A DNA stretch of 64,000 nt. It comes from Halarcobacter ebronensis (GTDB lineage: Bacteria > Campylobacterota > Campylobacteria > Campylobacterales > Arcobacteraceae). Within the stretch, counting starts at the first letter, position 1. Each line of letters opens with the position of its first letter. The stretch covers positions 1,674,001 through 1,738,000 of the forward strand of contig NZ_CP053836.1 in assembly GCF_013201825.1 (NCBI RefSeq), read 5' to 3'. The notes under the pieces were generated by a model. It saw only the letters and a program-made list of their open reading frames with translations, had not been told where the DNA came from and did not search any database. This document shows positions 1 to 64,000 of this stretch, piece after piece. A program made the translations under genes and the position numbers.

Positions 1-178
1 AGTGATTACAAATTCTTGCTTCATACTCGATAAAAGCATTTGGATAAGTTCCATGTTCATGAAGATATGTTTTACACCAAAAAACTCCTGGAGGTGTACC
101 ATTCTCAGCTTTACAAGATACTGTACAAGCTTGACACCCGTAACATCTTCTTTTATCAATAATTAATCCAAGTTTCAT
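1..178 (-). CDS. 4Fe-4S ferredoxin subunit of a molybdopterin oxidoreductase (partial, N-terminal 59 residues)
   Basis: This gene runs off the left edge of the window. The visible N-terminus reads MKLGLIIDKRRCYGCQACTV, followed by SCKAENGTPPG. The C-x2-C-x2-C-x3-C cluster-binding pattern and the NGTPPG segment are typical of the electron-transfer subunits of the DmsB/PsrB/TtrB/ArrB group. It would pass electrons between the catalytic subunit encoded just upstream and a membrane quinone-reactive partner. It starts 11 bp after the stop codon of that catalytic gene, so the two form one transcript. An AGGAAG ribosome site precedes the ATG. The substrate of the complex cannot be told from this fragment. 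Confidence 0.85.
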   Translation of the reverse strand, partial: MKLGLIIDKRRCYGCQACTVSCKAENGTPPGVFWCKTYLHEHGTYPNAFIEYEARICNH

Positions 179-189
179 TTTCTACTTCC

Positions 190-2934
190 TTACGCTTTAT
201 ATACTTTACAAGCAACACTATTGACAATACCTTGAGAAATAGCACATGAGCTTTCTGGTAATCCACTTGTCAATCTATTGTAGTGAGGATAATCTGCAGC
301 TTTTTGCCCTAATGAATTAACCATACGACCAGTTGCACCTGAGAATCCAACTATTCCTGGTCTAAGCAACTCTGTTACATGCACAGGCGCTTTAACTTTT
401 CCAAATTTTGATTCACACCAGCATACGTCATTTTCAACTACTCCAAGTTTTCTTGCTGTACTAGTATGTAAAGACATTTTCCCATGTGAAGGGTCAAAAT
501 TTGCAGCTGCTTCTTGTAACCAAGGCATTTGGTCAGCTCCACCACAACGTGTTGGTAAAAATGGTGATTTCCAGTTAACAGAAGTTAAATTGTACTCATC
601 ATCATCACTAATTTTTAATAACTCTTTATTTCTCCATTTGATGATTGGTTCATAATAGTTAAAGTTATCTCTCCAATCCAATCCTGGGAACTTATCAATA
701 GTTTCTGCATGTTCCTCAAAATATTTTCTTTGTTTTTCTCCAGAGATTTTTGTTGTACTCCAATATACAGGGTGTCTTGTTTCACCATCTTTGTACCAGT
801 ATCCGTTATATGCTTCAGCTGGTGCTCTATAAGAAACAATCATTCCATTCTTTTTGAAGTGATCCATCCCAACACCAAAAGATTTTTGAATACCTTTATT
901 CCATAATTCTGTAATTGTATATCTTTTATTTAAATCAAGATATTCTTCTTTATCAAGGTGTGCAGTAGTAACCTCTCCTAAGATAATTCCAACTTTATTA
1001 ATATCAGAGTTAAATTGTTTCATAATACCGATTCTCTCTGCTAATTCCATAACAATATCTTGTGGTTGTCTAGTATTGTAAATTGGTTTAATTGGATCAC
1101 GATACATCATAATTCTTACATTGTTTGTCTCTTTTCCAGAGATATCAAATGCACCTTCAAAACAGTTAACTGACTCTTTTTCAAGTAAAGAGTGAGAGGC
1201 AAAAAGAATATCTGCCATTTGTGCCATTTCATCATAGTGATAAGCAACAACTGCTCCAAATGGTATTTTTTTAATTGTTTCTGTAATCATATAAGGGTCA
1301 GAAGTAGATGAAATTGGGTTACTTCCAATAGTTAAAATTGCTTTAATTTCATACTCAAAACCATATTTTTTAGGTTCAGCGGCAACTCTATAAGCATGCA
1401 CAGGAAGTGTATGTTTATGAGGGAACCAATCCCAAAGGTTAATATGTTCAGGAGGCCATTTCATATTTTCAAGTCTACTATTTTTTGCCTCACCTTTTGG
1501 AGCAACAACACCATCCTCATCTGGTGCCATATGATGAATTCCTCTTGCTTTACCAACAGTTCCACCAGGTAACTCAACTGCTCCAACAATCATTGATAAG
1601 AATTTAGTCATAAGGTCACTTGCAACACCATCTCTTTGGTTTTTAACCCCTCTTTTTGCTTCAATTAAAGAGGTCCTTTTTGGCATTTTTACCATTTCAC
1701 CTTTTGAGTTTTTAAGATATACAAATTCACCAATAGAAGCGTTATTAATATAATCAAATGCAATTTGTCTAATTTTTTCTGCTGGAATTTCGCAAATTTT
1801 TTCAGCCCATTCAGGGGTATATTCTTTAAATGAATCTTTAATTAATGTTAATGCACTTGTTGCTTTTTGTCCATTAACTTCAATGTTTTGAGCCCAAAGA
1901 TCAGGCTCTTTTAATGATTTATCATCAAAAGATTTTACTTTTCCATCAAATTTATCTAATATTTGTGGTTTTCCATCTTTTCCTCTAGCATACAATCCAT
2001 CTTTACCAATTAAATATGGACTTGTAGTTCTCCATTGTAAGAAGTGGAAATCCATTTTTTTAACTTCATAAAAAATAACTTGTGACATTGCAAGCATAAA
2101 TGCAAGATCTCCTCCAGGCTTAATAGGAACCCATTCACCTTTTGATGCTTCTGGTCCACAGTGTGGATCAACAACAAGCATTTTGAAATCTCTATCTTTA
2201 TACATTCTATCAAAAAGGGTTCTAGCCCCACCATCCGCAGAAGCTAAACCTAATCCAAGGTTCATTCCTAATGCAATAAAATATTTTAGATATGTACCAT
2301 CTGGTCCAGAACCAGGGAAAACCCCTTGAACAAGGTCAGAAGCATAGTGTAATGTACATAAAATACCATTTGATTTTACATAGTTTGGTGTTCCAAAAGC
2401 GTGAGCAAAATAGAACTCAAAAGTACAGAAATAATCCATATCACCAAAACCAACTTGATATAACAGACCTCTTGGATCCTCTTTATGTACCTCTTCAAGT
2501 TTTTTAGCTGTTGTACTTAATGCCTCTTCCCAACTGATTTCAACCCATTTTGGGTCAACATCAAGACCTTTTTCTGGATTTGTTCTTTTCATTGGTGCTT
2601 TTACACGATAAGGGTTATATGTATTTTGGATAATAGATTGTCCCTTAGCACAAAGTGCACCTTTTGTTGTTGGGGCTTCAACATTTCCTTGTATCTCTAC
2701 AGCTATACCATTTTCAACCCTATACATATTTGGACAACATCCACGCATACACATTCTACAGTGTCCATAATGCCAACCATCACTGCTAGTATCTTTAATA
2801 TTTTTTTCTGCAGCTTCTAATAGTTGAGTTAACCCAAAATTAGCTCCAACTGTTACAAGAAATCCTGCAATACCAGCATTTTTAAGAAATGATCTTCTCG
2901 ATAATTGTGGCATAATATTTGATTCTATTTCCAT
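190..2934 (-). CDS. Tat-exported molybdopterin oxidoreductase, catalytic subunit (TtrA/PsrA/ArrA-like clade)
   Basis: A 914-residue catalytic subunit of the DMSO-reductase (CISM) superfamily. The N-terminus carries a twin-arginine signal (SRRSFLKNAG, residues 12-21), so the folded enzyme is exported. A [4Fe-4S] site follows as C59-x2-C62-x3-C66 and C95. Cys193 (in NGILCTLHY) is the likely molybdenum ligand by position, which argues against the Asp-ligated nitrate/perchlorate group. An AGGAGGA ribosome site six bases before the ATG fixes the start. Its ferredoxin partner follows after 11 bp, and a membrane anchor is presumably beyond the window. The length lies between PsrA-type and TtrA-type enzymes. 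Candidate substrates are sulfur oxyanions, polysulfide or arsenate, and the sequence does not let me choose. The Tat components TatB and TatC are encoded at 61300-62483. Confidence 0.85.
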   Translation of the reverse strand: MEIESNIMPQLSRRSFLKNAGIAGFLVTVGANFGLTQLLEAAEKNIKDTSSDGWHYGHCRMCMRGCCPNMYRVENGIAVEIQGNVEAPTTKGALCAKGQSIIQNTYNPYRVKAPMKRTNPEKGLDVDPKWVEISWEEALSTTAKKLEEVHKEDPRGLLYQVGFGDMDYFCTFEFYFAHAFGTPNYVKSNGILCTLHYASDLVQGVFPGSGPDGTYLKYFIALGMNLGLGLASADGGARTLFDRMYKDRDFKMLVVDPHCGPEASKGEWVPIKPGGDLAFMLAMSQVIFYEVKKMDFHFLQWRTTSPYLIGKDGLYARGKDGKPQILDKFDGKVKSFDDKSLKEPDLWAQNIEVNGQKATSALTLIKDSFKEYTPEWAEKICEIPAEKIRQIAFDYINNASIGEFVYLKNSKGEMVKMPKRTSLIEAKRGVKNQRDGVASDLMTKFLSMIVGAVELPGGTVGKARGIHHMAPDEDGVVAPKGEAKNSRLENMKWPPEHINLWDWFPHKHTLPVHAYRVAAEPKKYGFEYEIKAILTIGSNPISSTSDPYMITETIKKIPFGAVVAYHYDEMAQMADILFASHSLLEKESVNCFEGAFDISGKETNNVRIMMYRDPIKPIYNTRQPQDIVMELAERIGIMKQFNSDINKVGIILGEVTTAHLDKEEYLDLNKRYTITELWNKGIQKSFGVGMDHFKKNGMIVSYRAPAEAYNGYWYKDGETRHPVYWSTTKISGEKQRKYFEEHAETIDKFPGLDWRDNFNYYEPIIKWRNKELLKISDDDEYNLTSVNWKSPFLPTRCGGADQMPWLQEAAANFDPSHGKMSLHTSTARKLGVVENDVCWCESKFGKVKAPVHVTELLRPGIVGFSGATGRMVNSLGQKAADYPHYNRLTSGLPESSCAISQGIVNSVACKVYKA

Positions 2935-2970
2935 ATTGACTCCTCCTAATCAATTTATAATTAAACTTTT

Positions 2971-3013
2971 ATTGCAAAAATCCTATTCTAAATCTATAAA
3001 AAAGTTTTGCAAT
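2971..3013. repeat. Inverted repeat ATTGCAAAA / TTTTGCAAT in the molybdoenzyme leader
   Basis: Perfect 9-base arms lie at 2971-2979 and 3005-3013, separated by 25 bases. A further ATTGC half-site lies at 3038-3042. The repeat sits between the possible sigma-54 promoter and the ribosome site of the molybdoenzyme gene, where a repressor or a leader structure could act. No known regulator motif was recognised. Confidence 0.45.
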
Positions 3014-3028
3014 AATAATTGACTCTTT

Positions 3029-3044
3029 GGCATTTTTATTGCCA
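3029..3044 (-). promoter_or_regulatory. Possible sigma-54 (RpoN) promoter for the molybdoenzyme operon
   Basis: On the minus strand the bases read TGGCAATAAAAATGCC. This has the invariant GG-N10-GC spacing of -24/-12 promoters and matches most of TGGCAC-N5-TTGC. It would place the transcription start about 84 bases upstream of the molybdoenzyme ATG. It is part of the 410-base divergent intergenic region 2935-3344, which otherwise holds AT-rich sequence, the inverted repeat at 2971-3013 and the promoter at 3307-3312. One match by eye in AT-rich DNA is weak evidence. Confidence 0.35.
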
Positions 3045-3306
3045 CCTTTAGATTAACAGCTTGTTTAATAAATTAAATTTTCCTTAATTTTTAAACTAAC
3101 TAAATCTTAAAATCTATTATAAAGAAAATGAATCTAAGGAAAAAATAAAAAAAATCTAAAAACAATTTTTATTTAAAATTGAAGCTTGAATTGAAATCAA
3201 ATAAAAATCTCAAAGTAGAATTATTTTTACTTTATACTCTTATGTTTTCTTTTGTAAAATCGCCTAAAAATCAGAAGTTTATATATAATATTAAACTCTT
3301 ATCTTG

Positions 3307-3312
3307 TATAAT
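3307..3312 (+). promoter_or_regulatory. -10 element (TATAAT) for the histidine kinase gene
   Basis: A perfect TATAAT lies 32 bases upstream of the kinase ATG in an AT-rich stretch, with no clear -35 element. Vegetative promoters of this phylum commonly lack a -35. The kinase ribosome site is weak. Confidence 0.45.
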
Positions 3313-3344
3313 CCCACTAAATAATTTGATACAATAGATGAGAA

Positions 3345-5273
3345 ATGAATATAAAAACTAAAAATGAAAGAACCCTTGTAAACATCATAAAATTTGGTGC
3401 AGTTATACCAATTTTACTTTTATCTGTAATATTTACCTACATTTTTATCCAATATAAGAATGAAGAATTAAAAAAAGAGATTGAATCTATTAAAACAAGA
3501 TATATGAATCAAAATAAAAAAAGTGTTCAAGATGAAGTAAATAGAGTTATAAAAACAATAAACTATGAAATTGAAATCAATAATGAAGAATTAAAACAAT
3601 CTTTAAAGAATAGAGTTTATGAAGCATATGCAATAGCTCATACTATCTATAAAGATAATATAAAATATAAAAGTAAAGATGAAGTTTTTCAAATAATAAA
3701 ACAGGCTTTGGTAAATATTAGATTTAATGATGGCAGAGGATACATCTTTATAGATAATATAAATGGAATAAAACTTTTACAACCACTAAATAAAAGTTTT
3801 GAAGGAAGAGACTTTAGTAATTTTGAAGATCCTAAAGGTTATAAGTTTGTTCAAAAAATAATAGAGACAATAAAAGATAAATCTGAATCTTTTGATCAAT
3901 ACTATTGGTACAAATCAAAAGAGGACAAAACAGCCTACGAAAAACTTAGTTTTTATAAATATTTTGAACCTTATAATGTTGCAATTGGAACAGGAGAGTA
4001 TATAGATGAATATACACAAAAACTCCAAAATAGTATTATTGAGAAAATTAAAAGAATTAGATTTGATGACAATGGCTATATTATGGTTTTTGATAGAGAA
4101 GGAAAATACCTATCTCATTTTCAAGAAAACAAAATCGGAATTGACGGATTTGAAGTAAAAGATAAAAATGGAAAATATTTTGTAAAAGATATGGTTAATT
4201 TTGCAAAAATCAATGGAGAGGGTTTCTTCTCTTACATAGCAAGTGCAAAACCAAATGGAGAAAATAAAAATAGAAAGAAAATATCTTTTTTAAAATACTT
4301 TAATGACTGGGGTTGGACTATTGGAGCAGGCTTTTATTTAGAAGAGTTAAATTATGAGATAACCCAAAAACAACAAGAGTTAACACAAAAATATGAACTA
4401 ATAATTAAGAAAATAATATTTATAAGTATTCTTGTAACTATTCTTCTTGTTCTCTTTTCATTCTATATTTCAAAAATTATCTATAATAAATTTAATGAGT
4501 ATAAAAATGAAATAAAAAAAGAGGTTGATAAAACCATAGAGAATGAAAAGATGTTAATACAACAATCTAAAATGGCAATTATGGGAGAGATGATTGGTAG
4601 TGTGGCACATCAACTAAAACAACCTCTAACACTTATTAGCACTTCAAATAGCCTTGTTAAGCTAAATAGAGAGATAGAAAATTTTAGTACACCTGAGCAA
4701 ATTGATGATGCTTTAGAGAATATTGATAGCTCAGTAGTTAATCTTGCAACAACTATTGATAACTTTAAAAACTTCTTCAATCCAAACAAAGTTAAATCAG
4801 TTTTCAAAATAGAGGATCTGTTTAATAAAACTTTCATACTCTTAGACTATCAACTAAAAACAAATAGAATTGAAGTGGTTAAAGAGATAAACAATCTTGA
4901 ATTTTATGGCTATGAAAATGAACTACTTCAAGTATTGATTAATATAATAAAAAATGCTATTGATGTTTTAGTAAAAAAAGATGAAAATAGAATTATATTT
5001 ATTGAAGCTAAATATAAAAATGATGAAATTACAATAAAAGTAAAAGATAATGCTGGGGGTGTCTCAGCTGATATTCTTGATAAACTCTTTTTATCTTACG
5101 TTAAAACTGAAAAAAATGAAGATACAAAAGGTGTTAATCTTTATATGACAAAACAGATTATAAATAGTATCAAAGGGGAAATTTCAGTTTCTAATGTTGA
5201 ATATGAATATAAAGATCAAAAGTGCAAAGGAGCTGAATTTACCATCAAAATACCTTTTCAATCTTCATTATAA
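3345..5273 (+). CDS. Membrane sensor histidine kinase with tandem Cache sensing domain (orphan)
   Basis: A 642-residue inner-membrane sensor. A transmembrane helix lies near residues 16-36, followed by a long helical linker. Two Cache-type segments come next (around GYIFIDNINGIKLLQP and GYIMVFDREGKYLSHF, each ending in a W/Y-rich GxGxY-like strand). A second helix lies near 352-374. The kinase core has His422 in the phospho-acceptor box (GSVAHQLKQPL), an N box (INIIKNAIDVL) and a G1 box (DNAGGV). The G2 box is unusual: it reads TKGVNLYMTK where GTGIGLYMSK is usual, so one conserved Gly is Asn. No response regulator is adjacent. It is divergent from the molybdoenzyme operon and may sense a small organic ligand or a respiratory substrate. 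A terminator follows directly. Confidence 0.85.
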   Translation: MNIKTKNERTLVNIIKFGAVIPILLLSVIFTYIFIQYKNEELKKEIESIKTRYMNQNKKSVQDEVNRVIKTINYEIEINNEELKQSLKNRVYEAYAIAHTIYKDNIKYKSKDEVFQIIKQALVNIRFNDGRGYIFIDNINGIKLLQPLNKSFEGRDFSNFEDPKGYKFVQKIIETIKDKSESFDQYYWYKSKEDKTAYEKLSFYKYFEPYNVAIGTGEYIDEYTQKLQNSIIEKIKRIRFDDNGYIMVFDREGKYLSHFQENKIGIDGFEVKDKNGKYFVKDMVNFAKINGEGFFSYIASAKPNGENKNRKKISFLKYFNDWGWTIGAGFYLEELNYEITQKQQELTQKYELIIKKIIFISILVTILLVLFSFYISKIIYNKFNEYKNEIKKEVDKTIENEKMLIQQSKMAIMGEMIGSVAHQLKQPLTLISTSNSLVKLNREIENFSTPEQIDDALENIDSSVVNLATTIDNFKNFFNPNKVKSVFKIEDLFNKTFILLDYQLKTNRIEVVKEINNLEFYGYENELLQVLINIIKNAIDVLVKKDENRIIFIEAKYKNDEITIKVKDNAGGVSADILDKLFLSYVKTEKNEDTKGVNLYMTKQIINSIKGEISVSNVEYEYKDQKCKGAEFTIKIPFQSSL

Positions 5274-5275
5274 AA

Positions 5276-5311
5276 AGTTTTACTTTCAGTTTTTTACATT
5301 AAAGTAAAACT
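5276..5311 (+). terminator. Hairpin terminator after the histidine kinase gene
   Basis: Perfect 11-base arms, AGTTTTACTTT at 5276-5286 and AAAGTAAAACT at 5301-5311, surround a 14-base loop and begin right after the kinase stop codon. The downstream U-run is poor (CACTTCATTTTG), so termination may be partial. Confidence 0.55.
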
Positions 5312-5386
5312 CACTTCATTTTGTCTTAAATAATAAAAACAAAATTAATATTTCACAATAAATTCTTATTAAATAAAAAAACTTTA

Positions 5387-5428
5387 TTGATTAAGGTCAA
5401 TGATATAGATTATCAATAATGATATATT
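5387..5428 (+). promoter_or_regulatory. FNR/DNR-type binding site and -10 element of the DUF2249 module promoter
   Basis: TTGATTAAGGTCAA at 5387-5400 fits TTGAT-N4-GTCAA, the box of the CRP/FNR superfamily and especially of DNR/NnrR-type nitric-oxide regulators. A TATATT at 5423-5428 serves as -10. The centre of the box is 32 bases from the centre of the -10, which places the box at -41.5, the standard class II activator position. The predicted start, near 5435, lies just before the AAAGGAG ribosome site at 5440-5446. Box, -10 and ribosome site are all in register, which makes this the best-supported regulatory site in the window. Confidence 0.65.
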
Positions 5429-5451
5429 TACAAAAAATAAAAGGAGCTAAA

Positions 5452-5775
5452 ATGGAAAAAATTGAAGTTATGCACTCAACAGTAGATTTTTATAAAGAGA
5501 TTAAAGATAGTTTAACAATATACCAATTTGATACAAGTATGTGTGGTCCTCCAGAACCAATGGTAAATGCGATGATAGGATTACAACTTCTAGACAAAAA
5601 TTCACAACTAATAATGATAAACCATCAATCTCCAAGTGGTTTATTCCCCAAAATAGAACAAGATTTCAATTTTATAGAAGAGAGAACAAAAGAGGGAAAA
5701 GTAAAAATTACATTTACATTAAAAAATAGTTCTCCTAAATCTACAAATTTTTTAGAAAATTCTTGTAACGGGTAG
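5452..5775 (+). CDS. DUF2249-like small protein, first gene of the FNR/DNR-box module
   Basis: A soluble protein of 107 residues. An upstream in-frame ATG at 5419 exists, but the one at 5452 follows AAAGGAG at the right distance and lies downstream of the predicted transcription start, so it is chosen. The sequence CGPPEPM, then a helix, then LIMINHQSPSGLFPKI resembles DUF2249 proteins, a TusA-like alpha/beta fold often found with NnrS and hemerythrin proteins in denitrification and nitric-oxide clusters. A Cys sits just before PPEPM, and another near the C-terminus. Function is unknown; a role in electron, sulfur or metal handling for the downstream membrane protein is inference. The heme-copper-oxidase-like gene follows after 4 bp. 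Confidence 0.65.
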   Translation: MEKIEVMHSTVDFYKEIKDSLTIYQFDTSMCGPPEPMVNAMIGLQLLDKNSQLIMINHQSPSGLFPKIEQDFNFIEERTKEGKVKITFTLKNSSPKSTNFLENSCNG

Positions 5776-5779
5776 ATAG

Positions 5780-7021
5780 ATGAATATTTCTCAACAGTTT
5801 GCTCCACCTTTTAAATTAGTTATACCTTACTTTTTATTAGGTGTATTTACTTATTTAATCAGCACATTTTTGTTGTTTAAAATTGATATATCGATTTTAC
5901 ATAGCCTAAATAGCAATATAGTGGCATGGATACATCTATTTTTACTCGGATTTGTTATGATTATAATATTTGGAGCAATGGCACAATTGGTTCCTGTTGT
6001 ACTCGAAGTTGGTCATTTTGCTGTTGATTTGTATTATACAATTTATCCTTTACTTTTCATTGGGGCTATATTAATGGCAATGGGCTTTGTTTATTATCCT
6101 TCTTTGTTACCATTTGGAGGAACTATTGCCTTTGTCTCTTTTTCAATATTTCTATTTGAAACATTTTTAACTATTTTAAAAGTAAAAAAAATAAATTTTG
6201 TAATTGTTTCCGTTTTATTAGCAAATATATTTCTATTTTTTGGTCTAATTATTGGAATTATACTTGCTTTAGGTTACAGTGGAACAATTGATATTAATAT
6301 ATACCAGTTTCTAAAAGCCCATATTTACTTAGTATTAGTAGGTTATGTTGGTATAACTATAATGGGAATGAGTCTAATATTATTGCCAATGTTTTGGTTA
6401 AGTCATGGTTTTTCTTGGAAATATATCAAAAGTTCTCTGAGTATATTATCTGTAGGAATTTTATTTGTTGTATTATCTTCTTTCTCAAATATAACTTTTT
6501 TTGAATATTTAGGATATTTTTTTACTCTTATTGCTCTTTTTTTATATTTTTATCAAGTTTTTATAATCTATAAAACTAGAGTTAGACTAGAAAATGACAT
6601 ATATTTCAAAAGTATTATGTTTTCATTTTTATCCTTATTATTATCACTTATTTTAGGAATAATTTACATTTTTTATCCTATAGAAAATATATTTCTTACT
6701 CTCTCTTGGATTCTACTTGGTGGTTTTATTACTTTTATAATAACAGGTCATCTTTATAAAATAATCCCTTTTTTAGTCTGGTATGAGAGATTTTCACCAT
6801 ATGTTGGAAAAAAGAAAATACCAATGTTAGTTGATATAGTTCCTAAAAAAAGTGCAAATATGCAATTTGTTTTTTCAAGTATTGGTGTAATTTTTGTTTC
6901 TTTAGGAATATTAAACATAAATGAAACTATTTATAAAAGTGGGTTAAGTTTTTTATCTATTGGTGCAATTTTTTTGTTAAAAGATATTTTATATATGATA
7001 AGGTTTAAAGAAGATGTATAG
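5780..7021 (+). CDS. 12-TM heme-copper-oxidase-subunit-I-like / NnrS-like membrane protein
   Basis: A 413-residue integral membrane protein with about 12 hydrophobic segments. Histidines occur at helix positions typical of heme or copper ligation: His52 (AWIHLFLLGF), His79 (EVGHF), His181 (KAHIYLVLVGYVG), His209 and His324 (TGHLYKIIPFLVW). The AH-x-n-GYVG and GHLYKIIPFLVW segments recall proteins annotated as cbb3-type subunit I-like or NnrS-like in nitric-oxide-related clusters. The full ligand set of a proton-pumping oxidase is not evident, so I do not call it an oxidase. It overlaps the DUF59 gene by 8 bp, and the two are probably translationally coupled. The role is inferred to be heme/copper or nitrogen-oxide related. 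Confidence 0.6.
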   Translation: MNISQQFAPPFKLVIPYFLLGVFTYLISTFLLFKIDISILHSLNSNIVAWIHLFLLGFVMIIIFGAMAQLVPVVLEVGHFAVDLYYTIYPLLFIGAILMAMGFVYYPSLLPFGGTIAFVSFSIFLFETFLTILKVKKINFVIVSVLLANIFLFFGLIIGIILALGYSGTIDINIYQFLKAHIYLVLVGYVGITIMGMSLILLPMFWLSHGFSWKYIKSSLSILSVGILFVVLSSFSNITFFEYLGYFFTLIALFLYFYQVFIIYKTRVRLENDIYFKSIMFSFLSLLLSLILGIIYIFYPIENIFLTLSWILLGGFITFIITGHLYKIIPFLVWYERFSPYVGKKKIPMLVDIVPKKSANMQFVFSSIGVIFVSLGILNINETIYKSGLSFLSIGAIFLLKDILYMIRFKEDV

Positions 7022-7316
7022 TAAAGATGATATTTTAAAAGCTGTATCAACAGTTATTGATCCAGAAGTAGGTTTCAATCTTGTAGAGATGGGACTTATT
7101 TATGATGCTATATGTAATGAAAATATGGAAGTTACAGTTACTATGACACTTAGTACAAAAGCTTGTCCATTACATCAAATGATTGTCCAATGGGTTGAAG
7201 AAGCAGTATTAAGAGAGTTACCCAAAGTAAGACTAACAAAAGTTGATCTAGTTTGGGAGCCTGTTTGGAATATAAGTATGGCAACAGAAGAAGTAAAAGC
7301 AAGATTAGCAGGTTAA
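7014..7316 (+). CDS. DUF59/MIP18-family iron-sulfur assembly protein (SufT/PaaD-like)
   Basis: A 100-residue cytosolic protein. It has the family signature DPEVGFNLVEMGLIYD near residues 17-32 and a conserved TKACPLHQMI segment with the single Cys used by this family. Relatives (SufT, PaaD, eukaryotic MIP18) help mature Fe-S proteins. It overlaps the upstream membrane-protein gene by 8 bp and is followed within 3 bp by the HPP gene. The placement suggests it matures a metal centre linked to this module. A target protein is not identified. Confidence 0.8.
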   Translation: MYSKDDILKAVSTVIDPEVGFNLVEMGLIYDAICNENMEVTVTMTLSTKACPLHQMIVQWVEEAVLRELPKVRLTKVDLVWEPVWNISMATEEVKARLAG

Positions 7317-7318
7317 AG

Positions 7319-7867
7319 TTGAAAAATTTTTTTAAACAATTTAAAAAAGTAAACACCGAACCCCTTGAGCGCTCAAATATAATATGGTCATGGATAGGTT
7401 CCTTTATAGGTATTATGAGCATAGCCATATTTCATAGAGGTGTGTTGGGAGATGAAGATTTAAGTTTAGTCATAGGTTCTTTTGGAGCCAGTGCAGTTTT
7501 AGTTTATGGGGCTATTCATTCTCCCTTGGCACAACCAAGAAATCTTATAGGAGGACATCTATTATCTGCATTAGTGGGTGTAATATCCTATAAACTTTTT
7601 TTTGGAAATCTTCTTTTATGCTCAGCTTTTGCCGTTGCAACTTCTATTTTGGTTATGCAATTAACATTAACACTACATCCACCAGGAGGAGCAACTGCAT
7701 TAATTGCTGTTTTAGGTAGTGAACATATTCATAATCTTGGTTTTATTTATGTTTTATATCCCGTTTTTACAGGATCTTTAATCTTATTGGTTATTGCATT
7801 AATAGTTAATAATATTCCAAAACATAGAGCTTATCCAGATAGAACATTAAAAAGAAAAAAGGAGTAA
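7319..7867 (+). CDS. HPP-family membrane protein
   Basis: About 182 residues with four to five membrane helices. The diagnostic TLHPPGGATALIAV motif lies near the middle. The frame is open further upstream to an ATG at 7253 inside the DUF59 gene. A TTG at 7319, 3 bp after the DUF59 stop, gives a protein starting near KNFFKQFKKV and is the more economical choice, with moderate confidence. Some HPP proteins have been linked to nitrite transport in plastids and cyanobacteria, which would agree with the FNR/DNR box upstream. Transport of nitrite here is inference. Confidence 0.7.
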   Translation: MKNFFKQFKKVNTEPLERSNIIWSWIGSFIGIMSIAIFHRGVLGDEDLSLVIGSFGASAVLVYGAIHSPLAQPRNLIGGHLLSALVGVISYKLFFGNLLLCSAFAVATSILVMQLTLTLHPPGGATALIAVLGSEHIHNLGFIYVLYPVFTGSLILLVIALIVNNIPKHRAYPDRTLKRKKE

Positions 7868-7872
7868 CAACT

Positions 7873-8292
7873 TTGACATATCTAGTTATAAAACTATTAC
7901 ATATCTTCTCAGTACTAATTTATGGTGGCTTTCTATTTACTGATAATCTTATATTAATGAGAATGCAAAAAACACTCTCAAAAGAAAAATATGAAGAGGT
8001 AAGAGCTTACTTTAAAGATTTTACAAAAGTATTAGTTCCTAAAGCTTTAGTTATAGCTGTAGTTAGTGGAATAGTTCTATTTTATTATAGCTTTGGAACC
8101 ATTGGGGAAAATGGATTTTCAAATTTTCAAATTCTATTATCAATAAAGGCTATCTTAGGTCTATGGTTAGGAGCAAGAGGCGTATTACAAGTGTTTTTTG
8201 GAATACAACCTTTTATATTCAAAAGTCATAGACTCCCTTTTATATTAGTTATTTGTATTGTATTTTTATCACAAACTATGTATTACATTTGA
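7873..8292 (+). CDS. CopD-like / conserved four-TM membrane protein
   Basis: A 139-residue protein starting at TTG, supported by AAGGAG 10 bases upstream. It has four predicted helices, with histidines in the first helix (KLLHIFSVLIYGGFLF) and near the last loop (KSHRLPF). The layout resembles small CopD/DUF2269-type integral membrane proteins, some of which bind heme or copper. It is the last gene of the module and is followed by a strong terminator. The assignment to CopD is tentative. Confidence 0.5.
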   Translation: MTYLVIKLLHIFSVLIYGGFLFTDNLILMRMQKTLSKEKYEEVRAYFKDFTKVLVPKALVIAVVSGIVLFYYSFGTIGENGFSNFQILLSIKAILGLWLGARGVLQVFFGIQPFIFKSHRLPFILVICIVFLSQTMYYI

Positions 8293-8306
8293 CAAAAAAA
8301 TCTGAA

Positions 8307-8345
8307 ATATATTAGAACTTCTTTTTAAAGAAGTTTCTAATATTT
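8307..8345. terminator. Bidirectional terminator between convergent genes
   Basis: The left arm ATATTAGAACTTCTTT pairs with AAAGAAGTTTCTAATAT with one bulged base, giving a stem of about 16 bp. A-rich sequence lies before it and T-rich sequence after it, so it can end both the plus-strand module and the minus-strand aldo/keto reductase gene. Confidence 0.75.
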
Positions 8346-8348
8346 TAA

Positions 8349-9368
8349 TCATCCCATAGGATAAAGAATCTCTTTTTGTACCTGTTCAATTCTCTCTAAA
8401 AGTTCACTATCAAGATTAAAATCTAAAGCAGCTAAAGATTCATCCAGTTGAGCTAATTTTCTAGCTCCAATAATAGTTGAAGCTACAAAATCAAAATGTT
8501 TTGAATATGCAACAGCTAAAGTAACAGGTGAGATTCCATACTCTTTTGCTATTGCAATATATCTGTTTGTTGCTTCAATAGTTTTCTCATTTACAAATCT
8601 TTTTGCTTGAGCTTGTACTCTAGGATTTTGATGTTTTGCATAGGCTGTAAATCTACAACCTTCTGGGAAAAATCCACCATTATATTTACCAGATAAAACT
8701 CCTCCACCAATTGGAGAGTATGGAAGAAGTGAAATATTTTCTCTTTTACATACATTTGCCAACTCATCATGGAATCTTGGGTTTAAAAGAGAGAAGTTAT
8801 TTTGAATAGATTCAAATCTTGCTAAATTTTTATGTTTAGATACTTCATTTGCTTTTGTAAGTCCATAGGCACTATCATTTGAAGTTCCTATATATCTCAC
8901 TTTTCCCTCACGTACCAACTCATCGAAAGCTTTTAAACTCTCTTCAATTGGAACAATAGTATCAGGCCAATGCATTTGATATAAATCAATATAATCAGTA
9001 TCAAGTCTTTTTAGACTTCCTTCAACTGCTCTTTTAATATGAAAAGAGTCAATTGCAGTCAAACCGTGTCTTGTAGGAGGAACAAACCAACCAGAAGCAG
9101 CACCAGCTATTTTTGTTGCCAAAATTATTGATTCTCTAGGTTTGCTTTTTAACCACTCTCCAACAATTTTTTCTGTTGTACCTTCGTAAGAAGCTTTTGG
9201 AGGAACAGGATAAATCTCAGCTGTATCAAAAAAATTTATTCCTCTATCATAAGCTTTATCCATAATTTGGAAGGCTTCACTTTTATCAGTACTACTTCCA
9301 AAGGTCATAGTTCCCAAACAAATGGGAGTAACTCTTAATCCACTTTTACCTATATAGTTATAATTCAT
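8349..9368 (-). CDS. Aldo/keto reductase (Tas/YajO-like)
   Basis: A 339-residue cytosolic NADPH-dependent oxidoreductase with a TIM-barrel fold. The catalytic set is visible: Asp and Tyr in FFDTAEIYP, Lys in ILATKIAG and His in YQMHWPD. The C-terminal cofactor region includes STIIGARKLAQLDE. An AAAGGTG ribosome site precedes the ATG. It is monocistronic, ending at the bidirectional terminator. The substrate is unknown; relatives reduce a range of aldehydes. Confidence 0.9.
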   Translation of the reverse strand: MNYNYIGKSGLRVTPICLGTMTFGSSTDKSEAFQIMDKAYDRGINFFDTAEIYPVPPKASYEGTTEKIVGEWLKSKPRESIILATKIAGAASGWFVPPTRHGLTAIDSFHIKRAVEGSLKRLDTDYIDLYQMHWPDTIVPIEESLKAFDELVREGKVRYIGTSNDSAYGLTKANEVSKHKNLARFESIQNNFSLLNPRFHDELANVCKRENISLLPYSPIGGGVLSGKYNGGFFPEGCRFTAYAKHQNPRVQAQAKRFVNEKTIEATNRYIAIAKEYGISPVTLAVAYSKHFDFVASTIIGARKLAQLDESLAALDFNLDSELLERIEQVQKEILYPMG

Positions 9369-9422
9369 AATTTCACCTTTAAAAAAATGAATTATAACGC
9401 TTTATTTTTTAAGAGTAGATAA

Positions 9423-10400
9423 CTACTCCATTATACAAATCTCTTTTTTAAACATATGTACTATAGTCTCTTTTGCAACTAAAAATACTACAAATACGGT
9501 AATTGCTGTAAAAAGATAAGCTAAAACTGCATAAATATTTTCATGGCTTAACTCATACATTAAAACTGTTGCAATACTAATAGCAGCCATAGGAAAGGTA
9601 AATGCCCACCAAGAGATAAAAAATTTAATTTTAATATAATTTTTATACATTACAAAAACAAGTATTGTAAAAAATAGTGCCAAACTATAAAGCATATGTG
9701 CAAAAAAATCAAGCTGTAAAACCAACTTTTCATAAGCAATAAATCCAATTGCAGGTGGAGCTATAAGAATAAAAAGTGTTGGCATAAATTTTGGTGCAAA
9801 TTGATTGTGAAATATAATTCTATTTAAAATAATTGCAAAAAGAATAATCCAAAAAAACAATCCAACTGAAAAGAAAAAATATAAAATTTCATCAGGAGCA
9901 AAACCTTTTCCTGCAATAGGTACAATAATATTTCCTACAATTGGAATAAACCAAGCTGGATTTGAGTGTTGCATTTCAAGATTATTATTAATCCAATATT
10001 TAATCGTATAAAATGTAAAGAAGAAGTGTAAAATAGCTCCAACTACAAATATAACATATGAAAAGCTTGGTAATGAGTGTCTAAAAAATATTGACAAAAG
10101 AAGCATAGAGATTGAAATTGCTGCAAAAAAATTTACTCTAATTGGATGTGTAAACTCTTTTTTTACCTCTTCTGTATATGTTATAATCTTTTTTAAATAG
10201 AAAAAAGAGATAACTAAAAAAAGTGTTAAAGAGATATATCCAAAAATATCAGCAATAATAATTGGGAATAGTAAATCTTCACTCATTTTAAAAAAAACAA
10301 TAGATAACCCTGTAAATCCCATAACTACTGCAAACATCATAACTGGAAAAAATTGTAGTCTATTAGAAGGAATAGCCGTAATTTGTTCACTTTTCTCCAT
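9423..10400 (-). CDS. SLAC1/TehA (TDT) family anion channel or transporter
   Basis: A 325-residue protein with about ten transmembrane helices. It begins with the family's FPVMMFAVVMGFTGLSIVF segment after a short cytosolic N-terminus. TDT proteins include TehA (tellurite resistance), the plant anion channel SLAC1 and fungal Ssu1 sulfite efflux. The ion carried here is unknown. It is divergent from the small gene at 10455 and stands alone. Confidence 0.8.
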   Translation of the reverse strand: MEKSEQITAIPSNRLQFFPVMMFAVVMGFTGLSIVFFKMSEDLLFPIIIADIFGYISLTLFLVISFFYLKKIITYTEEVKKEFTHPIRVNFFAAISISMLLLSIFFRHSLPSFSYVIFVVGAILHFFFTFYTIKYWINNNLEMQHSNPAWFIPIVGNIIVPIAGKGFAPDEILYFFFSVGLFFWIILFAIILNRIIFHNQFAPKFMPTLFILIAPPAIGFIAYEKLVLQLDFFAHMLYSLALFFTILVFVMYKNYIKIKFFISWWAFTFPMAAISIATVLMYELSHENIYAVLAYLFTAITVFVVFLVAKETIVHMFKKEICIME

Positions 10401-10454
10401 AATATTAATCCTTTAAGAAATCTTTTTTTATAATGGCTTGAGAGAAGGAGAAGC

Positions 10455-10658
10455 ATGGGTAAAAAACCAATAATAGATTTAAAACCTTTGGATTTGTCAT
10501 TTCAAGATAGAGATCAGATTATTAAACTGTTAACTTTCAAAAAATCAAATATGACTCTGGACATTGCCATATATGAAAAAGATAAGTTTATAAAAAACAG
10601 TACAATAGTATTTGCTCATCTTCCCAAAAATCTTAAATCTGCCATCAAACCATTATAA
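10455..10658 (+). CDS. Small uncharacterised protein (67 aa)
   Basis: A 67-residue basic protein with a clear GAGAAGGAG ribosome site, so it is probably real. It has no signal peptide, membrane helix or cysteine. It opens with a GKKPIIDLKPLDLSFQDRDQIIKLL stretch of mixed strand and helix character. I recognise no family. It is divergent from the TDT gene and convergent with the cobC-like gene. Confidence 0.6.
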   Translation: MGKKPIIDLKPLDLSFQDRDQIIKLLTFKKSNMTLDIAIYEKDKFIKNSTIVFAHLPKNLKSAIKPL

Positions 10659-10666
10659 TTGCGAAT

Positions 10667-10693
10667 TATATAAATTTTAACTTAAAATTATAT
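10667..10693. terminator. AT-only hairpin between the small gene and the cobalamin operon
   Basis: TATATAAATTTTAA and TTAAAATTATAT pair across a one-base centre with one bulge. A perfect AAGTATACTT palindrome follows just downstream. Stability is low because there is no G or C in the stem, so a terminator role is tentative. Confidence 0.35.
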
Positions 10694-10721
10694 TAAGTAT
10701 ACTTATAATATTTTGATAAGA

Positions 10722-11252
10722 TTAGCTTATAATTATATCAACTGACTCTAAATACTTTAGGTTAAATGGCGAAGAGAAGTACTCTTCATTATTTAAAATA
10801 GAGTTCATCATCTTTATAGTTCCCCCATGGGAACAAATAAGTATATTTTTATTTTTTGGAAGTTCTTTAATAAAAGAATAGACTCTTTGCTCAAATTTAC
10901 TAAAACTCTCTTTACATATAAATTCATGCCAAGCAAGAAAAGAGTCCAAATATTTTTTCTCATAAATATCCATTTTCTCTATTTCATCAAAGCTTTTTAG
11001 TTCAAAACTATCTTTAAATTCAACTTCTCTTAATCTACTATCAATACTAAAGTTAAAACCTAATAACTCCAAAGTTTGAGTACATCTTTTTAGATCAGAT
11101 GAGAACACTAAGTCATAATCTTTTAGTTTTAAATCTTTAACCAAAGATAAGTCTGTCAATTTTAAATCTATCTCTATATTTGTGTGTCCAATATATCTTT
11201 TTTGATACTCTTTTGGTAAAGGAGCATGTCTTAGAAGTGTTATTAAAGCCAC
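10722..11252 (-). CDS. cobC: Histidine phosphatase, probable alpha-ribazole phosphatase (CobC)
   Basis: A 176-residue phosphoglycerate-mutase-fold phosphatase. The phospho-acceptor region LLRHAPLP (His9), the SSDLKRCTQT segment and the second catalytic histidine in CSHGGTIK are all visible. In cobalamin synthesis CobC removes the 5' phosphate from alpha-ribazole phosphate or from the coenzyme precursor. It overlaps the downstream end of cobS-coding sequence by 10 bp and is the last gene of the minus-strand cobalamin arm. That context supports CobC over a generic phosphatase. Confidence 0.8.
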   Translation of the reverse strand: MALITLLRHAPLPKEYQKRYIGHTNIEIDLKLTDLSLVKDLKLKDYDLVFSSDLKRCTQTLELLGFNFSIDSRLREVEFKDSFELKSFDEIEKMDIYEKKYLDSFLAWHEFICKESFSKFEQRVYSFIKELPKNKNILICSHGGTIKMMNSILNNEEYFSSPFNLKYLESVDIIIS

Positions 11253-11989
11253 AAAAAAGATACCACAAAAGCCAAAATAATCTCTAAACTCTCCAAAATA
11301 AAACCTAAGGCATCACCATTTAAAAAGCCTAAAGCTTTTTTTAGAAAATTTGCTATTAATAGAGTAAATAAAAATGCAAAAAATAAAATAAGGAGAAAAG
11401 AGAAGTCTGTTAAAAATAGTATTAATAAAGAGTAAAGAACAATTGAGACTAAAAAACTCTTTTGCGTAAAAGAGTCACATAATAAAGAGACAAAAGAGGA
11501 TCTAAAGGTAAAAAAATAGACTGAAAATTGTATTGAAATTCTACTAATAACTAAAATTGATAAAAACTCTAAAAAGTGTTCATTCATTAGCAAATACGAA
11601 AACAAAGAGATTTTTAAAATCACAAAAACAAGAGAGTATAAAACCCCAATTGCACCAACTGTTGGCTCTTTTATTATCTTATAGGCATCTTTACCACTAT
11701 GTTTTGCATAAATTGCATCAAAAACATCTAAAACTGCTTCTGTGTGAATAAAACCATACAAAACAAAATATATACATGAAGCAATAATGGCTCCCAAAAA
11801 AGGAATTGAGTCTAAAAAAGAGTAGATTATAAGAGTTAATAAACCTAAAACAAAACCAACAAATGGAAGGAAAAATAGAGTATAGTTTAAAACCTCTTTT
11901 TTTGATAAATCATCCTCTTTTTTAAAACTAACTGGCAAAATCGAAAAATAGCTAAATACAAATTTTAGCCCTAAAAATAGATTATTCAT
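11243..11989 (-). CDS. cobS: Adenosylcobinamide-GDP ribazoletransferase (cobalamin synthase)
   Basis: An integral membrane enzyme of about 248 residues. It joins alpha-ribazole (or its phosphate) to adenosylcobinamide-GDP to complete the nucleotide loop. The CobS pattern is visible near residues 85-115: DVFDAIYAKHSGKDAYKII followed by GAIGVL, with the metal-binding aspartates. About six hydrophobic segments are present. The ATG at 11989 is preferred over the adjacent TTG codon. It overlaps cobQ by 8 bp upstream and cobC by 10 bp downstream. Confidence 0.9.
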   Translation of the reverse strand: MNNLFLGLKFVFSYFSILPVSFKKEDDLSKKEVLNYTLFFLPFVGFVLGLLTLIIYSFLDSIPFLGAIIASCIYFVLYGFIHTEAVLDVFDAIYAKHSGKDAYKIIKEPTVGAIGVLYSLVFVILKISLFSYLLMNEHFLEFLSILVISRISIQFSVYFFTFRSSFVSLLCDSFTQKSFLVSIVLYSLLILFLTDFSFLLILFFAFLFTLLIANFLKKALGFLNGDALGFILESLEIILAFVVSFLWL

Positions 11990-13376
11990 CAATACTCTCT
12001 CTTATCTTTTTTACATCAAGTTTTGATTTTAATAGATTTACAAACTCATCAATTTTTGACTCTTTATATACTTTAAAATCAAAACTTTTATAGTTTTTAT
12101 CTATTTTTTTAAAAATATTATCTCTTAAAATATCACTATCAAAAATTGCATGAATAAAAGTCCCTTTTATATTCTCTTTTTCAAAAAAAAGTGGATATTT
12201 AAGGCTTTTGCCGTGATGTATTTCAAAGCCATCAACTTTGCAAGAGAAGAGTTCATACTCTTTTTTCTCTAAAGTTTTCTCTTTTTCAAAAACTATTTTA
12301 TCAGCTATAAATCCAAAACCCACTTCTAAGGTCGGTTTCTCATTTTCTAAAGCATATTTATCGTCCAAAGTCTCAAACATCATCTCATATCCACCACAAA
12401 TACCAAAAATCTCTTTTTTAAACTCTTTTATTCTTTCATATAGACCAATTTGCTTTAACCATCTTAAATCTTTTATAACAAGTTTAGAACCAGGTAAAAC
12501 TATCATATCAAACTTCTCTAAAGAGATATTTGACTCAATAAACTCCAACTCAATTGAATCATCAACAATTAAAGGCTCAAAATCATTGTAATTACTCATA
12601 TATGGATAAGCAATTACTGCAACTTTTATAAAAGCTTTGTCTCTATTTTGAACATAATTTTTAAGACTTTGTGAATCTTCAAATCCAAAATTAAAAGGGG
12701 TATAGGGCAAGACTCCTAAAACTGGAATTTTAAAATCTTTTTCAATTATTTTTATTCCCTCATCAAAAAGAGTTAAATCCCCTCTAAATTTGTTTATAAT
12801 TACACCTATTACATTCTCTCTTAATTTTTGAGGAAGAAGATTATATACTCCATAAATAGAGGCAAAAACTCCACCTTTTTCAATATCAGCAACTAAAATG
12901 ATTTTTGTATTGTATTCATTTGCAATAAAGATATTTGATAAATCTTTATCCATTAGATTTAATTCAACAGGACTTCCAGCTCCCTCACAAACAACAACAT
13001 CATATTTTGAATCAAGGTAATCAAAACATCTTTTTACAGCAGGTTTTAAAATATCCAAATCTCTATAATACTCTCTAACATCTTTGTTTGTTACAACCTT
13101 ACCTTCGACTATAAGTGAAGCACTACTTCCTCTTCCTGATTTAAGCAAAACAGGATTTAGATGGTATGAAGTTGGAACTTTTAGAATCTCTGCTTGAAAA
13201 TATTGAGCAACTGCAATTTCGCTTTTATCATCACAAACAAAGGCATTATTTGATACATTTTGGGCTTTAAAAGGAGCAACACTATATCCCATCTCTTGGA
13301 TTATTTTTGCAATTACAAAAGTTAGAGTTGATTTCCCTGCATCAGAACTTGTACCAAAGATTGAGATATTGTTCAT
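11982..13376 (-). CDS. cobQ: Cobyric acid synthase (CobQ/CbiP)
   Basis: A 464-residue glutamine-dependent amidotransferase that amidates the b, d, e and g side chains of adenosylcobyrinic acid a,c-diamide. The N-terminal P-loop-like segment FGTSSDAGKSTLTF and the KAQNVSNNAF motif are typical of CobQ. The C-terminal triad-type glutaminase domain has the nucleophile Cys in GICGGYEMM and a late His in the HAIFDSD region. It lies 1 bp or less from cobU upstream and overlaps cobS by 8 bp. Confidence 0.93.
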   Translation of the reverse strand: MNNISIFGTSSDAGKSTLTFVIAKIIQEMGYSVAPFKAQNVSNNAFVCDDKSEIAVAQYFQAEILKVPTSYHLNPVLLKSGRGSSASLIVEGKVVTNKDVREYYRDLDILKPAVKRCFDYLDSKYDVVVCEGAGSPVELNLMDKDLSNIFIANEYNTKIILVADIEKGGVFASIYGVYNLLPQKLRENVIGVIINKFRGDLTLFDEGIKIIEKDFKIPVLGVLPYTPFNFGFEDSQSLKNYVQNRDKAFIKVAVIAYPYMSNYNDFEPLIVDDSIELEFIESNISLEKFDMIVLPGSKLVIKDLRWLKQIGLYERIKEFKKEIFGICGGYEMMFETLDDKYALENEKPTLEVGFGFIADKIVFEKEKTLEKKEYELFSCKVDGFEIHHGKSLKYPLFFEKENIKGTFIHAIFDSDILRDNIFKKIDKNYKSFDFKVYKESKIDEFVNLLKSKLDVKKIRESIDE

Positions 13377-13868
13377 CTATTTTAATCTGCTTTCAAGTCC
13401 GAATTTAACTTCATAGACCTCATCACAAATCTTTGCTAGTTTTTGACCTATTATTCCAGTTAAATCTACAAACTTTCTACTATCTTTATCAAAAGGAATT
13501 ACTCCAGAAGTCACTTCATTAAGTACAAAAACAATATTACAATCTATTTTTTCAAGCTCTTCTAGTTGTGTTTTTAAGTATTGTTCCTCTTCATCAAGAT
13601 TATTAAATATCCACATAGAGATACAATCAACTAAATAGGTTTGATTTGGTTTAAGAACTTTTGTTAAATCTCTTTGCTCTTCAATAGTAATAAAACTATC
13701 TTCCCTACTCTTCTTATGTTTATCTACTCTTTTATGCATCTCTTTATCATCATAAGAGTTATTATATGTTGCCACATAAAAAGGTTTATTTTTTGTTAAG
13801 GCTAAAGCCTTTTTTTCAGCCAAAGATGATTTTCCTGATTTTTGTCCACCAAAATATAAAATTTTCAT
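13377..13868 (-). CDS. cobU: Adenosylcobinamide kinase / guanylyltransferase (CobU/CobP)
   Basis: A 163-residue bifunctional enzyme that phosphorylates adenosylcobinamide and then transfers GMP to it. The P-loop FGGQKSGKSSLAE is at the N-terminus, and a His-rich segment (HKRVDKHKKSR) follows where the guanylylated histidine lies in this family. The DCISMW and NEVTSGVIP motifs are typical. The gene is tightly packed between cobT (2 bp) and cobQ. Confidence 0.92.
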   Translation of the reverse strand: MKILYFGGQKSGKSSLAEKKALALTKNKPFYVATYNNSYDDKEMHKRVDKHKKSREDSFITIEEQRDLTKVLKPNQTYLVDCISMWIFNNLDEEEQYLKTQLEELEKIDCNIVFVLNEVTSGVIPFDKDSRKFVDLTGIIGQKLAKICDEVYEVKFGLESRLK

Positions 13869-13870
13869 TA

Positions 13871-14929
13871 TTATCCTAAAAGGTTTTCTATTTTTTTAGT
13901 AATAGAGAGTTTGTCAATTCCATTTAATAAAGCATAGGTTAATGCAGCCCCTGCTCCAACACCCTCTTTTGCTTCACCATTATCATAAAGTTTAAGTGCA
14001 GGATGGGAAGATAAAGAGAAATCAAAATCTGCATAATAAGCATTAACTTTAAAACTTAACATCTCTAAAAGTGCTTTTATATCACTATTTTTATCTTCAT
14101 ATACCCATTTAGTTGTACATAAAGCTAAATTTGAAGTGTTAAATTCCCCTTGCATAGTCTTTAACATTGCATTTATTATTAGAAGAACACAAGCTAATTG
14201 AGTTCCACCAGCTAATATAACTTTTGTTTTATTATTTAACCCTAAAATTACGCCCGCGTAAAAAATCAACATATTATCAGAGACTTTACTTAAAACTGCA
14301 AAGAGATCATCCTCTTTTGAAATATTTTCCAAAGCCTTATCTATAGTTTGATCTCTTATACTATTTGGGACATCTTTAAAAGAGCTACTAAAAAGCTCTT
14401 TACATTTATATCCTAAAGCAAGTGCTGTTGCTGTTGCTGTTGTAGTCCCAGAAGGAACTGATTCAGCTAATATCAAATAATCATCTTTTAGCTCATAGGC
14501 TTGTCCAAAAACCAAACCCTTTTGAAATATTGCCAAAGCATCTATTTTTGCATTTTCTGCAATTGAATTAGAGGGTTTTATTTGCATATCATGTATCTTA
14601 AAATAGTCCAATTTTGGTTTAACCTCTATTCCCAAATCAAGAAGTTCAATATTTGAAAAAGGTTTTAATAGATGAACTGCTCTTGTTATAAGTGCAGGAG
14701 TTGGTACACCTTTTGGAGTTTTTGCTATATCTTCCAAGCTTCGAACCTCACCACAACACAAAAATTCACTATCAAGGGTTGGAGTAAGATATATTTTTCC
14801 TGGAATCCCTGCTTGGGTTATTCCTTCTATCTCTGCTGTTTTTGTATTACTCATAGCTAACATATATGTTGCTTTTTTGCCTCTTAGACTCTCTATAAAA
14901 TCAACTTTCCCTAAAATACTCTTTATCAT
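13871..14929 (-). CDS. cobT: Nicotinate-nucleotide-dimethylbenzimidazole phosphoribosyltransferase (CobT, TIGR00303-like branch)
   Basis: A 352-residue enzyme that transfers ribose phosphate from nicotinate mononucleotide to a lower-ligand base, giving alpha-ribazole phosphate. The sequence resembles the branch found in archaea, cyanobacteria and Campylobacterota more than enteric CobT. Segments seen are GVPTPALITRAVHLL, ESVPSGTTTATATALALGY and a C-terminal GVGAGAALTYALL. The gene follows bluB by 8 bp, which makes dimethylbenzimidazole the likely base. Confidence 0.85.
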   Translation of the reverse strand: MIKSILGKVDFIESLRGKKATYMLAMSNTKTAEIEGITQAGIPGKIYLTPTLDSEFLCCGEVRSLEDIAKTPKGVPTPALITRAVHLLKPFSNIELLDLGIEVKPKLDYFKIHDMQIKPSNSIAENAKIDALAIFQKGLVFGQAYELKDDYLILAESVPSGTTTATATALALGYKCKELFSSSFKDVPNSIRDQTIDKALENISKEDDLFAVLSKVSDNMLIFYAGVILGLNNKTKVILAGGTQLACVLLIINAMLKTMQGEFNTSNLALCTTKWVYEDKNSDIKALLEMLSFKVNAYYADFDFSLSSHPALKLYDNGEAKEGVGAGAALTYALLNGIDKLSITKKIENLLG

Positions 14930-14937
14930 TTTTATTC

Positions 14938-15561
14938 CTAAATTATTTTTATATCTTTTAGACTCTTTTTATCTTCCCATTTAATCTTTAAAAGCTCTGG
15001 CTCTTCTAGAAACTCATCCACATACCCCAAAGCAAGATATGCTATAAGTTTATGTTCACTACCTATTCCTAATATCTTCTTTACATTTTTTGGTTTTAAT
15101 ATACTTATCCACCCTACTCCAATATTAAAAGCTCTTGCCATCAACCAAAGATTTTCTATAGCACATACAACGCTATACTCTCCCATCTTTTTTTGTGTAG
15201 TTTGTCCTAAAATACTCTTTTTGGGTTTTTCATATAAAACTGCTATATTTATATATGACTCTTTTATTCCTTCTAGTTTTAAAGAGGCGTAGAGTTCCTT
15301 ATCTTTAAATATCTTTTTAGCTTTTTCGTTCTCTTTTATAAACTCTTCATATATCTCTTCTCTTTTACTTTTGCTCTTTACTAGTAAAAATTTCCAAGGT
15401 TGTGAAAAACCAACAGAAGGAGCCATATTTGCAGCATTTAAAATCTCATCTAAAATTTCATCATCAATTTTTTTATTGTTAAATCTATTTCCTCTAACAT
15501 CTCTTCTTAAAAGCATAATCTGCTTTAAAGTCTCAATATCCTCTTTAGTAAACTCTTTCAT
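14938..15561 (-). CDS. bluB: 5,6-dimethylbenzimidazole synthase (BluB)
   Basis: A 207-residue flavin destructase of the nitroreductase fold. It breaks down reduced FMN with O2 to make the B12 lower ligand. Family features are LRRDVRGNRF near the N-terminus (the RRDxR flavin-binding segment), NMAPSVGFSQPWKF, and a C-terminal YLALGYVDEF. Its presence beside cobT says the organism can make true cobalamin when some O2 is available. It abuts the ThrB-like kinase gene with no spacer. Confidence 0.88.
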   Translation of the reverse strand: MKEFTKEDIETLKQIMLLRRDVRGNRFNNKKIDDEILDEILNAANMAPSVGFSQPWKFLLVKSKSKREEIYEEFIKENEKAKKIFKDKELYASLKLEGIKESYINIAVLYEKPKKSILGQTTQKKMGEYSVVCAIENLWLMARAFNIGVGWISILKPKNVKKILGIGSEHKLIAYLALGYVDEFLEEPELLKIKWEDKKSLKDIKII

Positions 15562-16413
15562 CTATAATATCTTCTCTAATATCTCATATTTTTTTAAATA
15601 CTCATCATAATCTTCTCTTCTTTTATATAACCTTTGCAAGGCATAATATAAACAGGCATAAAGAAGATATATTTTCATACTATCTTTTTCTATTTTCTTA
15701 TTTGAGTAGCTGTTGTAGTTTTCAATTATTTGCTCAAAGTATAAGTTATTAAAACTATACTCATTAAAACACCAACTTATTACAACAACTGCTAAATCAA
15801 ACTTAATATTACCAAAACATGACTGTGTAAAGTCATAGACACCACTTAGTTTTCCATTAATAAACTTTGCATTATCAGGGAAAAGATCTCCATGTATCAA
15901 AGCACTACTTTTTAAATCAATCCCTTTTATTTTTTCAAACTTATTTTTTATCTCTTCTTTTATTTTATTATCCATCAAAGAGTTTAACATCTTGTTAAAT
16001 GAACTAATCTCATATATATTTTTTTTAGGAAATCTAATATCTTTTATATTGTGCAAACTTGCCAAAAAAAGAGTTATTTGTTCAAGATGATTTAATGTTA
16101 TAAAATAAGAACAAGAACCTTCAATATATGAAAAAAGGGTAAAGGGTTTATTTTTATACAATTTAATATCTTTTGAGAGAACATTAGGAACATTTAGGCT
16201 TTTAATAGAATCCAGAAGTTTTATTTGGCTTTTAACATCTCTTAATGAAGCATTTTCAAAGAGTTTAAAAACATATTTATCACTATTTGAGACTCCAATA
16301 TAAGTTGTATCACTAATACCTGTAGAAGTCTCAAATATATGATTAAAAGATATATTTGTATCTGCTATTAAACTATTTATCTCTTCAATTGTAAGTTTTG
16401 TTAAAACTGCCAA
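15562..16413 (-). CDS. ThrB-like (APH-fold) kinase embedded in the cobalamin operon; candidate L-threonine kinase
   Basis: A 283-residue kinase related to homoserine kinase II. The likeness is seen in the MAVLTKLTIEEINSLI start, the catalytic HGDLFPDNAKF (174-184) and GVYDFTQSCF (Asp194), then FDLAVVVISWCFN. All of these parallel ThrB segments. The start is TTG, with GAAAAGG nine bases upstream. The gene lies between bluB and cbiL in an otherwise purely cobalamin operon. L-threonine phosphate is the substrate of the CobD-type decarboxylase encoded at 26110, and no PduX-type threonine kinase is seen. I infer that this enzyme phosphorylates threonine for the aminopropanol arm. A plain homoserine kinase role remains possible. 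Confidence 0.7.
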   Translation of the reverse strand: MAVLTKLTIEEINSLIADTNISFNHIFETSTGISDTTYIGVSNSDKYVFKLFENASLRDVKSQIKLLDSIKSLNVPNVLSKDIKLYKNKPFTLFSYIEGSCSYFITLNHLEQITLFLASLHNIKDIRFPKKNIYEISSFNKMLNSLMDNKIKEEIKNKFEKIKGIDLKSSALIHGDLFPDNAKFINGKLSGVYDFTQSCFGNIKFDLAVVVISWCFNEYSFNNLYFEQIIENYNSYSNKKIEKDSMKIYLLYACLYYALQRLYKRREDYDEYLKKYEILEKIL

Positions 16414-16428
16414 ATCCTTTGACCTTTT

Positions 16429-17097
16429 CTATTTTGGTTCATAAAAATCTATAAAAAGAGTCATATATTTATCTACACTCTTCTTTTTATAATCCAACAC
16501 CTGTTCCCCTTGGAAATTTAAATTTTCAAAGGTATAAATTGAGTTTTTTTCTTTTACTTTTTCTGTATTCATACCAATTTTTGGTCTCATATAAACAGTT
16601 GTAAAAGGTACTTTACTTTTATGTAGAGGTCTTATTAAAAAACTACTATCTCCAACACATAAAGGCTTTTTAACTTTTGCAGAAGCACTTGAAAAAGAGG
16701 TTACTCCAGGAATCACCTCACACTTTTCATAAACTTCATTTTTTTGCTCTTTTATTATATCAAGCAGATAATAAACTGTACTATAAACAGCACTATCTCC
16801 TAAAGTAACAAAAGAGAGTTTTTCATAAGATTCAAAAGAGTCTAAAATAGTATCAACTTGTCTTTGCCAATCCTCTTGTTTAAACTTCATTGGCGTATAC
16901 ATAGGAATTATTGGTTTATCAAAACCAAACTCTTCCATAAGCTCTTTTACAATTTTATAAGTCATAGATTTTTCAAAACTATTATTTGTACTCTTTGTCG
17001 GAATACATATAGCATCTGAATCTTTTAATGCTTTTAGTGCCTTTATGGTAATTAGTTCATGATCCCCAGGGCCTAGTGAAACCATATATAATTTCAT
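16429..17097 (-). CDS. cbiL: Precorrin-2 / cobalt-precorrin-2 C20-methyltransferase
   Basis: A 222-residue SAM-dependent tetrapyrrole methylase. It begins with MVSLGPGDHELITIKALK, the glycine-rich family start, and contains VTLGDSAVYST and EVIPGVTSFSSASA, which form the SAM pocket. The start has a GGAGAG ribosome site just upstream. It adds the C20 methyl to cobalt-factor II made by CbiK, whose gene is next upstream (8 bp). Confidence 0.92.
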   Translation of the reverse strand: MKLYMVSLGPGDHELITIKALKALKDSDAICIPTKSTNNSFEKSMTYKIVKELMEEFGFDKPIIPMYTPMKFKQEDWQRQVDTILDSFESYEKLSFVTLGDSAVYSTVYYLLDIIKEQKNEVYEKCEVIPGVTSFSSASAKVKKPLCVGDSSFLIRPLHKSKVPFTTVYMRPKIGMNTEKVKEKNSIYTFENLNFQGEQVLDYKKKSVDKYMTLFIDFYEPK

Positions 17098-17105
17098 CTA
17101 CTCTC

Positions 17106-17948
17106 CTAATAGGTCATAGTCTTATGACTAATACCAAGCATTTTAAAAGATTCTTTAATATTATTTATAATAATCTCACTAGTTTTTGGAAACTCTAAAA
17201 GATTAAAGTTCTCACCTTGTGTTATAGATTCTACAATTGAAGATTCAAAACAATCTTCTAAATCCTCTTTTATTTCAAACATATCTTTTATGTAATGATT
17301 TCCACTAACTAATAGTAAAGGAACAACTTGAACTTTTTTATAACCTTTAGCTTTTATCTCTCTTTTTATTGAGTCATTAATAGCAAAATATGGGAAAGCA
17401 CCCTCTAAAGAGCATGAAAAGTTTCTCGCATCTAAAGTTTTTAAAAGCTCTTTTGTATAAGAGATTGACTCTATCCCTATAGTATTTAGTTTGGGCGTTC
17501 CATGTATAATATATAAATTTGCAGTATCTTCTTTACTAACTTTTTCATTTAACTCTTTTAAATATTCCGTTGTATCTTTTGCAGTAGTTAAAATGGCATT
17601 TGTAATACCAATATTAGCCAATGAAAAAATTTTGAAACCATCTACAATTTTTTTTAAAAACTCATGTTCATCAGTGGGATAGATATTTACAGAAACAACC
17701 ACCACATGTTTAAAACCTAACATATCGACATCAGCTAAAGTTTGAGGAAGATTTTTATAAATCTCTTTTTTCTTTTTCTTTAAAAGTTTTATTACCATTC
17801 TTGAAGAAAAAGAGGTAAATACCTCACAATCGGGATACTCCTCTTTTACTTTTTCTTCTAAATCAAGATATTTTTGTTGTTCAATTACTGAACCAAAACA
17901 AGCAAGAACAATAGCTCTTTTTCTATTATAGTGTCTATATCTTTTCAT
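17106..17948 (-). CDS. cbiK: Sirohydrochlorin cobaltochelatase (CbiK)
   Basis: A 280-residue class II chelatase that inserts Co2+ into sirohydrochlorin, the committing step of the early-cobalt pathway. Histidines matching the metal-binding pair are visible in IIHGTP (His149) and SGNHYIKDM (His218). The length fits CbiK and not the short CbiX-S. No signal peptide is present, so it is cytosolic. It is coupled to the cobalt permease gene cbiM (1 bp overlap), which links uptake to insertion. Confidence 0.9.
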   Translation of the reverse strand: MKRYRHYNRKRAIVLACFGSVIEQQKYLDLEEKVKEEYPDCEVFTSFSSRMVIKLLKKKKKEIYKNLPQTLADVDMLGFKHVVVVSVNIYPTDEHEFLKKIVDGFKIFSLANIGITNAILTTAKDTTEYLKELNEKVSKEDTANLYIIHGTPKLNTIGIESISYTKELLKTLDARNFSCSLEGAFPYFAINDSIKREIKAKGYKKVQVVPLLLVSGNHYIKDMFEIKEDLEDCFESSIVESITQGENFNLLEFPKTSEIIINNIKESFKMLGISHKTMTY

Positions 17949-18628
17949 TATTTTGCGCTATTATAAAGTCTAGCTTCCACATATGAACTTGATTTTAAAC
18001 TATTTAAGGTTTTTGCTCCTGCAAGTACAGCTAAATCAATGAAAGGTTCAAGTATTACTACACTCATATATGCAACACCAAAACTAAATACCTCACTCAA
18101 ATTTTCTGTACCAAAACCTTGACCATATAGTGCCCAAAAAGCAACCCAAGTTACAATTCCACCTTGATACATTAAAGATAGTTTTAAAGCAGCAACATAT
18201 TTAATATCTTTATAAGCAATATCTTTTGGAATAATCTTTGAAGCAACATAAGACATTGCAAAAAGTGGCATTAAAAGAGTAGTTACATTAATTCCATATT
18301 GAGGTAAATCAAAAGGGGCAAAAAATAGACCTTGAATCAATAACCCAAGAGCCAATCCAAAAGCAGCTGAAGAAGCACCAAAAATTAAAAACAGTGTAGT
18401 TCCCAAAATCAAATGAACTTCTGAAACTCCAACAGGATGATGAGGTAAAACTTCAAAAAAGAAAAATACTAAAATTGTTGAGATTAGAGTTTTTACAGCA
18501 AATGGTAAAACACCAGAATCTTTAATATTTTCATATGCCAACTTTGCAGCAACAGAGAATGAAACTGCAGCAGTTCCATAACTTAAAACCATTTTTGCGC
18601 CTTGCACAACACCAGCTTCTATATGCAT
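17948..18628 (-). CDS. cbiM: CbiM-like cobalt/nickel ECF permease, standalone
   Basis: A 226-residue membrane protein with about six helices. It starts with Met-His (MHIEAGVVQGAKMVLSYG), matching the N-terminal His2 metal site of CbiM/NikM substrate-binding components. The AGVV form differs from the classical MHIxxGxLP start. No CbiN, CbiQ or CbiO gene is near, so it is a solo S component or uses energising subunits from elsewhere. An AAAGGA ribosome site supports the ATG. It is the first recognised gene of the minus-strand cobalamin arm. Confidence 0.8.
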   Translation of the reverse strand: MHIEAGVVQGAKMVLSYGTAAVSFSVAAKLAYENIKDSGVLPFAVKTLISTILVFFFFEVLPHHPVGVSEVHLILGTTLFLIFGASSAAFGLALGLLIQGLFFAPFDLPQYGINVTTLLMPLFAMSYVASKIIPKDIAYKDIKYVAALKLSLMYQGGIVTWVAFWALYGQGFGTENLSEVFSFGVAYMSVVILEPFIDLAVLAGAKTLNSLKSSSYVEARLYNSAK

Positions 18629-18685
18629 GGTAGTCCTTTATAGTATGATATATTTATAAATAAATATTTGTGTGTAAAATGTTGA

Positions 18686-18874
18686 TTATTTTGTTAAAAA
18701 AATTGAAGTTTCTAAAATAAAAGGGGGATCTAAAGAGTTTATTTCATTTTCATAAGCTCTTTTGTGGTATAAATTGTTGTTGATTTCTACATTACATAAT
18801 TTATTCATTGTCGAATACATTGCAATTATTGACAATTTAAAGTAACGTTTGTTATACCCTCGAAGATTTCTCAT
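18686..18874 (-). CDS. Possible 62-aa ORF upstream of cbiM (doubtful)
   Basis: An open frame of 62 codons starts MRNLRGYNKRYFKL and ends SIFLTK, 57 bp before cbiM on the same strand. There is no convincing ribosome site, and I recognise no family. It covers most of the 285-bp divergent region between cbiM and cbiA, so it could equally be leader DNA. It is listed because another small gene sits in the same relative place upstream of btuB. Confidence 0.22.
   Translation of the reverse strand: MRNLRGYNKRYFKLSIIAMYSTMNKLCNVEINNNLYHKRAYENEINSLDPPFILETSIFLTK
18807..18836. repeat. Inverted repeat ATTGTC-N18-GACAAT between cbiM and cbiA
   Basis: Perfect six-base arms with an 18-base spacer lie in the divergent promoter region of the two cobalamin arms. 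The spacing is in the range used by metal-responsive dimer or tetramer regulators such as NikR, but the arm sequence does not match a motif I know. I see no cobalamin riboswitch B12 box in this region. Confidence 0.3.
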
Positions 18875-18913
18875 AGCAAAATTTTAGCTAAAGAAAATTA
18901 TAAAGAGGTAAAA

Positions 18914-20182
18914 GTGAAAGCAATTTTAATATCTTCTATTGCATCAAATCAAGGTAAAACACTATTTACAACCGCATTATTAAATCACTATAAAACTAGT
19001 GTAAGACCTTTTAAAATAGGTCCAGATTTTATAGACCCCCAATTTCATCATGCAATTTGTAATACAAACTCAATAAACTTAGACTCTTTTATAATGAATA
19101 AAAATCAAGTTAAATGGATATTTGATAACTACTCTGACAAAGATATCTCTATTTTAGAGGGAGTAATGGGCTTTTATGATGGGATGGACAAAGGGTGCTC
19201 TTCTTATGATATTGGAAAACTTTTAAATATACCTTCAATTTTACTTCTTGATGCAAGTGGTTCTTATATAACTATTAGTGCAGTATTAAAAGGTCTTAAA
19301 ACCTATAGAGATGATAATACAATAAAAGCAGTTGTATTAAACAAAGTCTCTTCAAATATGCACTTTGAACTTATTAAAAACCAAATTTTAAAAGATTTTG
19401 ATGACATTGAAGTTTTAGGTTGGATAAAAAAAGATTTAAAAAGCTTAGAACATACCCATTTAGGACTTGATTTAGCACAAAAAAATGATAAAGAATTAAA
19501 AGATTTAACTATAGAAGTTTTAGAAAATATTGATTTAGAAAGACTTGAAAAGCTTGCAAACTATAAGAGAGAGAATATAAATGAATATCCCTTTTCGGAT
19601 TTTAAAAAAGTAGATAAAAAAGTCTCTATTGTTTATGATGAAAATTTCTCTTTTTTATATTATGATAATTTAGTTTTTCTAAAAGAGCTGTTTTCAAAAG
19701 TAGAACTTGTAAACCCTACAAAAGATGAAACAATTTCAAATGATACCCATTTGGTTTTAATTCCTGGCGGATACGTGGAGACAGAGAAGAGTTATAACAA
19801 AATAAAAGATTCAAACAATTTTAAAAACTCTTTAATAAACCACGCAAATAAAAATAAACATATATATGCAGAGTGTGCCGGACTTTTATATTTAGCCAAA
19901 TGTGTTGATGATAAAAAAATGAGTGGAATTTTGGATGTTGAATTTACTCTTACACCAAAAAGAGTAAGACTTGGCTACTACTATAGCCAAACAGGACTAA
20001 AAGGTCATGCCTTTCACTATACAAAACCACTTGATACAAAAAATGCAATTGATATATTAAGTAAAAAAGAGAACTCAAAAGGAGAGTTAGGAGCTTGGAG
20101 AAAAAACAATGTCTATGGAACTTATTTACATACAATGTTTAGAAATAATATAAAAATATTAAAGGATTACTTTGGAATTTAA
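18914..20182 (+). CDS. cbiA: Cobyrinate a,c-diamide synthase (CbiA)
   Basis: A 422-residue glutamine-dependent amidotransferase that amidates the a and c acetate groups of cobyrinic acid. The start is GTG behind AAAGAGGT. The N-terminal ATPase has SSIASNQGKTLFT and RPFKIGPDFIDPQFH, the CbiA hallmark. The C-terminal glutaminase has the nucleophile in YAECAGLLYLAK and a His in the GTYLHTMF segment. It opens the plus-strand ring-building arm and overlaps cbiC by 11 bp. Confidence 0.93.
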   Translation: MKAILISSIASNQGKTLFTTALLNHYKTSVRPFKIGPDFIDPQFHHAICNTNSINLDSFIMNKNQVKWIFDNYSDKDISILEGVMGFYDGMDKGCSSYDIGKLLNIPSILLLDASGSYITISAVLKGLKTYRDDNTIKAVVLNKVSSNMHFELIKNQILKDFDDIEVLGWIKKDLKSLEHTHLGLDLAQKNDKELKDLTIEVLENIDLERLEKLANYKRENINEYPFSDFKKVDKKVSIVYDENFSFLYYDNLVFLKELFSKVELVNPTKDETISNDTHLVLIPGGYVETEKSYNKIKDSNNFKNSLINHANKNKHIYAECAGLLYLAKCVDDKKMSGILDVEFTLTPKRVRLGYYYSQTGLKGHAFHYTKPLDTKNAIDILSKKENSKGELGAWRKNNVYGTYLHTMFRNNIKILKDYFGI

Positions 20183-20882
20183 AATAGAACAACCACCAAT
20201 AAATATTGGTGCAGATATCTCAAATAGATCTTTTGAAATCATTAATGATGAGTTAAAAGAGTATGAAAAAATAAAAGAGTTTGATGAAGAACAAAAAGAG
20301 GTAATAACTAGACTGATTCATACAACAACTTGTTTTGATGAGGTATTAAACAATATCTACTTTTCAAAAGATGCCATTAAAAAAGTACAAAACCTACTTT
20401 TAAACAAAGCAAAAATTATTGTTGATGTAAATATGATAAAAGTTGGACTTAGCGATTTTTATCTAAAAAAATATGACAATGAAGTAGTTTGTTATATAAA
20501 TGAACCCTTTACTTATGAGATGGCTGATAAAAATAAAACTACAAGAAGCTATGCAGCAGTTGTTGAAGCAATAAAAAGGCACAAAGATGAACCTTTGGTT
20601 TTAGCTTGTGGAAATGCACCAACGTTTATTTATGCGGCAATAAACACGTTGCTTGAGCAAAAAGTAAATTTAAACAATGTTGCACTTTTACTTTTTCCTG
20701 TTGGTTTTGTAAATGTGATTGAATCAAAAGCCTATGGAAAAAGATTTTGCAATAGCTTTGATGTTGCAGGAGTTATTATGGAGGGAAGATTCGGAAGTTC
20801 AACTATGGCTGTTGCAACACTTCATGCTATTTATAAACTAATCAAAGATTATGATAAAGATGAGAAATATAATGGAAGATAA
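20172..20882 (+). CDS. cbiC: Precorrin-8X / cobalt-precorrin-8 methylmutase (CbiC)
   Basis: A 236-residue enzyme that moves the C11 methyl group to C12. It has the SNRSFEII-type opening (ADISNRSFEI), FIHTTTCFD-like RLIHTTTCFDE with the catalytic His, and the ALACGNAPTF-like VLACGNAPTFIYA segment. The start is TTG inside the end of cbiA. It is about 25 residues longer than typical CbiC at its N-terminus, which is common in this phylum. Confidence 0.92.
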   Translation: MEFKIEQPPINIGADISNRSFEIINDELKEYEKIKEFDEEQKEVITRLIHTTTCFDEVLNNIYFSKDAIKKVQNLLLNKAKIIVDVNMIKVGLSDFYLKKYDNEVVCYINEPFTYEMADKNKTTRSYAAVVEAIKRHKDEPLVLACGNAPTFIYAAINTLLEQKVNLNNVALLLFPVGFVNVIESKAYGKRFCNSFDVAGVIMEGRFGSSTMAVATLHAIYKLIKDYDKDEKYNGR

Positions 20883-21339
20883 AAAAGAGAAACTCTACAA
20901 CACAATGGGAAGTGAAATTGCAGATGGTTTTACTTGCAAACCAAAAAACTTTGATGCAAACAAACCAATTATGCACCTAAAAACACAACTTTTTATATGT
21001 ACAGATGAGAGATGTGGAAAAGCACACAAAGATAAAGATATAGCTGCAACACTAAGAGAGCTTATAAAAGAGGTAAACCTTTCAAAGGGTGAAGATAGAA
21101 TCAAAGTTGTAAGAACAGGCTGTTTTGGAGCTTGCAGATTTAGAAGTGTTGCAAATATTTATGAAAATACAAAAGTTAACGGAAATCTAAATAACAATGG
21201 AATTTGGCTTAAAAACATCCATCAATACGACAAAGAGAAATGGAAAAGACTATTTATAGCTTTAAAAGAGAATAGAAGTATTGATGAACTTGAAGAGTTC
21301 AAACAAGTACCAATGAGTGACCCAAGTTTTTATAAATAA
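20872..21339 (+). CDS. 2Fe-2S thioredoxin-like ferredoxin of the cobalamin operon
   Basis: About 155 residues. An ATG at 20872 is chosen, though an in-frame ATG at 20851 is possible. The centre holds a thioredoxin-fold 2Fe-2S ferredoxin domain: FICTDERCGKAHK, then RTGCFGACRFRSVANIY, giving C-x4-C...C-x3-C ligands. It is locked between cbiC (11 bp overlap) and cbiD (1 bp overlap), so a role in corrin synthesis is likely. Candidate jobs are supplying electrons for reduction of the macrocycle, a step with no CbiJ here, or for cobalt reduction before adenosylation. Neither has been shown. Confidence 0.75.
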   Translation: MEDKKEKLYNTMGSEIADGFTCKPKNFDANKPIMHLKTQLFICTDERCGKAHKDKDIAATLRELIKEVNLSKGEDRIKVVRTGCFGACRFRSVANIYENTKVNGNLNNNGIWLKNIHQYDKEKWKRLFIALKENRSIDELEEFKQVPMSDPSFYK

Positions 21340-22361
21340 TGGAACAAAAAATATTAAGAAAAGGCTACACAACAGGAGCTCACACCTTTGCATCTTTTAG
21401 ATCTGCTTTAGACACTCTTTTGGCTACAAATGAAGCTTGTATTACTAAAACAGAAAAAATAGATAATGATGATTTAGATGTTACAAAAGGTTGTGAGATA
21501 ATTGTTGCTTTAGACTTTTGCCAAAAAGAGTTTCAACTAAACCCAACTTCTCAAAAACCACACTATTTTGAGTACCAAACAAATAGTTTAGAGATTTTTG
21601 CTGGTTTAGGAGTGGGAGTTGTAACCAAAAGAGGTTTAAAAATTGCTCCGCCCTATCCTGCTATAAATCCAGCTCCATTAAATGCAATAAATGAGTATTT
21701 TAAGATAAGAACTAAAGAAAAACAAAACTTACATCTAAAATGTTGTGTAAGTGTTACAGATGGAGAAAATATTGCAAAACAGACTGCAAATTCAAAAGTT
21801 GGTGTATTAGGTGGTATTTCTATACTTGGAACAACAGGAATAGTTAAACCTATCTCAAGTTCAGCATATATTGATTCAGTTAAAATAGAGATAGAGTTTG
21901 CCATACAAAATGAGTATGAAACTATCTACTTTACCCTTGGAAACTCTGCTTTTCAAGTTGCATGTTCAAAAGCCTCTTCTGAAGCAGTTATTGAAATAGG
22001 TAACTTTGTTTATGACTCAATTGAACTTGCAACAAAACTAAAAGCAAAAGAGGTAATCTTTTTATGTGGGATAGGAAAAATGACAAAGGTTTACCAAGGT
22101 TTTAAAAATACCCATAATAGATTTGGAGTAATAGATTTTAAAAAACTTCAAGAGGATATAGAAGAAAATCTTGGTTACAAAGTTGATATTGAGGAAACCT
22201 TAACAGTAAAAGGAATCTCGCAGGAGCTTGAAAAAGTTGGATTATTGGAAGATTTTTATAAAATGATTGCAATAAAAGCAAACAAACAGATAAAACAGTG
22301 GTTTGAAACTTCAAATGTTAAAGCCATAATATTAGAACAAAAAGAGGTTTTAGGATGGTAA
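21339..22361 (+). CDS. cbiD: Cobalt-precorrin-5B C1-methyltransferase (CbiD)
   Basis: A 340-residue SAM-dependent methyltransferase of the anaerobic pathway. The opening LRKGYTTGAHTFASFRSAL is the CbiD signature. GVGVVTKRGL, the later VGVLGGISILGTTGIVKP, and FLCGIGKMTKVYQG are all family segments. CbiD occurs only in the early-cobalt route, so its presence settles which route this organism uses. It overlaps cbiET by 7 bp. Confidence 0.94.
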   Translation: MEQKILRKGYTTGAHTFASFRSALDTLLATNEACITKTEKIDNDDLDVTKGCEIIVALDFCQKEFQLNPTSQKPHYFEYQTNSLEIFAGLGVGVVTKRGLKIAPPYPAINPAPLNAINEYFKIRTKEKQNLHLKCCVSVTDGENIAKQTANSKVGVLGGISILGTTGIVKPISSSAYIDSVKIEIEFAIQNEYETIYFTLGNSAFQVACSKASSEAVIEIGNFVYDSIELATKLKAKEVIFLCGIGKMTKVYQGFKNTHNRFGVIDFKKLQEDIEENLGYKVDIEETLTVKGISQELEKVGLLEDFYKMIAIKANKQIKQWFETSNVKAIILEQKEVLGW

Positions 22362-23551
22362 CAATAGCTGGAAATGGAATGGGAGATTACAACTTTTCAA
22401 ATCTTGATTTTGATATTTCAAAATTTGATAAAATCATTTGTGACCCAAACTTTCTCACAGAGAGTGCAGAGCACAAGAAAGAAGAAACTAAAAATATATT
22501 AAAACTAAAATATAAAGAGGCAAAAGAGTATCTTTTAGAAAACTATGAGAAAGAGGAGATTTTGTATGTGGTAACAGGTTCTCCACTATTTTTTAGTGCA
22601 GGAACTATTATTGCAAAAAACTTGCCAAAGAGTAGTGTAAAAATCATAAATAATACCTCTTCAAAAAACTATCTGCTTGAAAGAGTATTTATCTCTGAGC
22701 TTGAAGTTGATTGTGTCTCTTTACATGGAAGAATTGAACTTGATTTAAAAAACTTTTTACAAAATAGATACACTTTTGTACTTTGTGATAAAGAGAGTAT
22801 AAAAAGATTAAAAGAGAAACTTTTTTATTTTGAAAGTAGTGATATTACTACAACCCTTGGATATAAATTAGGTTTTATTGATGAAAGAATAGAAGAGATT
22901 GATTTATTAAACTTTGATGAAAATAGTATTGATATTACAGCGCCTTATGTTTTACTTATAAAAAGGAATTTTGAAAATAGTAGTACCATAAGTGAAGATT
23001 GTGAATTTGAAACTGAGAGAGGAATGATTACTAAAAAGTATAAACGAGCTCTTTCTTTACAAAATCTTGATTTGGAGCCAAATCAGCTTTTATGGGATAT
23101 TGGTGCTGGAAGTGGAAGTTGTGCCATTGAAGCATATAAAAGATACAAAGTAAAAACAACACTTTTTGAAAAAAATGAGACAAGAGTTGAGTTTATAAAA
23201 GAGAATCTAAAAAAACATCATGTGGTAGAAACTAAACTTTTTGTAGGAGAAGCACAAGAGTTTTTTGATAAACTACAAGAGATTCCACAAAGGATTTTTT
23301 TGGGTGGTGGAGGAGTTGAAGTTATAAAACAACTACCTAAGCTATATAAAAAGTTGGATAATAGAGGAATAATACTAATAAATGCCATAACTTTAAAACA
23401 TCTAAACTTGATGTTAACAGTTTTAAATGAGGCAAAAATTGAGTATGAAATTCACTCTATTTCTCTTACCACATATAAAGGTAAACTAGATTTAGTAGAG
23501 CCAGAAAGGCAACTATTTCAAATAAAAATTTATAAAATAGAGGAAGAGTAA
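22355..23551 (+). CDS. cbiET: CbiE-CbiT fusion: precorrin-6Y C5,15-methyltransferase / C12-decarboxylase
   Basis: A 398-residue bifunctional enzyme. Residues 1 to about 200 form a tetrapyrrole methylase (VTIAGNGMGDYNF start, VVTGSPLFFSAGT), the CbiE half that methylates C5. Residues from about 210 form the CbiT half, a class I methyltransferase with the SAM-binding LWDIGAGSGSCAIEA motif, which methylates C15 and removes the acetate carboxyl. The fusion corresponds to CobL. It shares one base with the next gene, cbiF. Confidence 0.93.
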   Translation: MVTIAGNGMGDYNFSNLDFDISKFDKIICDPNFLTESAEHKKEETKNILKLKYKEAKEYLLENYEKEEILYVVTGSPLFFSAGTIIAKNLPKSSVKIINNTSSKNYLLERVFISELEVDCVSLHGRIELDLKNFLQNRYTFVLCDKESIKRLKEKLFYFESSDITTTLGYKLGFIDERIEEIDLLNFDENSIDITAPYVLLIKRNFENSSTISEDCEFETERGMITKKYKRALSLQNLDLEPNQLLWDIGAGSGSCAIEAYKRYKVKTTLFEKNETRVEFIKENLKKHHVVETKLFVGEAQEFFDKLQEIPQRIFLGGGGVEVIKQLPKLYKKLDNRGIILINAITLKHLNLMLTVLNEAKIEYEIHSISLTTYKGKLDLVEPERQLFQIKIYKIEEE

Positions 23552-24300
23552 TGGTATATTTTATAGGTGCTGGATGTGGAGATCCAGATTTAGTAACAGT
23601 TAAAGCTCAAAAAATACTTCAAAAAGCTGATGCAGTTTTATATACAGGTTCACTAGTTCCAAAAGAGGTATTATCTTGGTGCAAAAAAGATGCAATAATA
23701 GAAGATTCTCAAGAGATGAGATACCCTGAAATATTTGATTTTCTAAAAAAACATAAGAATAAAATTATTGCCAGAGTTCACACAGGAGATCCCTCTTTAT
23801 ACTCAACAATAGCAAAACAGATAGATTTTTTGCAAAAAGAGAAGATTAACTATAAGGTAATTCCAGGAATTACAGCCGCTTTTGGAGCTGCTGCTAGTTT
23901 AGGAATAGAATACACAATTCCAGGAGTGTCTCAAACAATTATCCTTTCAAGATTGGAAGGAAGAACTCCAAATCCTGAAAAACTTGAAAATCTACTTGCT
24001 TGCAGACACTCTTCTTTTGTTTTTTATTTATCAATACAACTTCTAAAAAATCTTAAAAGAAAAGCTTTAGAGATGAGTTATAGTCCAGATACTCCTTGTT
24101 GGGTTGTGGAAAAAGCAACTTGGATGGAAGAGGAGATATATAAAGGAACAATCTCTACAATTGAAGAGCAAGTTCAACATATTAAAGGTGTGGCACTTAT
24201 TCTTTTTGGTGATTTTCTTCATCAAGATGAAAAAGAGGAGTCTCACTTATATGTAAGTCCTTTGGTAAAAGAGCTAGAGAGGTTAAAAAAACAAAAATGA
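23551..24300 (+). CDS. cbiF: Precorrin-4 / cobalt-precorrin-4 C11-methyltransferase
   Basis: A 249-residue SAM-dependent tetrapyrrole methylase. The N-terminus FIGAGCGDPDLVTVKAQKIL, the ADAVLYTGSLVP strand, ARVHTGDPSLYSTIA and KVIPGITAAFGAAASLG are diagnostic of CbiF/CobM. It overlaps cbiG by 4 bp (ATGA type), so the two are probably translationally coupled. Confidence 0.94.
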   Translation: MVYFIGAGCGDPDLVTVKAQKILQKADAVLYTGSLVPKEVLSWCKKDAIIEDSQEMRYPEIFDFLKKHKNKIIARVHTGDPSLYSTIAKQIDFLQKEKINYKVIPGITAAFGAAASLGIEYTIPGVSQTIILSRLEGRTPNPEKLENLLACRHSSFVFYLSIQLLKNLKRKALEMSYSPDTPCWVVEKATWMEEEIYKGTISTIEEQVQHIKGVALILFGDFLHQDEKEESHLYVSPLVKELERLKKQK

Positions 24301-25316
24301 GCAGTAGATTAAATATTGCAATAGTATCAATAAATCAACCAAGTCTAGACTCTGCTTCTAAACTTTTGGAGTATTTAACTGACTTTAATGTGGATATATA
24401 TGGGAAAGAGGATTTAAAACACAATCTAAAAAAATTTCAAAGCTATGAAAAAATTGATACAGTATTAGAAAATGGCTGGAAAAGATATGATGCTATCATT
24501 TGTATTCTTGCAATGGGAATTGTTGTAAGAAAAATTGCTCCTTTGTTAAAAAGTAAAGCAAGTGATCCAGCAATTATAGTAATGAGTATGGATTTGTTAA
24601 AAATTGTACCCCTTTTAAGTGGTCATATTGGTGGAGCAAATGAGTTAAGTGATTTAATAGCTTCAAGAATAGAAGGATGTCTAAACTTTATTTCAACTGC
24701 AACAGATCAGACAAAAACCTTTGCTTTTGATATGTTTGCGAAGAGAAACAATCTAGAGATAGAAAACCTAAAGTGTTTGGCAAAAATCTCAAACTCTTTA
24801 TTAAATAAAAAAGAGATAGAAGTTAAAACTTATGAAAATATTTTTAAAACAATACCTAATAAAACAAATCTAAAAAGAGTAGAGGAACAAAGTTCTGAAC
24901 TATGCGTAAATATAACTCCATTTAAAGATGAAAATTTAACTTTAAAACCTAAAGTATATTTAGGACTTGGTTGTAATAGAGATACAAGTTTAAAAGAGAT
25001 AGAAGAGGCTTTTTTTCTATTTTTAGATAAAAACAACTTAAAAAAAGAGCAGATAGAAAATATAGCTTCATTTGAAGCAAAGAGTGATGAAAAAGGACTA
25101 TTAGAGTTTGCTTTAAAATACAATTTTGATATTAAATTTTTTAAAGAAGAGCAGATAAACTCACTTGAAAGAGAGTTTTCCCCTTCTCAAGCTACAAAGT
25201 TTTTTAATCTAAAAGGAGTAGCTGAACCCTCAGCTATTTTAGTATCAAAATATAGAGAATTAATCCTCAAAAAAGAGGTATATAACAAAAAAATTACAAT
25301 TGCAGGAGCAGTATAA
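24297..25316 (+). CDS. cbiG: Cobalt-precorrin-5A hydrolase (CbiG)
   Basis: A 339-residue enzyme that opens the delta-lactone and releases acetaldehyde. The central region ICILAMGIVVRKIAPLLKSKASDPAIIVM and PLLSGHIGGANELS are typical. The C-terminal domain begins around KVYLGLGCNRDTSLKEIE, the conserved CbiG C-terminal motif. CbiG, like CbiD, belongs to the anaerobic pathway. The stop codon is 4 bp before cbiH. Confidence 0.93.
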   Translation: MSSRLNIAIVSINQPSLDSASKLLEYLTDFNVDIYGKEDLKHNLKKFQSYEKIDTVLENGWKRYDAIICILAMGIVVRKIAPLLKSKASDPAIIVMSMDLLKIVPLLSGHIGGANELSDLIASRIEGCLNFISTATDQTKTFAFDMFAKRNNLEIENLKCLAKISNSLLNKKEIEVKTYENIFKTIPNKTNLKRVEEQSSELCVNITPFKDENLTLKPKVYLGLGCNRDTSLKEIEEAFFLFLDKNNLKKEQIENIASFEAKSDEKGLLEFALKYNFDIKFFKEEQINSLEREFSPSQATKFFNLKGVAEPSAILVSKYRELILKKEVYNKKITIAGAV

Positions 25317-25320
25317 AAAA

Positions 25321-26106
25321 ATGGCGAATAGATTATATATAGTTAGTTCAGGTGCAGGAGGAACATCATACATCACACCAGAAGCAAAAAAAGCGTTAAA
25401 AGAGTGTGAGGTTGTAGTTTCATATAGTAAATATGCAAAAGAGCTAAAAGAGTTAATAGAAGGCAAAGAGATATATACTTCAGGGATGACTCACGAAATA
25501 GAGAGATGTAACCAAGCAATTGAGTATGCTAAGCAAGGGAAAACCACTTGTATCGTATCAAATGGCGATGCAAATGTATATGGAATGGCAACACTAATAG
25601 TTGAAATTATTGATGAAAAAGAGTTATGGGATGAGATTGAACTTATTTCACTTCCTGGAGTTACCTCATTTTTAGCAGCAGCAAGTAAAGTTGGAGCACC
25701 TATTTCACAAGATTTTTCTATTATTTCCCTATCTGATAGACTTACAGATATAAATCTAATAGACAAAAGAGTAAAAGCAGCTCTTGCTTGTGACTTTATT
25801 CTAGGAATTTATAACCCAAAATCTAAAAAAAGAGTTCTTCCTTACCAAAACTTTTTAAAAGCTTTAGAAGATGGATATCAAGATAGAATTGCAATCATTG
25901 CTTCAAATGTGGGAAGAGAGGAAAAAGAGAAAATCACCATAACAACAGCAAAAGATTTGATAACTCAAGATATAAATCATGAAGCAGTATCTATGTCAAC
26001 GCTTATAATTATTTGTAACTCAAATACAAGATTAACAAAAAATGGCAAAGTCTTAACACCAAGGGGATATTTAAACAAATATGAACTTTCTGGAGAGTTA
26101 AAATAA
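25321..26106 (+). CDS. cbiH: Precorrin-3B / cobalt-factor III C17-methyltransferase (CbiH)
   Basis: About 261 residues, using the ATG at 25321 behind the AGGAG at 25304-25308; the frame is also open to a TTG at 25300. The ring-contracting methylase motifs are YIVSSGAGG, CIVSNGDANVYGMA, ISLPGVTSFLAAASKVGAPI and LGIYNPKSKKR. It methylates C17 and helps contract the macrocycle. A further C-terminal Fe-S extension, as in some CbiH60-type enzymes, is not present. Confidence 0.92.
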   Translation: MANRLYIVSSGAGGTSYITPEAKKALKECEVVVSYSKYAKELKELIEGKEIYTSGMTHEIERCNQAIEYAKQGKTTCIVSNGDANVYGMATLIVEIIDEKELWDEIELISLPGVTSFLAAASKVGAPISQDFSIISLSDRLTDINLIDKRVKAALACDFILGIYNPKSKKRVLPYQNFLKALEDGYQDRIAIIASNVGREEKEKITITTAKDLITQDINHEAVSMSTLIIICNSNTRLTKNGKVLTPRGYLNKYELSGELK

Positions 26107-26109
26107 CTA

Positions 26110-27120
26110 ATGAAAGAGTTTCAACATGGTGGAGATATAGACTCTTTTGTAAAAGAGTTAAAGTGTAAAAAGGAAGAGATTATAGATCTCTCTTCAAATA
26201 TCAACTTTTTAAAACCAAAACTAAATATTGATTTTAACAAAGTTGATATAAGTTTTTATGCTAATTATGAAAAGCTTTATAAAACAGTTGCAAAGCACTA
26301 CAAAGTTAAAAAGTCAAATTTAGAGCTTTTTAACGGTGCTAGTAGAGCTATTTTCTCTTTATTTGACTCATTGGGTCTAAAAGAGTGTTTTATCTACTCT
26401 CCTGCTTATTTGGAGTATAAAAAGGCAGCAAAACTTTTTGGATATAAAATAAATCTAATTAATAGATTTGAAAATCTAAAAAAAGAGATTAAAAAAGGCT
26501 CTTTGGTTATCTTTGCAAATCCTTCAACACCTGAGGGAACATTCTATAAACTAGAAGAGTTATTTCAAGTGTGGGCAAAAAATGAGTGCACAATTTTAAT
26601 CGATGAGAGTTTTTTAGAGTTTACAAAAGAGAGCTCTGCAATAAGATTTTTAAAAGAGTATAAGAAACTTTATATTCTAAAATCAATGACAAAGTTTTAC
26701 TCTTGCGCAGGAGTTAGAGTTGGAACAATTATCTCAGATAAAAAAAATATAAAACAGTTAAAAGAGAAAGAGCCAAAATGGAAACTCTCAACTTTTGATA
26801 TGAACTATATTATTGAAGCTTTAAAAGATAAAACTTTTGTTTCTAATAGCTTAGAACAAAATAGTAAAAATAAAGAGCTTCTAAAAAGCATTTTAAATAA
26901 CTATTCTTTCATTGAAAAAGTTTATGAAAGTGATGCAAATTTTCTTCTTTTGAAGCTAAAAAATATTGATGCAAAAACTATGCAAAAACATCTAAAAAAA
27001 TACAAAATTATGATTCGTGATTGCTCCAACTTTGATTTTCTAGATTCAACTTTTGTAAGAGTTGCCATCAAAGACAAAAGTTCAATTTTAAAGCTAAAAA
27101 AAGCTTTGGATAGGATCTGA
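26110..27120 (+). CDS. cobD: L-threonine-O-3-phosphate decarboxylase (CobD-type, fold type I PLP)
   Basis: A 336-residue PLP-dependent enzyme. It opens with FQHGGDIDSFVKEL and DLSSNINFLKP, the histidinol-phosphate-aminotransferase-like start seen in CobD. The PLP lysine is in LKSMTKFYSCAGVRVG, and LFNGASRAIF and LIDESFLEF mark the cofactor pocket. It makes (R)-1-amino-2-propanol phosphate for the nucleotide-loop linker, used by CbiB encoded 2 bp downstream. It needs threonine phosphate, probably from the ThrB-like kinase at 15562. Confidence 0.87.
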   Translation: MKEFQHGGDIDSFVKELKCKKEEIIDLSSNINFLKPKLNIDFNKVDISFYANYEKLYKTVAKHYKVKKSNLELFNGASRAIFSLFDSLGLKECFIYSPAYLEYKKAAKLFGYKINLINRFENLKKEIKKGSLVIFANPSTPEGTFYKLEELFQVWAKNECTILIDESFLEFTKESSAIRFLKEYKKLYILKSMTKFYSCAGVRVGTIISDKKNIKQLKEKEPKWKLSTFDMNYIIEALKDKTFVSNSLEQNSKNKELLKSILNNYSFIEKVYESDANFLLLKLKNIDAKTMQKHLKKYKIMIRDCSNFDFLDSTFVRVAIKDKSSILKLKKALDRI

Positions 27121-27122
27121 TT

Positions 27123-28010
27123 TTGTATTTTTCTACTGCACTTATTGCTTACATTATTGACTACTTTTTTGCAGAATTTGAGAAAATCAAGTTCTTAAAA
27201 CACCCTATAATTTTTATAGGAGATTATATAAAATGGTTTGAAAAGAGATTCTATTTGGATAATATTTATAGAGGGTTTATCCTTACACTAAGTTTGTTGT
27301 GTATAGTCTTTAGTATCACCTACATCTTTACACTTGTTGATAATGTTCTTTTTCAAGGATTTCTATGTTCTTTTGCAATTTCATCTAAAATGCTCTATGA
27401 AAGTGTAAAAAATGTTATAAACTCTTCAAATCCAAAATATGCAATTTCAATGCTTGTTAGCAGGGATACAAAAGAGATGAAACAGAGTGAAATAAACAAA
27501 GCAGCAATTGAGACTTATGCAGAAAATTTAAGTGATGGAGTGATAGCTCCACTTTTTTATATGATCTGTTTTGGTCTTGTTGGAGCCTTTATTTACAAAG
27601 CAATAAATACACTTGATTCTATGGTTGGATATAGAAATGAAAAGTATGAAAACTTTGGAAAAGTATCCGCAAGACTTGATGATATTGCAAACTATATTCC
27701 AGCTAGAATTACGGCACTTTTGATAGCCCTACTTTTTCTATCAAAAAAGGCTTTTTTAAACTTTAATAAATATGGGAAAAAACATGAAAGTTTAAATGCT
27801 GGACTTCCAATCTCTGCCATAGCTTTGGCTTTAGATTTAAAACTTGGAGGGCCAACTTCTTATTTTGGAAAAATAAAAGATAAACCCTACTTTGGAGAGG
27901 GAAAAGAAGAGATAACAAAAGAGGATGTAAAAAAAGCTTTAAATATAAAAATACGAATAGATATTTTTATACTATTTTTTCTATCTCTTTTTACTATTTT
28001 TTCTTATTAA
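27123..28010 (+). CDS. cbiB: Adenosylcobinamide-phosphate synthase (CbiB)
   Basis: A 295-residue membrane enzyme that attaches aminopropanol (phosphate) to adenosylcobyric acid. The start is TTG, 2 bp after the decarboxylase gene. Typical segments are RDTKEMKQSEINKAAIETYAENLSDGVIAPLFY, then NTLDSMVGYRNEKYENFGKVSARLDD. Four to five membrane helices are visible. Its last 30 bases overlap the end of btuC on the opposite strand. Confidence 0.92.
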   Translation: MYFSTALIAYIIDYFFAEFEKIKFLKHPIIFIGDYIKWFEKRFYLDNIYRGFILTLSLLCIVFSITYIFTLVDNVLFQGFLCSFAISSKMLYESVKNVINSSNPKYAISMLVSRDTKEMKQSEINKAAIETYAENLSDGVIAPLFYMICFGLVGAFIYKAINTLDSMVGYRNEKYENFGKVSARLDDIANYIPARITALLIALLFLSKKAFLNFNKYGKKHESLNAGLPISAIALALDLKLGGPTSYFGKIKDKPYFGEGKEEITKEDVKKALNIKIRIDIFILFFLSLFTIFSY

Positions 28011-28943
28011 AAGATATATAAAAAATGGTGCTCCAATAAATGAAGTTACTACTCCAATTGGCATAGTTGAAGCAGTATTTAGATTTCTTGCAATTAAGTC
28101 TGAAAGAACCAAAAAAACTCCCCCATAAAAAAATACAGGGAAAATAAGTTTGTGGGAACTCTTTTTATATATAAGTCTAATGGTATGAGGAATAATAAGA
28201 CCTATAAATCCTATTGGACCTACAAAGCTAATACTAACTCCCACAGCTATTGAAACCACAACCAAAAGAGCTAGATTTACTCTATTTACATTTAAACCCT
28301 TTAAAAAAGCCATATCATTTGAGATTAAAAGTAGTTTTAACTCTTTTTTATAACTATTTACAAACAGATAAAAAAGTATTGCTACAAAAGAGATTATAAG
28401 TGGTATTTTAAAACCAACGATATCCAAACTTCCAAGGGTAAATCTTACTATTGTGTAGTTTTCTTGCAATGTACTTAAAAAGAAAACCAACATCAAAGCT
28501 GATGAATAAAAAAATGACAAAGCAATCCCAATAAGCAAAATAGCATTTGTTGAGGCTAACATTGAGTTTCTGTTTACTATTTTTGAGATTAGATATAAAA
28601 CCATAATTGTAATAAAAGAACCAAAGATTCCTGAAATATAAAGGGCAAAGCCTGGTAAAAAAACAATAGATAAAGCTGTAAAAAGTGTAGTTCCACTAGC
28701 AATTCCTAAAGTATAAGGAGTAATTAGAATATTTTTAAAAAGAGTTTGAAAAATAAGCCCACTTAAACTTAATATACCTCCAATAAAAAAAGCCAAAATA
28801 ATTCTAGAGACTCTTAAATCCCAAAAAATCATATAACTACTTGAACTGTTATCAAAAATATCACTAAATACAATACTATTTTCTCCAATAAAAGGTGCAC
28901 AAAGCACAAGTAAAAGAGCCAAGATATATAGTATTATTTTCAT
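27981..28943 (-). CDS. btuC: Cobalamin/corrinoid ABC transporter permease (BtuC-like, FecCD family)
   Basis: A 320-residue inner-membrane permease with nine to ten helices. FecCD motifs are LRVSRIILAFFIGGILSLSG and SFVGPIGFIGLIIPHTIRL. It overlaps btuD by 4 bp and is last in the btuB-F-D-C transcript. FecCD permeases also carry iron-siderophores, so the B12 assignment rests on the location beside the cobalamin genes. Confidence 0.83.
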   Translation of the reverse strand: MKIILYILALLLVLCAPFIGENSIVFSDIFDNSSSSYMIFWDLRVSRIILAFFIGGILSLSGLIFQTLFKNILITPYTLGIASGTTLFTALSIVFLPGFALYISGIFGSFITIMVLYLISKIVNRNSMLASTNAILLIGIALSFFYSSALMLVFFLSTLQENYTIVRFTLGSLDIVGFKIPLIISFVAILFYLFVNSYKKELKLLLISNDMAFLKGLNVNRVNLALLVVVSIAVGVSISFVGPIGFIGLIIPHTIRLIYKKSSHKLIFPVFFYGGVFLVLSDLIARNLNTASTMPIGVVTSFIGAPFFIYLLIRKNSKKR

Positions 28944-29638
28944 AAATTTACCACCAAATGATCATTTACAATCTTTAAAGAGTTGTTATAAAACTTAGAG
29001 AGATTTTCACTTGAAAAAAACTCTTGCGAAGTTCCAAAAAACTCTATTTTTCCATTTTTTAAATAGAGAATTTTGTACTTTAAATGATATGCCAAATCAA
29101 GATTATGGGTAATAATAATCTTTTGTTTTAAATATGGCATTTTAAAAAGGGTATAAACCTCTTTTACCCTTGAGATATCCATATTTGCTGTTAGTTCATC
29201 AAAAATAGTTATTTTTGCATTGTGTATCATACTAGAAGCCAACAAAAGAAGCTGTTTTTCTCCACTACTTAACTCTTGACAAGATCTATGTTTTATCTCT
29301 TCAATTCCTATAAGTTTTATTACTTCATCTACTCTTTTTTTATCCACTTCACAAATAAAAGAGAGCTCTAACAACTCATAAACAGTAATATAGTCATCAA
29401 AAACCTCTAACTTAGGTGGAATATAGTTTATATACTCTGCTCTTCTTTTATCTTCCAATTTAGAGATATTTTTGCCCAAAAGTTCAACTCTATCACTTTT
29501 TACAAGATAAGATAAAACTTTGGCTAACGTAGATTTTCCCGCACCATTTTGACCAAGTATTATTAAATTTTCATCCTCTTTTAAATCAAAAGAGATATTT
29601 TGTAAAATATTACTTGAATAGTTATCTACTTTTAACAT
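28940..29638 (-). CDS. btuD: Cobalamin/corrinoid ABC transporter ATPase (BtuD-like)
   Basis: A 232-residue ABC ATPase. Walker A is LGQNGAGKSTLAK, the signature is ELSSGEKQLLLLAS, Walker B is ITIFDELTANMD, and the switch His is in IIITHNLD. The gene overlaps btuF by 17 bp and btuC by 4 bp, consistent with one uptake complex. Confidence 0.83.
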   Translation of the reverse strand: MLKVDNYSSNILQNISFDLKEDENLIILGQNGAGKSTLAKVLSYLVKSDRVELLGKNISKLEDKRRAEYINYIPPKLEVFDDYITVYELLELSFICEVDKKRVDEVIKLIGIEEIKHRSCQELSSGEKQLLLLASSMIHNAKITIFDELTANMDISRVKEVYTLFKMPYLKQKIIITHNLDLAYHLKYKILYLKNGKIEFFGTSQEFFSSENLSKFYNNSLKIVNDHLVVNL

Positions 29639-30446
29639 CTTCTAACACTTCTTTAAAATCTTCTATAAAATTTATTACTCTATTGCTTGGTATTCCTGCG
29701 TAATCTTTATCAATAACATAGATGTTATTATCTTTTGTGGCTCTAATAGGAAGATTTTCCCAAGGGGAAATCAACTGCTCTTTTTTTAAACCTAAAGAGC
29801 GCATAAAAGGAGCTAAAAGTATTACTATATCAGGATTCATTTTTATGATTTTCTCTACATTTACTACTGGTTGATTATTACTCTTTGAGCTATATGCATT
29901 GCTATTTCCAGAGTAATTTATAATATCATTAAAATATAGATTATTCCCTGAGATATAAATTGACCTATCAAGTTCTAATTTGGGACTTATTACTATCATG
30001 ATTTTTCTATTTTCAACTATGTTTTTTATACTTTCCAAAGAGTTATTTATATCTAAAATCAGCTCTTCTGCCCTGCTCTCTTTTTTTAAAATTTTTCCAA
30101 TACTTCTTATTGTGTTTTTTATTGAATTTAGATTATCTGTTCTAAAACTATGAAAATTTAAACCAAGTTTTTTTAGTTTGTCTAAAAGCTCTTCATCATA
30201 ATCTTGCACAAGAACTAAAGAGGGTTTTGCCAAAACAATTTTTTCCAAAGATAAAGAGGCATAGCCTCCTACCTTTGGGATTTTTTTAGACTCTTTTGGA
30301 TAATCACTATATAAAGTATTTGCAACAATATCTTCTCCACATCCTAGAGCAAAAACTATCTCATTTAAAGAAGGAGAGAGGGTAACTATTCTTGAAGAGG
30401 CAAAAATATTTGAAAAAATAAAGATTAAAAGAAGAGTTTTTTTCAT
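29622..30446 (-). CDS. btuF: Periplasmic corrinoid-binding protein (BtuF-like)
   Basis: A 274-residue class III binding protein. A signal peptide (KKTLLLIFIFSNIFASS) lacks a lipobox Cys, so the protein is soluble in the periplasm. SRIVTLSPSLNEIVFALGCGEDIVA and VGGYASLSLEKIVLAKPSLVL are characteristic of BtuF. It follows btuB with no gap. Iron-chelate binding is the alternative. Confidence 0.82.
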   Translation of the reverse strand: MKKTLLLIFIFSNIFASSRIVTLSPSLNEIVFALGCGEDIVANTLYSDYPKESKKIPKVGGYASLSLEKIVLAKPSLVLVQDYDEELLDKLKKLGLNFHSFRTDNLNSIKNTIRSIGKILKKESRAEELILDINNSLESIKNIVENRKIMIVISPKLELDRSIYISGNNLYFNDIINYSGNSNAYSSKSNNQPVVNVEKIIKMNPDIVILLAPFMRSLGLKKEQLISPWENLPIRATKDNNIYVIDKDYAGIPSNRVINFIEDFKEVLEDVKSR

Positions 30447-32282
30447 CTAAAATGTTACCTTTATACCTGCGTATGCACTAAGTCCAGCTGTTGCATAACC
30501 GTTAACTGTTTGATAATTTGTACCAAACATATTATCAACTTTTAGATATAAAGATAGAGTTCTTGAAGCTTCATAATTAATAACACTGTTAACTATTCCA
30601 TAATTTCCCGTTTGAATAGTTTTAGAACTGTTATCATATCTGTCTCCAATATATTCTGCATTTACATTAATATGAAATTTATCAAAACCATAATAATCAA
30701 TACTAGCTTTATAAAGCTCTTTTGCTCTTCTTGCTAAATCATCTCCATCTTCATCTTTAGCACTTTGTAAAGTATAGTTAAAGCCTAAAAGAGTATCTTC
30801 TGTGAGTAGTTTTTTATAGGCAAACTCTATCCCTTTAAATTTTGACTTTCCATTTTGATTTAGATATCTTGAAGTTGCACTCTCCCAAGAGATTAAATCT
30901 TTTACTTTTGATTCAAAGTATGTAAAAGAGAACTCTTTATACTCAAACCCTATATCAAAACTCTGTGACTTTTCAGGTTGCAAATTACTATTTGCTGTTC
31001 CCCAAGGATTTAACTCTTGCATTATACTTGGAACATTATAAGCTGTTCCATAGTTTGTTTTAAATGCTAAATCCTTTGTAAAATTATACTTTGCTCCAAT
31101 TTTCCCTGTAAGCTCATCATCAAAGTTATTATATGAGTCAAATCTTAGACTTTGAGTTAAAATAAATTTATCATTAAAACTATTTGTATTTGTAAGATAG
31201 ATAAACTTTGATTTACTATCATCACTATTTTTTGAATTATCTGTTAAAAGATAATCAACTTCGCTTTTATTAGCACCAAATCCATATATCAAAAAATCTT
31301 TATTTAGATAACTGTAAGTATCACTAAGCTCTATATTTTGAGTTTTTCCTTCAAATTCTAAAACTGATTCACCCCAGATTGAGCCAGCTGTACCTATCTC
31401 ATATCTTTTAAATTTTGAGAGTTCATATTTTAAATTTAAGTTATGGTTTTCTATTTTTTGAGAGTAATTTAGATTATACAAAGTCGTATCAACATCACTT
31501 TTCATATTTGTATCATTACCATTTGCTGTATCATACTGGGCAAAAGCATTAATATCTTTAATACCAAAAGAGATTTTTGAGTCATCATTTATATAATATG
31601 TTGTTCCAAAAGTAACAGTTCTATTTTCATAACCATCATTTTCATAGTTGTTTCTATTTTCACCTTTTGGAAGCATTGTAGTAAAACCATTTGACTCTAT
31701 TTTGTTTGCTGTAAATTTCACATCAAATTTCTCACTGCCATAATATAAAGCTGTTCCAAATTTTCTTGTATCGTATGAGCCATATTCGCTATTTATAGTT
31801 CCACTAAATCCCTTTTTTGCTTTTTTTGTAATAATATTAATTACTCCAGCAGCTGCATCAGCACCCCAAATACCACTTTGTGCACCTTTTATTACTTCAA
31901 TTCTTTCAATATCATTCATCATTAAATGTTGAATTGATGCTCCACTTGTATTTGAAGGATCTTTATAATTTATTCCATCAATTAATACTAAAACTCTATT
32001 TGAACCCATTCCTCTTAAATAAAGACTTGTAGTTGATCCTAAACCACCATTTGAAGTAAATGTCAAACCACTCACACTATTTAAAGCTTCTGCAACTGTA
32101 GTAAAATGTCTCTCTTCAAGCTCTTCCCTTGAAATAACTTCAACATTTGAAGTAATATCTTTGATTGATTGTTCTGATTTAGTAGCACTTACAACAGTAA
32201 TTGTTCCAAGTTCTTCTGATAGTAGATTTGTTGCTAATAAAAGTGTAGCAACTACACTTGTAGTTATTTTTTTCTTTCCCAT
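30447..32282 (-). CDS. btuB: TonB-dependent outer-membrane cobalamin receptor (BtuB)
   Basis: A 611-residue outer-membrane transporter. A signal peptide (around TTSVVATLLLATNLLS) is followed by a TonB box-like ELGTITVVSATKS and a plug domain with SVSGLTFTS, LYLRGMGSNRVLVLIDGI and IERIEVIKGAQSGIWGADAAAGVINI. The 22-strand barrel ends in a terminal Phe (AYAGIKVTF). BtuB-like size and the adjoining btuF, btuD and btuC support corrinoid import. A 61-aa gene ends 10 bp upstream on the same transcript. Confidence 0.87.
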   Translation of the reverse strand: MGKKKITTSVVATLLLATNLLSEELGTITVVSATKSEQSIKDITSNVEVISREELEERHFTTVAEALNSVSGLTFTSNGGLGSTTSLYLRGMGSNRVLVLIDGINYKDPSNTSGASIQHLMMNDIERIEVIKGAQSGIWGADAAAGVINIITKKAKKGFSGTINSEYGSYDTRKFGTALYYGSEKFDVKFTANKIESNGFTTMLPKGENRNNYENDGYENRTVTFGTTYYINDDSKISFGIKDINAFAQYDTANGNDTNMKSDVDTTLYNLNYSQKIENHNLNLKYELSKFKRYEIGTAGSIWGESVLEFEGKTQNIELSDTYSYLNKDFLIYGFGANKSEVDYLLTDNSKNSDDSKSKFIYLTNTNSFNDKFILTQSLRFDSYNNFDDELTGKIGAKYNFTKDLAFKTNYGTAYNVPSIMQELNPWGTANSNLQPEKSQSFDIGFEYKEFSFTYFESKVKDLISWESATSRYLNQNGKSKFKGIEFAYKKLLTEDTLLGFNYTLQSAKDEDGDDLARRAKELYKASIDYYGFDKFHINVNAEYIGDRYDNSSKTIQTGNYGIVNSVINYEASRTLSLYLKVDNMFGTNYQTVNGYATAGLSAYAGIKVTF

Positions 32283-32292
32283 ATATTTTTCC

Positions 32293-32478
32293 CTAGTTAT
32301 TATTTGTTGAATATAGTTTGATTGGTTTTAACTGCTTTGATAATAAAAGCTTTATAATTTTTGGAATATCAACTTTTAAAAGCGCTAAAATTTTGCTCTC
32401 ATTTGAGTGAAGTTGTTTATTAACAGTTGCACACAAAATTCCAAAAAATGAAAAGTAGTTTTTATAATTTCTAATCAT
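32293..32478 (-). CDS. Small protein (61 aa) leading the btuB operon
   Basis: The ATG at 32478 has a perfect AGGAGG nine bases upstream, which is better than most genes here, and the frame ends 10 bp before btuB. A TTG one codon earlier is also open. The protein starts MIRNYKNYFSFFGILCATVN and continues with a helical KILALLKVDIPKIIKLLL stretch. It has one Cys and no clear signal peptide. I recognise no family. It may be a small regulator or accessory protein of B12 uptake, or a leader whose translation couples to btuB. Confidence 0.6.
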   Translation of the reverse strand: MIRNYKNYFSFFGILCATVNKQLHSNESKILALLKVDIPKIIKLLLSKQLKPIKLYSTNNN

Positions 32479-32495
32479 CAAATCATACCTCCTTT

Positions 32496-32514
32496 ACAAA
32501 ATTTTTGTATTATA
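32496..32514 (-). promoter_or_regulatory. Promoter and adjoining palindrome of the btuB operon
   Basis: On the minus strand TATAAT (32509-32514) is followed directly by ACAAAAATTTTGT (32496-32508), two six-base arms around a single base, then the AGGAGG ribosome site. The palindrome covers the expected transcription start, a position suited to a repressor. No Fur or cobalamin riboswitch motif was found here. Confidence 0.4.
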
Positions 32515-32603
32515 GTAAAAAAAATGTAAATAAAAGAAACTTTTTTGATACTATATTAAGTTACAATTAATTTTCCAGCATAAAACAAAAGAAGGGAACA
32601 AAG

Positions 32604-34496
32604 ATGAATAATCTCTCAACTAAGTTTAAGTTGTCAATACTAATAATTGTTACATTAATTGCACTTTTAATATTAGGAATATTGTCCATTTCCCAATTAC
32701 AAAAAGTAAATAATGGCTTAAATACCGTTTATAATGATCGTGTTGTTCCCCTTGAACAACTTAAAATAATTGCAGATGAGTATGCAATTGATATTGTAGA
32801 TACTACACATCAAACAAGAAACAAAAATATAAGCTTTGAAAAATGTATTGAAAATATTACAAATGCACAAGAAAAAATTAATAAAAACTGGAGTTCTTAT
32901 ATTTCAACAGAATTAACAAAAGATGAACAAAAACTTGCAAATGAAACTCAAGAGTTGATGAAAGTAGGAAGTGTTATTGCAGAAAAAATTAAAGCTGCAT
33001 GTGAAGAGAAAGATTTTGATTTAGTAACTAAAATTACAATTGAAGATTTATATCCAAAAATTGATCCAATAGGTGAAAAAATATCTCAACTTATAGAATT
33101 ACAATTAAAAGTGGCAAAAGAAGAAACGAATAAAGCAATCGAAATTTATAATACAAGTAAAATTATCACAATAGCAACAATTGCGATTGCTCTTATTATA
33201 ATCGTGCTTTTGGCTTTTTTAATTATCACAGATATAACAAATAAATTAAATCTTTTTAAAGAGGGATTACTTTCATTTTTTGCTTATTTAAACAGAGAAA
33301 AAAATGATGTGGAAAAAATCAAAATTGATAGTAAAGATGAATTTGGACAGATGTCAAAAGCTGTAAATGAAAATATAGAAAAAACAAAACAGGGTATTGA
33401 AGAGGATAAAAAACTAATTAATGAAGCAATTAATGTTTTAGGAGAGTTTGAACAAGGAGATTTATCTCAAAGATTAAATATAAATGTAAAAAATCCTGCA
33501 TTAACTGAACTTAAAAATGTTCTAAATCAAATGGCAAATATTTTAGAAACAAATATTCAAAATATACTAACTATTTTAGATCAATATAGTAACTACAATT
33601 ATAAAAATAAAATATCAGTTTCTCAATTAAAAAAACATCTTTTAGCTTTAGCTAATGGGGTGAATAATCTAGGTGATTCAATCACTTCTATGCTTATTGA
33701 GAATAAATCAAATGGATTAACTCTAGATAAAAGTTCAGATATTCTTTTGGCAAATGTGGACGAACTGAACGATAGTTCAAATGAAGCAGCTTCGTCTCTT
33801 GAAGAAACAGCAGCTGCATTAGAAGAGATAACAAGCAATATAAGACAAAATACAGAAAATATTGCAAAAATGTCAAAGTTTTCAAATGAAGTTACAAATT
33901 CTGCTTCAAATGGGGAAAAACTTGCAAATGAAACAACTAACTCAATGGATGATATAAATGAACAAGTAACAGCAATAAGTGAAGCTATTACAGTGATTGA
34001 TCAAATTGCATTTCAAACAAATATTTTATCTCTTAATGCTGCTGTTGAAGCTGCTACTGCTGGGGAAGCTGGAAAAGGTTTCGCTGTCGTTGCCCAAGAG
34101 GTTAGAAATCTAGCTTCTAGATCTGCTGAAGCTGCTAAAGAGATTAAATCTTTAGTTGAAAATGCAACAGCGAAAGCAAATGGAGGAAAAGAGATTGCAA
34201 ATAATATGATAAAAGGATATAAAGTTCTAAATGAAAATATTTCCCATACAGTAAATCTAATTTCAGATATCGAAAATGCTTCAAAAGAACAATTATTGGG
34301 AATTGAACAAATAAACGATGCAGTTACACAATTAGATCAACAAACACAAAAAAATGCGATGGTTGCTTCACAAACTCATGATGTAGCACTAATCACAGAT
34401 GAAATTGCAAAACTTATTGTAAAAAAAGCAGATGAAAAAGAATTTAATGGGAAGGATGAAGTTAAAGCTTCAGATATAGAAAAAAAGAGGAATTAA
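32604..34496 (+). CDS. Methyl-accepting chemotaxis protein with 4HB-type sensor
   Basis: A 630-residue chemoreceptor. Helix one lies near residues 10-30, a four-helix-bundle periplasmic domain spans about 31-185, and helix two lies near 188-210. HAMP-like linker and coiled-coil regions follow. The conserved signalling tip is [20 protein letters not shown] followed by [18 protein letters not shown]. No C-terminal CheR-binding pentapeptide is visible. It is divergent from the btuB operon and monocistronic, with a terminator. The ligand is unknown. Confidence 0.9.
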
Positions 34497-34498
34497 AA

Positions 34499-34527
34499 AA
34501 ATTTAAGGATGTTTTCATCCTTAAATT
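34499..34527. terminator. Hairpin terminator after the chemoreceptor gene
   Basis: AATTTAAGGATG and CATCCTTAAATT form a perfect 12-bp stem around a four-base loop. A-run on the left and TT-rich sequence on the right make it usable from both strands. It separates the convergent chemoreceptor and SafE-like genes. Confidence 0.8.
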
Positions 34528-34533
34528 ATTACC

Positions 34534-35244
34534 TTAGATATGACAACTCAAAATTGATTTAGTAGGGTCTGTTAAATAAGTATAACCATTATGCATTATA
34601 TAAACTCCAAAGAGTATAACTAATATAGCTGCTATAGTAATAAACAGATTTCTAAGGGCAATTTGTTTAAAAATACCAACAAAAAAACCAAGTGAAAACA
34701 TTGCAGGAAGAGTGCTGAGTCCAAAAATCAACATTACAAATGCACCCCAAAGTGGGCTTCCTGTACTAGCAGCAGTTATAGCAAAAACATATACAAAACC
34801 ACAGGGGAGAAGACCATTTAACATTCCTAAAAGATAAAAACTCAAAAGTGTATTTGAACCTATTAATGATCTAAATGTTTTTTGATATAAATTTGATTTT
34901 GAAACAGAGTACTCCAAAGAGGTAAGAAACTTTAACTTTCCACTAAGAGATAAACCTACAAGAATCATTAGAAAACCTGTAATTAAAAGTAAAATACCAC
35001 TTGTCGTATTATCAAAAGTAACAACGCCACCAACAAAACCAAAAATAAACCCTAAAATCACATAAGTTGTAATTCTTCCAAAAGAGTACAAAACATGAGA
35101 TAAAGCTTGTTTTGCTTTTGACCAACCATTATCTATTTTTGTGCTAGAGTAAGCTATTACTATTCCTCCACACATTCCAATACAGTGACCAAAAGAGCCT
35201 AAAAAAGCTATTGATATAATTGTGATAATACTTATACTTTCCAT
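34534..35244 (-). CDS. SafE/UreH-like membrane protein, probable copper delivery for respiratory oxidases
   Basis: A 236-residue membrane protein with six to seven helices. It contains GHCIGMCGG (Cys in the first helix) and NGLLPCGFVYVF, the paired Cys-Pro-Cys-like features of the sulfite exporter TauE/SafE / DsbD-like group commonly found beside cbb3 oxidase assembly genes in this phylum. The C-terminal residues include a further Cys-His. It directly follows the NosL-like gene, so a shared role in copper handling is likely. Confidence 0.7.
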   Translation of the reverse strand: MESISIITIISIAFLGSFGHCIGMCGGIVIAYSSTKIDNGWSKAKQALSHVLYSFGRITTYVILGFIFGFVGGVVTFDNTTSGILLLITGFLMILVGLSLSGKLKFLTSLEYSVSKSNLYQKTFRSLIGSNTLLSFYLLGMLNGLLPCGFVYVFAITAASTGSPLWGAFVMLIFGLSTLPAMFSLGFFVGIFKQIALRNLFITIAAILVILFGVYIMHNGYTYLTDPTKSILSCHI

Positions 35245-35748
35245 CTATTCACTTAATAATTTTTTTCTTAATAGTGGGTTTGTTAAATTCTCTCCCCTAT
35301 ACATTCTAAGAAGCATCTCATTAAAATCTATCATATTTTCACCCTTCTTTTCATATGCTCCAAATCCATATCCCATAGGAGTTTTATCCACTATATTATA
35401 GTGTGCAACTCTTCCATCAATATATTGATTTGTATCATTTGTATATACCCATATTACAGCATCTTTTTGAAATGCAATATTTTTAAACCATAATGCAAAA
35501 CAACCCACATCATCAAAAAACCAAGTTTTTCCATCAGGAGAAACAACTTGAACAGAGTGTCGTAAACTCTCTATTGTCATACCACACTGCGTATCTTGAA
35601 AATGATTTAGTGTTATATCAAGAGGTTTATGTTCATGATTTCCTTCTTGAATAGTCACCATCTTTTTTTGGCTGGACATTGATAAAAAAATAAAAACTAT
35701 AATTAAAACTAACACAAACACTGTAATAAATGGCATCAACTTTTTCAT
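35245..35748 (-). CDS. NosL-like periplasmic copper protein
   Basis: A 167-residue protein with one N-terminal membrane anchor (residues 5-24) and a periplasmic domain. TQCGMTIESLRHSVQV and TWFFDDVGCFALWFK match the NosL/CGM copper-binding pattern, in which NosL delivers Cu(I) to N2O reductase. It ends at the start of the SafE-like gene with no spacer. No nosZ is seen here, so the copper client could be N2O reductase or a cbb3 oxidase. Confidence 0.65.
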   Translation of the reverse strand: MKKLMPFITVFVLVLIIVFIFLSMSSQKKMVTIQEGNHEHKPLDITLNHFQDTQCGMTIESLRHSVQVVSPDGKTWFFDDVGCFALWFKNIAFQKDAVIWVYTNDTNQYIDGRVAHYNIVDKTPMGYGFGAYEKKGENMIDFNEMLLRMYRGENLTNPLLRKKLLSE

Positions 35749-35801
35749 TTTAAATAATTCCTTAAAAAATAAAAGTAATCATATAGAAACTATCTTGATA
35801 A

Positions 35802-35874
35802 ATGAATAAAAAAAGCTCCACCTTTCGATGAAGCCTTTAAAAAATTAAATAATCTATTTGGAGGAGAAATTTAA
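35802..35874 (+). other. Micro-ORF broken by a 7-A run (possible slippage or decayed gene)
   Basis: ATG-AAT-AAA opens a frame that stops after nine codons. If one base of the seven-A run at 35808-35814 is skipped, the reading continues as a 23-residue peptide, MNKK then APPFDEAFKKLNNLFGGEI, to a TAA at 35874. The base composition from 35815 to 35870 is richer in G and C than the surrounding spacer. It lies in the 292-bp space between the NosL-like and HAD genes, which otherwise holds the HAD promoter. I do not recognise the peptide. Confidence 0.3.
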
Positions 35875-36010
35875 TTTTTATTGCTGATTTACAAAATTTT
35901 AACTTCACTAAGTTAATTATCTGTTAATATTATTTTAATCCCATAAAAAACTTATTAGTTTTAAAATATTTTATATACACATTTTAATCACTTTTTAGAC
36001 TTAAAAGATA

Positions 36011-36016
36011 TATAAT
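36011..36016 (+). promoter_or_regulatory. -10 element (TATAAT) for the HAD phosphatase gene
   Basis: A perfect TATAAT lies 25 bases before the ATG at 36041, with AAAGGAAG as ribosome site between them. No -35 is obvious. Confidence 0.5.
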
Positions 36017-36040
36017 CTATCTTTAAATAAAAGGAAGTTT

Positions 36041-36667
36041 ATGCGTATTATTATGTTTGATATGGATGGAACTCTTGTTGATAGTGGCACCTCTATAACA
36101 AATACAATCAACCATGTAAGAGTTAATCTTGGTTTTGAAAAGATGGAAAAAAGCTTTGCTCTTGAGAAACTAAATGATCCAAATATTAGTACTTCAAAAT
36201 TTTTTTATGGAACAGATGATTTCACTTTACAACAAAAAGAGCTTTTTGAAGATTATTATAAAGAGAATTGTCTAAAAGAGTTAGAACTTTATGCAGGAAT
36301 TGAAAGTCTTCTTGAAGATTTAAGTAAAGATTTTACTCTAGCAGTTGCAACAAATGCAAACTCATTTTTTGCTAAAAAAATGCTTGACCATCTAAATATT
36401 GGGAGATATTTCCAAACCATTTTAGGCTATGATAGTGTAAAAAATCCAAAACCACACCCTGAAATGATAAATAAAATTTTAGATAAACACAGTATGAGAA
36501 AAGAGAATGCTCAAGTGATTGGAGATTCTCATAAGGATATTTTAGCAGCTAAAAATGCAGGGGTTGACTCAGTTTTAGTTAACTGGGGTTTTTCAAACCA
36601 TGACAAAGATGCCATAGAGACTATTGAAGAGTTAAAAAATAGAATTTATATAAAATTTAACTCTTAA
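36041..36667 (+). CDS. HAD-family phosphatase, phosphoglycolate-phosphatase-like (Gph)
   Basis: A 208-residue HAD hydrolase. Motif I is FDMDGTLVDSG (nucleophile Asp and acid Asp), motif II is in VATNANS, and motifs III/IV are in KNPKPHPEMI and VIGDSHKDILAAKNAG. A helical cap lies between residues 15 and 80. Phosphoglycolate from DNA repair is a plausible substrate. The gene overlaps the end of the dGTPase gene by 4 bp on the opposite strand. Confidence 0.85.
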   Translation: MRIIMFDMDGTLVDSGTSITNTINHVRVNLGFEKMEKSFALEKLNDPNISTSKFFYGTDDFTLQQKELFEDYYKENCLKELELYAGIESLLEDLSKDFTLAVATNANSFFAKKMLDHLNIGRYFQTILGYDSVKNPKPHPEMINKILDKHSMRKENAQVIGDSHKDILAAKNAGVDSVLVNWGFSNHDKDAIETIEELKNRIYIKFNS

Positions 36668-38100
36668 ATCAAAGCCTCTAAGGTTTTGTACTCATTTAAA
36701 GCAAAATCATCTGTCATACCAGATATATAATCAATAAGAAGTCTTACTCTATAGTACCACTCCTCTAACTCAAATCTCTCTTTGTCTTTTTTGTTTAAGC
36801 CCTCAACTGCATCTTTATATGCAACAATATGTTTAGAAGAGAGTCGTCTAATTAATCTTTGAGATAAGAAACAAGAGATTTTTTCTGCTTTTACTAACTT
36901 CTCAAATTCACTGCAATGAAGTTTTAGAAGTGGAGTATATTTTTCAAATAAAGAGCTTAATATTTTATGCCCTTTTAACTCCAATGTTTGAATATCTTTG
37001 TGATTATAAATATACTTTATAGAGATATTTTGAAGAACTTTTACAGCTTTTGTATATTTAGATTCTTTATCATATTCTAAAAGAGCTGAATTAAAACTAC
37101 CCTCAAATATCTCTTTATGATTATCTAAATATATTCTTGAGACATGTTCAACTAAAGCATGGGTTAGTTTTGCTCTTGTTAAAGTCAAAAAAAGATTAAA
37201 TTGATAAGGTTCTTGCTCATTTTGTTTTGCTTTATTATAAAACTTCTCTACTAACTCCAAAAGATAGGTTTCCCCCATAGTTTCACACTCTTGTTTTATT
37301 AAAGTATAAACATCATCAAATTTTAATATTTTTTTATCAACAGCATCTTCCATATCAGCATTTAGATAGCTTATATCATCTGCTGCTTCCATTATATATG
37401 TAATTGGAAATCTATGTCCATCTTTTATATCAAGAGAGTCTTTGATTTTTTCAATAATCTCTCTTTCTGAATAATAAAACCCTGGTTTCTTTTTTAAATA
37501 TCCTAAAGAGTCATCTTTTTGAGGTTTCTCTTCAAAAGCTCCCCTTGTATACTTGATTATAGAGGCAATTTGTGAATATGAGAGATTAAGTCTTTGTAGT
37601 TTTGTTACAATTCTAATCCCTTGTGCATTTCCATCAAAACTGCAAAGATCTTTTAAAAGCATCTCTTTAAACTCTAAATTACTTTTTGAAACGGGAATTA
37701 GTTTATTTAAAAGTTCAACCCCTTTTGTACTCATCCAATTATTTATGGCAACCTCTGCAAAATGTCCAAAAGGAGGATTTCCAATATCATGAAGCAAACT
37801 TGTCATCTCTGCAATAGAGACAAATGCATTTTCCAACTCTTCAAGCCCAAACTCTTTGTTGCACTTACTTAAGATTGTTTTTGCAATAAATCTAGCTGTT
37901 TGAGAAACTTCCAAAGAGTGTGTAAGTCTGCTTCTTACAGCTGCATTTAACTCCAAAGGAAAAACTTGAGTCTTTTTTTGAAGCCTTCTTAAAGAAGGCG
38001 CTGAAAGGATTCTTCCCCTATCACTCTCAACTGACATATCAATTTTATCAAAAGCATAAAATTCTCTATCTAGTTTAATCTTCTTTTTGTAGTCAATCAT
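36664..38100 (-). CDS. dgt: dGTP triphosphohydrolase (dGTPase)
   Basis: A 478-residue HD-domain enzyme that splits dGTP to deoxyguanosine and triphosphate. HD residues are visible in SRLTHSLEVSQTARFIA, SLLHDIGNPPFGHFAE and the later Asp in MEAADDISYLNADMEDAV. The length fits the longer type I dGTPases, close to E. coli Dgt. It is divergent from the 57-aa gene at 38164. Confidence 0.88.
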   Translation of the reverse strand: MIDYKKKIKLDREFYAFDKIDMSVESDRGRILSAPSLRRLQKKTQVFPLELNAAVRSRLTHSLEVSQTARFIAKTILSKCNKEFGLEELENAFVSIAEMTSLLHDIGNPPFGHFAEVAINNWMSTKGVELLNKLIPVSKSNLEFKEMLLKDLCSFDGNAQGIRIVTKLQRLNLSYSQIASIIKYTRGAFEEKPQKDDSLGYLKKKPGFYYSEREIIEKIKDSLDIKDGHRFPITYIMEAADDISYLNADMEDAVDKKILKFDDVYTLIKQECETMGETYLLELVEKFYNKAKQNEQEPYQFNLFLTLTRAKLTHALVEHVSRIYLDNHKEIFEGSFNSALLEYDKESKYTKAVKVLQNISIKYIYNHKDIQTLELKGHKILSSLFEKYTPLLKLHCSEFEKLVKAEKISCFLSQRLIRRLSSKHIVAYKDAVEGLNKKDKERFELEEWYYRVRLLIDYISGMTDDFALNEYKTLEALI

Positions 38101-38163
38101 AATATCACTTTACTTTAATAGTTTTTCTTATTATAATATTTGCTACCCAATTAAAGGATAAAA

Positions 38164-38337
38164 ATGTTTGAAAAATTCAAATCTATCTTTAAAAAAGAGA
38201 AGACCTATTCATGTATTGTTTTTGATGGGAAGATGATGAGCTATCCACAACTTACAAAAAAAAGAATTGATGAGATAAACAACGACCCAAAATATAAAAA
38301 TTGGCAAGTTATGATACAAGAGGATAAACTAAAGTAG
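38164..38337 (+). CDS. Small uncharacterised protein (57 aa)
   Basis: A short gene with AAAGGA six bases before the ATG and its own terminator overlapping the stop codon, both of which support reality. The protein begins MFEKFKSIFKKEKTYSCIVF and continues with SYPQLTKKRIDEINNDPKY. It is basic, soluble and has one Cys. I recognise no family. Confidence 0.65.
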   Translation: MFEKFKSIFKKEKTYSCIVFDGKMMSYPQLTKKRIDEINNDPKYKNWQVMIQEDKLK

Positions 38338-38349
38338 AAAACTACTTTA
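38330..38349 (+). terminator. Hairpin terminator overlapping the stop codon of the 57-aa gene
   Basis: TAAAGTAG and CTACTTTA form a perfect 8-bp stem with an AAAA loop. The stop codon lies in the left arm. It ends 2 bp before the convergent NfeD gene. Confidence 0.65.
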
Positions 38350-38351
38350 AT

Positions 38352-38795
38352 CTATCTTTTCTGAATAAGTGCAGAGTTTTTATAGGTTTTTAAAACTTCT
38401 ACTTTTTGATTTTCTTCAAGCTCAAACTCTTCATCTGCAAATTCAACTTCCCAATAAGTTCCTTTATAAAAAACCTTTGAGTTTTTTATCTCTCCTACTC
38501 CTTTTTCATCTAAATAGTTATCATTTATCTCATCTTCAGATTTTAAAAACTTCTCTATAGCTCTTTTTCTTAAAATAGTAATTAGAAGTAGTGAAATAAT
38601 AGCTACAGTTCCCAATTGCCATATGCCATCACCATAATCATAAAAGTAGCTAATTATTGCTGCAATTAAAAACCCTATTCCAAACCAAATTAAAATAAAC
38701 GAGACAATAAATGCCTCTAAAGCAATTAATACAATTCCCATCCCAAAAAGGACATAGGGATTAATTACATCAAGAAGCATTATTTGTGTTTCCAT
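38352..38795 (-). CDS. NfeD-like membrane protein
   Basis: A 147-residue protein with three N-terminal helices and a soluble C-terminal OB-type domain (GVGEIKNSKVFYKGTYWEVEFADEEFELEENQKVEV). Short NfeD proteins partner SPFH proteins in membrane microdomains. The upstream SPFH gene overlaps it by 26 bp. Confidence 0.85.
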   Translation of the reverse strand: METQIMLLDVINPYVLFGMGIVLIALEAFIVSFILIWFGIGFLIAAIISYFYDYGDGIWQLGTVAIISLLLITILRKRAIEKFLKSEDEINDNYLDEKGVGEIKNSKVFYKGTYWEVEFADEEFELEENQKVEVLKTYKNSALIQKR

Positions 38796-39708
38796 TACTC
38801 ATACCTTTAAAAAAAGCATCACCCAGAACTGAAGTACTTCCTATAAGTTGGGATACTTCATAAGGTATAATCATTTTATCTTTTGAATTAGACTCTGCCA
38901 ATGCTTTAAATGCTACAATTCTATCTTTTGCAAGTAAAAACTCTGCTGCTTTTTCATTTTGTGACATAGCTTCATTTATAAGCTTCATTGCCTCTTGTTG
39001 CCCTTGGGCTAACTTCTCTTGTTCATATTTTTTTGCATCTGCCATTCTCTCAATTGCTTCTGCTTTTAAAAACTCCTCTTGTCTGAAACCTTCAGCTTTT
39101 CTAATAACTGCCTCTTTATCAGCCTTTGCTTTTGTTTCAATTGCTCTTTTTTCTCTCTCTGCTTCCATTTGCATATTCATAGCTTTTTGAATTTCATCGG
39201 GTACTTCTATATCTGAGATTTCAACTCTTGTAACTTTTATTCCCCAGTTAGCAGCAGCGGAACCTAACTCTGTTTGAAGTTTTATATTTAAAGTCTCTCT
39301 ATTTGAAAGGGTATCATCTAGCTCCATTGAACCAATTTCAGATCTTAAAGTTGTCATAGCTAAATTTGCAATTGCATTTTTAAAATCCACAACATTATAT
39401 GTTGCTTCTTTTGCATCTTCAACTTTACAAAAAACAATTCCATCAATAGAAATATTTACGTTATCTTTTGTAATAACAGATTGTTTTTCTATATCAACTA
39501 GTTGTTCTCTAGAGGTTAATTTAATTCTAATATTATCAATAATTGGGATAATAACATGGAAGCCACCATGCAAAATTTTATCAAACTTTCCTAATCTCTC
39601 TACTACATATAGATCCGATTGAGGTACGATAGTTACACCTTTTGCAATAATTATCACTGCAAATACAATAAATGCCAATGGCAAAATTAATGCTTCATTT
39701 AAAATCAT
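38770..39708 (-). CDS. SPFH/Band 7 protein (stomatin/QmcA-like)
   Basis: A 312-residue membrane-anchored SPFH protein. One helix lies at residues 6-26. SDLYVVERLGKFDKILHGGFHVIIP and the later TLRSEIGSMELDDTLSNRETLN are the conserved Band 7 strands. A long EA-rich coiled coil follows (about 190-260). Such proteins form large ring assemblies that organise membranes and proteases. It is paired with NfeD. Confidence 0.88.
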   Translation of the reverse strand: MILNEALILPLAFIVFAVIIIAKGVTIVPQSDLYVVERLGKFDKILHGGFHVIIPIIDNIRIKLTSREQLVDIEKQSVITKDNVNISIDGIVFCKVEDAKEATYNVVDFKNAIANLAMTTLRSEIGSMELDDTLSNRETLNIKLQTELGSAAANWGIKVTRVEISDIEVPDEIQKAMNMQMEAEREKRAIETKAKADKEAVIRKAEGFRQEEFLKAEAIERMADAKKYEQEKLAQGQQEAMKLINEAMSQNEKAAEFLLAKDRIVAFKALAESNSKDKMIIPYEVSQLIGSTSVLGDAFFKGMSNGNTNNAS

Positions 39709-39779
39709 GAAAGTCCTTTATGAATTAAAACTTCCATAATATCATAGTTTAGATTATATTTTAGTTGCTTAAGAAATTA

Positions 39780-40640
39780 TTATTTATCATCAATAATATT
39801 TTTTAGGCTTAAAATAAAAGAGTTTCCATCTTTTGTTGGTTCTATTTTTATGGCAATTTTATTTTTATCACAAAACTCTTTTACCATAAAAAGTCCTAAA
39901 CCAAACCCCTCTTTTGTTTTGTCTTCTTGAAAAAACTTATCAAAAATCATAAAGAGATTTTTTGTATCTATCTCTTTGCCTTTATTAAAAATTGTCAAGT
40001 TTTTATTTTTGTAGACTATTTTTATAAGTCCATTCTCTTTTAGGTTGTATTTTAAAGCATTAGAGATTAAATTATCTAACATCTTTTGAAAACCATTTCT
40101 ATCACTGTTTAAAGTCACATCTTGGATATCAACCTCAATTTTTATATTATTTTTCAAATCTGCAAACTTATCCAAACTATACTCAATAACCTCTTTTAAA
40201 GAGAAGTTTATAATATCAACCCTATCAATCTCTTTTTTTATATGATACTCCATATCTTCATAGAGTTTTAAAAGCTCATTTGAGGCAAGTTTGATACGAT
40301 TTAGCCTAGTTAAAGCCTTCTCATCACTTATCTTTTTCTCTAACATTTGGGTATTTAATTTTATAGTTGAAATAGGAATATTTAACTCATGAAGAGTCTC
40401 TTTTACAGTCTTTTGAAGATTTTCATCACTTTTAAATATTGGTTCAAAAATTGATTTGCTAAGAAGCAGATATAAAATAAGTCCAAATATTAATACTGAC
40501 AGCGTTATTACAAGATATGTCTCTCTGTTAAAGCCTAAAAGTGAAGTTAAATAGTAGTTTACAAACAAAGATAAAAGCAATACAAAAAGCACAATTATAG
40601 CATTTGTAATTAAAAAATTTGTCTTTTTATTATAACTCAA
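39780..40640 (-). CDS. Two-component sensor histidine kinase without periplasmic domain
   Basis: A 286-residue kinase. Two adjoining helices (about residues 10-30 and 40-60) leave almost no periplasmic loop. The phospho-acceptor box is KETLHELNIPISTIKLN, the N box is DNLISNALKYN, and the ATPase has GFGLGLFMVKEF as G2. The short sensor suggests it detects membrane state or a partner protein. The gene overlaps the response-regulator gene by 11 bp. Confidence 0.88.
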   Translation of the reverse strand: MSYNKKTNFLITNAIIVLFVLLLSLFVNYYLTSLLGFNRETYLVITLSVLIFGLILYLLLSKSIFEPIFKSDENLQKTVKETLHELNIPISTIKLNTQMLEKKISDEKALTRLNRIKLASNELLKLYEDMEYHIKKEIDRVDIINFSLKEVIEYSLDKFADLKNNIKIEVDIQDVTLNSDRNGFQKMLDNLISNALKYNLKENGLIKIVYKNKNLTIFNKGKEIDTKNLFMIFDKFFQEDKTKEGFGLGLFMVKEFCDKNKIAIKIEPTKDGNSFILSLKNIIDDK

Positions 40641-41289
40641 TTTTATACCCTACACCTTTTAGATTTTTTATCTTATCTTTACCCAAAAGTTTTTTCAATG
40701 TATTTATATAGACTCGAATAGAGCCTTCACTATACTCTTCTCCATAATTCCAAAGTTTGTCAATTATCATCTCTTTTGTGATTATTGCATCTTTTTTTTC
40801 TAAAAATAGCTCAAGCAGATCAATAACTTTGCCTGCAAGATTTATATCTTCACCATTTTTAAGCACTCTTCTATTTCTAGGTTCAAAAGTAAAATCATCA
40901 TTTAAAACAATCTCTTTCATAGATTTACCACTTCTTTTAAGTAAAGAGTGAATTCTAAGTAAAAGTTCATCTAAATCTATTGGTTTTTTAAGGTAATCAT
41001 CACAACCACTTAAAAACCCTTGTTTTAAAACATCTTTATCTTTATATGAAGTTAAATAGATTGTTGGAGTATCATCTAATGTTTTTCTAAGCTCTTTTAG
41101 CGTCTCTATTCCATCCACAATTGGTACATTTATATCAAATAAATAGAGATCAAATTTTTGTTCATAACAAATTTCAAATACCTCTTCGCCATTTGAAGCC
41201 GTTACAACTTCAAACTCCTCATCTTGTAAAAAATCTTCTAAACTCTCTTTGAAGAGTTCATCATCTTCTAAAATCAATATTTTATACAA
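40630..41289 (-). CDS. OmpR-family response regulator
   Basis: A 219-residue regulator. The receiver domain has the acidic pocket LEDDELF, the phospho-acceptor Asp in YLFDINVPIVDG, and the Lys in DDYLKKPID. The C-terminal winged helix ends ...SIRVYINTLKKLLGKDKIKNLKGVGYKIEL. It is divergent from the Na/phosphate symporter gene across 136 bp, so this pair may control that gene. Confidence 0.9.
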   Translation of the reverse strand: MYKILILEDDELFKESLEDFLQDEEFEVVTASNGEEVFEICYEQKFDLYLFDINVPIVDGIETLKELRKTLDDTPTIYLTSYKDKDVLKQGFLSGCDDYLKKPIDLDELLLRIHSLLKRSGKSMKEIVLNDDFTFEPRNRRVLKNGEDINLAGKVIDLLELFLEKKDAIITKEMIIDKLWNYGEEYSEGSIRVYINTLKKLLGKDKIKNLKGVGYKIEL

Positions 41290-41425
41290 AAATACTCCAA
41301 AATTTGCAAATATATAATATTATAGGACAATAGAGTTAATTTTGAGTTAAATAGAAAAAATTATTTGAAAAAACATTAATACAAATAACTTATGCTATTA
41401 TAATAAAAATTACACTGGATGGTTG

Positions 41426-43192
41426 ATGATAAAAAAAGCTCTAATTGTATCACTATTGATTATTACTGCATTTTATGTTATTTCTCAAGAGAATGTCAAA
41501 ATAATACTTGCTGGGATTGCTATTTTCCTAATTGGAATGAATTTTATGGAAGATGGCTTTAAACTCTTTTCAGGAGGAACATTAGAGAAGATTTTAGAAA
41601 AATTTACTGCTAATAAATATAAATCTCTTCTAACAGGTTTTATTACAACCTCAATTGTTCAAAGTTCCTCTTTGATTTCTGTAATAGTTATCTCTTTTTT
41701 ATCTGTTGAGATAATCTCTCTTACTCAAGGTATGGCTATAATCTTTGGTGCAAATTTAGGAAGTACTACAACTGCATGGATTGTTTCAGCGCTTGGATTA
41801 AATATAAAAATATCTTTATACGCTATGCCAATGATTATATTTGGAGTAATCTTTAGATTTTCAAAAAATAGCACCTATGCTGGTTTTGGTAATGTTCTTT
41901 TGGGTTTAGGTTTTATTTTTCTTGGTATTTCATATATGAAAGATGGATTTGACACCCTAAAAGATGCCATTGATTTGGCTAAATATTCTATTGGTGGTAT
42001 CTTAGGTATATTTATATATTTTCTAATTGGTATTATTGCAACTATTATTATCCAATCAAGTGGTGCAACAATGGCAATTATTATTACTGCTTTAGCAGGA
42101 GGAAATATTCTTTATGTGGATGCCTTGGCGTTGGCAATTGGTGCAAATGTTGGAACAACTGTAACTGCAATAATTGGTTCCTTAACCTCAAATCAAAATG
42201 GTAAAAGATTAGCGTTTGGGCATTTTGTATTTAATGTAATAACAGGACTTATTGCTCTAGTTTTCATATATACTTTAAAAGATATTGTTGATTTCCTTGC
42301 CCCTATACTTGGTATTGCAGAAGATAACAACTCAATGAAACTAGCACTATTTCACACCATATTTAATATTTTAGGAATAGTTATTTTACTTCCTTTTATT
42401 TCAAATATTGTTTCATGGTCAGAAAAATTTATTAATGATGATAAATATAAAAAGAGTTCAAAACCTAAATATCTTTCTAAAGAGAATATGAAAATCCCTT
42501 ACAATGCAATGGTTTCAATACAAAAAGAGGTTATCAACTTATACGAAAATGCAGAAAAAGCAATCTTACATGCTATTTCAATACATACAAGTGAACTTAA
42601 AACAAGAGAGGATTTAGATAATCTTCCAACAAAAACAAGTAAAAAAATTGATACAAATTTAGATGATATATACCAAAATAATTTAAAACTTCTTTATAGT
42701 GAGATTATAGAGTTTGCACTATTAGCTCAACAAGGAATGAATAAAAATCAAAATGAGTATGTGGCAAATCTAAAGACTGCTTCAAGGGTTATAGTTAAAA
42801 TTCTGAAAGATACAAGAGATATCCAAAAAAATATGAACTTTTATCTAAATAGTAAAAACGAGTTTATTAAACAAGAGTATCTTCAAATTAAGATTCAACT
42901 TGCAACTTTTATTTTTGAAATAAACCAGCTAAATAATGATGCAATAGATGAAGTTGAAACTTCTGCTTTAATACAAGCAAATAAAGACAAACTTTGCACT
43001 CTTGATACTCAAAACAGTCAAAGAATAGAGGATTTGATTAGAACAGAAAAAATTACATCAAAAATGGCAACATCATTGATAAACGACTCTACAACAACAT
43101 CAAATATCTGTAGAAATCTAATAAGAATTGCAAATATAATGTATATTAGAGATAAACAGCTAAGAAAGCTAGGAGAGAGCGATGAGAATTAA
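41426..43192 (+). CDS. Na+/phosphate symporter family protein with PhoU-like C-terminus
   Basis: About 588 residues. The N-terminal half has about nine membrane helices with the two inverted-repeat QSS motifs of the NaPi (PF02690) family, in IVQSSSLISVIVISF and IIQSSGATMAIIITALAGG. The C-terminal 200 residues form a helical PhoU-like domain. The first ATG after a TTG is chosen as start. A TATAAT-like -10 lies about 30 bases upstream. It overlaps the 78-aa gene by 11 bp. Confidence 0.87.
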   Translation: MIKKALIVSLLIITAFYVISQENVKIILAGIAIFLIGMNFMEDGFKLFSGGTLEKILEKFTANKYKSLLTGFITTSIVQSSSLISVIVISFLSVEIISLTQGMAIIFGANLGSTTTAWIVSALGLNIKISLYAMPMIIFGVIFRFSKNSTYAGFGNVLLGLGFIFLGISYMKDGFDTLKDAIDLAKYSIGGILGIFIYFLIGIIATIIIQSSGATMAIIITALAGGNILYVDALALAIGANVGTTVTAIIGSLTSNQNGKRLAFGHFVFNVITGLIALVFIYTLKDIVDFLAPILGIAEDNNSMKLALFHTIFNILGIVILLPFISNIVSWSEKFINDDKYKKSSKPKYLSKENMKIPYNAMVSIQKEVINLYENAEKAILHAISIHTSELKTREDLDNLPTKTSKKIDTNLDDIYQNNLKLLYSEIIEFALLAQQGMNKNQNEYVANLKTASRVIVKILKDTRDIQKNMNFYLNSKNEFIKQEYLQIKIQLATFIFEINQLNNDAIDEVETSALIQANKDKLCTLDTQNSQRIEDLIRTEKITSKMATSLINDSTTTSNICRNLIRIANIMYIRDKQLRKLGESDEN

Positions 43193-43418
43193 AAAATTAA
43201 TGGAGAGTTTTAATGAACTCTTTAAATGGGATGAGAGTAAATTACAAGATAAAGATAATGAGATAGATGAGCTTATGGATAAGCTCATTGAAAAAAGAAA
43301 CTCTTTAGAAAAAAAGATAAAAAAAGAGGATGATAAAGGTGAAAAAAAAGATTTAGTTAAAAAACTAAAAGCTGTTAAAAAACTAATCAAAAAAGCAAAA
43401 GAGAGTTTTATTATTTAA
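43182..43418 (+). CDS. Small charged coiled-coil protein cotranscribed with the phosphate symporter
   Basis: A 78-residue protein rich in Lys and Glu, predicted as one or two long helices (DNEIDELMDKLIEKRNSLEKK, then KKLKAVKKLIKKAKES). It starts inside the symporter gene, so it is probably translationally coupled. It overlaps trmL by 8 bp on the other strand. Function unknown; it could contact the PhoU-like domain of the symporter. Confidence 0.65.
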   Translation: MRIKKLMESFNELFKWDESKLQDKDNEIDELMDKLIEKRNSLEKKIKKEDDKGEKKDLVKKLKAVKKLIKKAKESFII

Positions 43419-43875
43419 ACTCTTTAAAATTTTGCCTTAACGCCTCATAAGCCACAATTGACACTGAATTTGCCATATTTAAACTTCTTGCACTATTTGT
43501 CATAGGAATTGTAATACAATTTTTCTCATTTTTTGCAAGCAAATCTTCTGGAAGACCTGCATCTTCTCTTCCAAAATAGAGATAATCTCCAACTTCAAAT
43601 TTCATATCAAAATAGACCTGTTTTGTTTTTGTTGTAGCAAAAAAGTGTCTATTGTTTAAAGGATTTTTTGACCAAAAATCCTCAATATTTTCATACTCTC
43701 TAACATCCAAATCAAACCAGTAATCAAGCCCCGCACGTCTTACTTCTTTTTCTGTAATTTCACCAAAACCATAAGGTTTTATCAAGTGCAAAGTACAATT
43801 CATCGCAAAAGCAAGTCTACCAATTGTTCCTACATTTCCAGGAATTCTTGGCTCTAATAATACTATATTAAACAT
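43411..43875 (-). CDS. trmL: tRNA (cytidine/uridine-34 2'-O)-methyltransferase (TrmL)
   Basis: A 154-residue SPOUT methyltransferase that methylates the wobble nucleotide of certain tRNA-Leu. Motifs are PGNVGTIGRLAFA, FGREDAGLPEDLL and IPMTNSARSLNMANSVSIVAYEALRQ, which form the trefoil knot and SAM site. It follows purU by 1 bp. Confidence 0.93.
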   Translation of the reverse strand: MFNIVLLEPRIPGNVGTIGRLAFAMNCTLHLIKPYGFGEITEKEVRRAGLDYWFDLDVREYENIEDFWSKNPLNNRHFFATTKTKQVYFDMKFEVGDYLYFGREDAGLPEDLLAKNEKNCITIPMTNSARSLNMANSVSIVAYEALRQNFKEFK

Positions 43876-43876
43876 C

Positions 43877-44710
43877 TTATAAAATTACTGTTTTATTTTC
43901 AAATACAAAAACTCTATCTTCTAAAAGAAGTTGTAAAGCATTTGAAAGTACAACTTTTTCAACATTTTTTCCAGCCATTCTCATATCTTCCCAAGAGTAT
44001 GTATGGTCAACTCTTAGAACATCTTGAGAGATAATTGGACCCTCATCTAAATCATCTGTTACATAGTGAGCTGTTGCACCAATAATTTTAACACCTCTGT
44101 GGTGAGCTTGTTTATATGGATTTGCTCCTATAAATGCAGGTAAAAATGAGTGATGGATATTTAAAACTTGTTTTGGAAAAGTGTGAACAAATTTTGGAGT
44201 TAATATTCTCATATATTTTGCTAAAACTATAAGCTCTGGGTTATACTCTTTTATCTTCTCAATAACTAAATCTTCGTGGGTTTGTCTATCCATATCATCT
44301 GCACTAATACAATGAAAAGGGATATCAAACTTTTCAACTAAATCTCTTAAATAGTCATGATTTGCAATTACTGCTTTAATATTTGCATTTAACTCACCAT
44401 CTAAATATCTAATGAGCAAATCTCCTAAAACATGAGACTCTTTAGTTGCAAGAATTACAATATCTTTTTTTGATTTTAAATTTAATTTTATTGTTGACTC
44501 TTTTGGAAGAACCTCTTTTAACTCTTTTAACAAAATCTCTACATTAACTTCACCAGAGATAACTGTTCTCATAAAAAATTTATTGGTATCTTTATCAACA
44601 AACTCAGCATTTTGTTCAATATTTAAGTGGTTAGCAAAAAGGATTTTAGAAATATTGTAAACTAAACCTTTTGCATCAATAGTATCAATAAGAAGTATAT
44701 ACTCTTTCAT
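43877..44710 (-). CDS. purU: Formyltetrahydrofolate deformylase (PurU)
   Basis: A 277-residue enzyme that hydrolyses 10-formyl-THF to THF and formate. An ACT domain covers about residues 1-80. The catalytic domain has the His in LNIHHSFLPAFIGANPYKQA and the Asp in YVTDDLDEGPIISQ. It is followed by trmL. A strong terminator lies between it and the malic enzyme gene. Confidence 0.93.
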   Translation of the reverse strand: MKEYILLIDTIDAKGLVYNISKILFANHLNIEQNAEFVDKDTNKFFMRTVISGEVNVEILLKELKEVLPKESTIKLNLKSKKDIVILATKESHVLGDLLIRYLDGELNANIKAVIANHDYLRDLVEKFDIPFHCISADDMDRQTHEDLVIEKIKEYNPELIVLAKYMRILTPKFVHTFPKQVLNIHHSFLPAFIGANPYKQAHHRGVKIIGATAHYVTDDLDEGPIISQDVLRVDHTYSWEDMRMAGKNVEKVVLSNALQLLLEDRVFVFENKTVIL

Positions 44711-44727
44711 TTTTTTCCTATATAAAC

Positions 44728-44759
44728 GGTATTATTTCAATTAAGCTTGAAATAATACC
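44728..44759 (-). terminator. Strong hairpin terminator downstream of the malic enzyme gene
   Basis: GGTATTATTTCAA and TTGAAATAATACC form a perfect 13-bp stem with a six-base loop, 11 bp after the malic enzyme stop. It separates that gene from purU. The trailing U-run on the minus strand is short. Confidence 0.75.
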
Positions 44760-44770
44760 ATTAAATAGTT

Positions 44771-46030
44771 TTAAATCATTTTAGATAGTTTCTCTTTATA
44801 CTCTTCAATGTTAAAACTTTTAACTCTTGCAACACCTGTATCAACTGCTGCTTGTGCAACTGCAGCTGAAACTTCAACAATAAGTCTTTTGTCAAATGGT
44901 TTAGGTAAAATATACTCTTTTGAGTAAACTAAATGATCTCCAAATATAGCTTTTATATCATCTGGTACTGGTTTTTTAGCTAAATCTGCAATTGCTTTTG
45001 CTGCTGCTTTTTTCATTGCCATATTTATCTTTTTTGCTTGAACATCAAGCGCCCCTCTAAAGATAAAAGGAAATCCAATTACATTATTTACTTGATTATT
45101 AAAGTCACTTCTTCCAGTTCCAACAATAGCTTTATCTCTAATAGCTAAAACATCTTCAGGAAACAGTTCAGGTGTTGGATTTGCTAATGAAAATACAATA
45201 GGTTCATCAGCCATAACTGAAATATGCTCTTGTGTAAAAGTACCTGGTCTTGATAATCCTAATACAACATCTGCACCTCTAAATGCTTCTATTTTTGATA
45301 ATGGTTTTGGATGAGAAAACTCTTTTTTATATTTATTTAAATCATCTCTTTTATCATGAATTACACCTTTAGAGTCACACATAATAATGTTTTTAACTCC
45401 AACTGCTTTATACATTCTAGCACATGAGATAGCCGCAGCTCCTGCTCCAACAACAACAACTTTTAAATCTTCTAAATTCTTTTTAATAATATCACAAGCA
45501 TTGATTAAACCTGCTGTTGTAATAATTGCTGTTCCATGTTGGTCATCATGCATAACTGGAATATTTAATTCTTCAACAAGTCTTCTCTCAATTTCAAAAC
45601 ATTCAGGTGACTTTATATCTTCTAAGTTAATTCCTCCAAATGTAGGTGCAATAGCTTTACATACATCAACAAATCTATCAATATCTTCTTCATCAACTTC
45701 AATATCAAAAGAGTCAATAGCTGAGAATTTTTTAAATAGTACAGATTTTCCTTCCATAACTGGTTTTGAAGCCAATGCTCCAATATTACCAAGTCCTAGT
45801 ACGGCTGTACCGTTTGATATTACAGCAACAAGATTTCTTTTTGCTGTGTATTTATATGCATTTTCAGGATTTTCTTCAATCTCTAAGCATGGAAATGCTA
45901 CTCCTGGAGTATATGCCATTGATAAATCTCTTTGTGTTTTTAATTCAGTAGTAGTTTCAATAGCTAATTTACCAGGTTTTGGAAATTGATGATATTCTAA
46001 TGCTTCTTCTTTCGTAACTGCTTTACTCAT
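44771..46030 (-). CDS. NAD(P)-dependent malic enzyme, short form
   Basis: A 419-residue malate decarboxylase making pyruvate and CO2. Conserved segments are AVLGLGNIGALASKPVMEGK, the metal-site MHDDQHGTAIITTAGL and the nucleotide-binding VVVVGAGAAAISCARM. It lacks the C-terminal phosphotransacetylase-like domain of long MaeB. The 5' leader contains a hairpin next to the ribosome site. Confidence 0.93.
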   Translation of the reverse strand: MSKAVTKEEALEYHQFPKPGKLAIETTTELKTQRDLSMAYTPGVAFPCLEIEENPENAYKYTAKRNLVAVISNGTAVLGLGNIGALASKPVMEGKSVLFKKFSAIDSFDIEVDEEDIDRFVDVCKAIAPTFGGINLEDIKSPECFEIERRLVEELNIPVMHDDQHGTAIITTAGLINACDIIKKNLEDLKVVVVGAGAAAISCARMYKAVGVKNIIMCDSKGVIHDKRDDLNKYKKEFSHPKPLSKIEAFRGADVVLGLSRPGTFTQEHISVMADEPIVFSLANPTPELFPEDVLAIRDKAIVGTGRSDFNNQVNNVIGFPFIFRGALDVQAKKINMAMKKAAAKAIADLAKKPVPDDIKAIFGDHLVYSKEYILPKPFDKRLIVEVSAAVAQAAVDTGVARVKSFNIEEYKEKLSKMI

Positions 46031-46041
46031 AATAACTTTCC

Positions 46042-46074
46042 CTTAGTTTAATTTGCAATCAAATTTTAACTAAG
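46042..46074 (-). promoter_or_regulatory. Leader hairpin adjoining the ribosome site of the malic enzyme gene
   Basis: CTTAGTTTAATTTG (46042-46055) pairs with CAAATTTTAACTAAG (46060-46074) with one bulge and a four-base loop. On the minus strand the lower arm runs straight into AAGGGAAAG, the ribosome site. It could affect translation or be an operator. Confidence 0.45.
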
Positions 46075-46178
46075 AAAAACTTATAAATTTAAAGAAAAAA
46101 ATAATTTGAACTTATAAAAATATTAATTAAAAATGAATTACATCATTTTTACACCAGATTTACATAATTCATACATAA

Positions 46179-46853
46179 TTACGATAATATCGAAATTATA
46201 CCTGCAAACCTTCCACAATTTTTATCAATTCTATATGAAAAAAAATTTACTCCACTACATTTTGTACAAATATTAGTAATATTTATATTTGTCACATCTA
46301 TGTCACTTAATTGTTTTCTATTAATTCCTTGCAAATCTATATATCTATTGTTTTCAAACTCTATTCCAAAACTTGTTTTTACAATATTTGCTAACTTTTC
46401 ATCAACTTCATAACAACATTTTTGAATAGAAGGTCCCATTACAACTTCAATATTTTCCAAGATAGATCCAAACTCATCTCTCATTTTAAGTGCTGTTTTT
46501 TTGGCTATGTTTTGAAAAGTAGAGTTTCTTCCTGCATGAACAGCTGCTATTACACCTTTAAATTTGTCAAACATTAATATTGGTATGCAGTCTGCAACCA
46601 TTACCATAAGAGTAAGACCTTTTTTATCAGTAATAATCGCATCACATTTGTCAATTATATTTGGTGAATTTTCATCTACAATTACAATATTATCTCCATG
46701 AACTTGATTCATTGAGATAAGTTTTTTAATATCAAAACTAAACTTATTTGCCAACTCTAATCTATTTTTGTCTACATTCTCTTTTTTGTCAGGTACGTGA
46801 TAAGCTATATTTCCTTCGTCTTTATTTGTAAAGGTATAAAAAATATCATACAT
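46179..46853 (-). CDS. PgeF/YfiH-family (laccase-domain) protein
   Basis: About 224 residues, using the ATG at 46853 with AAAGGA six bases upstream; an in-frame ATG lies nine codons earlier. Family motifs are ISMNQVHGDNIVIV, VMVADCIPILMFD, AAVHAGRNST and QKCCYEVDE, which supply the His/Cys zinc or copper site. Members act as purine nucleoside hydrolase/phosphorylase-type enzymes or in peptidoglycan editing. It stands alone next to aroE. Confidence 0.88.
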   Translation of the reverse strand: MYDIFYTFTNKDEGNIAYHVPDKKENVDKNRLELANKFSFDIKKLISMNQVHGDNIVIVDENSPNIIDKCDAIITDKKGLTLMVMVADCIPILMFDKFKGVIAAVHAGRNSTFQNIAKKTALKMRDEFGSILENIEVVMGPSIQKCCYEVDEKLANIVKTSFGIEFENNRYIDLQGINRKQLSDIDVTNINITNICTKCSGVNFFSYRIDKNCGRFAGIISILS

Positions 46854-46948
46854 AAGAAATCCTTTTTTGATTATAAGCATTGTACAATTAATAATTTAAT
46901 ATATTCTTATCAAAAATTTAATAAAATGGCTCTCTTTAAAGGAAAACA

Positions 46949-47752
46949 ATGTCAGATAAAAAAGAACTATTCGCAATATTTGGAAATCCAGTTGAGCACT
47001 CAAAATCTCCTCAAATGCACAATGCAGGTTTTAAGAAGATAGATTTTAATGGAAACTACATAAAACATTTAGTTGAAGATGGAAATAAAATAAAAGAGAT
47101 TTTTTTAGAAAACTCTTACAAAGGAGCAAATATTACTGTTCCTCATAAAGAGTATGCTTATGAAAATGCAGATGAAGTAAGAGGCTTAGCAAAAGATATA
47201 AAAGCAGTTAATACTTATATAAATGAAAATGGAAAAGTAATAGCATATAACACTGATGCACCAGGTTTTATAAAAGCAATTGAGAGTTTTGGGGGAATAA
47301 AATCTGTACTACTTTTAGGAGCAGGAGGGACTGCAAAAGCCATTAGTTTAGCTTTACAAAAAGAAAAAATAGAAGTTACAGTTTTAAATAGAAGTGAAAA
47401 TAAACTTGATTTTTTTAAAGAACACAATATTAAGTGCTACTCTTGGGAAAATTTTCAAGCAAAAAAATATGATTTAATAGTAAACTCTACAAGTGCAGGA
47501 TTAAAAGATGAATATTTACCTTGCAATAAAAAGCTTTTAGAGACTCTTTTTAAAACTGCAAAATTTGCCTTTGATTGTGTATATGGGAAAATTACACCAT
47601 TTTTAGCTTTGGCAAAAGAGAATAATCTAGAGATAAAAGATGGGGAAGATATGCTTTTATATCAAGGTGTTCTTGCATTTGAATACTTTACAAATACAAA
47701 AGCTTCTAAAGAGCTAATTGAAGCCATGAGAAAAGGTTTAAAAGAGGGATAA
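46949..47752 (+). CDS. aroE: Shikimate dehydrogenase (AroE)
   Basis: A 267-residue NADPH-dependent enzyme that reduces 3-dehydroshikimate. The substrate site is in FGNPVEHSKSPQMHN with the catalytic Lys in NITVPHKE. The dinucleotide fold is LLLGAGGTAKAISLAL, and NSTSAGLKDE and CVYGKITPFL complete the family set. An AAAGGA ribosome site fixes the start. Confidence 0.95.
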   Translation: MSDKKELFAIFGNPVEHSKSPQMHNAGFKKIDFNGNYIKHLVEDGNKIKEIFLENSYKGANITVPHKEYAYENADEVRGLAKDIKAVNTYINENGKVIAYNTDAPGFIKAIESFGGIKSVLLLGAGGTAKAISLALQKEKIEVTVLNRSENKLDFFKEHNIKCYSWENFQAKKYDLIVNSTSAGLKDEYLPCNKKLLETLFKTAKFAFDCVYGKITPFLALAKENNLEIKDGEDMLLYQGVLAFEYFTNTKASKELIEAMRKGLKEG

Positions 47753-47778
47753 TATATTAATTATTAAAAAAAATTAAT

Positions 47779-50001
47779 TTAATTTACAATTTCAAGCCTA
47801 TTTCTTCCTGCTTTTTTTGCTTTATATACTGCTTCATCTGCTCTTTTTATAGTTTGTTCAATACTTTCATCTTCAATATATAATGTGGCACCTATTGAAC
47901 AAGTTATATGTTTAACTACTTTGAATTCTTCTAGTTCAACAACAACTCTTATATGCTCTAATGCTTTAATTAAACCATTTAAAGAGTCTGTTTTAAAAAT
48001 AAAAACAAACTCTTCTCCACCCCATCTAATTAGAATATCATTTTCCCTTGAATACTTTTGTACTGTTTTAACAAAATCCATTAGAACAATATCTCCAACA
48101 TCATGGCCAAATGTATCATTTACTGATTTAAAATGGTCAATATCAATAAATGCAAGACCGAGTTTAGAACTATTTTGAGTAAAGTTTTTAATTAACAATT
48201 TATAGTTTTGTTCAAAATATTCTCTATTTAAAGCATTGGTTAATTTATCATGAATTGTTTTATCTTCCAACTCAATATGTTTTAACATAGTTTGTGTAAT
48301 ATCTGTAAAAGTTAAAATATAATAACCATCTTCAAACTTATTTACAGTAACAGCAAAAGCATGGATTGTATAGTCATACATTAACATTCCTACAATTCTT
48401 TTTGAGTGAGGAATTTTCTCTAAATGCTCTATCCAATTTTCACCGTTTTCTATTTTTCCAAGATGAAAAAATCTATCATTTTGAACAAATAGATCACATA
48501 TACAATTAAATTTTTTCTTGAAATCTTCCAAAGATTTAAAACCTAAAAATATAAAAAACTTTTTATTTGCATAATTTATCTCTATTGAATCAGATACAAC
48601 AACAATATTATCTTGTAAGTCTATAAATTTTTGAAGCTTTTTATAAGCATTTCTCTCTTGTGTTATATCCCTTGATGAAGAATATAAATACTCTTCACCT
48701 TCAAGTTGAATCCATTTTGCATTTATTTGGGCATCAAAAGTTGTACCATCTTTCCTTTTATGTTTAACATTAAAAACCTCTGCTTTATCAATCTTTATTT
48801 CAACTTCTTTTGGATTGTAATTATTTGTATCAAAATCTTTTATATTTAATTTCAAAACCTCTTCGTAGGTGTATCCTAACATATTTGCAAAAGCTTGGTT
48901 TGATTCATAAATATTTCCATTTTTATCAAGGATATGTATCCCATCACTTGCTAAATTCATTAAATCTTTATATCGACTTTTCTCTTTTTCTATATCTTTT
49001 TTAGATCTTAAGGTTAACTCCTGAATTTTCATTAATTGATACAGCAAGAAAAAAACTACAATTAAAATTAAAGAGAATAATACTGTTCTATCATGTCTAT
49101 GTTCTTCAAAAAGCTTTAAATCTTGACTTTTTTCATAAAAAACAAAATAGATGATACTCTCTCCCTTAGGACTAACTATAGGCAAAAAAGATACAATATA
49201 GTGCTCATTTGGTAATTCAAGATTAAAAAATTTCTGACTTTTTAAGCCTTTAGCAACTCTTTCATAAAATTCTTTATTAAAAGTTATCTTATTAAAAAAA
49301 TCTCTACCTTCATCTTCTTTTAGCTCTACATAATCACTATTTTCAGCACTTAGCTTATAATTCTGCTTCTCTTCAAGGAATACCATTTTATCAAAATCAC
49401 TTTTTTTGATTAAAGAATGGGTATATATTCCATAAACTTTCTCTATCTCATTTTCAAATTTATCCAAACCAAAAGAGAGTTCCACACTTCCTATATACTC
49501 ACCTTTAAAAAAAAGAGGAAAAAGATTTCTTATTCCAGGAAGGACTCTACCTATTTCAAATCCATTTATTCCTTTTTGTAATCTATTGGTATATTCAACT
49601 GTATATCTAAAAGAGCTAAGATCATCTCCAAACTTTTCAGGTCTATGCATTCTTAAAAATGAAATATTATTTGGAAGATGAAAATCTATCTGTTTAAAAC
49701 CTAAAGAAGAGAGATATAAATAGTCAGTTTTTAATAGATTAAATAGAGCTTCTCTATCTCTTTTTGCAAAAACTTCAAGAATCTCTTCTCTATCAATAAA
49801 ACCTCTAAAAGAGCTATCTGCTAACTCTGTTAAATTTTTATTTACTATTCTAAACTGGGCTTCAATATTAGAAATATTTTGTTTAAGAAGCTCTTCTTTT
49901 TTATCATCATAATACTTGTCTATTTGCAAGATAAGCCCTGCTTCGCATACTATAAAAAGAACAAAAAGAAAAACTCGATTTACTATCTCTTTTTTTCCCA
50001 A
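47779..50001 (-). CDS. Membrane diguanylate cyclase with Cache and PAS domains
   Basis: A 740-residue signalling protein. A helix near residues 8-26 and another near 310-325 flank a periplasmic Cache-type domain (FHLPNNISFLRMHRPEKFGDDL). A PAS domain follows (DGIHILDKNGNIYESNQAFANMLGYTYEEV), then a second PAS-like region. The C-terminal GGDEF domain has RWGGEEF as active loop and RxxD (REND) five residues before it, the product-inhibition I-site. It should make c-di-GMP in response to a periplasmic signal. Confidence 0.9.
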   Translation of the reverse strand: MGKKEIVNRVFLFVLFIVCEAGLILQIDKYYDDKKEELLKQNISNIEAQFRIVNKNLTELADSSFRGFIDREEILEVFAKRDREALFNLLKTDYLYLSSLGFKQIDFHLPNNISFLRMHRPEKFGDDLSSFRYTVEYTNRLQKGINGFEIGRVLPGIRNLFPLFFKGEYIGSVELSFGLDKFENEIEKVYGIYTHSLIKKSDFDKMVFLEEKQNYKLSAENSDYVELKEDEGRDFFNKITFNKEFYERVAKGLKSQKFFNLELPNEHYIVSFLPIVSPKGESIIYFVFYEKSQDLKLFEEHRHDRTVLFSLILIVVFFLLYQLMKIQELTLRSKKDIEKEKSRYKDLMNLASDGIHILDKNGNIYESNQAFANMLGYTYEEVLKLNIKDFDTNNYNPKEVEIKIDKAEVFNVKHKRKDGTTFDAQINAKWIQLEGEEYLYSSSRDITQERNAYKKLQKFIDLQDNIVVVSDSIEINYANKKFFIFLGFKSLEDFKKKFNCICDLFVQNDRFFHLGKIENGENWIEHLEKIPHSKRIVGMLMYDYTIHAFAVTVNKFEDGYYILTFTDITQTMLKHIELEDKTIHDKLTNALNREYFEQNYKLLIKNFTQNSSKLGLAFIDIDHFKSVNDTFGHDVGDIVLMDFVKTVQKYSRENDILIRWGGEEFVFIFKTDSLNGLIKALEHIRVVVELEEFKVVKHITCSIGATLYIEDESIEQTIKRADEAVYKAKKAGRNRLEIVN

Positions 50002-50086
50002 AGAAATCCTTAAAAATCATATATTTTTACACAACTATTAAATTTTACATATTGAGTTATAAAAAATGAGTTAAATTAAAAAACTA

Positions 50087-50611
50087 CTAAAAACTCTTAT
50101 TCATCTTCTTGAGAATTTCATAGGTTTTACTTACATCATATGTTGCACTGTGATATGACAAAGGATCAAAATCAATTCCATAAAAAAGGCAAGTCTCATC
50201 CAATTTTGGATTTTTTATACTTCCATTTCTATTTATTGCTTTGACTATATTTTTATTCTCTTTCATAGTACAAAAATGTTTTTCAAATCTTACTAATCCT
50301 TCTAAATGTCTTAATTCAAAATTTATATTGTGTGCAATAAGAGTTTTAACACCTCTACAAAACTCTATAAACTCTAGATCTTCACTAAAATATGAGCTAT
50401 AACTAGCACCATTTCTATGGGCAAGAATTTTTTCAGGAGTTAATCTATGAACTTCATATGAGTAAGGATTTACAGGATATCGTGAAAGATAATATCTATG
50501 AAATTTATCTACAACTTTAAATTCATTGTTAACTAATTCCAACTTCACAGCTGCTGCTTCAATAACATCTTGGGGATTCATTGTATTTGTTTCAAAATCT
50601 ATAATAATCAT
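50087..50611 (-). CDS. DEDDh 3'-5' exonuclease family protein
   Basis: A 174-residue DnaQ-fold nuclease. ExoI is IDFETNT (Asp, Glu), ExoII is HNINFELRHL and ExoIII-epsilon is HSATYDVSKTYEIL (His and Asp), so the catalytic set looks complete, with Glu in the ExoII position where Asp is usual. It follows the metallophosphatase gene by 30 bp. The nucleic-acid target is unknown. Confidence 0.78.
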   Translation of the reverse strand: MIIIDFETNTMNPQDVIEAAAVKLELVNNEFKVVDKFHRYYLSRYPVNPYSYEVHRLTPEKILAHRNGASYSSYFSEDLEFIEFCRGVKTLIAHNINFELRHLEGLVRFEKHFCTMKENKNIVKAINRNGSIKNPKLDETCLFYGIDFDPLSYHSATYDVSKTYEILKKMNKSF

Positions 50612-50641
50612 AATGGAAGTATATTATAACTTTAGTAAATT

Positions 50642-51337
50642 TTAATCCTCAATATTCTCCTGCGTTATTAACTCTAAAGATGGAAACTCCAAAGCACAAA
50701 GCCTTGGGATCAAACCTATATTTTTTGAGTAGCAGCATCCTAAATCAATTTGAGCTCTAAACTCTTTGATTATTGGTTCTGTTGTTGGGGTATGTCCATA
50801 TACATTATATATCTCTTTGTTGTCATAGTTTTTATATCTGGAAAATAGTGTGCTATGTTTAAACTCTTCATACTCAAAAGAGTCTATTGGATAATCTCTA
50901 AACTTCCAATTCTCTTCAACACTTGAATGGGAAACAACCAAATATCTGCCATCTTTAGTTTTTATATCTTTATACTCAATAAATAGGGGTAAGTTTTTAA
51001 AATATTCCACATCACTTTGGATTTTATCTATTCTATTATAGGATTTTAAAGTTGAGTAGCCCCCTGCCCTTTGAATCCATTTTGATTCAAGCATATAATC
51101 TCTGTTTTCAAGTATTTTAGGAGTATCTTCAATCATAAAAAGTTCATGATTTCCTAAAACACAGTCAAAATTGTTTTTTTTAACAAAATCAACAACTTTA
51201 GAAGAGTTTGAACCTCTGTCAATCAAATCACCAACAAAACAGATTCTTGCATTTTTGGGAAGTTTTTTTATTAAAGCTATAAGGGTTTTAAAACAGCCAT
51301 GAACATCACCAATAATATATATCTTATTTTCTGACAT
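50642..51337 (-). CDS. Metallophosphoesterase, Ser/Thr-phosphatase-like
   Basis: A 231-residue PPP-type phosphoesterase with GDVHGCFKTL, GDLIDRGSNS and LGNHELFM, the dinuclear-metal motifs shared by lambda phosphatase, PrpE and ApaH. His residues in VVSHSSVEE and VYGHTPTTE complete the site. It could dephosphorylate proteins or Ap4A. Confidence 0.87.
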   Translation of the reverse strand: MSENKIYIIGDVHGCFKTLIALIKKLPKNARICFVGDLIDRGSNSSKVVDFVKKNNFDCVLGNHELFMIEDTPKILENRDYMLESKWIQRAGGYSTLKSYNRIDKIQSDVEYFKNLPLFIEYKDIKTKDGRYLVVSHSSVEENWKFRDYPIDSFEYEEFKHSTLFSRYKNYDNKEIYNVYGHTPTTEPIIKEFRAQIDLGCCYSKNIGLIPRLCALEFPSLELITQENIED

Positions 51338-51509
51338 ATCAAACCCTCGTAAAAGAAGTTACTCTATTTTTTACCAAAAATTATTAAAAAAACTTCTTAA
51401 TATCAAAAAGTAATATTCAACTTTATCTATCTATAATTTTTCTTTTTCATCAAAATTTATTGAAATATTTAGTAATATATTTACTTTAAAATTTAGAAGG
51501 ATTATAAAA

Positions 51510-52148
51510 TTGAAAAATAAAAATATTAAGAAATTTGCAAATTATGCTGTTATTGGTGGACTTGGTGCATTTTTGATTTCAGGACTTACAGGTTGTGATA
51601 ACAAAGGTTCAAATAATCAAAATCAAGGGCAAAGTGATGCTTTTTCACAAGCTAGTCAAAAACAAGCAGCTTTTGTAATTATTGAACAAACAGAAGAGGG
51701 AAAATATAAAATTGCAGAGGAGTTTCCTGCTTCAAAAAATACAATTGTTTTAAGAAGCCCAGATGGAACTGAAAGAATTTTATCTCAAGAAGAGATTGAT
51801 AAGTTAGTTAAAGATGAGGCAGCAAAAATTGATGCAGGAACCTCAGGCTTAACAAATCCACAAATGAGTAGTGATATGGGGCTTGGAGGAGTTTTATTAT
51901 CATCTATTGCAGGAGCAATGCTTGGTTCATGGATAGGAAATAAACTATTTAACAATCAAAACTATCAAAATCAAAGATCTGCACAATATAAATCACCACA
52001 AACATATAGTAGATCTCAAAGTTCATTTAGTAAAACTCCTTCAACTTCTACAAGTAGTACTAAAAAAACTGGCTTTTTTGGAAGTAGTTCGGGAAGCTCT
52101 AAATCTGGCTCTTTCTCTGGAAGTGGCTCTTCTTCGTTTGGTGGTTAA
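51510..52148 (+). CDS. UPF0323 family lipoprotein
   Basis: A 212-residue lipoprotein with a TTG start and AGAAGGA ribosome site. The signal peptide ends with a lipobox (SGLTGC, Cys29). A conserved middle part (VIIEQTEEGKYKIAEEFP...GTERILSQEEID), a Gly-rich hydrophobic hairpin (GVLLSSIAGAMLGSWIGN) and a Ser/Gly-rich tail follow. UPF0323 is a family of the Campylobacterota with unknown function. The next gene starts 2 bp later. Confidence 0.82.
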   Translation: MKNKNIKKFANYAVIGGLGAFLISGLTGCDNKGSNNQNQGQSDAFSQASQKQAAFVIIEQTEEGKYKIAEEFPASKNTIVLRSPDGTERILSQEEIDKLVKDEAAKIDAGTSGLTNPQMSSDMGLGGVLLSSIAGAMLGSWIGNKLFNNQNYQNQRSAQYKSPQTYSRSQSSFSKTPSTSTSSTKKTGFFGSSSGSSKSGSFSGSGSSSFGG

Positions 52149-52150
52149 TA

Positions 52151-53329
52151 ATGAAACTAAAAAAATTACAACCATTAACCAATGATTATTTAGAATCGAT
52201 TGGTTTTGTATGGCATACGGATATTGATAACAGCTCTTATGTGGCAAATGAAGTTGTGGAGATTAGTGAAGAGGAAGCTAATACTTACTATGAAGCTTGT
52301 AATGAACTATATGATATGTTTTGTGAAGCTGGAGAGTATGTAATAGAAAACAACCTATTCCATGAGATAAATATACCTTTTAACTTAGTTGAGATTATAA
52401 AAGAGTCATGGGAAAATGATGTTCATTGGCATTTATACTCTAGATTTGATTTAGCTGGAGGAGTAGATGGGAAACCAATTAAACTATTAGAGTTTAATGC
52501 AGATACACCAACTTCACTTTTTGAAACAGCAATTATTCAATGGGCACTATTAAAAGCAAATAACCTTGAAAATGTAAGTCAATTTAATAATTTGTATGAA
52601 GCATTAAAAGAGAATTTTAAAAGAATTATCACCCTTGATACAGACACAAACAAATTTGAAGAGTACTACTCAAAACTTAATTGGAAAATACTCTTCTCTT
52701 CAATATCTAGTTCAAGTGAAGATATAAATACAACAAAACTTTTACAACATATTGCAAGTGAGGCTGGATTTAATACAGACTTCGAATATATTGAAAATGT
52801 TCAATTTAGTGATGAAGGTATTTTTAAAGATGAGGAAGCTTTTGAATTTTGGTTTAAACTTATTCCTTGGGAAAATATAGCTATTGAAGAGGGAGAACTT
52901 GCAGTTCTTTTAACTGAAATAGTAAAAGAGAAAAAAGCAATTATCTTTAATCCTGCATATACTTTAATGTTCCAATCAAAAGGTTTTATGAAAATTCTTT
53001 GGGATCTTTTTCCAAACCATCCACTTCTTTTAGAGACCTCTTTTGAACCATTAGAGAATAAAAAACAGGTTGAAAAAAGATGTTTTGGAAGAGAAGGAGC
53101 AAATATTAAAATTATAAATAGTGATGGCTCTATTGAATTAGAAACAAGTGGAGAGTATGAAGGGCATAGAGCTATTTATCAAGAGTATGTGGAACTTCCA
53201 AAAGATATGGAAGGAAACTCTTACCAAGCTGGTGTTTTCTATGCTTATGAAGCTTGTGCTTTAGGCTTTAGAAGAGGTGAAAAAATTTTAAATAATATGT
53301 CTAAATTTGTAGGGCATATTATAAAGTAA
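52151..53329 (+). CDS. Glutathionylspermidine-synthase-like ATP-grasp protein
   Basis: A 392-residue protein resembling the C-terminal synthetase domain of Gsp. Segments include SYVANEVVEISEEEANTYYEA, SRFDLAGGVDGKPIKLLEFNADTPTSLFE and KQVEKRCFGREGANIKI, the conserved substrate and ATP-binding parts. No amidase domain is present. The true substrate of stand-alone proteins of this kind (YgiC/YjfC) is not known. It is tied to the UPF0323 lipoprotein gene. Confidence 0.82.
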   Translation: MKLKKLQPLTNDYLESIGFVWHTDIDNSSYVANEVVEISEEEANTYYEACNELYDMFCEAGEYVIENNLFHEINIPFNLVEIIKESWENDVHWHLYSRFDLAGGVDGKPIKLLEFNADTPTSLFETAIIQWALLKANNLENVSQFNNLYEALKENFKRIITLDTDTNKFEEYYSKLNWKILFSSISSSSEDINTTKLLQHIASEAGFNTDFEYIENVQFSDEGIFKDEEAFEFWFKLIPWENIAIEEGELAVLLTEIVKEKKAIIFNPAYTLMFQSKGFMKILWDLFPNHPLLLETSFEPLENKKQVEKRCFGREGANIKIINSDGSIELETSGEYEGHRAIYQEYVELPKDMEGNSYQAGVFYAYEACALGFRRGEKILNNMSKFVGHIIK

Positions 53330-53395
53330 TCTCTTAAATCAGGTTTTCTTAATTTTGTAGTATACTTCCAAATAAATTACTACAAGATTACGAAA

Positions 53396-54049
53396 ATGGC
53401 CTATAAACACTATATCTCAATATTCAAAGAAGTAAAAAAAAGTAAATTCTTAAAAATCCAAGCAATAGTTCTATTTATTACAACATATATAGATTGGACT
53501 TTAATACCTTTTGTTACAAAATTAGAAGGGACTTTTCTTCCTGTATTTATGATCAGCTTTTTTATGCTTCTAGGTTCTTTAGATGGTTTTATACACCCTC
53601 TTTTCAAAAATATTAGAATCTATAATATTTATCTTTTTACAATTATTTTGGATATGATACAAATTGGAAGTTATATCTTTTTTTCAACTTCAATTATATT
53701 TTTTACCTATTTAATTCTAACAATCTTTACAATCCAAGCAATAACCTTTGAAGTTGCAAGAATCCATACTGTTGACTTTATGCAAGATGAAAATATTGTA
53801 TTAAAGGATTATTTAATGCTTCGCTCTTTTATGATATCTTTAGCAATAGTTATGGGAAGTTTAAGTGCCATGTTATTTGATTATTTTACAAAAGAGTTAT
53901 CATATCTTTTGCTCTACCTTGCTATCTTAGGAGTTATTGGAATTTTGTTCCAATATAAACTTTATGGAAAGTTTAAAAAAAGGGTTATATTTAATGAAGT
54001 CCAAATTGAAAAAGACAAAACTGAACTTTTTGAAAAATTCAAAATTTAG
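53396..54049 (+). CDS. Six-TM membrane protein of unknown function next to siderophore uptake genes
   Basis: A 217-residue protein with about six hydrophobic segments, as in half of a major-facilitator transporter. It has a charged cytosolic tail (KDKTELFEKFKI). No motif identifies it with certainty. It converges with the PepSY and siderophore-receptor genes across 12 bp, so it is not in their operon. Confidence 0.5.
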   Translation: MAYKHYISIFKEVKKSKFLKIQAIVLFITTYIDWTLIPFVTKLEGTFLPVFMISFFMLLGSLDGFIHPLFKNIRIYNIYLFTIILDMIQIGSYIFFSTSIIFFTYLILTIFTIQAITFEVARIHTVDFMQDENIVLKDYLMLRSFMISLAIVMGSLSAMLFDYFTKELSYLLLYLAILGVIGILFQYKLYGKFKKRVIFNEVQIEKDKTELFEKFKI

Positions 54050-54061
54050 ACTTCATAAAAA

Positions 54062-54667
54062 TTAATTATAAAAAGAAAAATATATAAAAATAAACACAGT
54101 TAAAAACCCTAAAGAGGTAAGATAAACCCCTCTTCTTTTAAAACCATATTTTCCTTTTACAATAAACATAGCAGAGATGGCAAAAAAAGCCAATACTACA
54201 CTATAAACTAAAGCAAGATAAAACCATACATTTTCATTATTTGTCATATGGGTGTTTGTAAACAATTTTAAATATGGTGGATAATCTTTATATTTTATTT
54301 GAGATTCACCTGTTATTTGATTATATTTTATATCAAATTTTCCACTTCTATTAAAATGTAAAATATAATTTTCTTCCCCCTTATACTCCAAATTTTTTAT
54401 ATTTTTTTCCACTGCTTTAAAAGTCTCTTTTGTATAAATCTTATCAAACTTTCCATTTTTTGCTTCTACAATAAGTTGCTTTTTAAAGTGATCTTTTTGA
54501 ATATCTTTTGAAATAAACGTTGTAAAATTATATTCAACTTTAAACCAACCAAGGCTCCTAGCTGAAAGGATAAAACCTGTAATAGAGTAAAGCAATGTAA
54601 CTCCAATAAAGAAATATCCTAAATCCCTATGAAGAGATCGCATCATATTGCTTAATGACTTTTTCAT
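54062..54667 (-). CDS. PepSY-domain membrane protein, possible iron-chelate reductase
   Basis: A 201-residue protein. An N-terminal helix with RSLHRDLGYFFIGVTLLYSITGF, a periplasmic PepSY-like region, and helices near 150-170 and 180-198. The HRDLG and THMTNNE (His) placements resemble PepSY-associated TM proteins that reduce or process ferric siderophores. It follows the siderophore receptor by 9 bp. Confidence 0.68.
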   Translation of the reverse strand: MKKSLSNMMRSLHRDLGYFFIGVTLLYSITGFILSARSLGWFKVEYNFTTFISKDIQKDHFKKQLIVEAKNGKFDKIYTKETFKAVEKNIKNLEYKGEENYILHFNRSGKFDIKYNQITGESQIKYKDYPPYLKLFTNTHMTNNENVWFYLALVYSVVLAFFAISAMFIVKGKYGFKRRGVYLTSLGFLTVFIFIYFSFYN

Positions 54668-54676
54668 AAAACTCTA

Positions 54677-56767
54677 TTAAAAACTTTTTTTGAATGTAAG
54701 AACAATTTTTCTTGGTTCACCTGAATAGATACTATAATCATTTGAACCATACTCATAATATTTTTTGTCAGCAACATTTTGAACATTTAGAGATAGACTC
54801 CAATCTTTTTCATCATAGTGCACACCTAAATCAAGTCTTGCATATGAGGGTAATTCAACTCTTGTAGATTCTGAAGAGCTTGTAAATACACTATCTTTAT
54901 ATGTAACTCCAGATGTTAATCCTAAAACACCATTGAAAACCCTTGTTGGAATATTATATCTTGTAAATACAAAAGCTGTATTTCTTGGTGTATTTGAAGG
55001 TTTCTCACCTAAAGAACTACCTGCAACATACTCTGCGTTGTTAAGTGCATATCCTGCTTTAAACTGCCAATTTTCAGTTGGTAACCATTGAACATCTAAT
55101 TCAATACCTTTACTTTCAACTTCCCCTGTTAATACATAATAAGAACCATTGCTTTCTGCAACATTCTCTTTATTGATTTTATAAAAAGATAGTGTTGTAT
55201 TCAATTTCTCATTTATATTAAATTTCGCACCAACTTCATACTGTTTAGATTTTTCTGAGTCCAAACCATTACCGTCTACATCAACTCTTTCAGCTGTTTC
55301 AGGGTTATAACTTTGCCCAAAACTTCCATATACAGATACAAAAGGGTTTATATTATAAACTAACCCTAAAGAACCAACAAAGTTAGTTGAATATGTTGTG
55401 TTATCATCTGCACAAGAACCCCTTAAACAATAATAATTTATTTTTGTTCTATCTACTCTTCCTGATGTAACAAAAATCAAATCATCAGTTAGATTCATTT
55501 TGTCTTGGGCATAAATTGCACCACTTAAGTACTCTGTTTTTCTTCTATTTCCTTCAACTGAAGTATATGTACTTACATGAGAGGGATTATAAATATTTAT
55601 ATTTGGTGTAAGATTTCCTCCAAATGCAATTCTATCATAATCAGTCTCTCTATATGCACCAGAAACTCCTGTTGTAAGATTATGAACAATTGAACCAGTA
55701 TAAGCTTTGAATTTTAGATTTGCATCAAATGAGTGCCAATCTCTGTCATTGCTTTGATCCCTATGTCTTCTAGTTAGAGTTGTATCTTCAACATTTACTG
55801 CTTGATTTACAGTTCTATTTTCATTAAGTGCTCTTTCATCATTGTGGAATACAGAACGCCAAGAGACATTTAGAACAGAATTATTTACAAAATAGTGTTC
55901 AAGATTTAAATTAATCGCTGTCCCTTCATCATTATCATAATCACCATCATCTTGATAAACAGTTGTAATATCAGCTGCAGTTGCGATATCATGGTTAGCT
56001 ACAAATAGTCCATCATCTGCATCACCATCCTCTTTTCCATACTCTAGTGCCAGTAATAATGAGGTATTATCATCTATATCCCATAATAAACTTGGGTAAA
56101 CATATAAGTTTTTATTTCCAACATTTCCTCTATATGAGTCAATATTTTCACCAACAGCAATAAATCTATAGTATAGACCATTTGTAATAGTCCCTGTTGC
56201 ATCAACTGATGTTGTAAATCCATTATCTTCACCCAATTTTGAGCTATTTGATAAATAAGAATGATAAGAGGTCTCTATTGTAACTTTGTTTTCAGCTTGA
56301 GGTTTTTTAGTAATAATATTTACAAAACCACCTGCCTCCATATTTCCATATAATACAGATGCAGGTCCTTTTAGAATCTCAACTTTTTCAACATTTGCAG
56401 TACTTGGTGAACCAAATCTACTAATCAATCCTGGTAAACCATCAACTTGAATATTTTGTAAATCAATATCAAAACCTCTAATAGTTATACTATCTGCACT
56501 CTGCCCTATTTTTGTAACACCTGTTGTATAATCATAGGTATCTTCTAATCTTAAAGCTTGAAGGTCATCTATTAGAGTTTTATTTGTAGTAGTTGTAGAA
56601 TAAGGGGTCTCTTTATCACTACTATCACTCTTTAATGCAGTTGAAGAGTTCTCTTCATAATAGGAATTTTGTATTCCAACAACCGTAACATCATCAAGCT
56701 CTTCCGAAGCATTTAATAATGTACAACATAATGGGATTGTGAGTCCCATGATTAATTTTTTGTTCAT
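54677..56767 (-). CDS. TonB-dependent siderophore receptor
   Basis: A 696-residue outer-membrane receptor. After the signal peptide (LTIPLCCTLLNAS) comes a TonB box-like LDDVTVVGI and a plug with ITIRGFDIDLQNIQVDGLPG and VEILKGPASVLYGNMEAGGFVNI, typical of FhuA/FpvA-type siderophore receptors. The barrel ends in Phe (KIVLTFKKSF). A Fur-like box upstream supports iron control. The siderophore is not predictable. Confidence 0.88.
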   Translation of the reverse strand: MNKKLIMGLTIPLCCTLLNASEELDDVTVVGIQNSYYEENSSTALKSDSSDKETPYSTTTTNKTLIDDLQALRLEDTYDYTTGVTKIGQSADSITIRGFDIDLQNIQVDGLPGLISRFGSPSTANVEKVEILKGPASVLYGNMEAGGFVNIITKKPQAENKVTIETSYHSYLSNSSKLGEDNGFTTSVDATGTITNGLYYRFIAVGENIDSYRGNVGNKNLYVYPSLLWDIDDNTSLLLALEYGKEDGDADDGLFVANHDIATAADITTVYQDDGDYDNDEGTAINLNLEHYFVNNSVLNVSWRSVFHNDERALNENRTVNQAVNVEDTTLTRRHRDQSNDRDWHSFDANLKFKAYTGSIVHNLTTGVSGAYRETDYDRIAFGGNLTPNINIYNPSHVSTYTSVEGNRRKTEYLSGAIYAQDKMNLTDDLIFVTSGRVDRTKINYYCLRGSCADDNTTYSTNFVGSLGLVYNINPFVSVYGSFGQSYNPETAERVDVDGNGLDSEKSKQYEVGAKFNINEKLNTTLSFYKINKENVAESNGSYYVLTGEVESKGIELDVQWLPTENWQFKAGYALNNAEYVAGSSLGEKPSNTPRNTAFVFTRYNIPTRVFNGVLGLTSGVTYKDSVFTSSSESTRVELPSYARLDLGVHYDEKDWSLSLNVQNVADKKYYEYGSNDYSIYSGEPRKIVLTFKKSF

Positions 56768-56827
56768 ATCTATCCTTGTGTTTTCCTGAGGGATAGAATT
56801 TTATCAATTAATTCTTAAAATTAGTTT

Positions 56828-56858
56828 TAATAATTACTATCAATATTCACATATTATA
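56828..56858 (-). promoter_or_regulatory. Fur-like box and -10 for the siderophore receptor
   Basis: On the minus strand TGATAGTAATTATTA (56828-56842) matches the 15-base Fur core TGATAATnATTATCA at 12 of 14 informative positions. TATAAT at 56853-56858 lies just upstream, so the box covers the expected transcription start, a classic repression site. The 131-bp spacer 56768-56898 holds nothing else recognisable. Confidence 0.5.
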
Positions 56859-56898
56859 AACATAATTTTTTATAAAAAATAATATAAAAATAGTTTAA

Positions 56899-57846
56899 TT
56901 ATTTATAAAAGTTTATATAAGTATCAATAGATTCTAATTTTTTAGCCTCTAAAATTTCTAAAGAGAGATCCATTAAGATAAGATTTTTTATATTGAGATT
57001 TTTTAGTTTAACAAAATCTTTTTGCGTTGTGATTATTGTGTAATCACTATAATTTGCATTTATAGTATCCAATTCCTCTTGTGTAAAACGATGATGATCT
57101 TCAAAAGCTTCCATAATGGTCTCTTTAGGTAAAAATTCTAAAAGTCTTTTTGGCTTAGAAATGGCTGTCAAAAGTAAAAGATTTTTTGGTAATACATTTA
57201 ATACTTCCCCTTCTCTTACAAAACTAACAACCCTAACAAAATCTACTCCCTCTTTTAGTTCCAAATCTGCAAATGAATATGCCATCTTTGGTTCTCTATA
57301 TCCGCCACTTGGAATACAAAAGATATTTGTAGGCTCAATTTTTGGTCTAATTAAAACATCAAATTTATTAATATCATACTTAGAAAACCCATCATCTAAG
57401 AAAACTATTTTACAACCTAACTCTTTAGCCTTTAAAATAGCTTTTTTCCTATCTTCACTTACAATTACAGTTGCATTTGGTAAAGATTTAGCTAAAAGCA
57501 TAGCTTCATCTCCACTTATTTTAACACTCTGTTTTATCTCACCTTTTTGTGAAATTATGTATAAACCCTTTGATTCTCTTCCATATCCTCTTAAGATAAC
57601 AGCAACATCTTCATATTTTTTTGCAAGCTCTATTGTCAATGGAGTTTTCCCACTTCCACCAATAATTAAATTACCTATAGAAATCACAGGTATTCCAAAA
57701 TCAATTGATTTTGCACTTGCTCGTTTTAAAGCAATTATCAACATATATATAAATGTTAAAGGAAGTAGTATAAAAGAGATTATTCTTTGAAAGAAGCTGG
57801 GGAAGAAGAGATAATCTTCTACCCATAAATATAGCTTTTGTCTCAA
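56899..57846 (-). CDS. lpxK: Tetraacyldisaccharide 4'-kinase (LpxK)
   Basis: A 315-residue inner-membrane kinase adding the 4' phosphate of lipid A. A membrane segment (RIISFILLPLTFIYMLIIAL) precedes the P-loop IGNLIIGGSGKTPLTIEL. VILRGYGRESKG, GDEAMLLAKSLP and FLDDGFSKYD are the remaining LpxK motifs. It starts 3 bp after the DegT-family gene and ends the nadE operon. Confidence 0.93.
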   Translation of the reverse strand: MRQKLYLWVEDYLFFPSFFQRIISFILLPLTFIYMLIIALKRASAKSIDFGIPVISIGNLIIGGSGKTPLTIELAKKYEDVAVILRGYGRESKGLYIISQKGEIKQSVKISGDEAMLLAKSLPNATVIVSEDRKKAILKAKELGCKIVFLDDGFSKYDINKFDVLIRPKIEPTNIFCIPSGGYREPKMAYSFADLELKEGVDFVRVVSFVREGEVLNVLPKNLLLLTAISKPKRLLEFLPKETIMEAFEDHHRFTQEELDTINANYSDYTIITTQKDFVKLKNLNIKNLILMDLSLEILEAKKLESIDTYINFYK

Positions 57847-57849
57847 AAG

Positions 57850-58998
57850 TTATACCCAATCTGCCGCTATTTCTATAATTTGGTCACAAATATAGTTTAC
57901 CTCTTCATCAGTAAGTCCTGGATACATAGGTATCGAAAGAATTTGTTGATAAGAAGTAAGCGCAGAACTATATTCTGTAATTTTAATAGAGTATTTACTT
58001 TTATAGTATGATAAAAGATGTAGAGGTATATAGTTTAGCCCTGTTGAAATTCCTCTCTCTTTTAATGCTCTAGCAAAAGCATCTCTATTTCTAGAAATTT
58101 TGATAATAAATTGAGAGAAAATATGCTCATCTTTATGAACTGGAATAGTTACGTGTTTAATTCCAGCTAATCTATCTTTATAAATTTTTGCTATCTCTTT
58201 TCTTCTTTTAATAAACTTATTTGTTTTTTTAAGTTGAGCAAGTGAAAATGCTGCATCAAGTTCAGAAATATCATATTTATGTCCAATATCAACCACATCA
58301 TAAATATAATCTAAGTTTCCAAAATCATCATAAGTAGTTGTAATAGCATGGGTTCTTAAAAGTTTTGCACGTTCCGCTATCTCTTGATTATTTGTAACAA
58401 TAATTCCTGATCTACTTACAGAGTATTTACCATTTGAAGGGTTTGTAGAGAAAATAGTCATATCTGCTCTTAAACTTCCTACTGTCTCATCCTTGTATGT
58501 AACTCCTAAAGCACAAGTTGCATCTTCAATAAGGATAATTCCATACTTCTCAGCAATATCATAAATTCTATCTAAATCAGGTGTTTGACCTGCTACAAAA
58601 GTTATAATCGCACCTCTTAGTTTTTTTGTTTTATTCTCTGCTAAAGCTTTTTCAAACTTATTTACATCAATATTCATATCTTCTGTATTTATGTCAATAA
58701 ATAGTGGTTCTGCATCAAAATGTCTAACAACCTCAGGGATATTAACAAAAGAGTTAACAGACATTAAAATTTTGTCACCTCTTTTTAGTTTTATTGCACT
58801 AAGAGCTAAATGAATAGCTGCTGTCGCATTACAAGTTGCAACCGCATATTTTGCACCAACAAAATTTGCCATATTATCTTCAAACTCAATAACTTTGTTT
58901 TGATCTTTATTAAGCTCAAGAACAGATTTAATCTGAGCTAACTCCTCTTCACCAATTGATGATTGATAAAATGATATCTCTTTCGTGTTCTCTTTCAT
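57850..58998 (-). CDS. DegT/DnrJ/EryC1/StrS-family PLP protein with an unusual lysine loop
   Basis: A 382-residue fold type I PLP-family protein, related to sugar aminotransferases. It has the phosphate-site CNATAAIHLALSAI and the pyridine-N Asp in IEDATCALGV (Asp159). The lysine loop reads FSTNPSNGKYSVSRSGIIVT, with one extra residue and Lys191 displaced from the usual FSF-x-x-x-K position, and SRSG in place of GEGG. The catalytic lysine may therefore be shifted, or the protein may work differently. It is cotranscribed with nadE and lpxK, which gives little hint of substrate. Confidence 0.75.
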   Translation of the reverse strand: MKENTKEISFYQSSIGEEELAQIKSVLELNKDQNKVIEFEDNMANFVGAKYAVATCNATAAIHLALSAIKLKRGDKILMSVNSFVNIPEVVRHFDAEPLFIDINTEDMNIDVNKFEKALAENKTKKLRGAIITFVAGQTPDLDRIYDIAEKYGIILIEDATCALGVTYKDETVGSLRADMTIFSTNPSNGKYSVSRSGIIVTNNQEIAERAKLLRTHAITTTYDDFGNLDYIYDVVDIGHKYDISELDAAFSLAQLKKTNKFIKRRKEIAKIYKDRLAGIKHVTIPVHKDEHIFSQFIIKISRNRDAFARALKERGISTGLNYIPLHLLSYYKSKYSIKITEYSSALTSYQQILSIPMYPGLTDEEVNYICDQIIEIAADWV

Positions 58999-59001
58999 TG
59001 T

Positions 59002-59763
59002 TTAACTCCACTTGATATTTGCTATTACAGGTAATTTACCCTTAAACGCATTTGCTTTCATTCTGTAAACTAATCTATCTATTAAAGCTTCATCATGTCC
59101 CAAAGCCATAACGTCCTCTTTTGATTTACCTTGGTCAACTAAAAGTTTTAGAACCTCGTCCATCTCTTTATATGAGTGACCTAATTCCTCTTCATCACTT
59201 TGACCTTCCCATAAATCGGCACTTGGCTTTTTATTTAAAATTGTTTCAGGAACACCTAAATATCTAGCGAAGTCGAATTCATCACTTTTATAAATCTCTC
59301 CAATAGGATTGATTGCACAAGCTATATCTCCAAAAATTGTTCCATACCCCAAAAGAATTTCACTCTTATTTGAAGTACCAACAACAATTGATTTATCTCT
59401 TGAAGATGTATCATATAATACAGACATTCTCATTCTTGCACTAAAGTTACCAATTCTAAGTCTATCTTCATCCATATTTTCAATATAGGCTTCTACCATA
59501 GGAGCAATTGATTTTATTTCATATTTTATATTAAACTTTTCACAATGTTCTATTGCATCTTCAGCACTACTTTTTGAAGAGAATTGTGAAGGCATAAGAA
59601 CAGCGCTCATATTGTCACCAAAAGCCTCTTTGCATAAAGCAGAAACAACGGCAGAATCAAGTCCACCTGAAACACCAACGGTAACTCTTTCAAGTCCAGT
59701 TTTGTTAAGTTCTGTTTTTAAAAAATCTATTAATTGTATTTTTATTTTTTCCCAATTAATCAT
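59002..59763 (-). CDS. nadE: NAD+ synthetase, ammonia-type (NadE)
   Basis: A 253-residue enzyme making NAD+ from deamido-NAD+, ATP and ammonia. The PP-loop is VGVSGGLDSAVVSALC, and VGTSNKSEILLGYGTIFGD and KKPSADLWEGQSDEEELG bind the substrates. No glutaminase domain is present, so it uses free ammonia or a separate partner. Confidence 0.93.
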   Translation of the reverse strand: MINWEKIKIQLIDFLKTELNKTGLERVTVGVSGGLDSAVVSALCKEAFGDNMSAVLMPSQFSSKSSAEDAIEHCEKFNIKYEIKSIAPMVEAYIENMDEDRLRIGNFSARMRMSVLYDTSSRDKSIVVGTSNKSEILLGYGTIFGDIACAINPIGEIYKSDEFDFARYLGVPETILNKKPSADLWEGQSDEEELGHSYKEMDEVLKLLVDQGKSKEDVMALGHDEALIDRLVYRMKANAFKGKLPVIANIKWS

Positions 59764-59801
59764 TCATATCCTTTGTTTTGGGCTAACCATTTAATTATAT
59801 T

Positions 59802-60014
59802 TTATTCTTCCTTTGTTTTTTCATAAATTTCATCTAAAAATAACAAAGTAGTTTCTTTTATTTTGCTTTTTCGTGACAAAAGTTTCTCTTTTATTGAAAT
59901 AAGCTCCTCAACTTGAAAATACTCTAAATAATTTGGATTAATATCAATTGTCTCTTTACCATCAACTGAAATCAACTCTTTTATATCTTTAATTAACTCT
60001 TCTTTTTCACTCAT
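59802..60014 (-). CDS. Small charged protein between BFD and nadE genes
   Basis: A 70-residue acidic, mainly helical protein with no Cys, signal or membrane segment. It overlaps the upstream BFD-type gene by 4 bp and lies 38 bp before nadE. The family is not recognised. Tight packing suggests it is a real operon member. Confidence 0.62.
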   Translation of the reverse strand: MSEKEELIKDIKELISVDGKETIDINPNYLEYFQVEELISIKEKLLSRKSKIKETTLLFLDEIYEKTKEE

Positions 60015-60238
60015 TTTACAAATTTATCCACTATCTGTTTTATATATAATTCCATCTTCTCTTCACCAATATCTTTCTCTTCACTTTGACAACATTTACA
60101 GCTAGTTCCTGCATCAGTAAGCTCACCAATGCTCTCAATTGAGTTGGCACCTCGCTCTTTAATTGCATGAATAATCTCTCCTAGAGTTACAGCTCTGCAT
60201 CTACATACTTCAAAAGAGTGTGGAAAATTTTTAGCCAT
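60011..60238 (-). CDS. BFD-type 2Fe-2S protein (second of tandem pair)
   Basis: A 75-residue protein made of one BFD-like [2Fe-2S] domain. The ligands C12-x-C14 and C47, C50 (CRC...CKCC) fit the BFD C-x-C-x32-C-x2-C pattern, with an extra Cys49. Stand-alone BFDs (Bfd) release iron from bacterioferritin, and the domain also occurs in NifU and nitrite reductases. The partner is unknown. It overlaps its sister gene by 8 bp. Confidence 0.8.
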   Translation of the reverse strand: MAKNFPHSFEVCRCRAVTLGEIIHAIKERGANSIESIGELTDAGTSCKCCQSEEKDIGEEKMELYIKQIVDKFVK

Positions 60239-60461
60239 TTAATACCTCTTTTAATATATCTTTTAAATAAACTCTTTTTTTAATTTTTCCAAAATCTGCT
60301 TCAGCCATAATACAATTTCTACACTGCGTTCCAGCCAAAGTAAACTCTTGAATGGCTCCTAAAGTTTTCAAATTCTTTTCTTCTATTACTTTTAGCAACT
60401 CTTTTAGTTTGATTTTTTTGCAAGTACACACTTCATAACTATCTTCAAAATCTTTTAACAA
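60231..60461 (-). CDS. BFD-type 2Fe-2S protein (first of tandem pair)
   Basis: A 76-residue single-domain BFD-like protein with C12-x-C14 and C47-x2-C50 (CTC...CRNC). It matches its neighbour in length, in cysteine spacing and at EVC-x-C and the AGT-x-C segment, so the two arose by duplication. It begins 1 bp after the DnaJ/TerB gene. Confidence 0.8.
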   Translation of the reverse strand: MLKDFEDSYEVCTCKKIKLKELLKVIEEKNLKTLGAIQEFTLAGTQCRNCIMAEADFGKIKKRVYLKDILKEVLNG

Positions 60462-60462
60462 A

Positions 60463-61218
60463 CTAAATACCTCTATGTTTTTTTACAAGTTCATAAGCTT
60501 GATTTATCTCCTGAAGTTTTTTGGTTGCTTGATCAATAATATCTTGAGAAGCCCCCTGCCCTGAGATAATATCTGGATGATGTTTTTTTACAAGATTTCT
60601 ATAATTTTTCTTTAAAGTGCTATCATCATCATTAGCACTTGATTGAAGCACTTCATAAGCCTTATCAAGAGATAGTGCCTCACTGTTTTTTTGGTCTCTA
60701 TAAAAGTTTTCAAATCTATTAACAAGAGTTTCAAAATCTGCTTTTTTAATCTGTAACGCATTTGATATATCTTCAGTTATCATAAACTCAGTTTTTGAAA
60801 ACTCTTTATCAATAAATGCCAAATTTAAAAGATACTCTAAGATTTTTACTCTTTTTACATAATCATGTTTTGTAATTTTATATAGTTTTTCACAAATAGA
60901 GATTGTGTTATCAAAACTATTTTTCTCTTTTTCATATATCTCTTTTAGTTTTTCTCTTATCTCAGAAGAGTTTTCAAAATGGCTTGAGATATCTGTAAAA
61001 GTGTGTTTTAACATTTCAGCTTCCAACTCACTTACTTGACCATCAGCTTTTGCTACTTTTGCCATTAAAGCAATTAAAAGCCCTGCTTCGTGATTCATTA
61101 AATCACCGTTAAATCTCTCTTTTATATCTAATTTAATATTTTCAAATTTCTCTGTTTTATAATTTCTTGCAATAAAATATAGAATAACTCCTATTACAAG
61201 TAAAACTAATAATTTCAT
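60463..61218 (-). CDS. TerB/DnaJ co-chaperone (DjlA-like), membrane anchored
   Basis: About 251 residues, using the ATG at 61218 with AAGGA six bases upstream; the frame is open further to 61254. An N-terminal helix (KLLVLLVIGVILYFIA) precedes a TerB-type helical domain (AGLLIALMAKVAKADGQVSELEAEML), and the C-terminus is a J domain with KKHHPDIIS (HPD) at the usual place. This is the DjlA order, so it likely regulates DnaK at the membrane. It leads the BFD-nadE-lpxK operon. Confidence 0.85.
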   Translation of the reverse strand: MKLLVLLVIGVILYFIARNYKTEKFENIKLDIKERFNGDLMNHEAGLLIALMAKVAKADGQVSELEAEMLKHTFTDISSHFENSSEIREKLKEIYEKEKNSFDNTISICEKLYKITKHDYVKRVKILEYLLNLAFIDKEFSKTEFMITEDISNALQIKKADFETLVNRFENFYRDQKNSEALSLDKAYEVLQSSANDDDSTLKKNYRNLVKKHHPDIISGQGASQDIIDQATKKLQEINQAYELVKKHRGI

Positions 61219-61299
61219 TCTAATCCTTTTTAAAATAATGGCAAATTTTAACAAAAATTAGGTAAAATCTTTACCTTTAAAAAAGAATCGGAGAATGAT

Positions 61300-61755
61300 A
61301 TGTTTGGAATGGGTTTTATGGAAATCCTATTAATTGCTGTAATCGCAATTATTGCATTGGGACCGGAAAAGCTACCTACAGCTATGGTAGAGATTGCAAA
61401 GTTTTTAAAAAAGTTTAAATCTGGTATTGAAGATGCAAAATCTACACTTGATAATGAACTAAATATTTCAGAAATGAAAGAGGAAGCAGCAAAATATAAA
61501 GCTCAAATAGAGAGTGCGAAAGCAACTTTAAACCTAAAAGAGAATGTTGATTTAGGCTTAAATGATATTATAAATGAAGATAAAACAAAAAAGAGTGATA
61601 CAGAAGAGAAAAATGAAGGAACTGTCTCTTTAAAAGAACCTAAAAAGAAAAAAGAAAAAAAAGAGAGTAAAGAAGAGACTCCAGAGACAACGCAAGCGGA
61701 AGATAAGTTTAAAATAAAACTTGAAGATTTTGATAATACAGAGGAAACTAAATAA
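61300..61755 (+). CDS. tatB: Twin-arginine translocase subunit TatB
   Basis: A 151-residue protein with a short N-terminal helix (FMEILLIAVIAIIALGPEKLPTA, with the conserved Glu, Gly-Pro) and an amphipathic helix, then a long Lys/Glu-rich tail. The MFGMGFMEIL start and length fit TatB rather than TatA. The ATG overlaps the stop of tatC's upstream neighbour only by one base (shared with tatC). It serves export of proteins such as the molybdoenzyme at 190-2934. Confidence 0.9.
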   Translation: MFGMGFMEILLIAVIAIIALGPEKLPTAMVEIAKFLKKFKSGIEDAKSTLDNELNISEMKEEAAKYKAQIESAKATLNLKENVDLGLNDIINEDKTKKSDTEEKNEGTVSLKEPKKKKEKKESKEETPETTQAEDKFKIKLEDFDNTEETK

Positions 61756-62483
61756 TGTTTGAAGATTTAAAACCGCATATTGCAGATCTTAGAAAGAGAC
61801 TTATTAACTCAGCTATTTGTCTGATTATTGCATTTTTTGTATGCTTTAACTTTTATGAACCAATCTTAAAGTGGATGATGGTTCCTGTTGAAGCTGTTCT
61901 TCCTCCAAACTCTCATATGGTTGCAGTTGAGATTCAAGAGACTTTCTTTACAGCACTAAAAGTTGCATTTTTCTCAGGTTTTATTGTTTCATTACCTGTG
62001 ATTTTTTGGCAATTATGGCTATTTTTGGCTCCAGGGCTTTATGACCATGAGAAAAAACTTGTAATTCCATTTGTATTCTTTGCAACACTTATGTTTTTAA
62101 TAGGTGCTTCATTTGCATATTGGGTTGTTGTTCCTTTTGGATTTGATTTTCTTATCAACTTTGGTTCAGCTGTTGTAACAGTTCTTCCTAGTATTGGAAA
62201 ATATGTGGGCTTTTTTACAAAACTTCTATTTGGTTTTGGAGTAGCTTTTGAGTTACCAGTTATTACATTTTTCTTGGCAAAAATTGGACTTGTTGATGAT
62301 AAGATGTTAAAAGATTTCTTTAAATATGCAGTTGTTCTTATCTTTATATTAGCTGCACTTTTAACTCCACCTGATGTATTAACACAATTTTTAATGGCTG
62401 GTCCACTAATCTTACTATATATAGTATCAATCTATATTGCAAAAATATTCAATCCAGCAGCACCTGTTGATGATGAAGAATAA
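61755..62483 (+). CDS. tatC: Twin-arginine translocase subunit TatC
   Basis: A 242-residue six-helix membrane protein that binds twin-arginine signals. LKPHIADLRKRLI at the N-terminus and the conserved FWQLWLFLAPGLYDHEKKLVIPF segment are diagnostic. The stop codon overlaps the start of queA. Confidence 0.95.
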   Translation: MFEDLKPHIADLRKRLINSAICLIIAFFVCFNFYEPILKWMMVPVEAVLPPNSHMVAVEIQETFFTALKVAFFSGFIVSLPVIFWQLWLFLAPGLYDHEKKLVIPFVFFATLMFLIGASFAYWVVVPFGFDFLINFGSAVVTVLPSIGKYVGFFTKLLFGFGVAFELPVITFFLAKIGLVDDKMLKDFFKYAVVLIFILAALLTPPDVLTQFLMAGPLILLYIVSIYIAKIFNPAAPVDDEE

Positions 62484-63507
62484 GGAACTAAACCCTCTAA
62501 AGACTTCAAGCTATGATTACTCTTTACCAAAAGAGCTCATAGCAACCCATCCTGTATATCCAGCTGATAGTGCAAAACTTTTAGTCTATAATAGAGTAGA
62601 AAATAAAATCACTCATACTACATTTAAAAATCTTCTTGATTTTATACCAAAAGATAGTTCTATTTTTTTAAATGACACAAAAGTTATAAAAGCAAGAATA
62701 TTTGGAACAAAAGAGTCAGGGGGAAGAGTTGAACTATTGTTTAATAAACCTCTTTTTATGGATAGATATCTTGTAATGATAAGAGGAAAAGTAAAAGTCG
62801 GTACAAAACTATTTTTTGAGTATGATTTAAGTGTAGAAGTTCTTGAAGTAAACGAAGATGGAAGTAGAGTTGTACACTTTTTTCAAAAAGATAAAAAGCT
62901 TGATTTTCTATCACTTGTGGAGATTTTAAATAAAATTGGACATCTTCCTCTTCCTCCATATATGAATAGAGAAGATGAAGATAAAGATAATCAAGACTAT
63001 CAAACTCTTTTTGCAAAAAATTATGGAGCAGTTGCCGCACCAACTGCATCTTTACATTTTACTGAAGAGTTATTAGAGAAAATTAATCAAAATTTTCCTA
63101 TAAATTATCTAACTTTACATGTGGGAGCTGGTACTTTTAAACCTGTAGATGTGGATGAAATACTTTCACATCCAATGCATAGTGAATATTTTGAGATAGG
63201 AATTGAAGCAAAAAAAGCTTTAGATAAAGCAAAAAAAGTTTTGGCAGTTGGAACAACAGTTACAAGAACAATTGAATATTATGCAAGAACAAATAAAATT
63301 CAAGGTGAGTGTGATCTATTTTTAAATCCACTAAACAAGCCAATAAAAGTTGATTATTTGCTTACTAATTTTCACTTGCCAAAATCAACACTAATAATGC
63401 TTATTGCCTCATTTGTAGGATTAGAAAAGACTTTAGAAATCTATAATGAAGCCATTAAAGAGAGATATAGATTCTACTCTTATGGTGATGGAATGTTAAT
63501 TATATAA
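62470..63507 (+). CDS. queA: S-adenosylmethionine:tRNA ribosyltransferase-isomerase (QueA)
   Basis: About 345 residues; the ATG at 62470 (or the one just after) inside the end of tatC is preferred over the more upstream frame opening, and there is no strong ribosome site. QueA makes epoxyqueuosine from preQ1 in tRNA anticodons. SYDYSLPKELIATHP, LNDTKVIKARIFG, GAVAAPTASLHFTEELL and YLTLHVGAGTFKPV are family segments. It is followed after 12 bp by the exonuclease gene. Confidence 0.93.
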   Translation: MMKNKELNPLKTSSYDYSLPKELIATHPVYPADSAKLLVYNRVENKITHTTFKNLLDFIPKDSSIFLNDTKVIKARIFGTKESGGRVELLFNKPLFMDRYLVMIRGKVKVGTKLFFEYDLSVEVLEVNEDGSRVVHFFQKDKKLDFLSLVEILNKIGHLPLPPYMNREDEDKDNQDYQTLFAKNYGAVAAPTASLHFTEELLEKINQNFPINYLTLHVGAGTFKPVDVDEILSHPMHSEYFEIGIEAKKALDKAKKVLAVGTTVTRTIEYYARTNKIQGECDLFLNPLNKPIKVDYLLTNFHLPKSTLIMLIASFVGLEKTLEIYNEAIKERYRFYSYGDGMLII

Positions 63508-63519
63508 AAAGGAGATATT

Positions 63520-64000
63520 ATGCCATATTACGTACTATTTGATACAGAAACTACAGGAAATCAAGAGGAAGACAGAGTAATCCAGTTTGGAGCTATGGTA
63601 GTTGACCAAAAAGGAAATGTAGAAGCTTTTGATGAATTTTGTTCTACAGATGTTGAAATTAAGATTGAGGCAATGGAAGTTCATAATATCACTCCAAATT
63701 TGCTTGAAGGAAAATCAAAAGCTAATGAAACCTCTTTTTTTAAAAAATTAGAAGAGCTTAACTCACCAGAAAACTATCTAATTGCACATAATATAAGTTT
63801 TGATATGGCAATGATAGAAAAAGAGGGATTTGTAAATGCTTACCAAGTTATTGATACTTTAAGATGTGCAAAACATCTTTTTCCCCAAATGCCATACCAT
63901 AGACTTCAATATTTAAGATATGCTTTAGAGCTTTATAAAACTGAAGAGAAAGAGGCGGCAAAACATAATATAACTATTAAAGCCCATGATGCAATTGGTG
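63520..64000 (+). CDS. DEDDh 3'-5' exonuclease, DnaQ-like (partial, runs off the window)
   Basis: About 160 codons are present after an AAAAAGGAG ribosome site. ExoI is LFDTETTGNQ, ExoII is LIAHNISFDMAMIE and the last visible motif is KAHDAIG, where the His and the Asp of ExoIII lie. It resembles the DNA polymerase III epsilon-type family and is distinct from the exonuclease at 50087. The C-terminus is beyond the window. Confidence 0.85.
   Translation, partial: MPYYVLFDTETTGNQEEDRVIQFGAMVVDQKGNVEAFDEFCSTDVEIKIEAMEVHNITPNLLEGKSKANETSFFKKLEELNSPENYLIAHNISFDMAMIEKEGFVNAYQVIDTLRCAKHLFPQMPYHRLQYLRYALELYKTEEKEAAKHNITIKAHDAIG

Follow-up and report, generated by a model that had tools for sequence, protein, structure and literature searches.

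A conserved DUF2249, oxidase-fold, and DUF59 gene trio behind a predicted Nss/Dnr-type promoter in Halarcobacter ebronensis

Within the window analyzed here, a stretch of 64,000 nucleotides of Halarcobacter ebronensis DNA, five close-packed genes lie on the plus strand with gaps of 4, -8, 2, and 5 nt, in agreement with a preliminary description of five tightly packed genes behind a regulator box. They encode a DUF2249 protein of 107 amino acids (5452 to 5775), a protein of 413 amino acids with 12 TM helices (12-TM protein; 5780 to 7021), a DUF59 protein of 100 amino acids (7014 to 7316), and two accessory products, namely an HPP family membrane protein (7319 to 7867; TTG start inferred) and a small 4-TM membrane protein of 139 amino acids (7873 to 8292; TTG start). 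We chose the starts of the DUF2249 and HPP genes ourselves; the longest open reading frames begin at 5419 and 7253. Upstream, on the same strand, are the regulator box TTGATTAAGGTCAA (TTGAT-N4-GTCAA; 5387 to 5400), recognized by pattern match and conservation, and a TATATT -10 element (5423 to 5428) 29.5 bases from the box center. Downstream, an A+T-rich palindromic hairpin between convergent genes (about 8309 to 8343; -12.5 kcal/mol, z -3.9) probably closes the unit as a terminator. A terminator scan found none at the locus because it demands at least three G-C pairs, and the hairpin was detected by folding.

Two of the partner proteins are assigned with ease. The DUF59 protein, a metal-sulfur cluster assembly factor, matches PF01883 (FeS_assembly_P; 1.5e-13; 51.3 bits against a cut-off of 23.5) and has an invariant Cys51 (89/89), which supports the earlier mention of metal-assembly neighbors, and the HPP assignment is likewise upheld by PF04982 (TM_HPP; 1.6e-58; 197.1 bits against a cut-off of 27.2). 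Nitrite transport is reported in PMC4137279 for the plant HPP protein AtNITR2;1, and by analogy the HPP protein here is a candidate nitrite transporter. The labels DUF2249 and "CopD-like" hold less well, both being below Pfam cut-offs: PF10006 scores 17.1 bits against 29.5 over profile positions 2-68 of 70, and the 4-TM protein has weak, sub-cut-off similarity to DUF2269 and UPF0093 and no match to the Pfam CopD model. The DUF2249 protein probably adopts a TusA-like fold, judging by its AF2 model (pLDDT 89.6) and by a Thermus DUF2249 protein that matches TusA below the cut-off; the VIA Z scores are modest (8.5 for a YeeE-YeeD entry, 7.5 for a SirA-like protein, 7.0 for TusA), with unrelated Tdp2 entries also at 7.0, and a Foldseek search of the PDB yielded no significant hit. 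It ends in a flexible tail with a conserved C-terminal Cys105, and a Cys lies within the last nine amino acids in 91 of 97 homologues.

The AF2 model of the 12-TM protein (pLDDT 92.5, pTM 0.92) aligns with CcoN (VIA Z 35.2, rmsd 3.2, 388 aligned) and with cNOR (VIA Z 34.0), and Foldseek returned an oxidase-fold match (E 2e-6). As modeled, the protein has the haem-copper oxidase fold that the preliminary description had proposed. The likeness concerns fold and not activity because most haem and copper ligands are missing. The protein had also been called His-rich, which is incorrect (6 His in 413 residues), though four His are conserved: in alignment A1, whose 31 rows represent 29 independent loci since two were entered twice, columns 52, 181, 209, and 324 are the only invariant His. 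H52 occurs at 104 of 105 loci and H181 at 103, the rest being gaps, so that the putative haem ligands are near-invariant. A few of the 105 loci are probably paralogues, for example, two rows with Ala76 and two with Met324. One 12-TM copy with an internal TAG (L040) was omitted from alignments A1 and A2, and L048 enters A2 with its divergent copy only.

A profile match with shifted repeat order pairs H52 with the second His of the CcoN GHVH motif (domain i-Evalue 2e-7), and the residue two before H52, which is the other GHVH His in CcoN, is never His in the 31 rows. H181 pairs with the TM2 His of CcoN only in a stretch with an i-Evalue of 1.4 to 11, not significant alone. We take these CcoN His to be low-spin haem b ligands; H52 and H181 are predicted to correspond to this pair and to hold a single haem b, H181 on the weaker match. 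A further conserved set comprises E76, H209, and H324. The high-spin haem proximal His plus three CuB/FeB His of a terminal oxidase or NO reductase is lacking, and since most oxidase ligands are missing and the conserved His pair is predicted to correspond to that of low-spin haem b, the 12-TM protein is probably neither an oxidase nor an NO reductase. It shares the fold of the catalytic subunits CcoN and cNOR but not their conserved high-spin haem and CuB/FeB set.

Two described families invite comparison. Pei, Li, Kinch and Grishin (2014) reportedly described haem-copper oxidase homology (HCOH) proteins as having 12 TM helices, an oxidase fold, and two conserved His, in contexts said to include denitrification and NO detoxification; the 12-TM protein likewise has the fold and two conserved His, and the present analysis documents its association with DUF59 in a trio, the promoter of that trio, and the E76/H209/H324 set. 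DUF2249 has been associated with the haem-copper oxidase superfamily, as cited in PMC11218638. NnrS (PF05940) is likewise a membrane protein in a nitrogen-oxide regulon, and the NnrS gene of this genome lies behind the same box, with a -10 at the same offset. Nevertheless, the 12-TM protein was rejected as an NnrS member: it has no Pfam match to PF05940, where the true NnrS of the same genome, as a positive control, scores 137.6 bits, and hhalign of the two gave a probability of 1.4, indicating no profile similarity.

In the promoter, if the transcription start is taken 7 nt downstream of TATATT, the box center falls at exactly -41.5, the spacing given in the preliminary description. TTGATTAAGGTCAA is the sole exact TTGATNNNNGTCAA match within the 64-kb window. 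With one mismatch allowed, there are 6 matches in the window against 10 expected, so that the lone box is within chance; at the sequence level, its reality is settled by conservation across homologous promoters. Of the 93 regions that precede homologous operons, 75 contain an exact TTGAYNNNNRTCAA and 18 do not, compared with none of the 93 for the reversed pattern and 119 of 1610 regions upstream of other genes. In 74 of the 75 boxed homologous promoters, a -10 element (at least 4/6) sits at the identical offset, as against about 13% at other offsets. A second TTGAYNNNNRTCAA site in the window (8976-8989, one of the above matches with one mismatch) lies inside an aldo/keto reductase gene and was not taken as regulatory. 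By its sequence features, the promoter is class-II-like with an Nss/Dnr-type box, TTGA-N6-TCAA being given in PMC11539149 as the site used for regulators of this type.

Across the genome, 36 exact boxes stand against 14 for the reversed pattern. Ten of the 36 are outside called open reading frames, and eight of these ten have a -10 element (at least 4/6) at 29 or 30 bases. These eight precede the present module, napA, a NapC/NrfH-type cytochrome, nosY-nosL, NnrS, a hemerythrin, a [NiFe] hydrogenase small subunit, and a Crp regulator; a ninth box with a -10, before Hcp, overlaps the called start of a divergent open reading frame by 7 bases. Most of the other genes behind an intergenic box and -10 serve the handling of nitrate, nitrite, N2O, or nitrosative stress, and the promoter strongly suggests that the operon is induced along with the genes that metabolize nitrate, nitrite, and nitric oxide.

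Control by an FNR/DNR box had been proposed, of which the DNR-type part is favored here and the FNR part disfavored. The genome contains two Crp-type regulators with an ETLSR helix, both without an N-terminal cysteine cluster. The third HTH_Crp_2 match has two N-terminal Cys and no ETLSR helix, and among all three proteins found with the HTH_Crp_2 model the FNR-type N-terminal Cys cluster is absent. According to a review (PMC6682613), Campylobacterota have no FNR orthologues, which together with the two ETLSR regulators makes FNR unlikely; given also the Nss/Dnr-type box, an Nss/Dnr-like regulator is likelier on sequence grounds. At 16 of 93 loci, the gene immediately upstream of the trio encodes a Crp-type regulator, with 36 such genes among 2005.

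The operon, which pairs the oxidase-fold membrane protein with two probable metal- or sulfur-handling helpers, recurs among relatives of Arcobacter and Sulfurimonas; Arcobacter caeni RW17-10, for example, has the 12-TM gene. A survey of Campylobacterota neighborhoods confirmed that DUF2249-12TM-DUF59 is a conserved unit, the 12-TM gene being flanked by both partners at 84 of 105 loci. The proposed five-gene module is thus conserved as a gene grouping in this trio but not as a set of five: after the trio, HPP is found in 3 and the 4-TM gene in 8 of the 97 loci with DUF2249, and both are occasional extras. Our longest-ORF rule can miss genes opposite a longer false open reading frame, and the clade-A copy of L048 was apparently lost in this way. 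In several loci nor or nos genes adjoin the trio, and the majority of 80 named neighborhoods are without a nor gene. Neighbor labels are the best phmmer match among our own queries: NosF denotes any similar ABC ATPase, and the NapA label also fell on the window gene 190-2934, which is not NapA. Genes norC, norD, and norE were named by eye; norB (NorB query) and norQ were confirmed by separate checks.

The 12-TM gene is carried by 77 of 149 genomes sampled in the order, about half, after removal of three of 80 (G029, G040, G052) with paralogue-strength matches only. cNOR is found in 53 of the 77 carriers and 3 of 72 non-carriers (both, 53; 12-TM only, 24; cNOR only, 3; neither, 69), the 149 genomes being mutually related, so that p-values overstate the independence of the co-occurrence. 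For Nap, the counts are 69 with both, 8 with 12-TM only, 43 with Nap only, and 29 with neither; NapA was scored as present at an E of 1e-200 or below, and the presence of NirS among 60 relatives was called manually at an E of 1e-40 or below. Four of the 77 carriers are without both NapA and cNOR, three of them less than 90% complete. Regulon boxes, nor and nos neighbors, and carriage counts together bear out the link to nitrogen-oxide genes proposed earlier.

We see about an even chance that the operon is nitrogen-oxide-responsive under control of the Nss/Dnr kind, and that a haem-b 12-TM protein with TusA-like and SufT-like partners sustains metal or Fe-S enzymes. A Crp-type regulator of this kind would activate the operon given nitrate, nitrite, or NO without oxygen. 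The 12-TM protein would hold a single low-spin haem b close to its periplasmic face via H52 and H181 and carry E76, H209, and H324 as a second conserved set, and the TusA-like DUF2249 and SufT-like DUF59 proteins would sit at its cytoplasmic side. The trio may thereby keep metal or Fe-S enzymes working under NO or nitrite, comparable to the role proposed for NnrS, with HPP, where present, moving nitrite. By analogy, we infer that the function is to maintain or protect metal enzymes while nitrogen oxides are respired. In a more speculative and rather unlikely form, the 12-TM protein would be a haem protein turned into a relay for metal or NO: the periplasm-side haem b would be coupled to a cytoplasm-side metal site at E76/H209/H324, and the flexible C-terminal Cys (or His) of DUF2249 would act as a mobile ligand between that site and Cys51 of DUF59. 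The result would be redox/metal-repair machinery in the membrane that serves nitrogen-oxide respiration and differs from NnrS, Hcp, and Nor. At the loci whose neighborhoods were read, the 12-TM gene usually lies in one promoter-conserved, uncharacterized trio. This places DUF2249 and oxidase-fold proteins in a common, regulated context that can be tested, joins the Thermus drp region to a larger group, and points to a component so far missing from the picture of NO and nitrite handling in N2O-reducing and denitrifying bacteria.

The trio could instead be a nitrate or NO sensing device like that proposed for DrpA/DrpB, with the 12-TM haem sensing NO or redox state and DUF2249 and DUF59 relaying to regulators, which we consider unlikely. 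Low-spin haem with two His ligands is ill suited to gas sensing, though the Crp-type regulator adjoining the trio in some loci fits sensing. Downstream of narGHJI, two Thermus strains have a pair of DUF2249 genes that agree in size and position with the published drpA and drpB, then a small protein, a protoglobin, a 12-TM homologue, and DUF59. The Thermus thermophilus drpAB region therefore shares DUF2249, 12-TM, and DUF59 genes with our trio but adds the protoglobin and another protein, and its 12-TM homologue keeps H52, H181, E76, and H209 with H324 replaced by Met. The DrpA-sized protein aligns with our DUF2249 at only 13% identity and has no C-terminal Cys tail, and no DrpB-like gene is present in the trio. 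In PMC6282519, where drpAB is treated as bicistronic, loss of both Drp proteins is described as making dnr and nar expression nitrate-independent; the little nitrate reductase activity of the double mutants despite normal enzyme production, given in the same source, fits upkeep too.

Assembly of a single enzyme, NO reductase, by non-haem FeB insertion is improbable. Although the 12-TM gene occurs in 53 of the 56 genomes with cNOR (three lack it) and the trio can adjoin nor genes, the trio cannot serve cNOR alone because 24 of 77 carriers, this genome among them, have no cNOR match; here a search limited to cNOR and cd1 nitrite reductase returned neither. COG4309, presumably DUF2249, also bears on this reading. 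PMC1274295 notes COG4309 as probably co-transcribed with nor genes, in favor of Nor-specific assembly, which is disfavored by the carriers without cNOR. Decidedly improbable, too, is a general low-oxygen module that responds to oxygen and is unrelated to nitrogen oxides: anaerobiosis overlaps nitrogen-oxide respiration and the same box precedes the hydrogenase small subunit, but the nitrogen-oxide roles of most other boxed genes and the missing cysteine cluster in both candidate regulators argue against it. Catalysis by the 12-TM protein itself, as a terminal oxidase or NO reductase, might be suggested by its fold match to CcoN and cNOR but is extremely improbable and was rejected on ligands, with four invariant His columns and no GHVH partner His.

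Relatives occur in other settings. A haloarchaeal relative lies near three DUF2249 genes and nirK, which, like the Thermus cluster downstream of narGHJI, speaks for the nitrogen-oxide-responsive reading. Divergent Campylobacterota paralogues share H52 and H181 (15/15) but lack E76, H209, and H324 in all 15; among the rows listed none has a DUF59 gene directly downstream, and a hemerythrin gene is nearby in 13 of the 15.

In the window, which spans 1674001-1738000 of the single 3.17-Mb contig of this genome, a sensor kinase gene ends at 5273 and an aldo/keto reductase gene converges from the other side. Between them, five genes of the same (+) strand are spaced by 4, -8, 2, and 5 nt and followed by an A+T-rich hairpin 3' of the last gene. 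They encode a DUF2249 protein (5452-5775; Pfam match below cut-off), a 413-amino acid 12-TM protein (5780-7021; zero Pfam families above cut-off), a DUF59 protein (7014-7316; FeS_assembly_P), an HPP protein (7319-7867; TM_HPP), and a 4-TM protein (7873-8292; weak DUF2269/UPF0093 matches only). Upstream of the first gene lie a regulator box, TTGATTAAGGTCAA (5387-5400), and a -10 hexamer, TATATT (5423-5428), the box being centred at -41.5 relative to the expected start. In our reading, the first three genes, here called the trio, assist nitrogen-oxide respiration and are controlled by an activator of the Nss/Dnr type. We regard their membership in such a regulon as well supported and very probably correct.

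The preliminary description had treated all five genes as one module, of which a three-gene core stands. A 12-TM homologue is encoded in 42 of 60 relatives (paralogues counted in). Of 105 nonredundant loci, 97 have DUF2249 immediately upstream of the 12-TM gene, 89 have DUF59 immediately downstream of it, and 84 have both. Following genes at the 97 loci with DUF2249 (same direction, gaps of at most 120 nt) include DUF59 in 84, a 4-TM protein in eight, an FmdE-like protein in eight, and HPP in only three; given these counts, the HPP and 4-TM genes are optional rather than members. The records with a name that carry a 12-TM relative are chiefly titled Arcobacter, Sulfurimonas, or other Campylobacterota; a few of 80 titles differ, one of them giving Methylomirabilis. 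The trio can move horizontally, as an Aliarcobacter butzleri plasmid carries a copy between transposase and recombinase genes (locus L192, 11667-13540). Its 12-TM protein is 74% identical, and the exact box stands 65 bases ahead of its first gene. At another locus (L015, L040; G021:C6:41054-42283), an in-frame TAG breaks the 12-TM gene, and the adjoining DUF2249 and DUF59 ORFs are open.

The promoter provides the strongest evidence. In the stretch made up of 200 nt upstream and the first 60 nt of the longest ORF, the exact TTGAYNNNNRTCAA box was found in 75 of 93 trio upstream regions, compared with none of the 93 for the reversed pattern used as a control; at other genes of the same loci the exact box occurred in 119 of 1610. 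The box at -41.5 with a TATATT -10, as originally described, was matched in the window, and a TATAAT-like hexamer (at least 4/6) begins 29 bases past the box midpoint in 74 of the 75 homologous promoters (mean at other offsets, 13%). A Crp-type regulator is the next gene upstream in 16 of 93 loci, against a background of 36 such genes in 2005. An ETLSR helix, without any cysteine cluster at the N terminus, is common to these adjoining regulators and to two of this genome's three HTH_Crp_2 proteins; in the FNR/DNR group, helices of the ETLSR type are expected to recognise TTGA half-sites. A review states that Campylobacterota are without FNR orthologues and A. butzleri without a Crp/FNR homologue, and that NssA, NssB, and NssC of Wolinella serve nitrate, NO, and N2O (PMC6682613). 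One study of Nitrosophilus labii, which used the consensus TTGA-N6-TCAA, located exact boxes ahead of napA, norE, and nosB, with 49, 48, and 48 bases, respectively, from the first base of the box to the start (PMC11539149). The trio box is of this kind. At L173 (G000:C1:2206965-2208621), a Crp-type regulator adjoins napA, and the gene after it encodes a membrane protein that has a PilJ domain (PF13675) at its N terminus; similar pairings occur at L034, L040, and L057. The L173 protein contains NIAGKQRMLTQRI, which we take to resemble the nitrate-binding P-box of NarX-type proteins.

The exact box occurs at 36 places in this genome versus 14 for the reversed pattern. Inspection of the neighbours at all 36 placed 26 in called ORFs and 10 outside. 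Eight of these 10 have a -10 (at least 4/6) at 29 bases, or 30 for the cytochrome site, and precede the trio module, napA, a NapC/NrfH-type cytochrome gene followed by a multihaem cytochrome gene, a nosY-like gene with nosL after it, NnrS, a hemerythrin that falls slightly short of the cut-off, a [NiFe] hydrogenase small subunit, and a Crp regulator of 220 amino acids. At the remaining two sites (L164, L178), no -10 of at least 4/6 was scored at 29-30 bases. A ninth site, ahead of Hcp, has its -10 at 29 and a 7-base overlap with a divergent ORF at the called start of that ORF. This genome has both NosZ and NapA; searches for cNOR and cd1 nitrite reductase matched neither. At L182 (5052-6975), a NapC/NrfH-type cytochrome precedes a 450-amino acid multihaem protein with partial hydrazine-dehydrogenase-like similarity, possibly this strain's nitrite-reducing enzyme.

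The norB gene and other nor-type genes (norC, norD, and norE named by eye) lie near the trio at L033, L035, L037, and L045, and nos-type genes (by eye) lie upstream of it at L032, L035, and L037. In the neighbourhoods shown for 80 named loci, nor genes appear in two (L117 and L141, which by length are the contigs of L045 and L035), and seven carry a NapA-like label; the majority have neither there, some being cut by contig ends. Among 149 genomes of the order, after removal of three paralogue-level matches, the 12-TM clade occurs in 77 and cNOR in 56: both in 53, 12-TM only in 24, cNOR only in three, and neither in 69, with p-values for co-occurrence inflated by shared ancestry. The NorB query matched cNOR in the PDB at E 7e-202, which confirms its identity. 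The corresponding counts with NapA are 69, 8, 43, and 29, and those for any of NorB, NirS, or NosZ in the 60 relatives are 28, 6, 4, and 22. Carriers without cNOR, this genome included, argue against a role confined to cNOR.

The suggestion that the 12-TM protein is oxidase-like was borne out for its fold by a confident AlphaFold2 model (pLDDT 92.5, pTM 0.92), which matches the solved structures of CcoN (Z 35.2, rmsd 3.2, 388 aligned) and cNOR (Z 34.0); Foldseek gave E 2e-6. By sequence profile, the repeat order is shifted relative to CcoN: profile positions 15-107 align with CcoN 300-396 (i-Evalue 2e-7), and 145-299 with 10-174, nonsignificant alone (i-Evalue 11; 1.8 and 1.4 in the other two chains). 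H52 thereby corresponds to the second His of GHVH and H181, in the weak match, to the TM2 His; in CcoN these two His are the low-spin haem b ligands. H52 is kept in 104 and H181 in 103 of 105 sequences (the remainder gaps), and both in 15 of 15 divergent paralogues and in Thermus and haloarchaeal homologues. The only further invariant His residues in a 31-row alignment are H209 and H324. E76, H209, and H324 are each present in 102 of 105 clade members and in none of the 15 paralogues; the haloarchaeal homologue lacks all three. Since the Thermus homologue retains E76 and H209, with Met at 324, H324 rather than the full set marks the clade among the proteins compared. The loops of one face hold 10 K/R and those of the other 0, which predicts an inside location for the N terminus and the E76/H209 ends and places H52/H181 towards the outside; for H324, the predicted depth follows only from the register of the repeats. 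In a second 12-TM family (L038, L056-L070), 13 loci have a hemerythrin gene close by and six loci a short DUF2249 gene; Met replaces H324 in 14 of 15, and another invariant His occupies the residue-336 position.

The DUF2249 model is a small alpha/beta domain plus a flexible tail; the structures most similar to it are TusA-like (Z 8.5 to 7.0), unrelated Tdp2 entries also scoring 7.0, and Foldseek alone gave no significant match. A Cys lies among the last nine residues in 91 of 97 sequences and the other six all end in His, which may reflect a single event; this swap suggests metal binding. DUF59 Cys51 is present in 89 of 89. Two reports ascribe nitrite transport to HPP proteins of plants and cyanobacteria (PMC4137279, PMC7438415). 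As a mechanism, held tentatively and at somewhat less than even confidence, the trio would likely protect or maintain metal centres by means of a membrane haem b protein and two small proteins that handle metal or sulfur. Proteins of this kind, and their link to denitrification, were already known; the variant with the trio, its almost invariant promoter arrangement, and the additional conserved residues was not found described in the literature searched.

Homologues of the 12-TM protein occur in 124 plasmid records, 18 from Thermus and the others mainly rhizobial. In two Thermus thermophilus strains, narGHJI is followed by genes for an MFS transporter, 72- and then 273-amino acid DUF2249 proteins, a small protein, a protoglobin, the 12-TM homologue, and DUF59; a third Thermus strain has the same six genes, with no nar gene in the 12 kb shown. 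By size and place, the two DUF2249 genes are candidate counterparts of drpA and drpB, described in strain NAR1 (PMC6282519). A haloarchaeal plasmid carries a 12-TM homologue near nirK and three DUF2249 genes, and a haloarchaeal transcriptome study reports four DUF2249 genes differentially activated in denitrification (PMC11218638). Elsewhere in the window, a 914-amino acid molybdopterin oxidoreductase (190-2934, - strand) matches PhsA, ArrA, and DmsA models partially, all far below cut-off, and a DsbD_2-type membrane protein (34537-35748, - strand) adjoins a 167-amino acid protein without a Pfam match that is NosL-like by eye.
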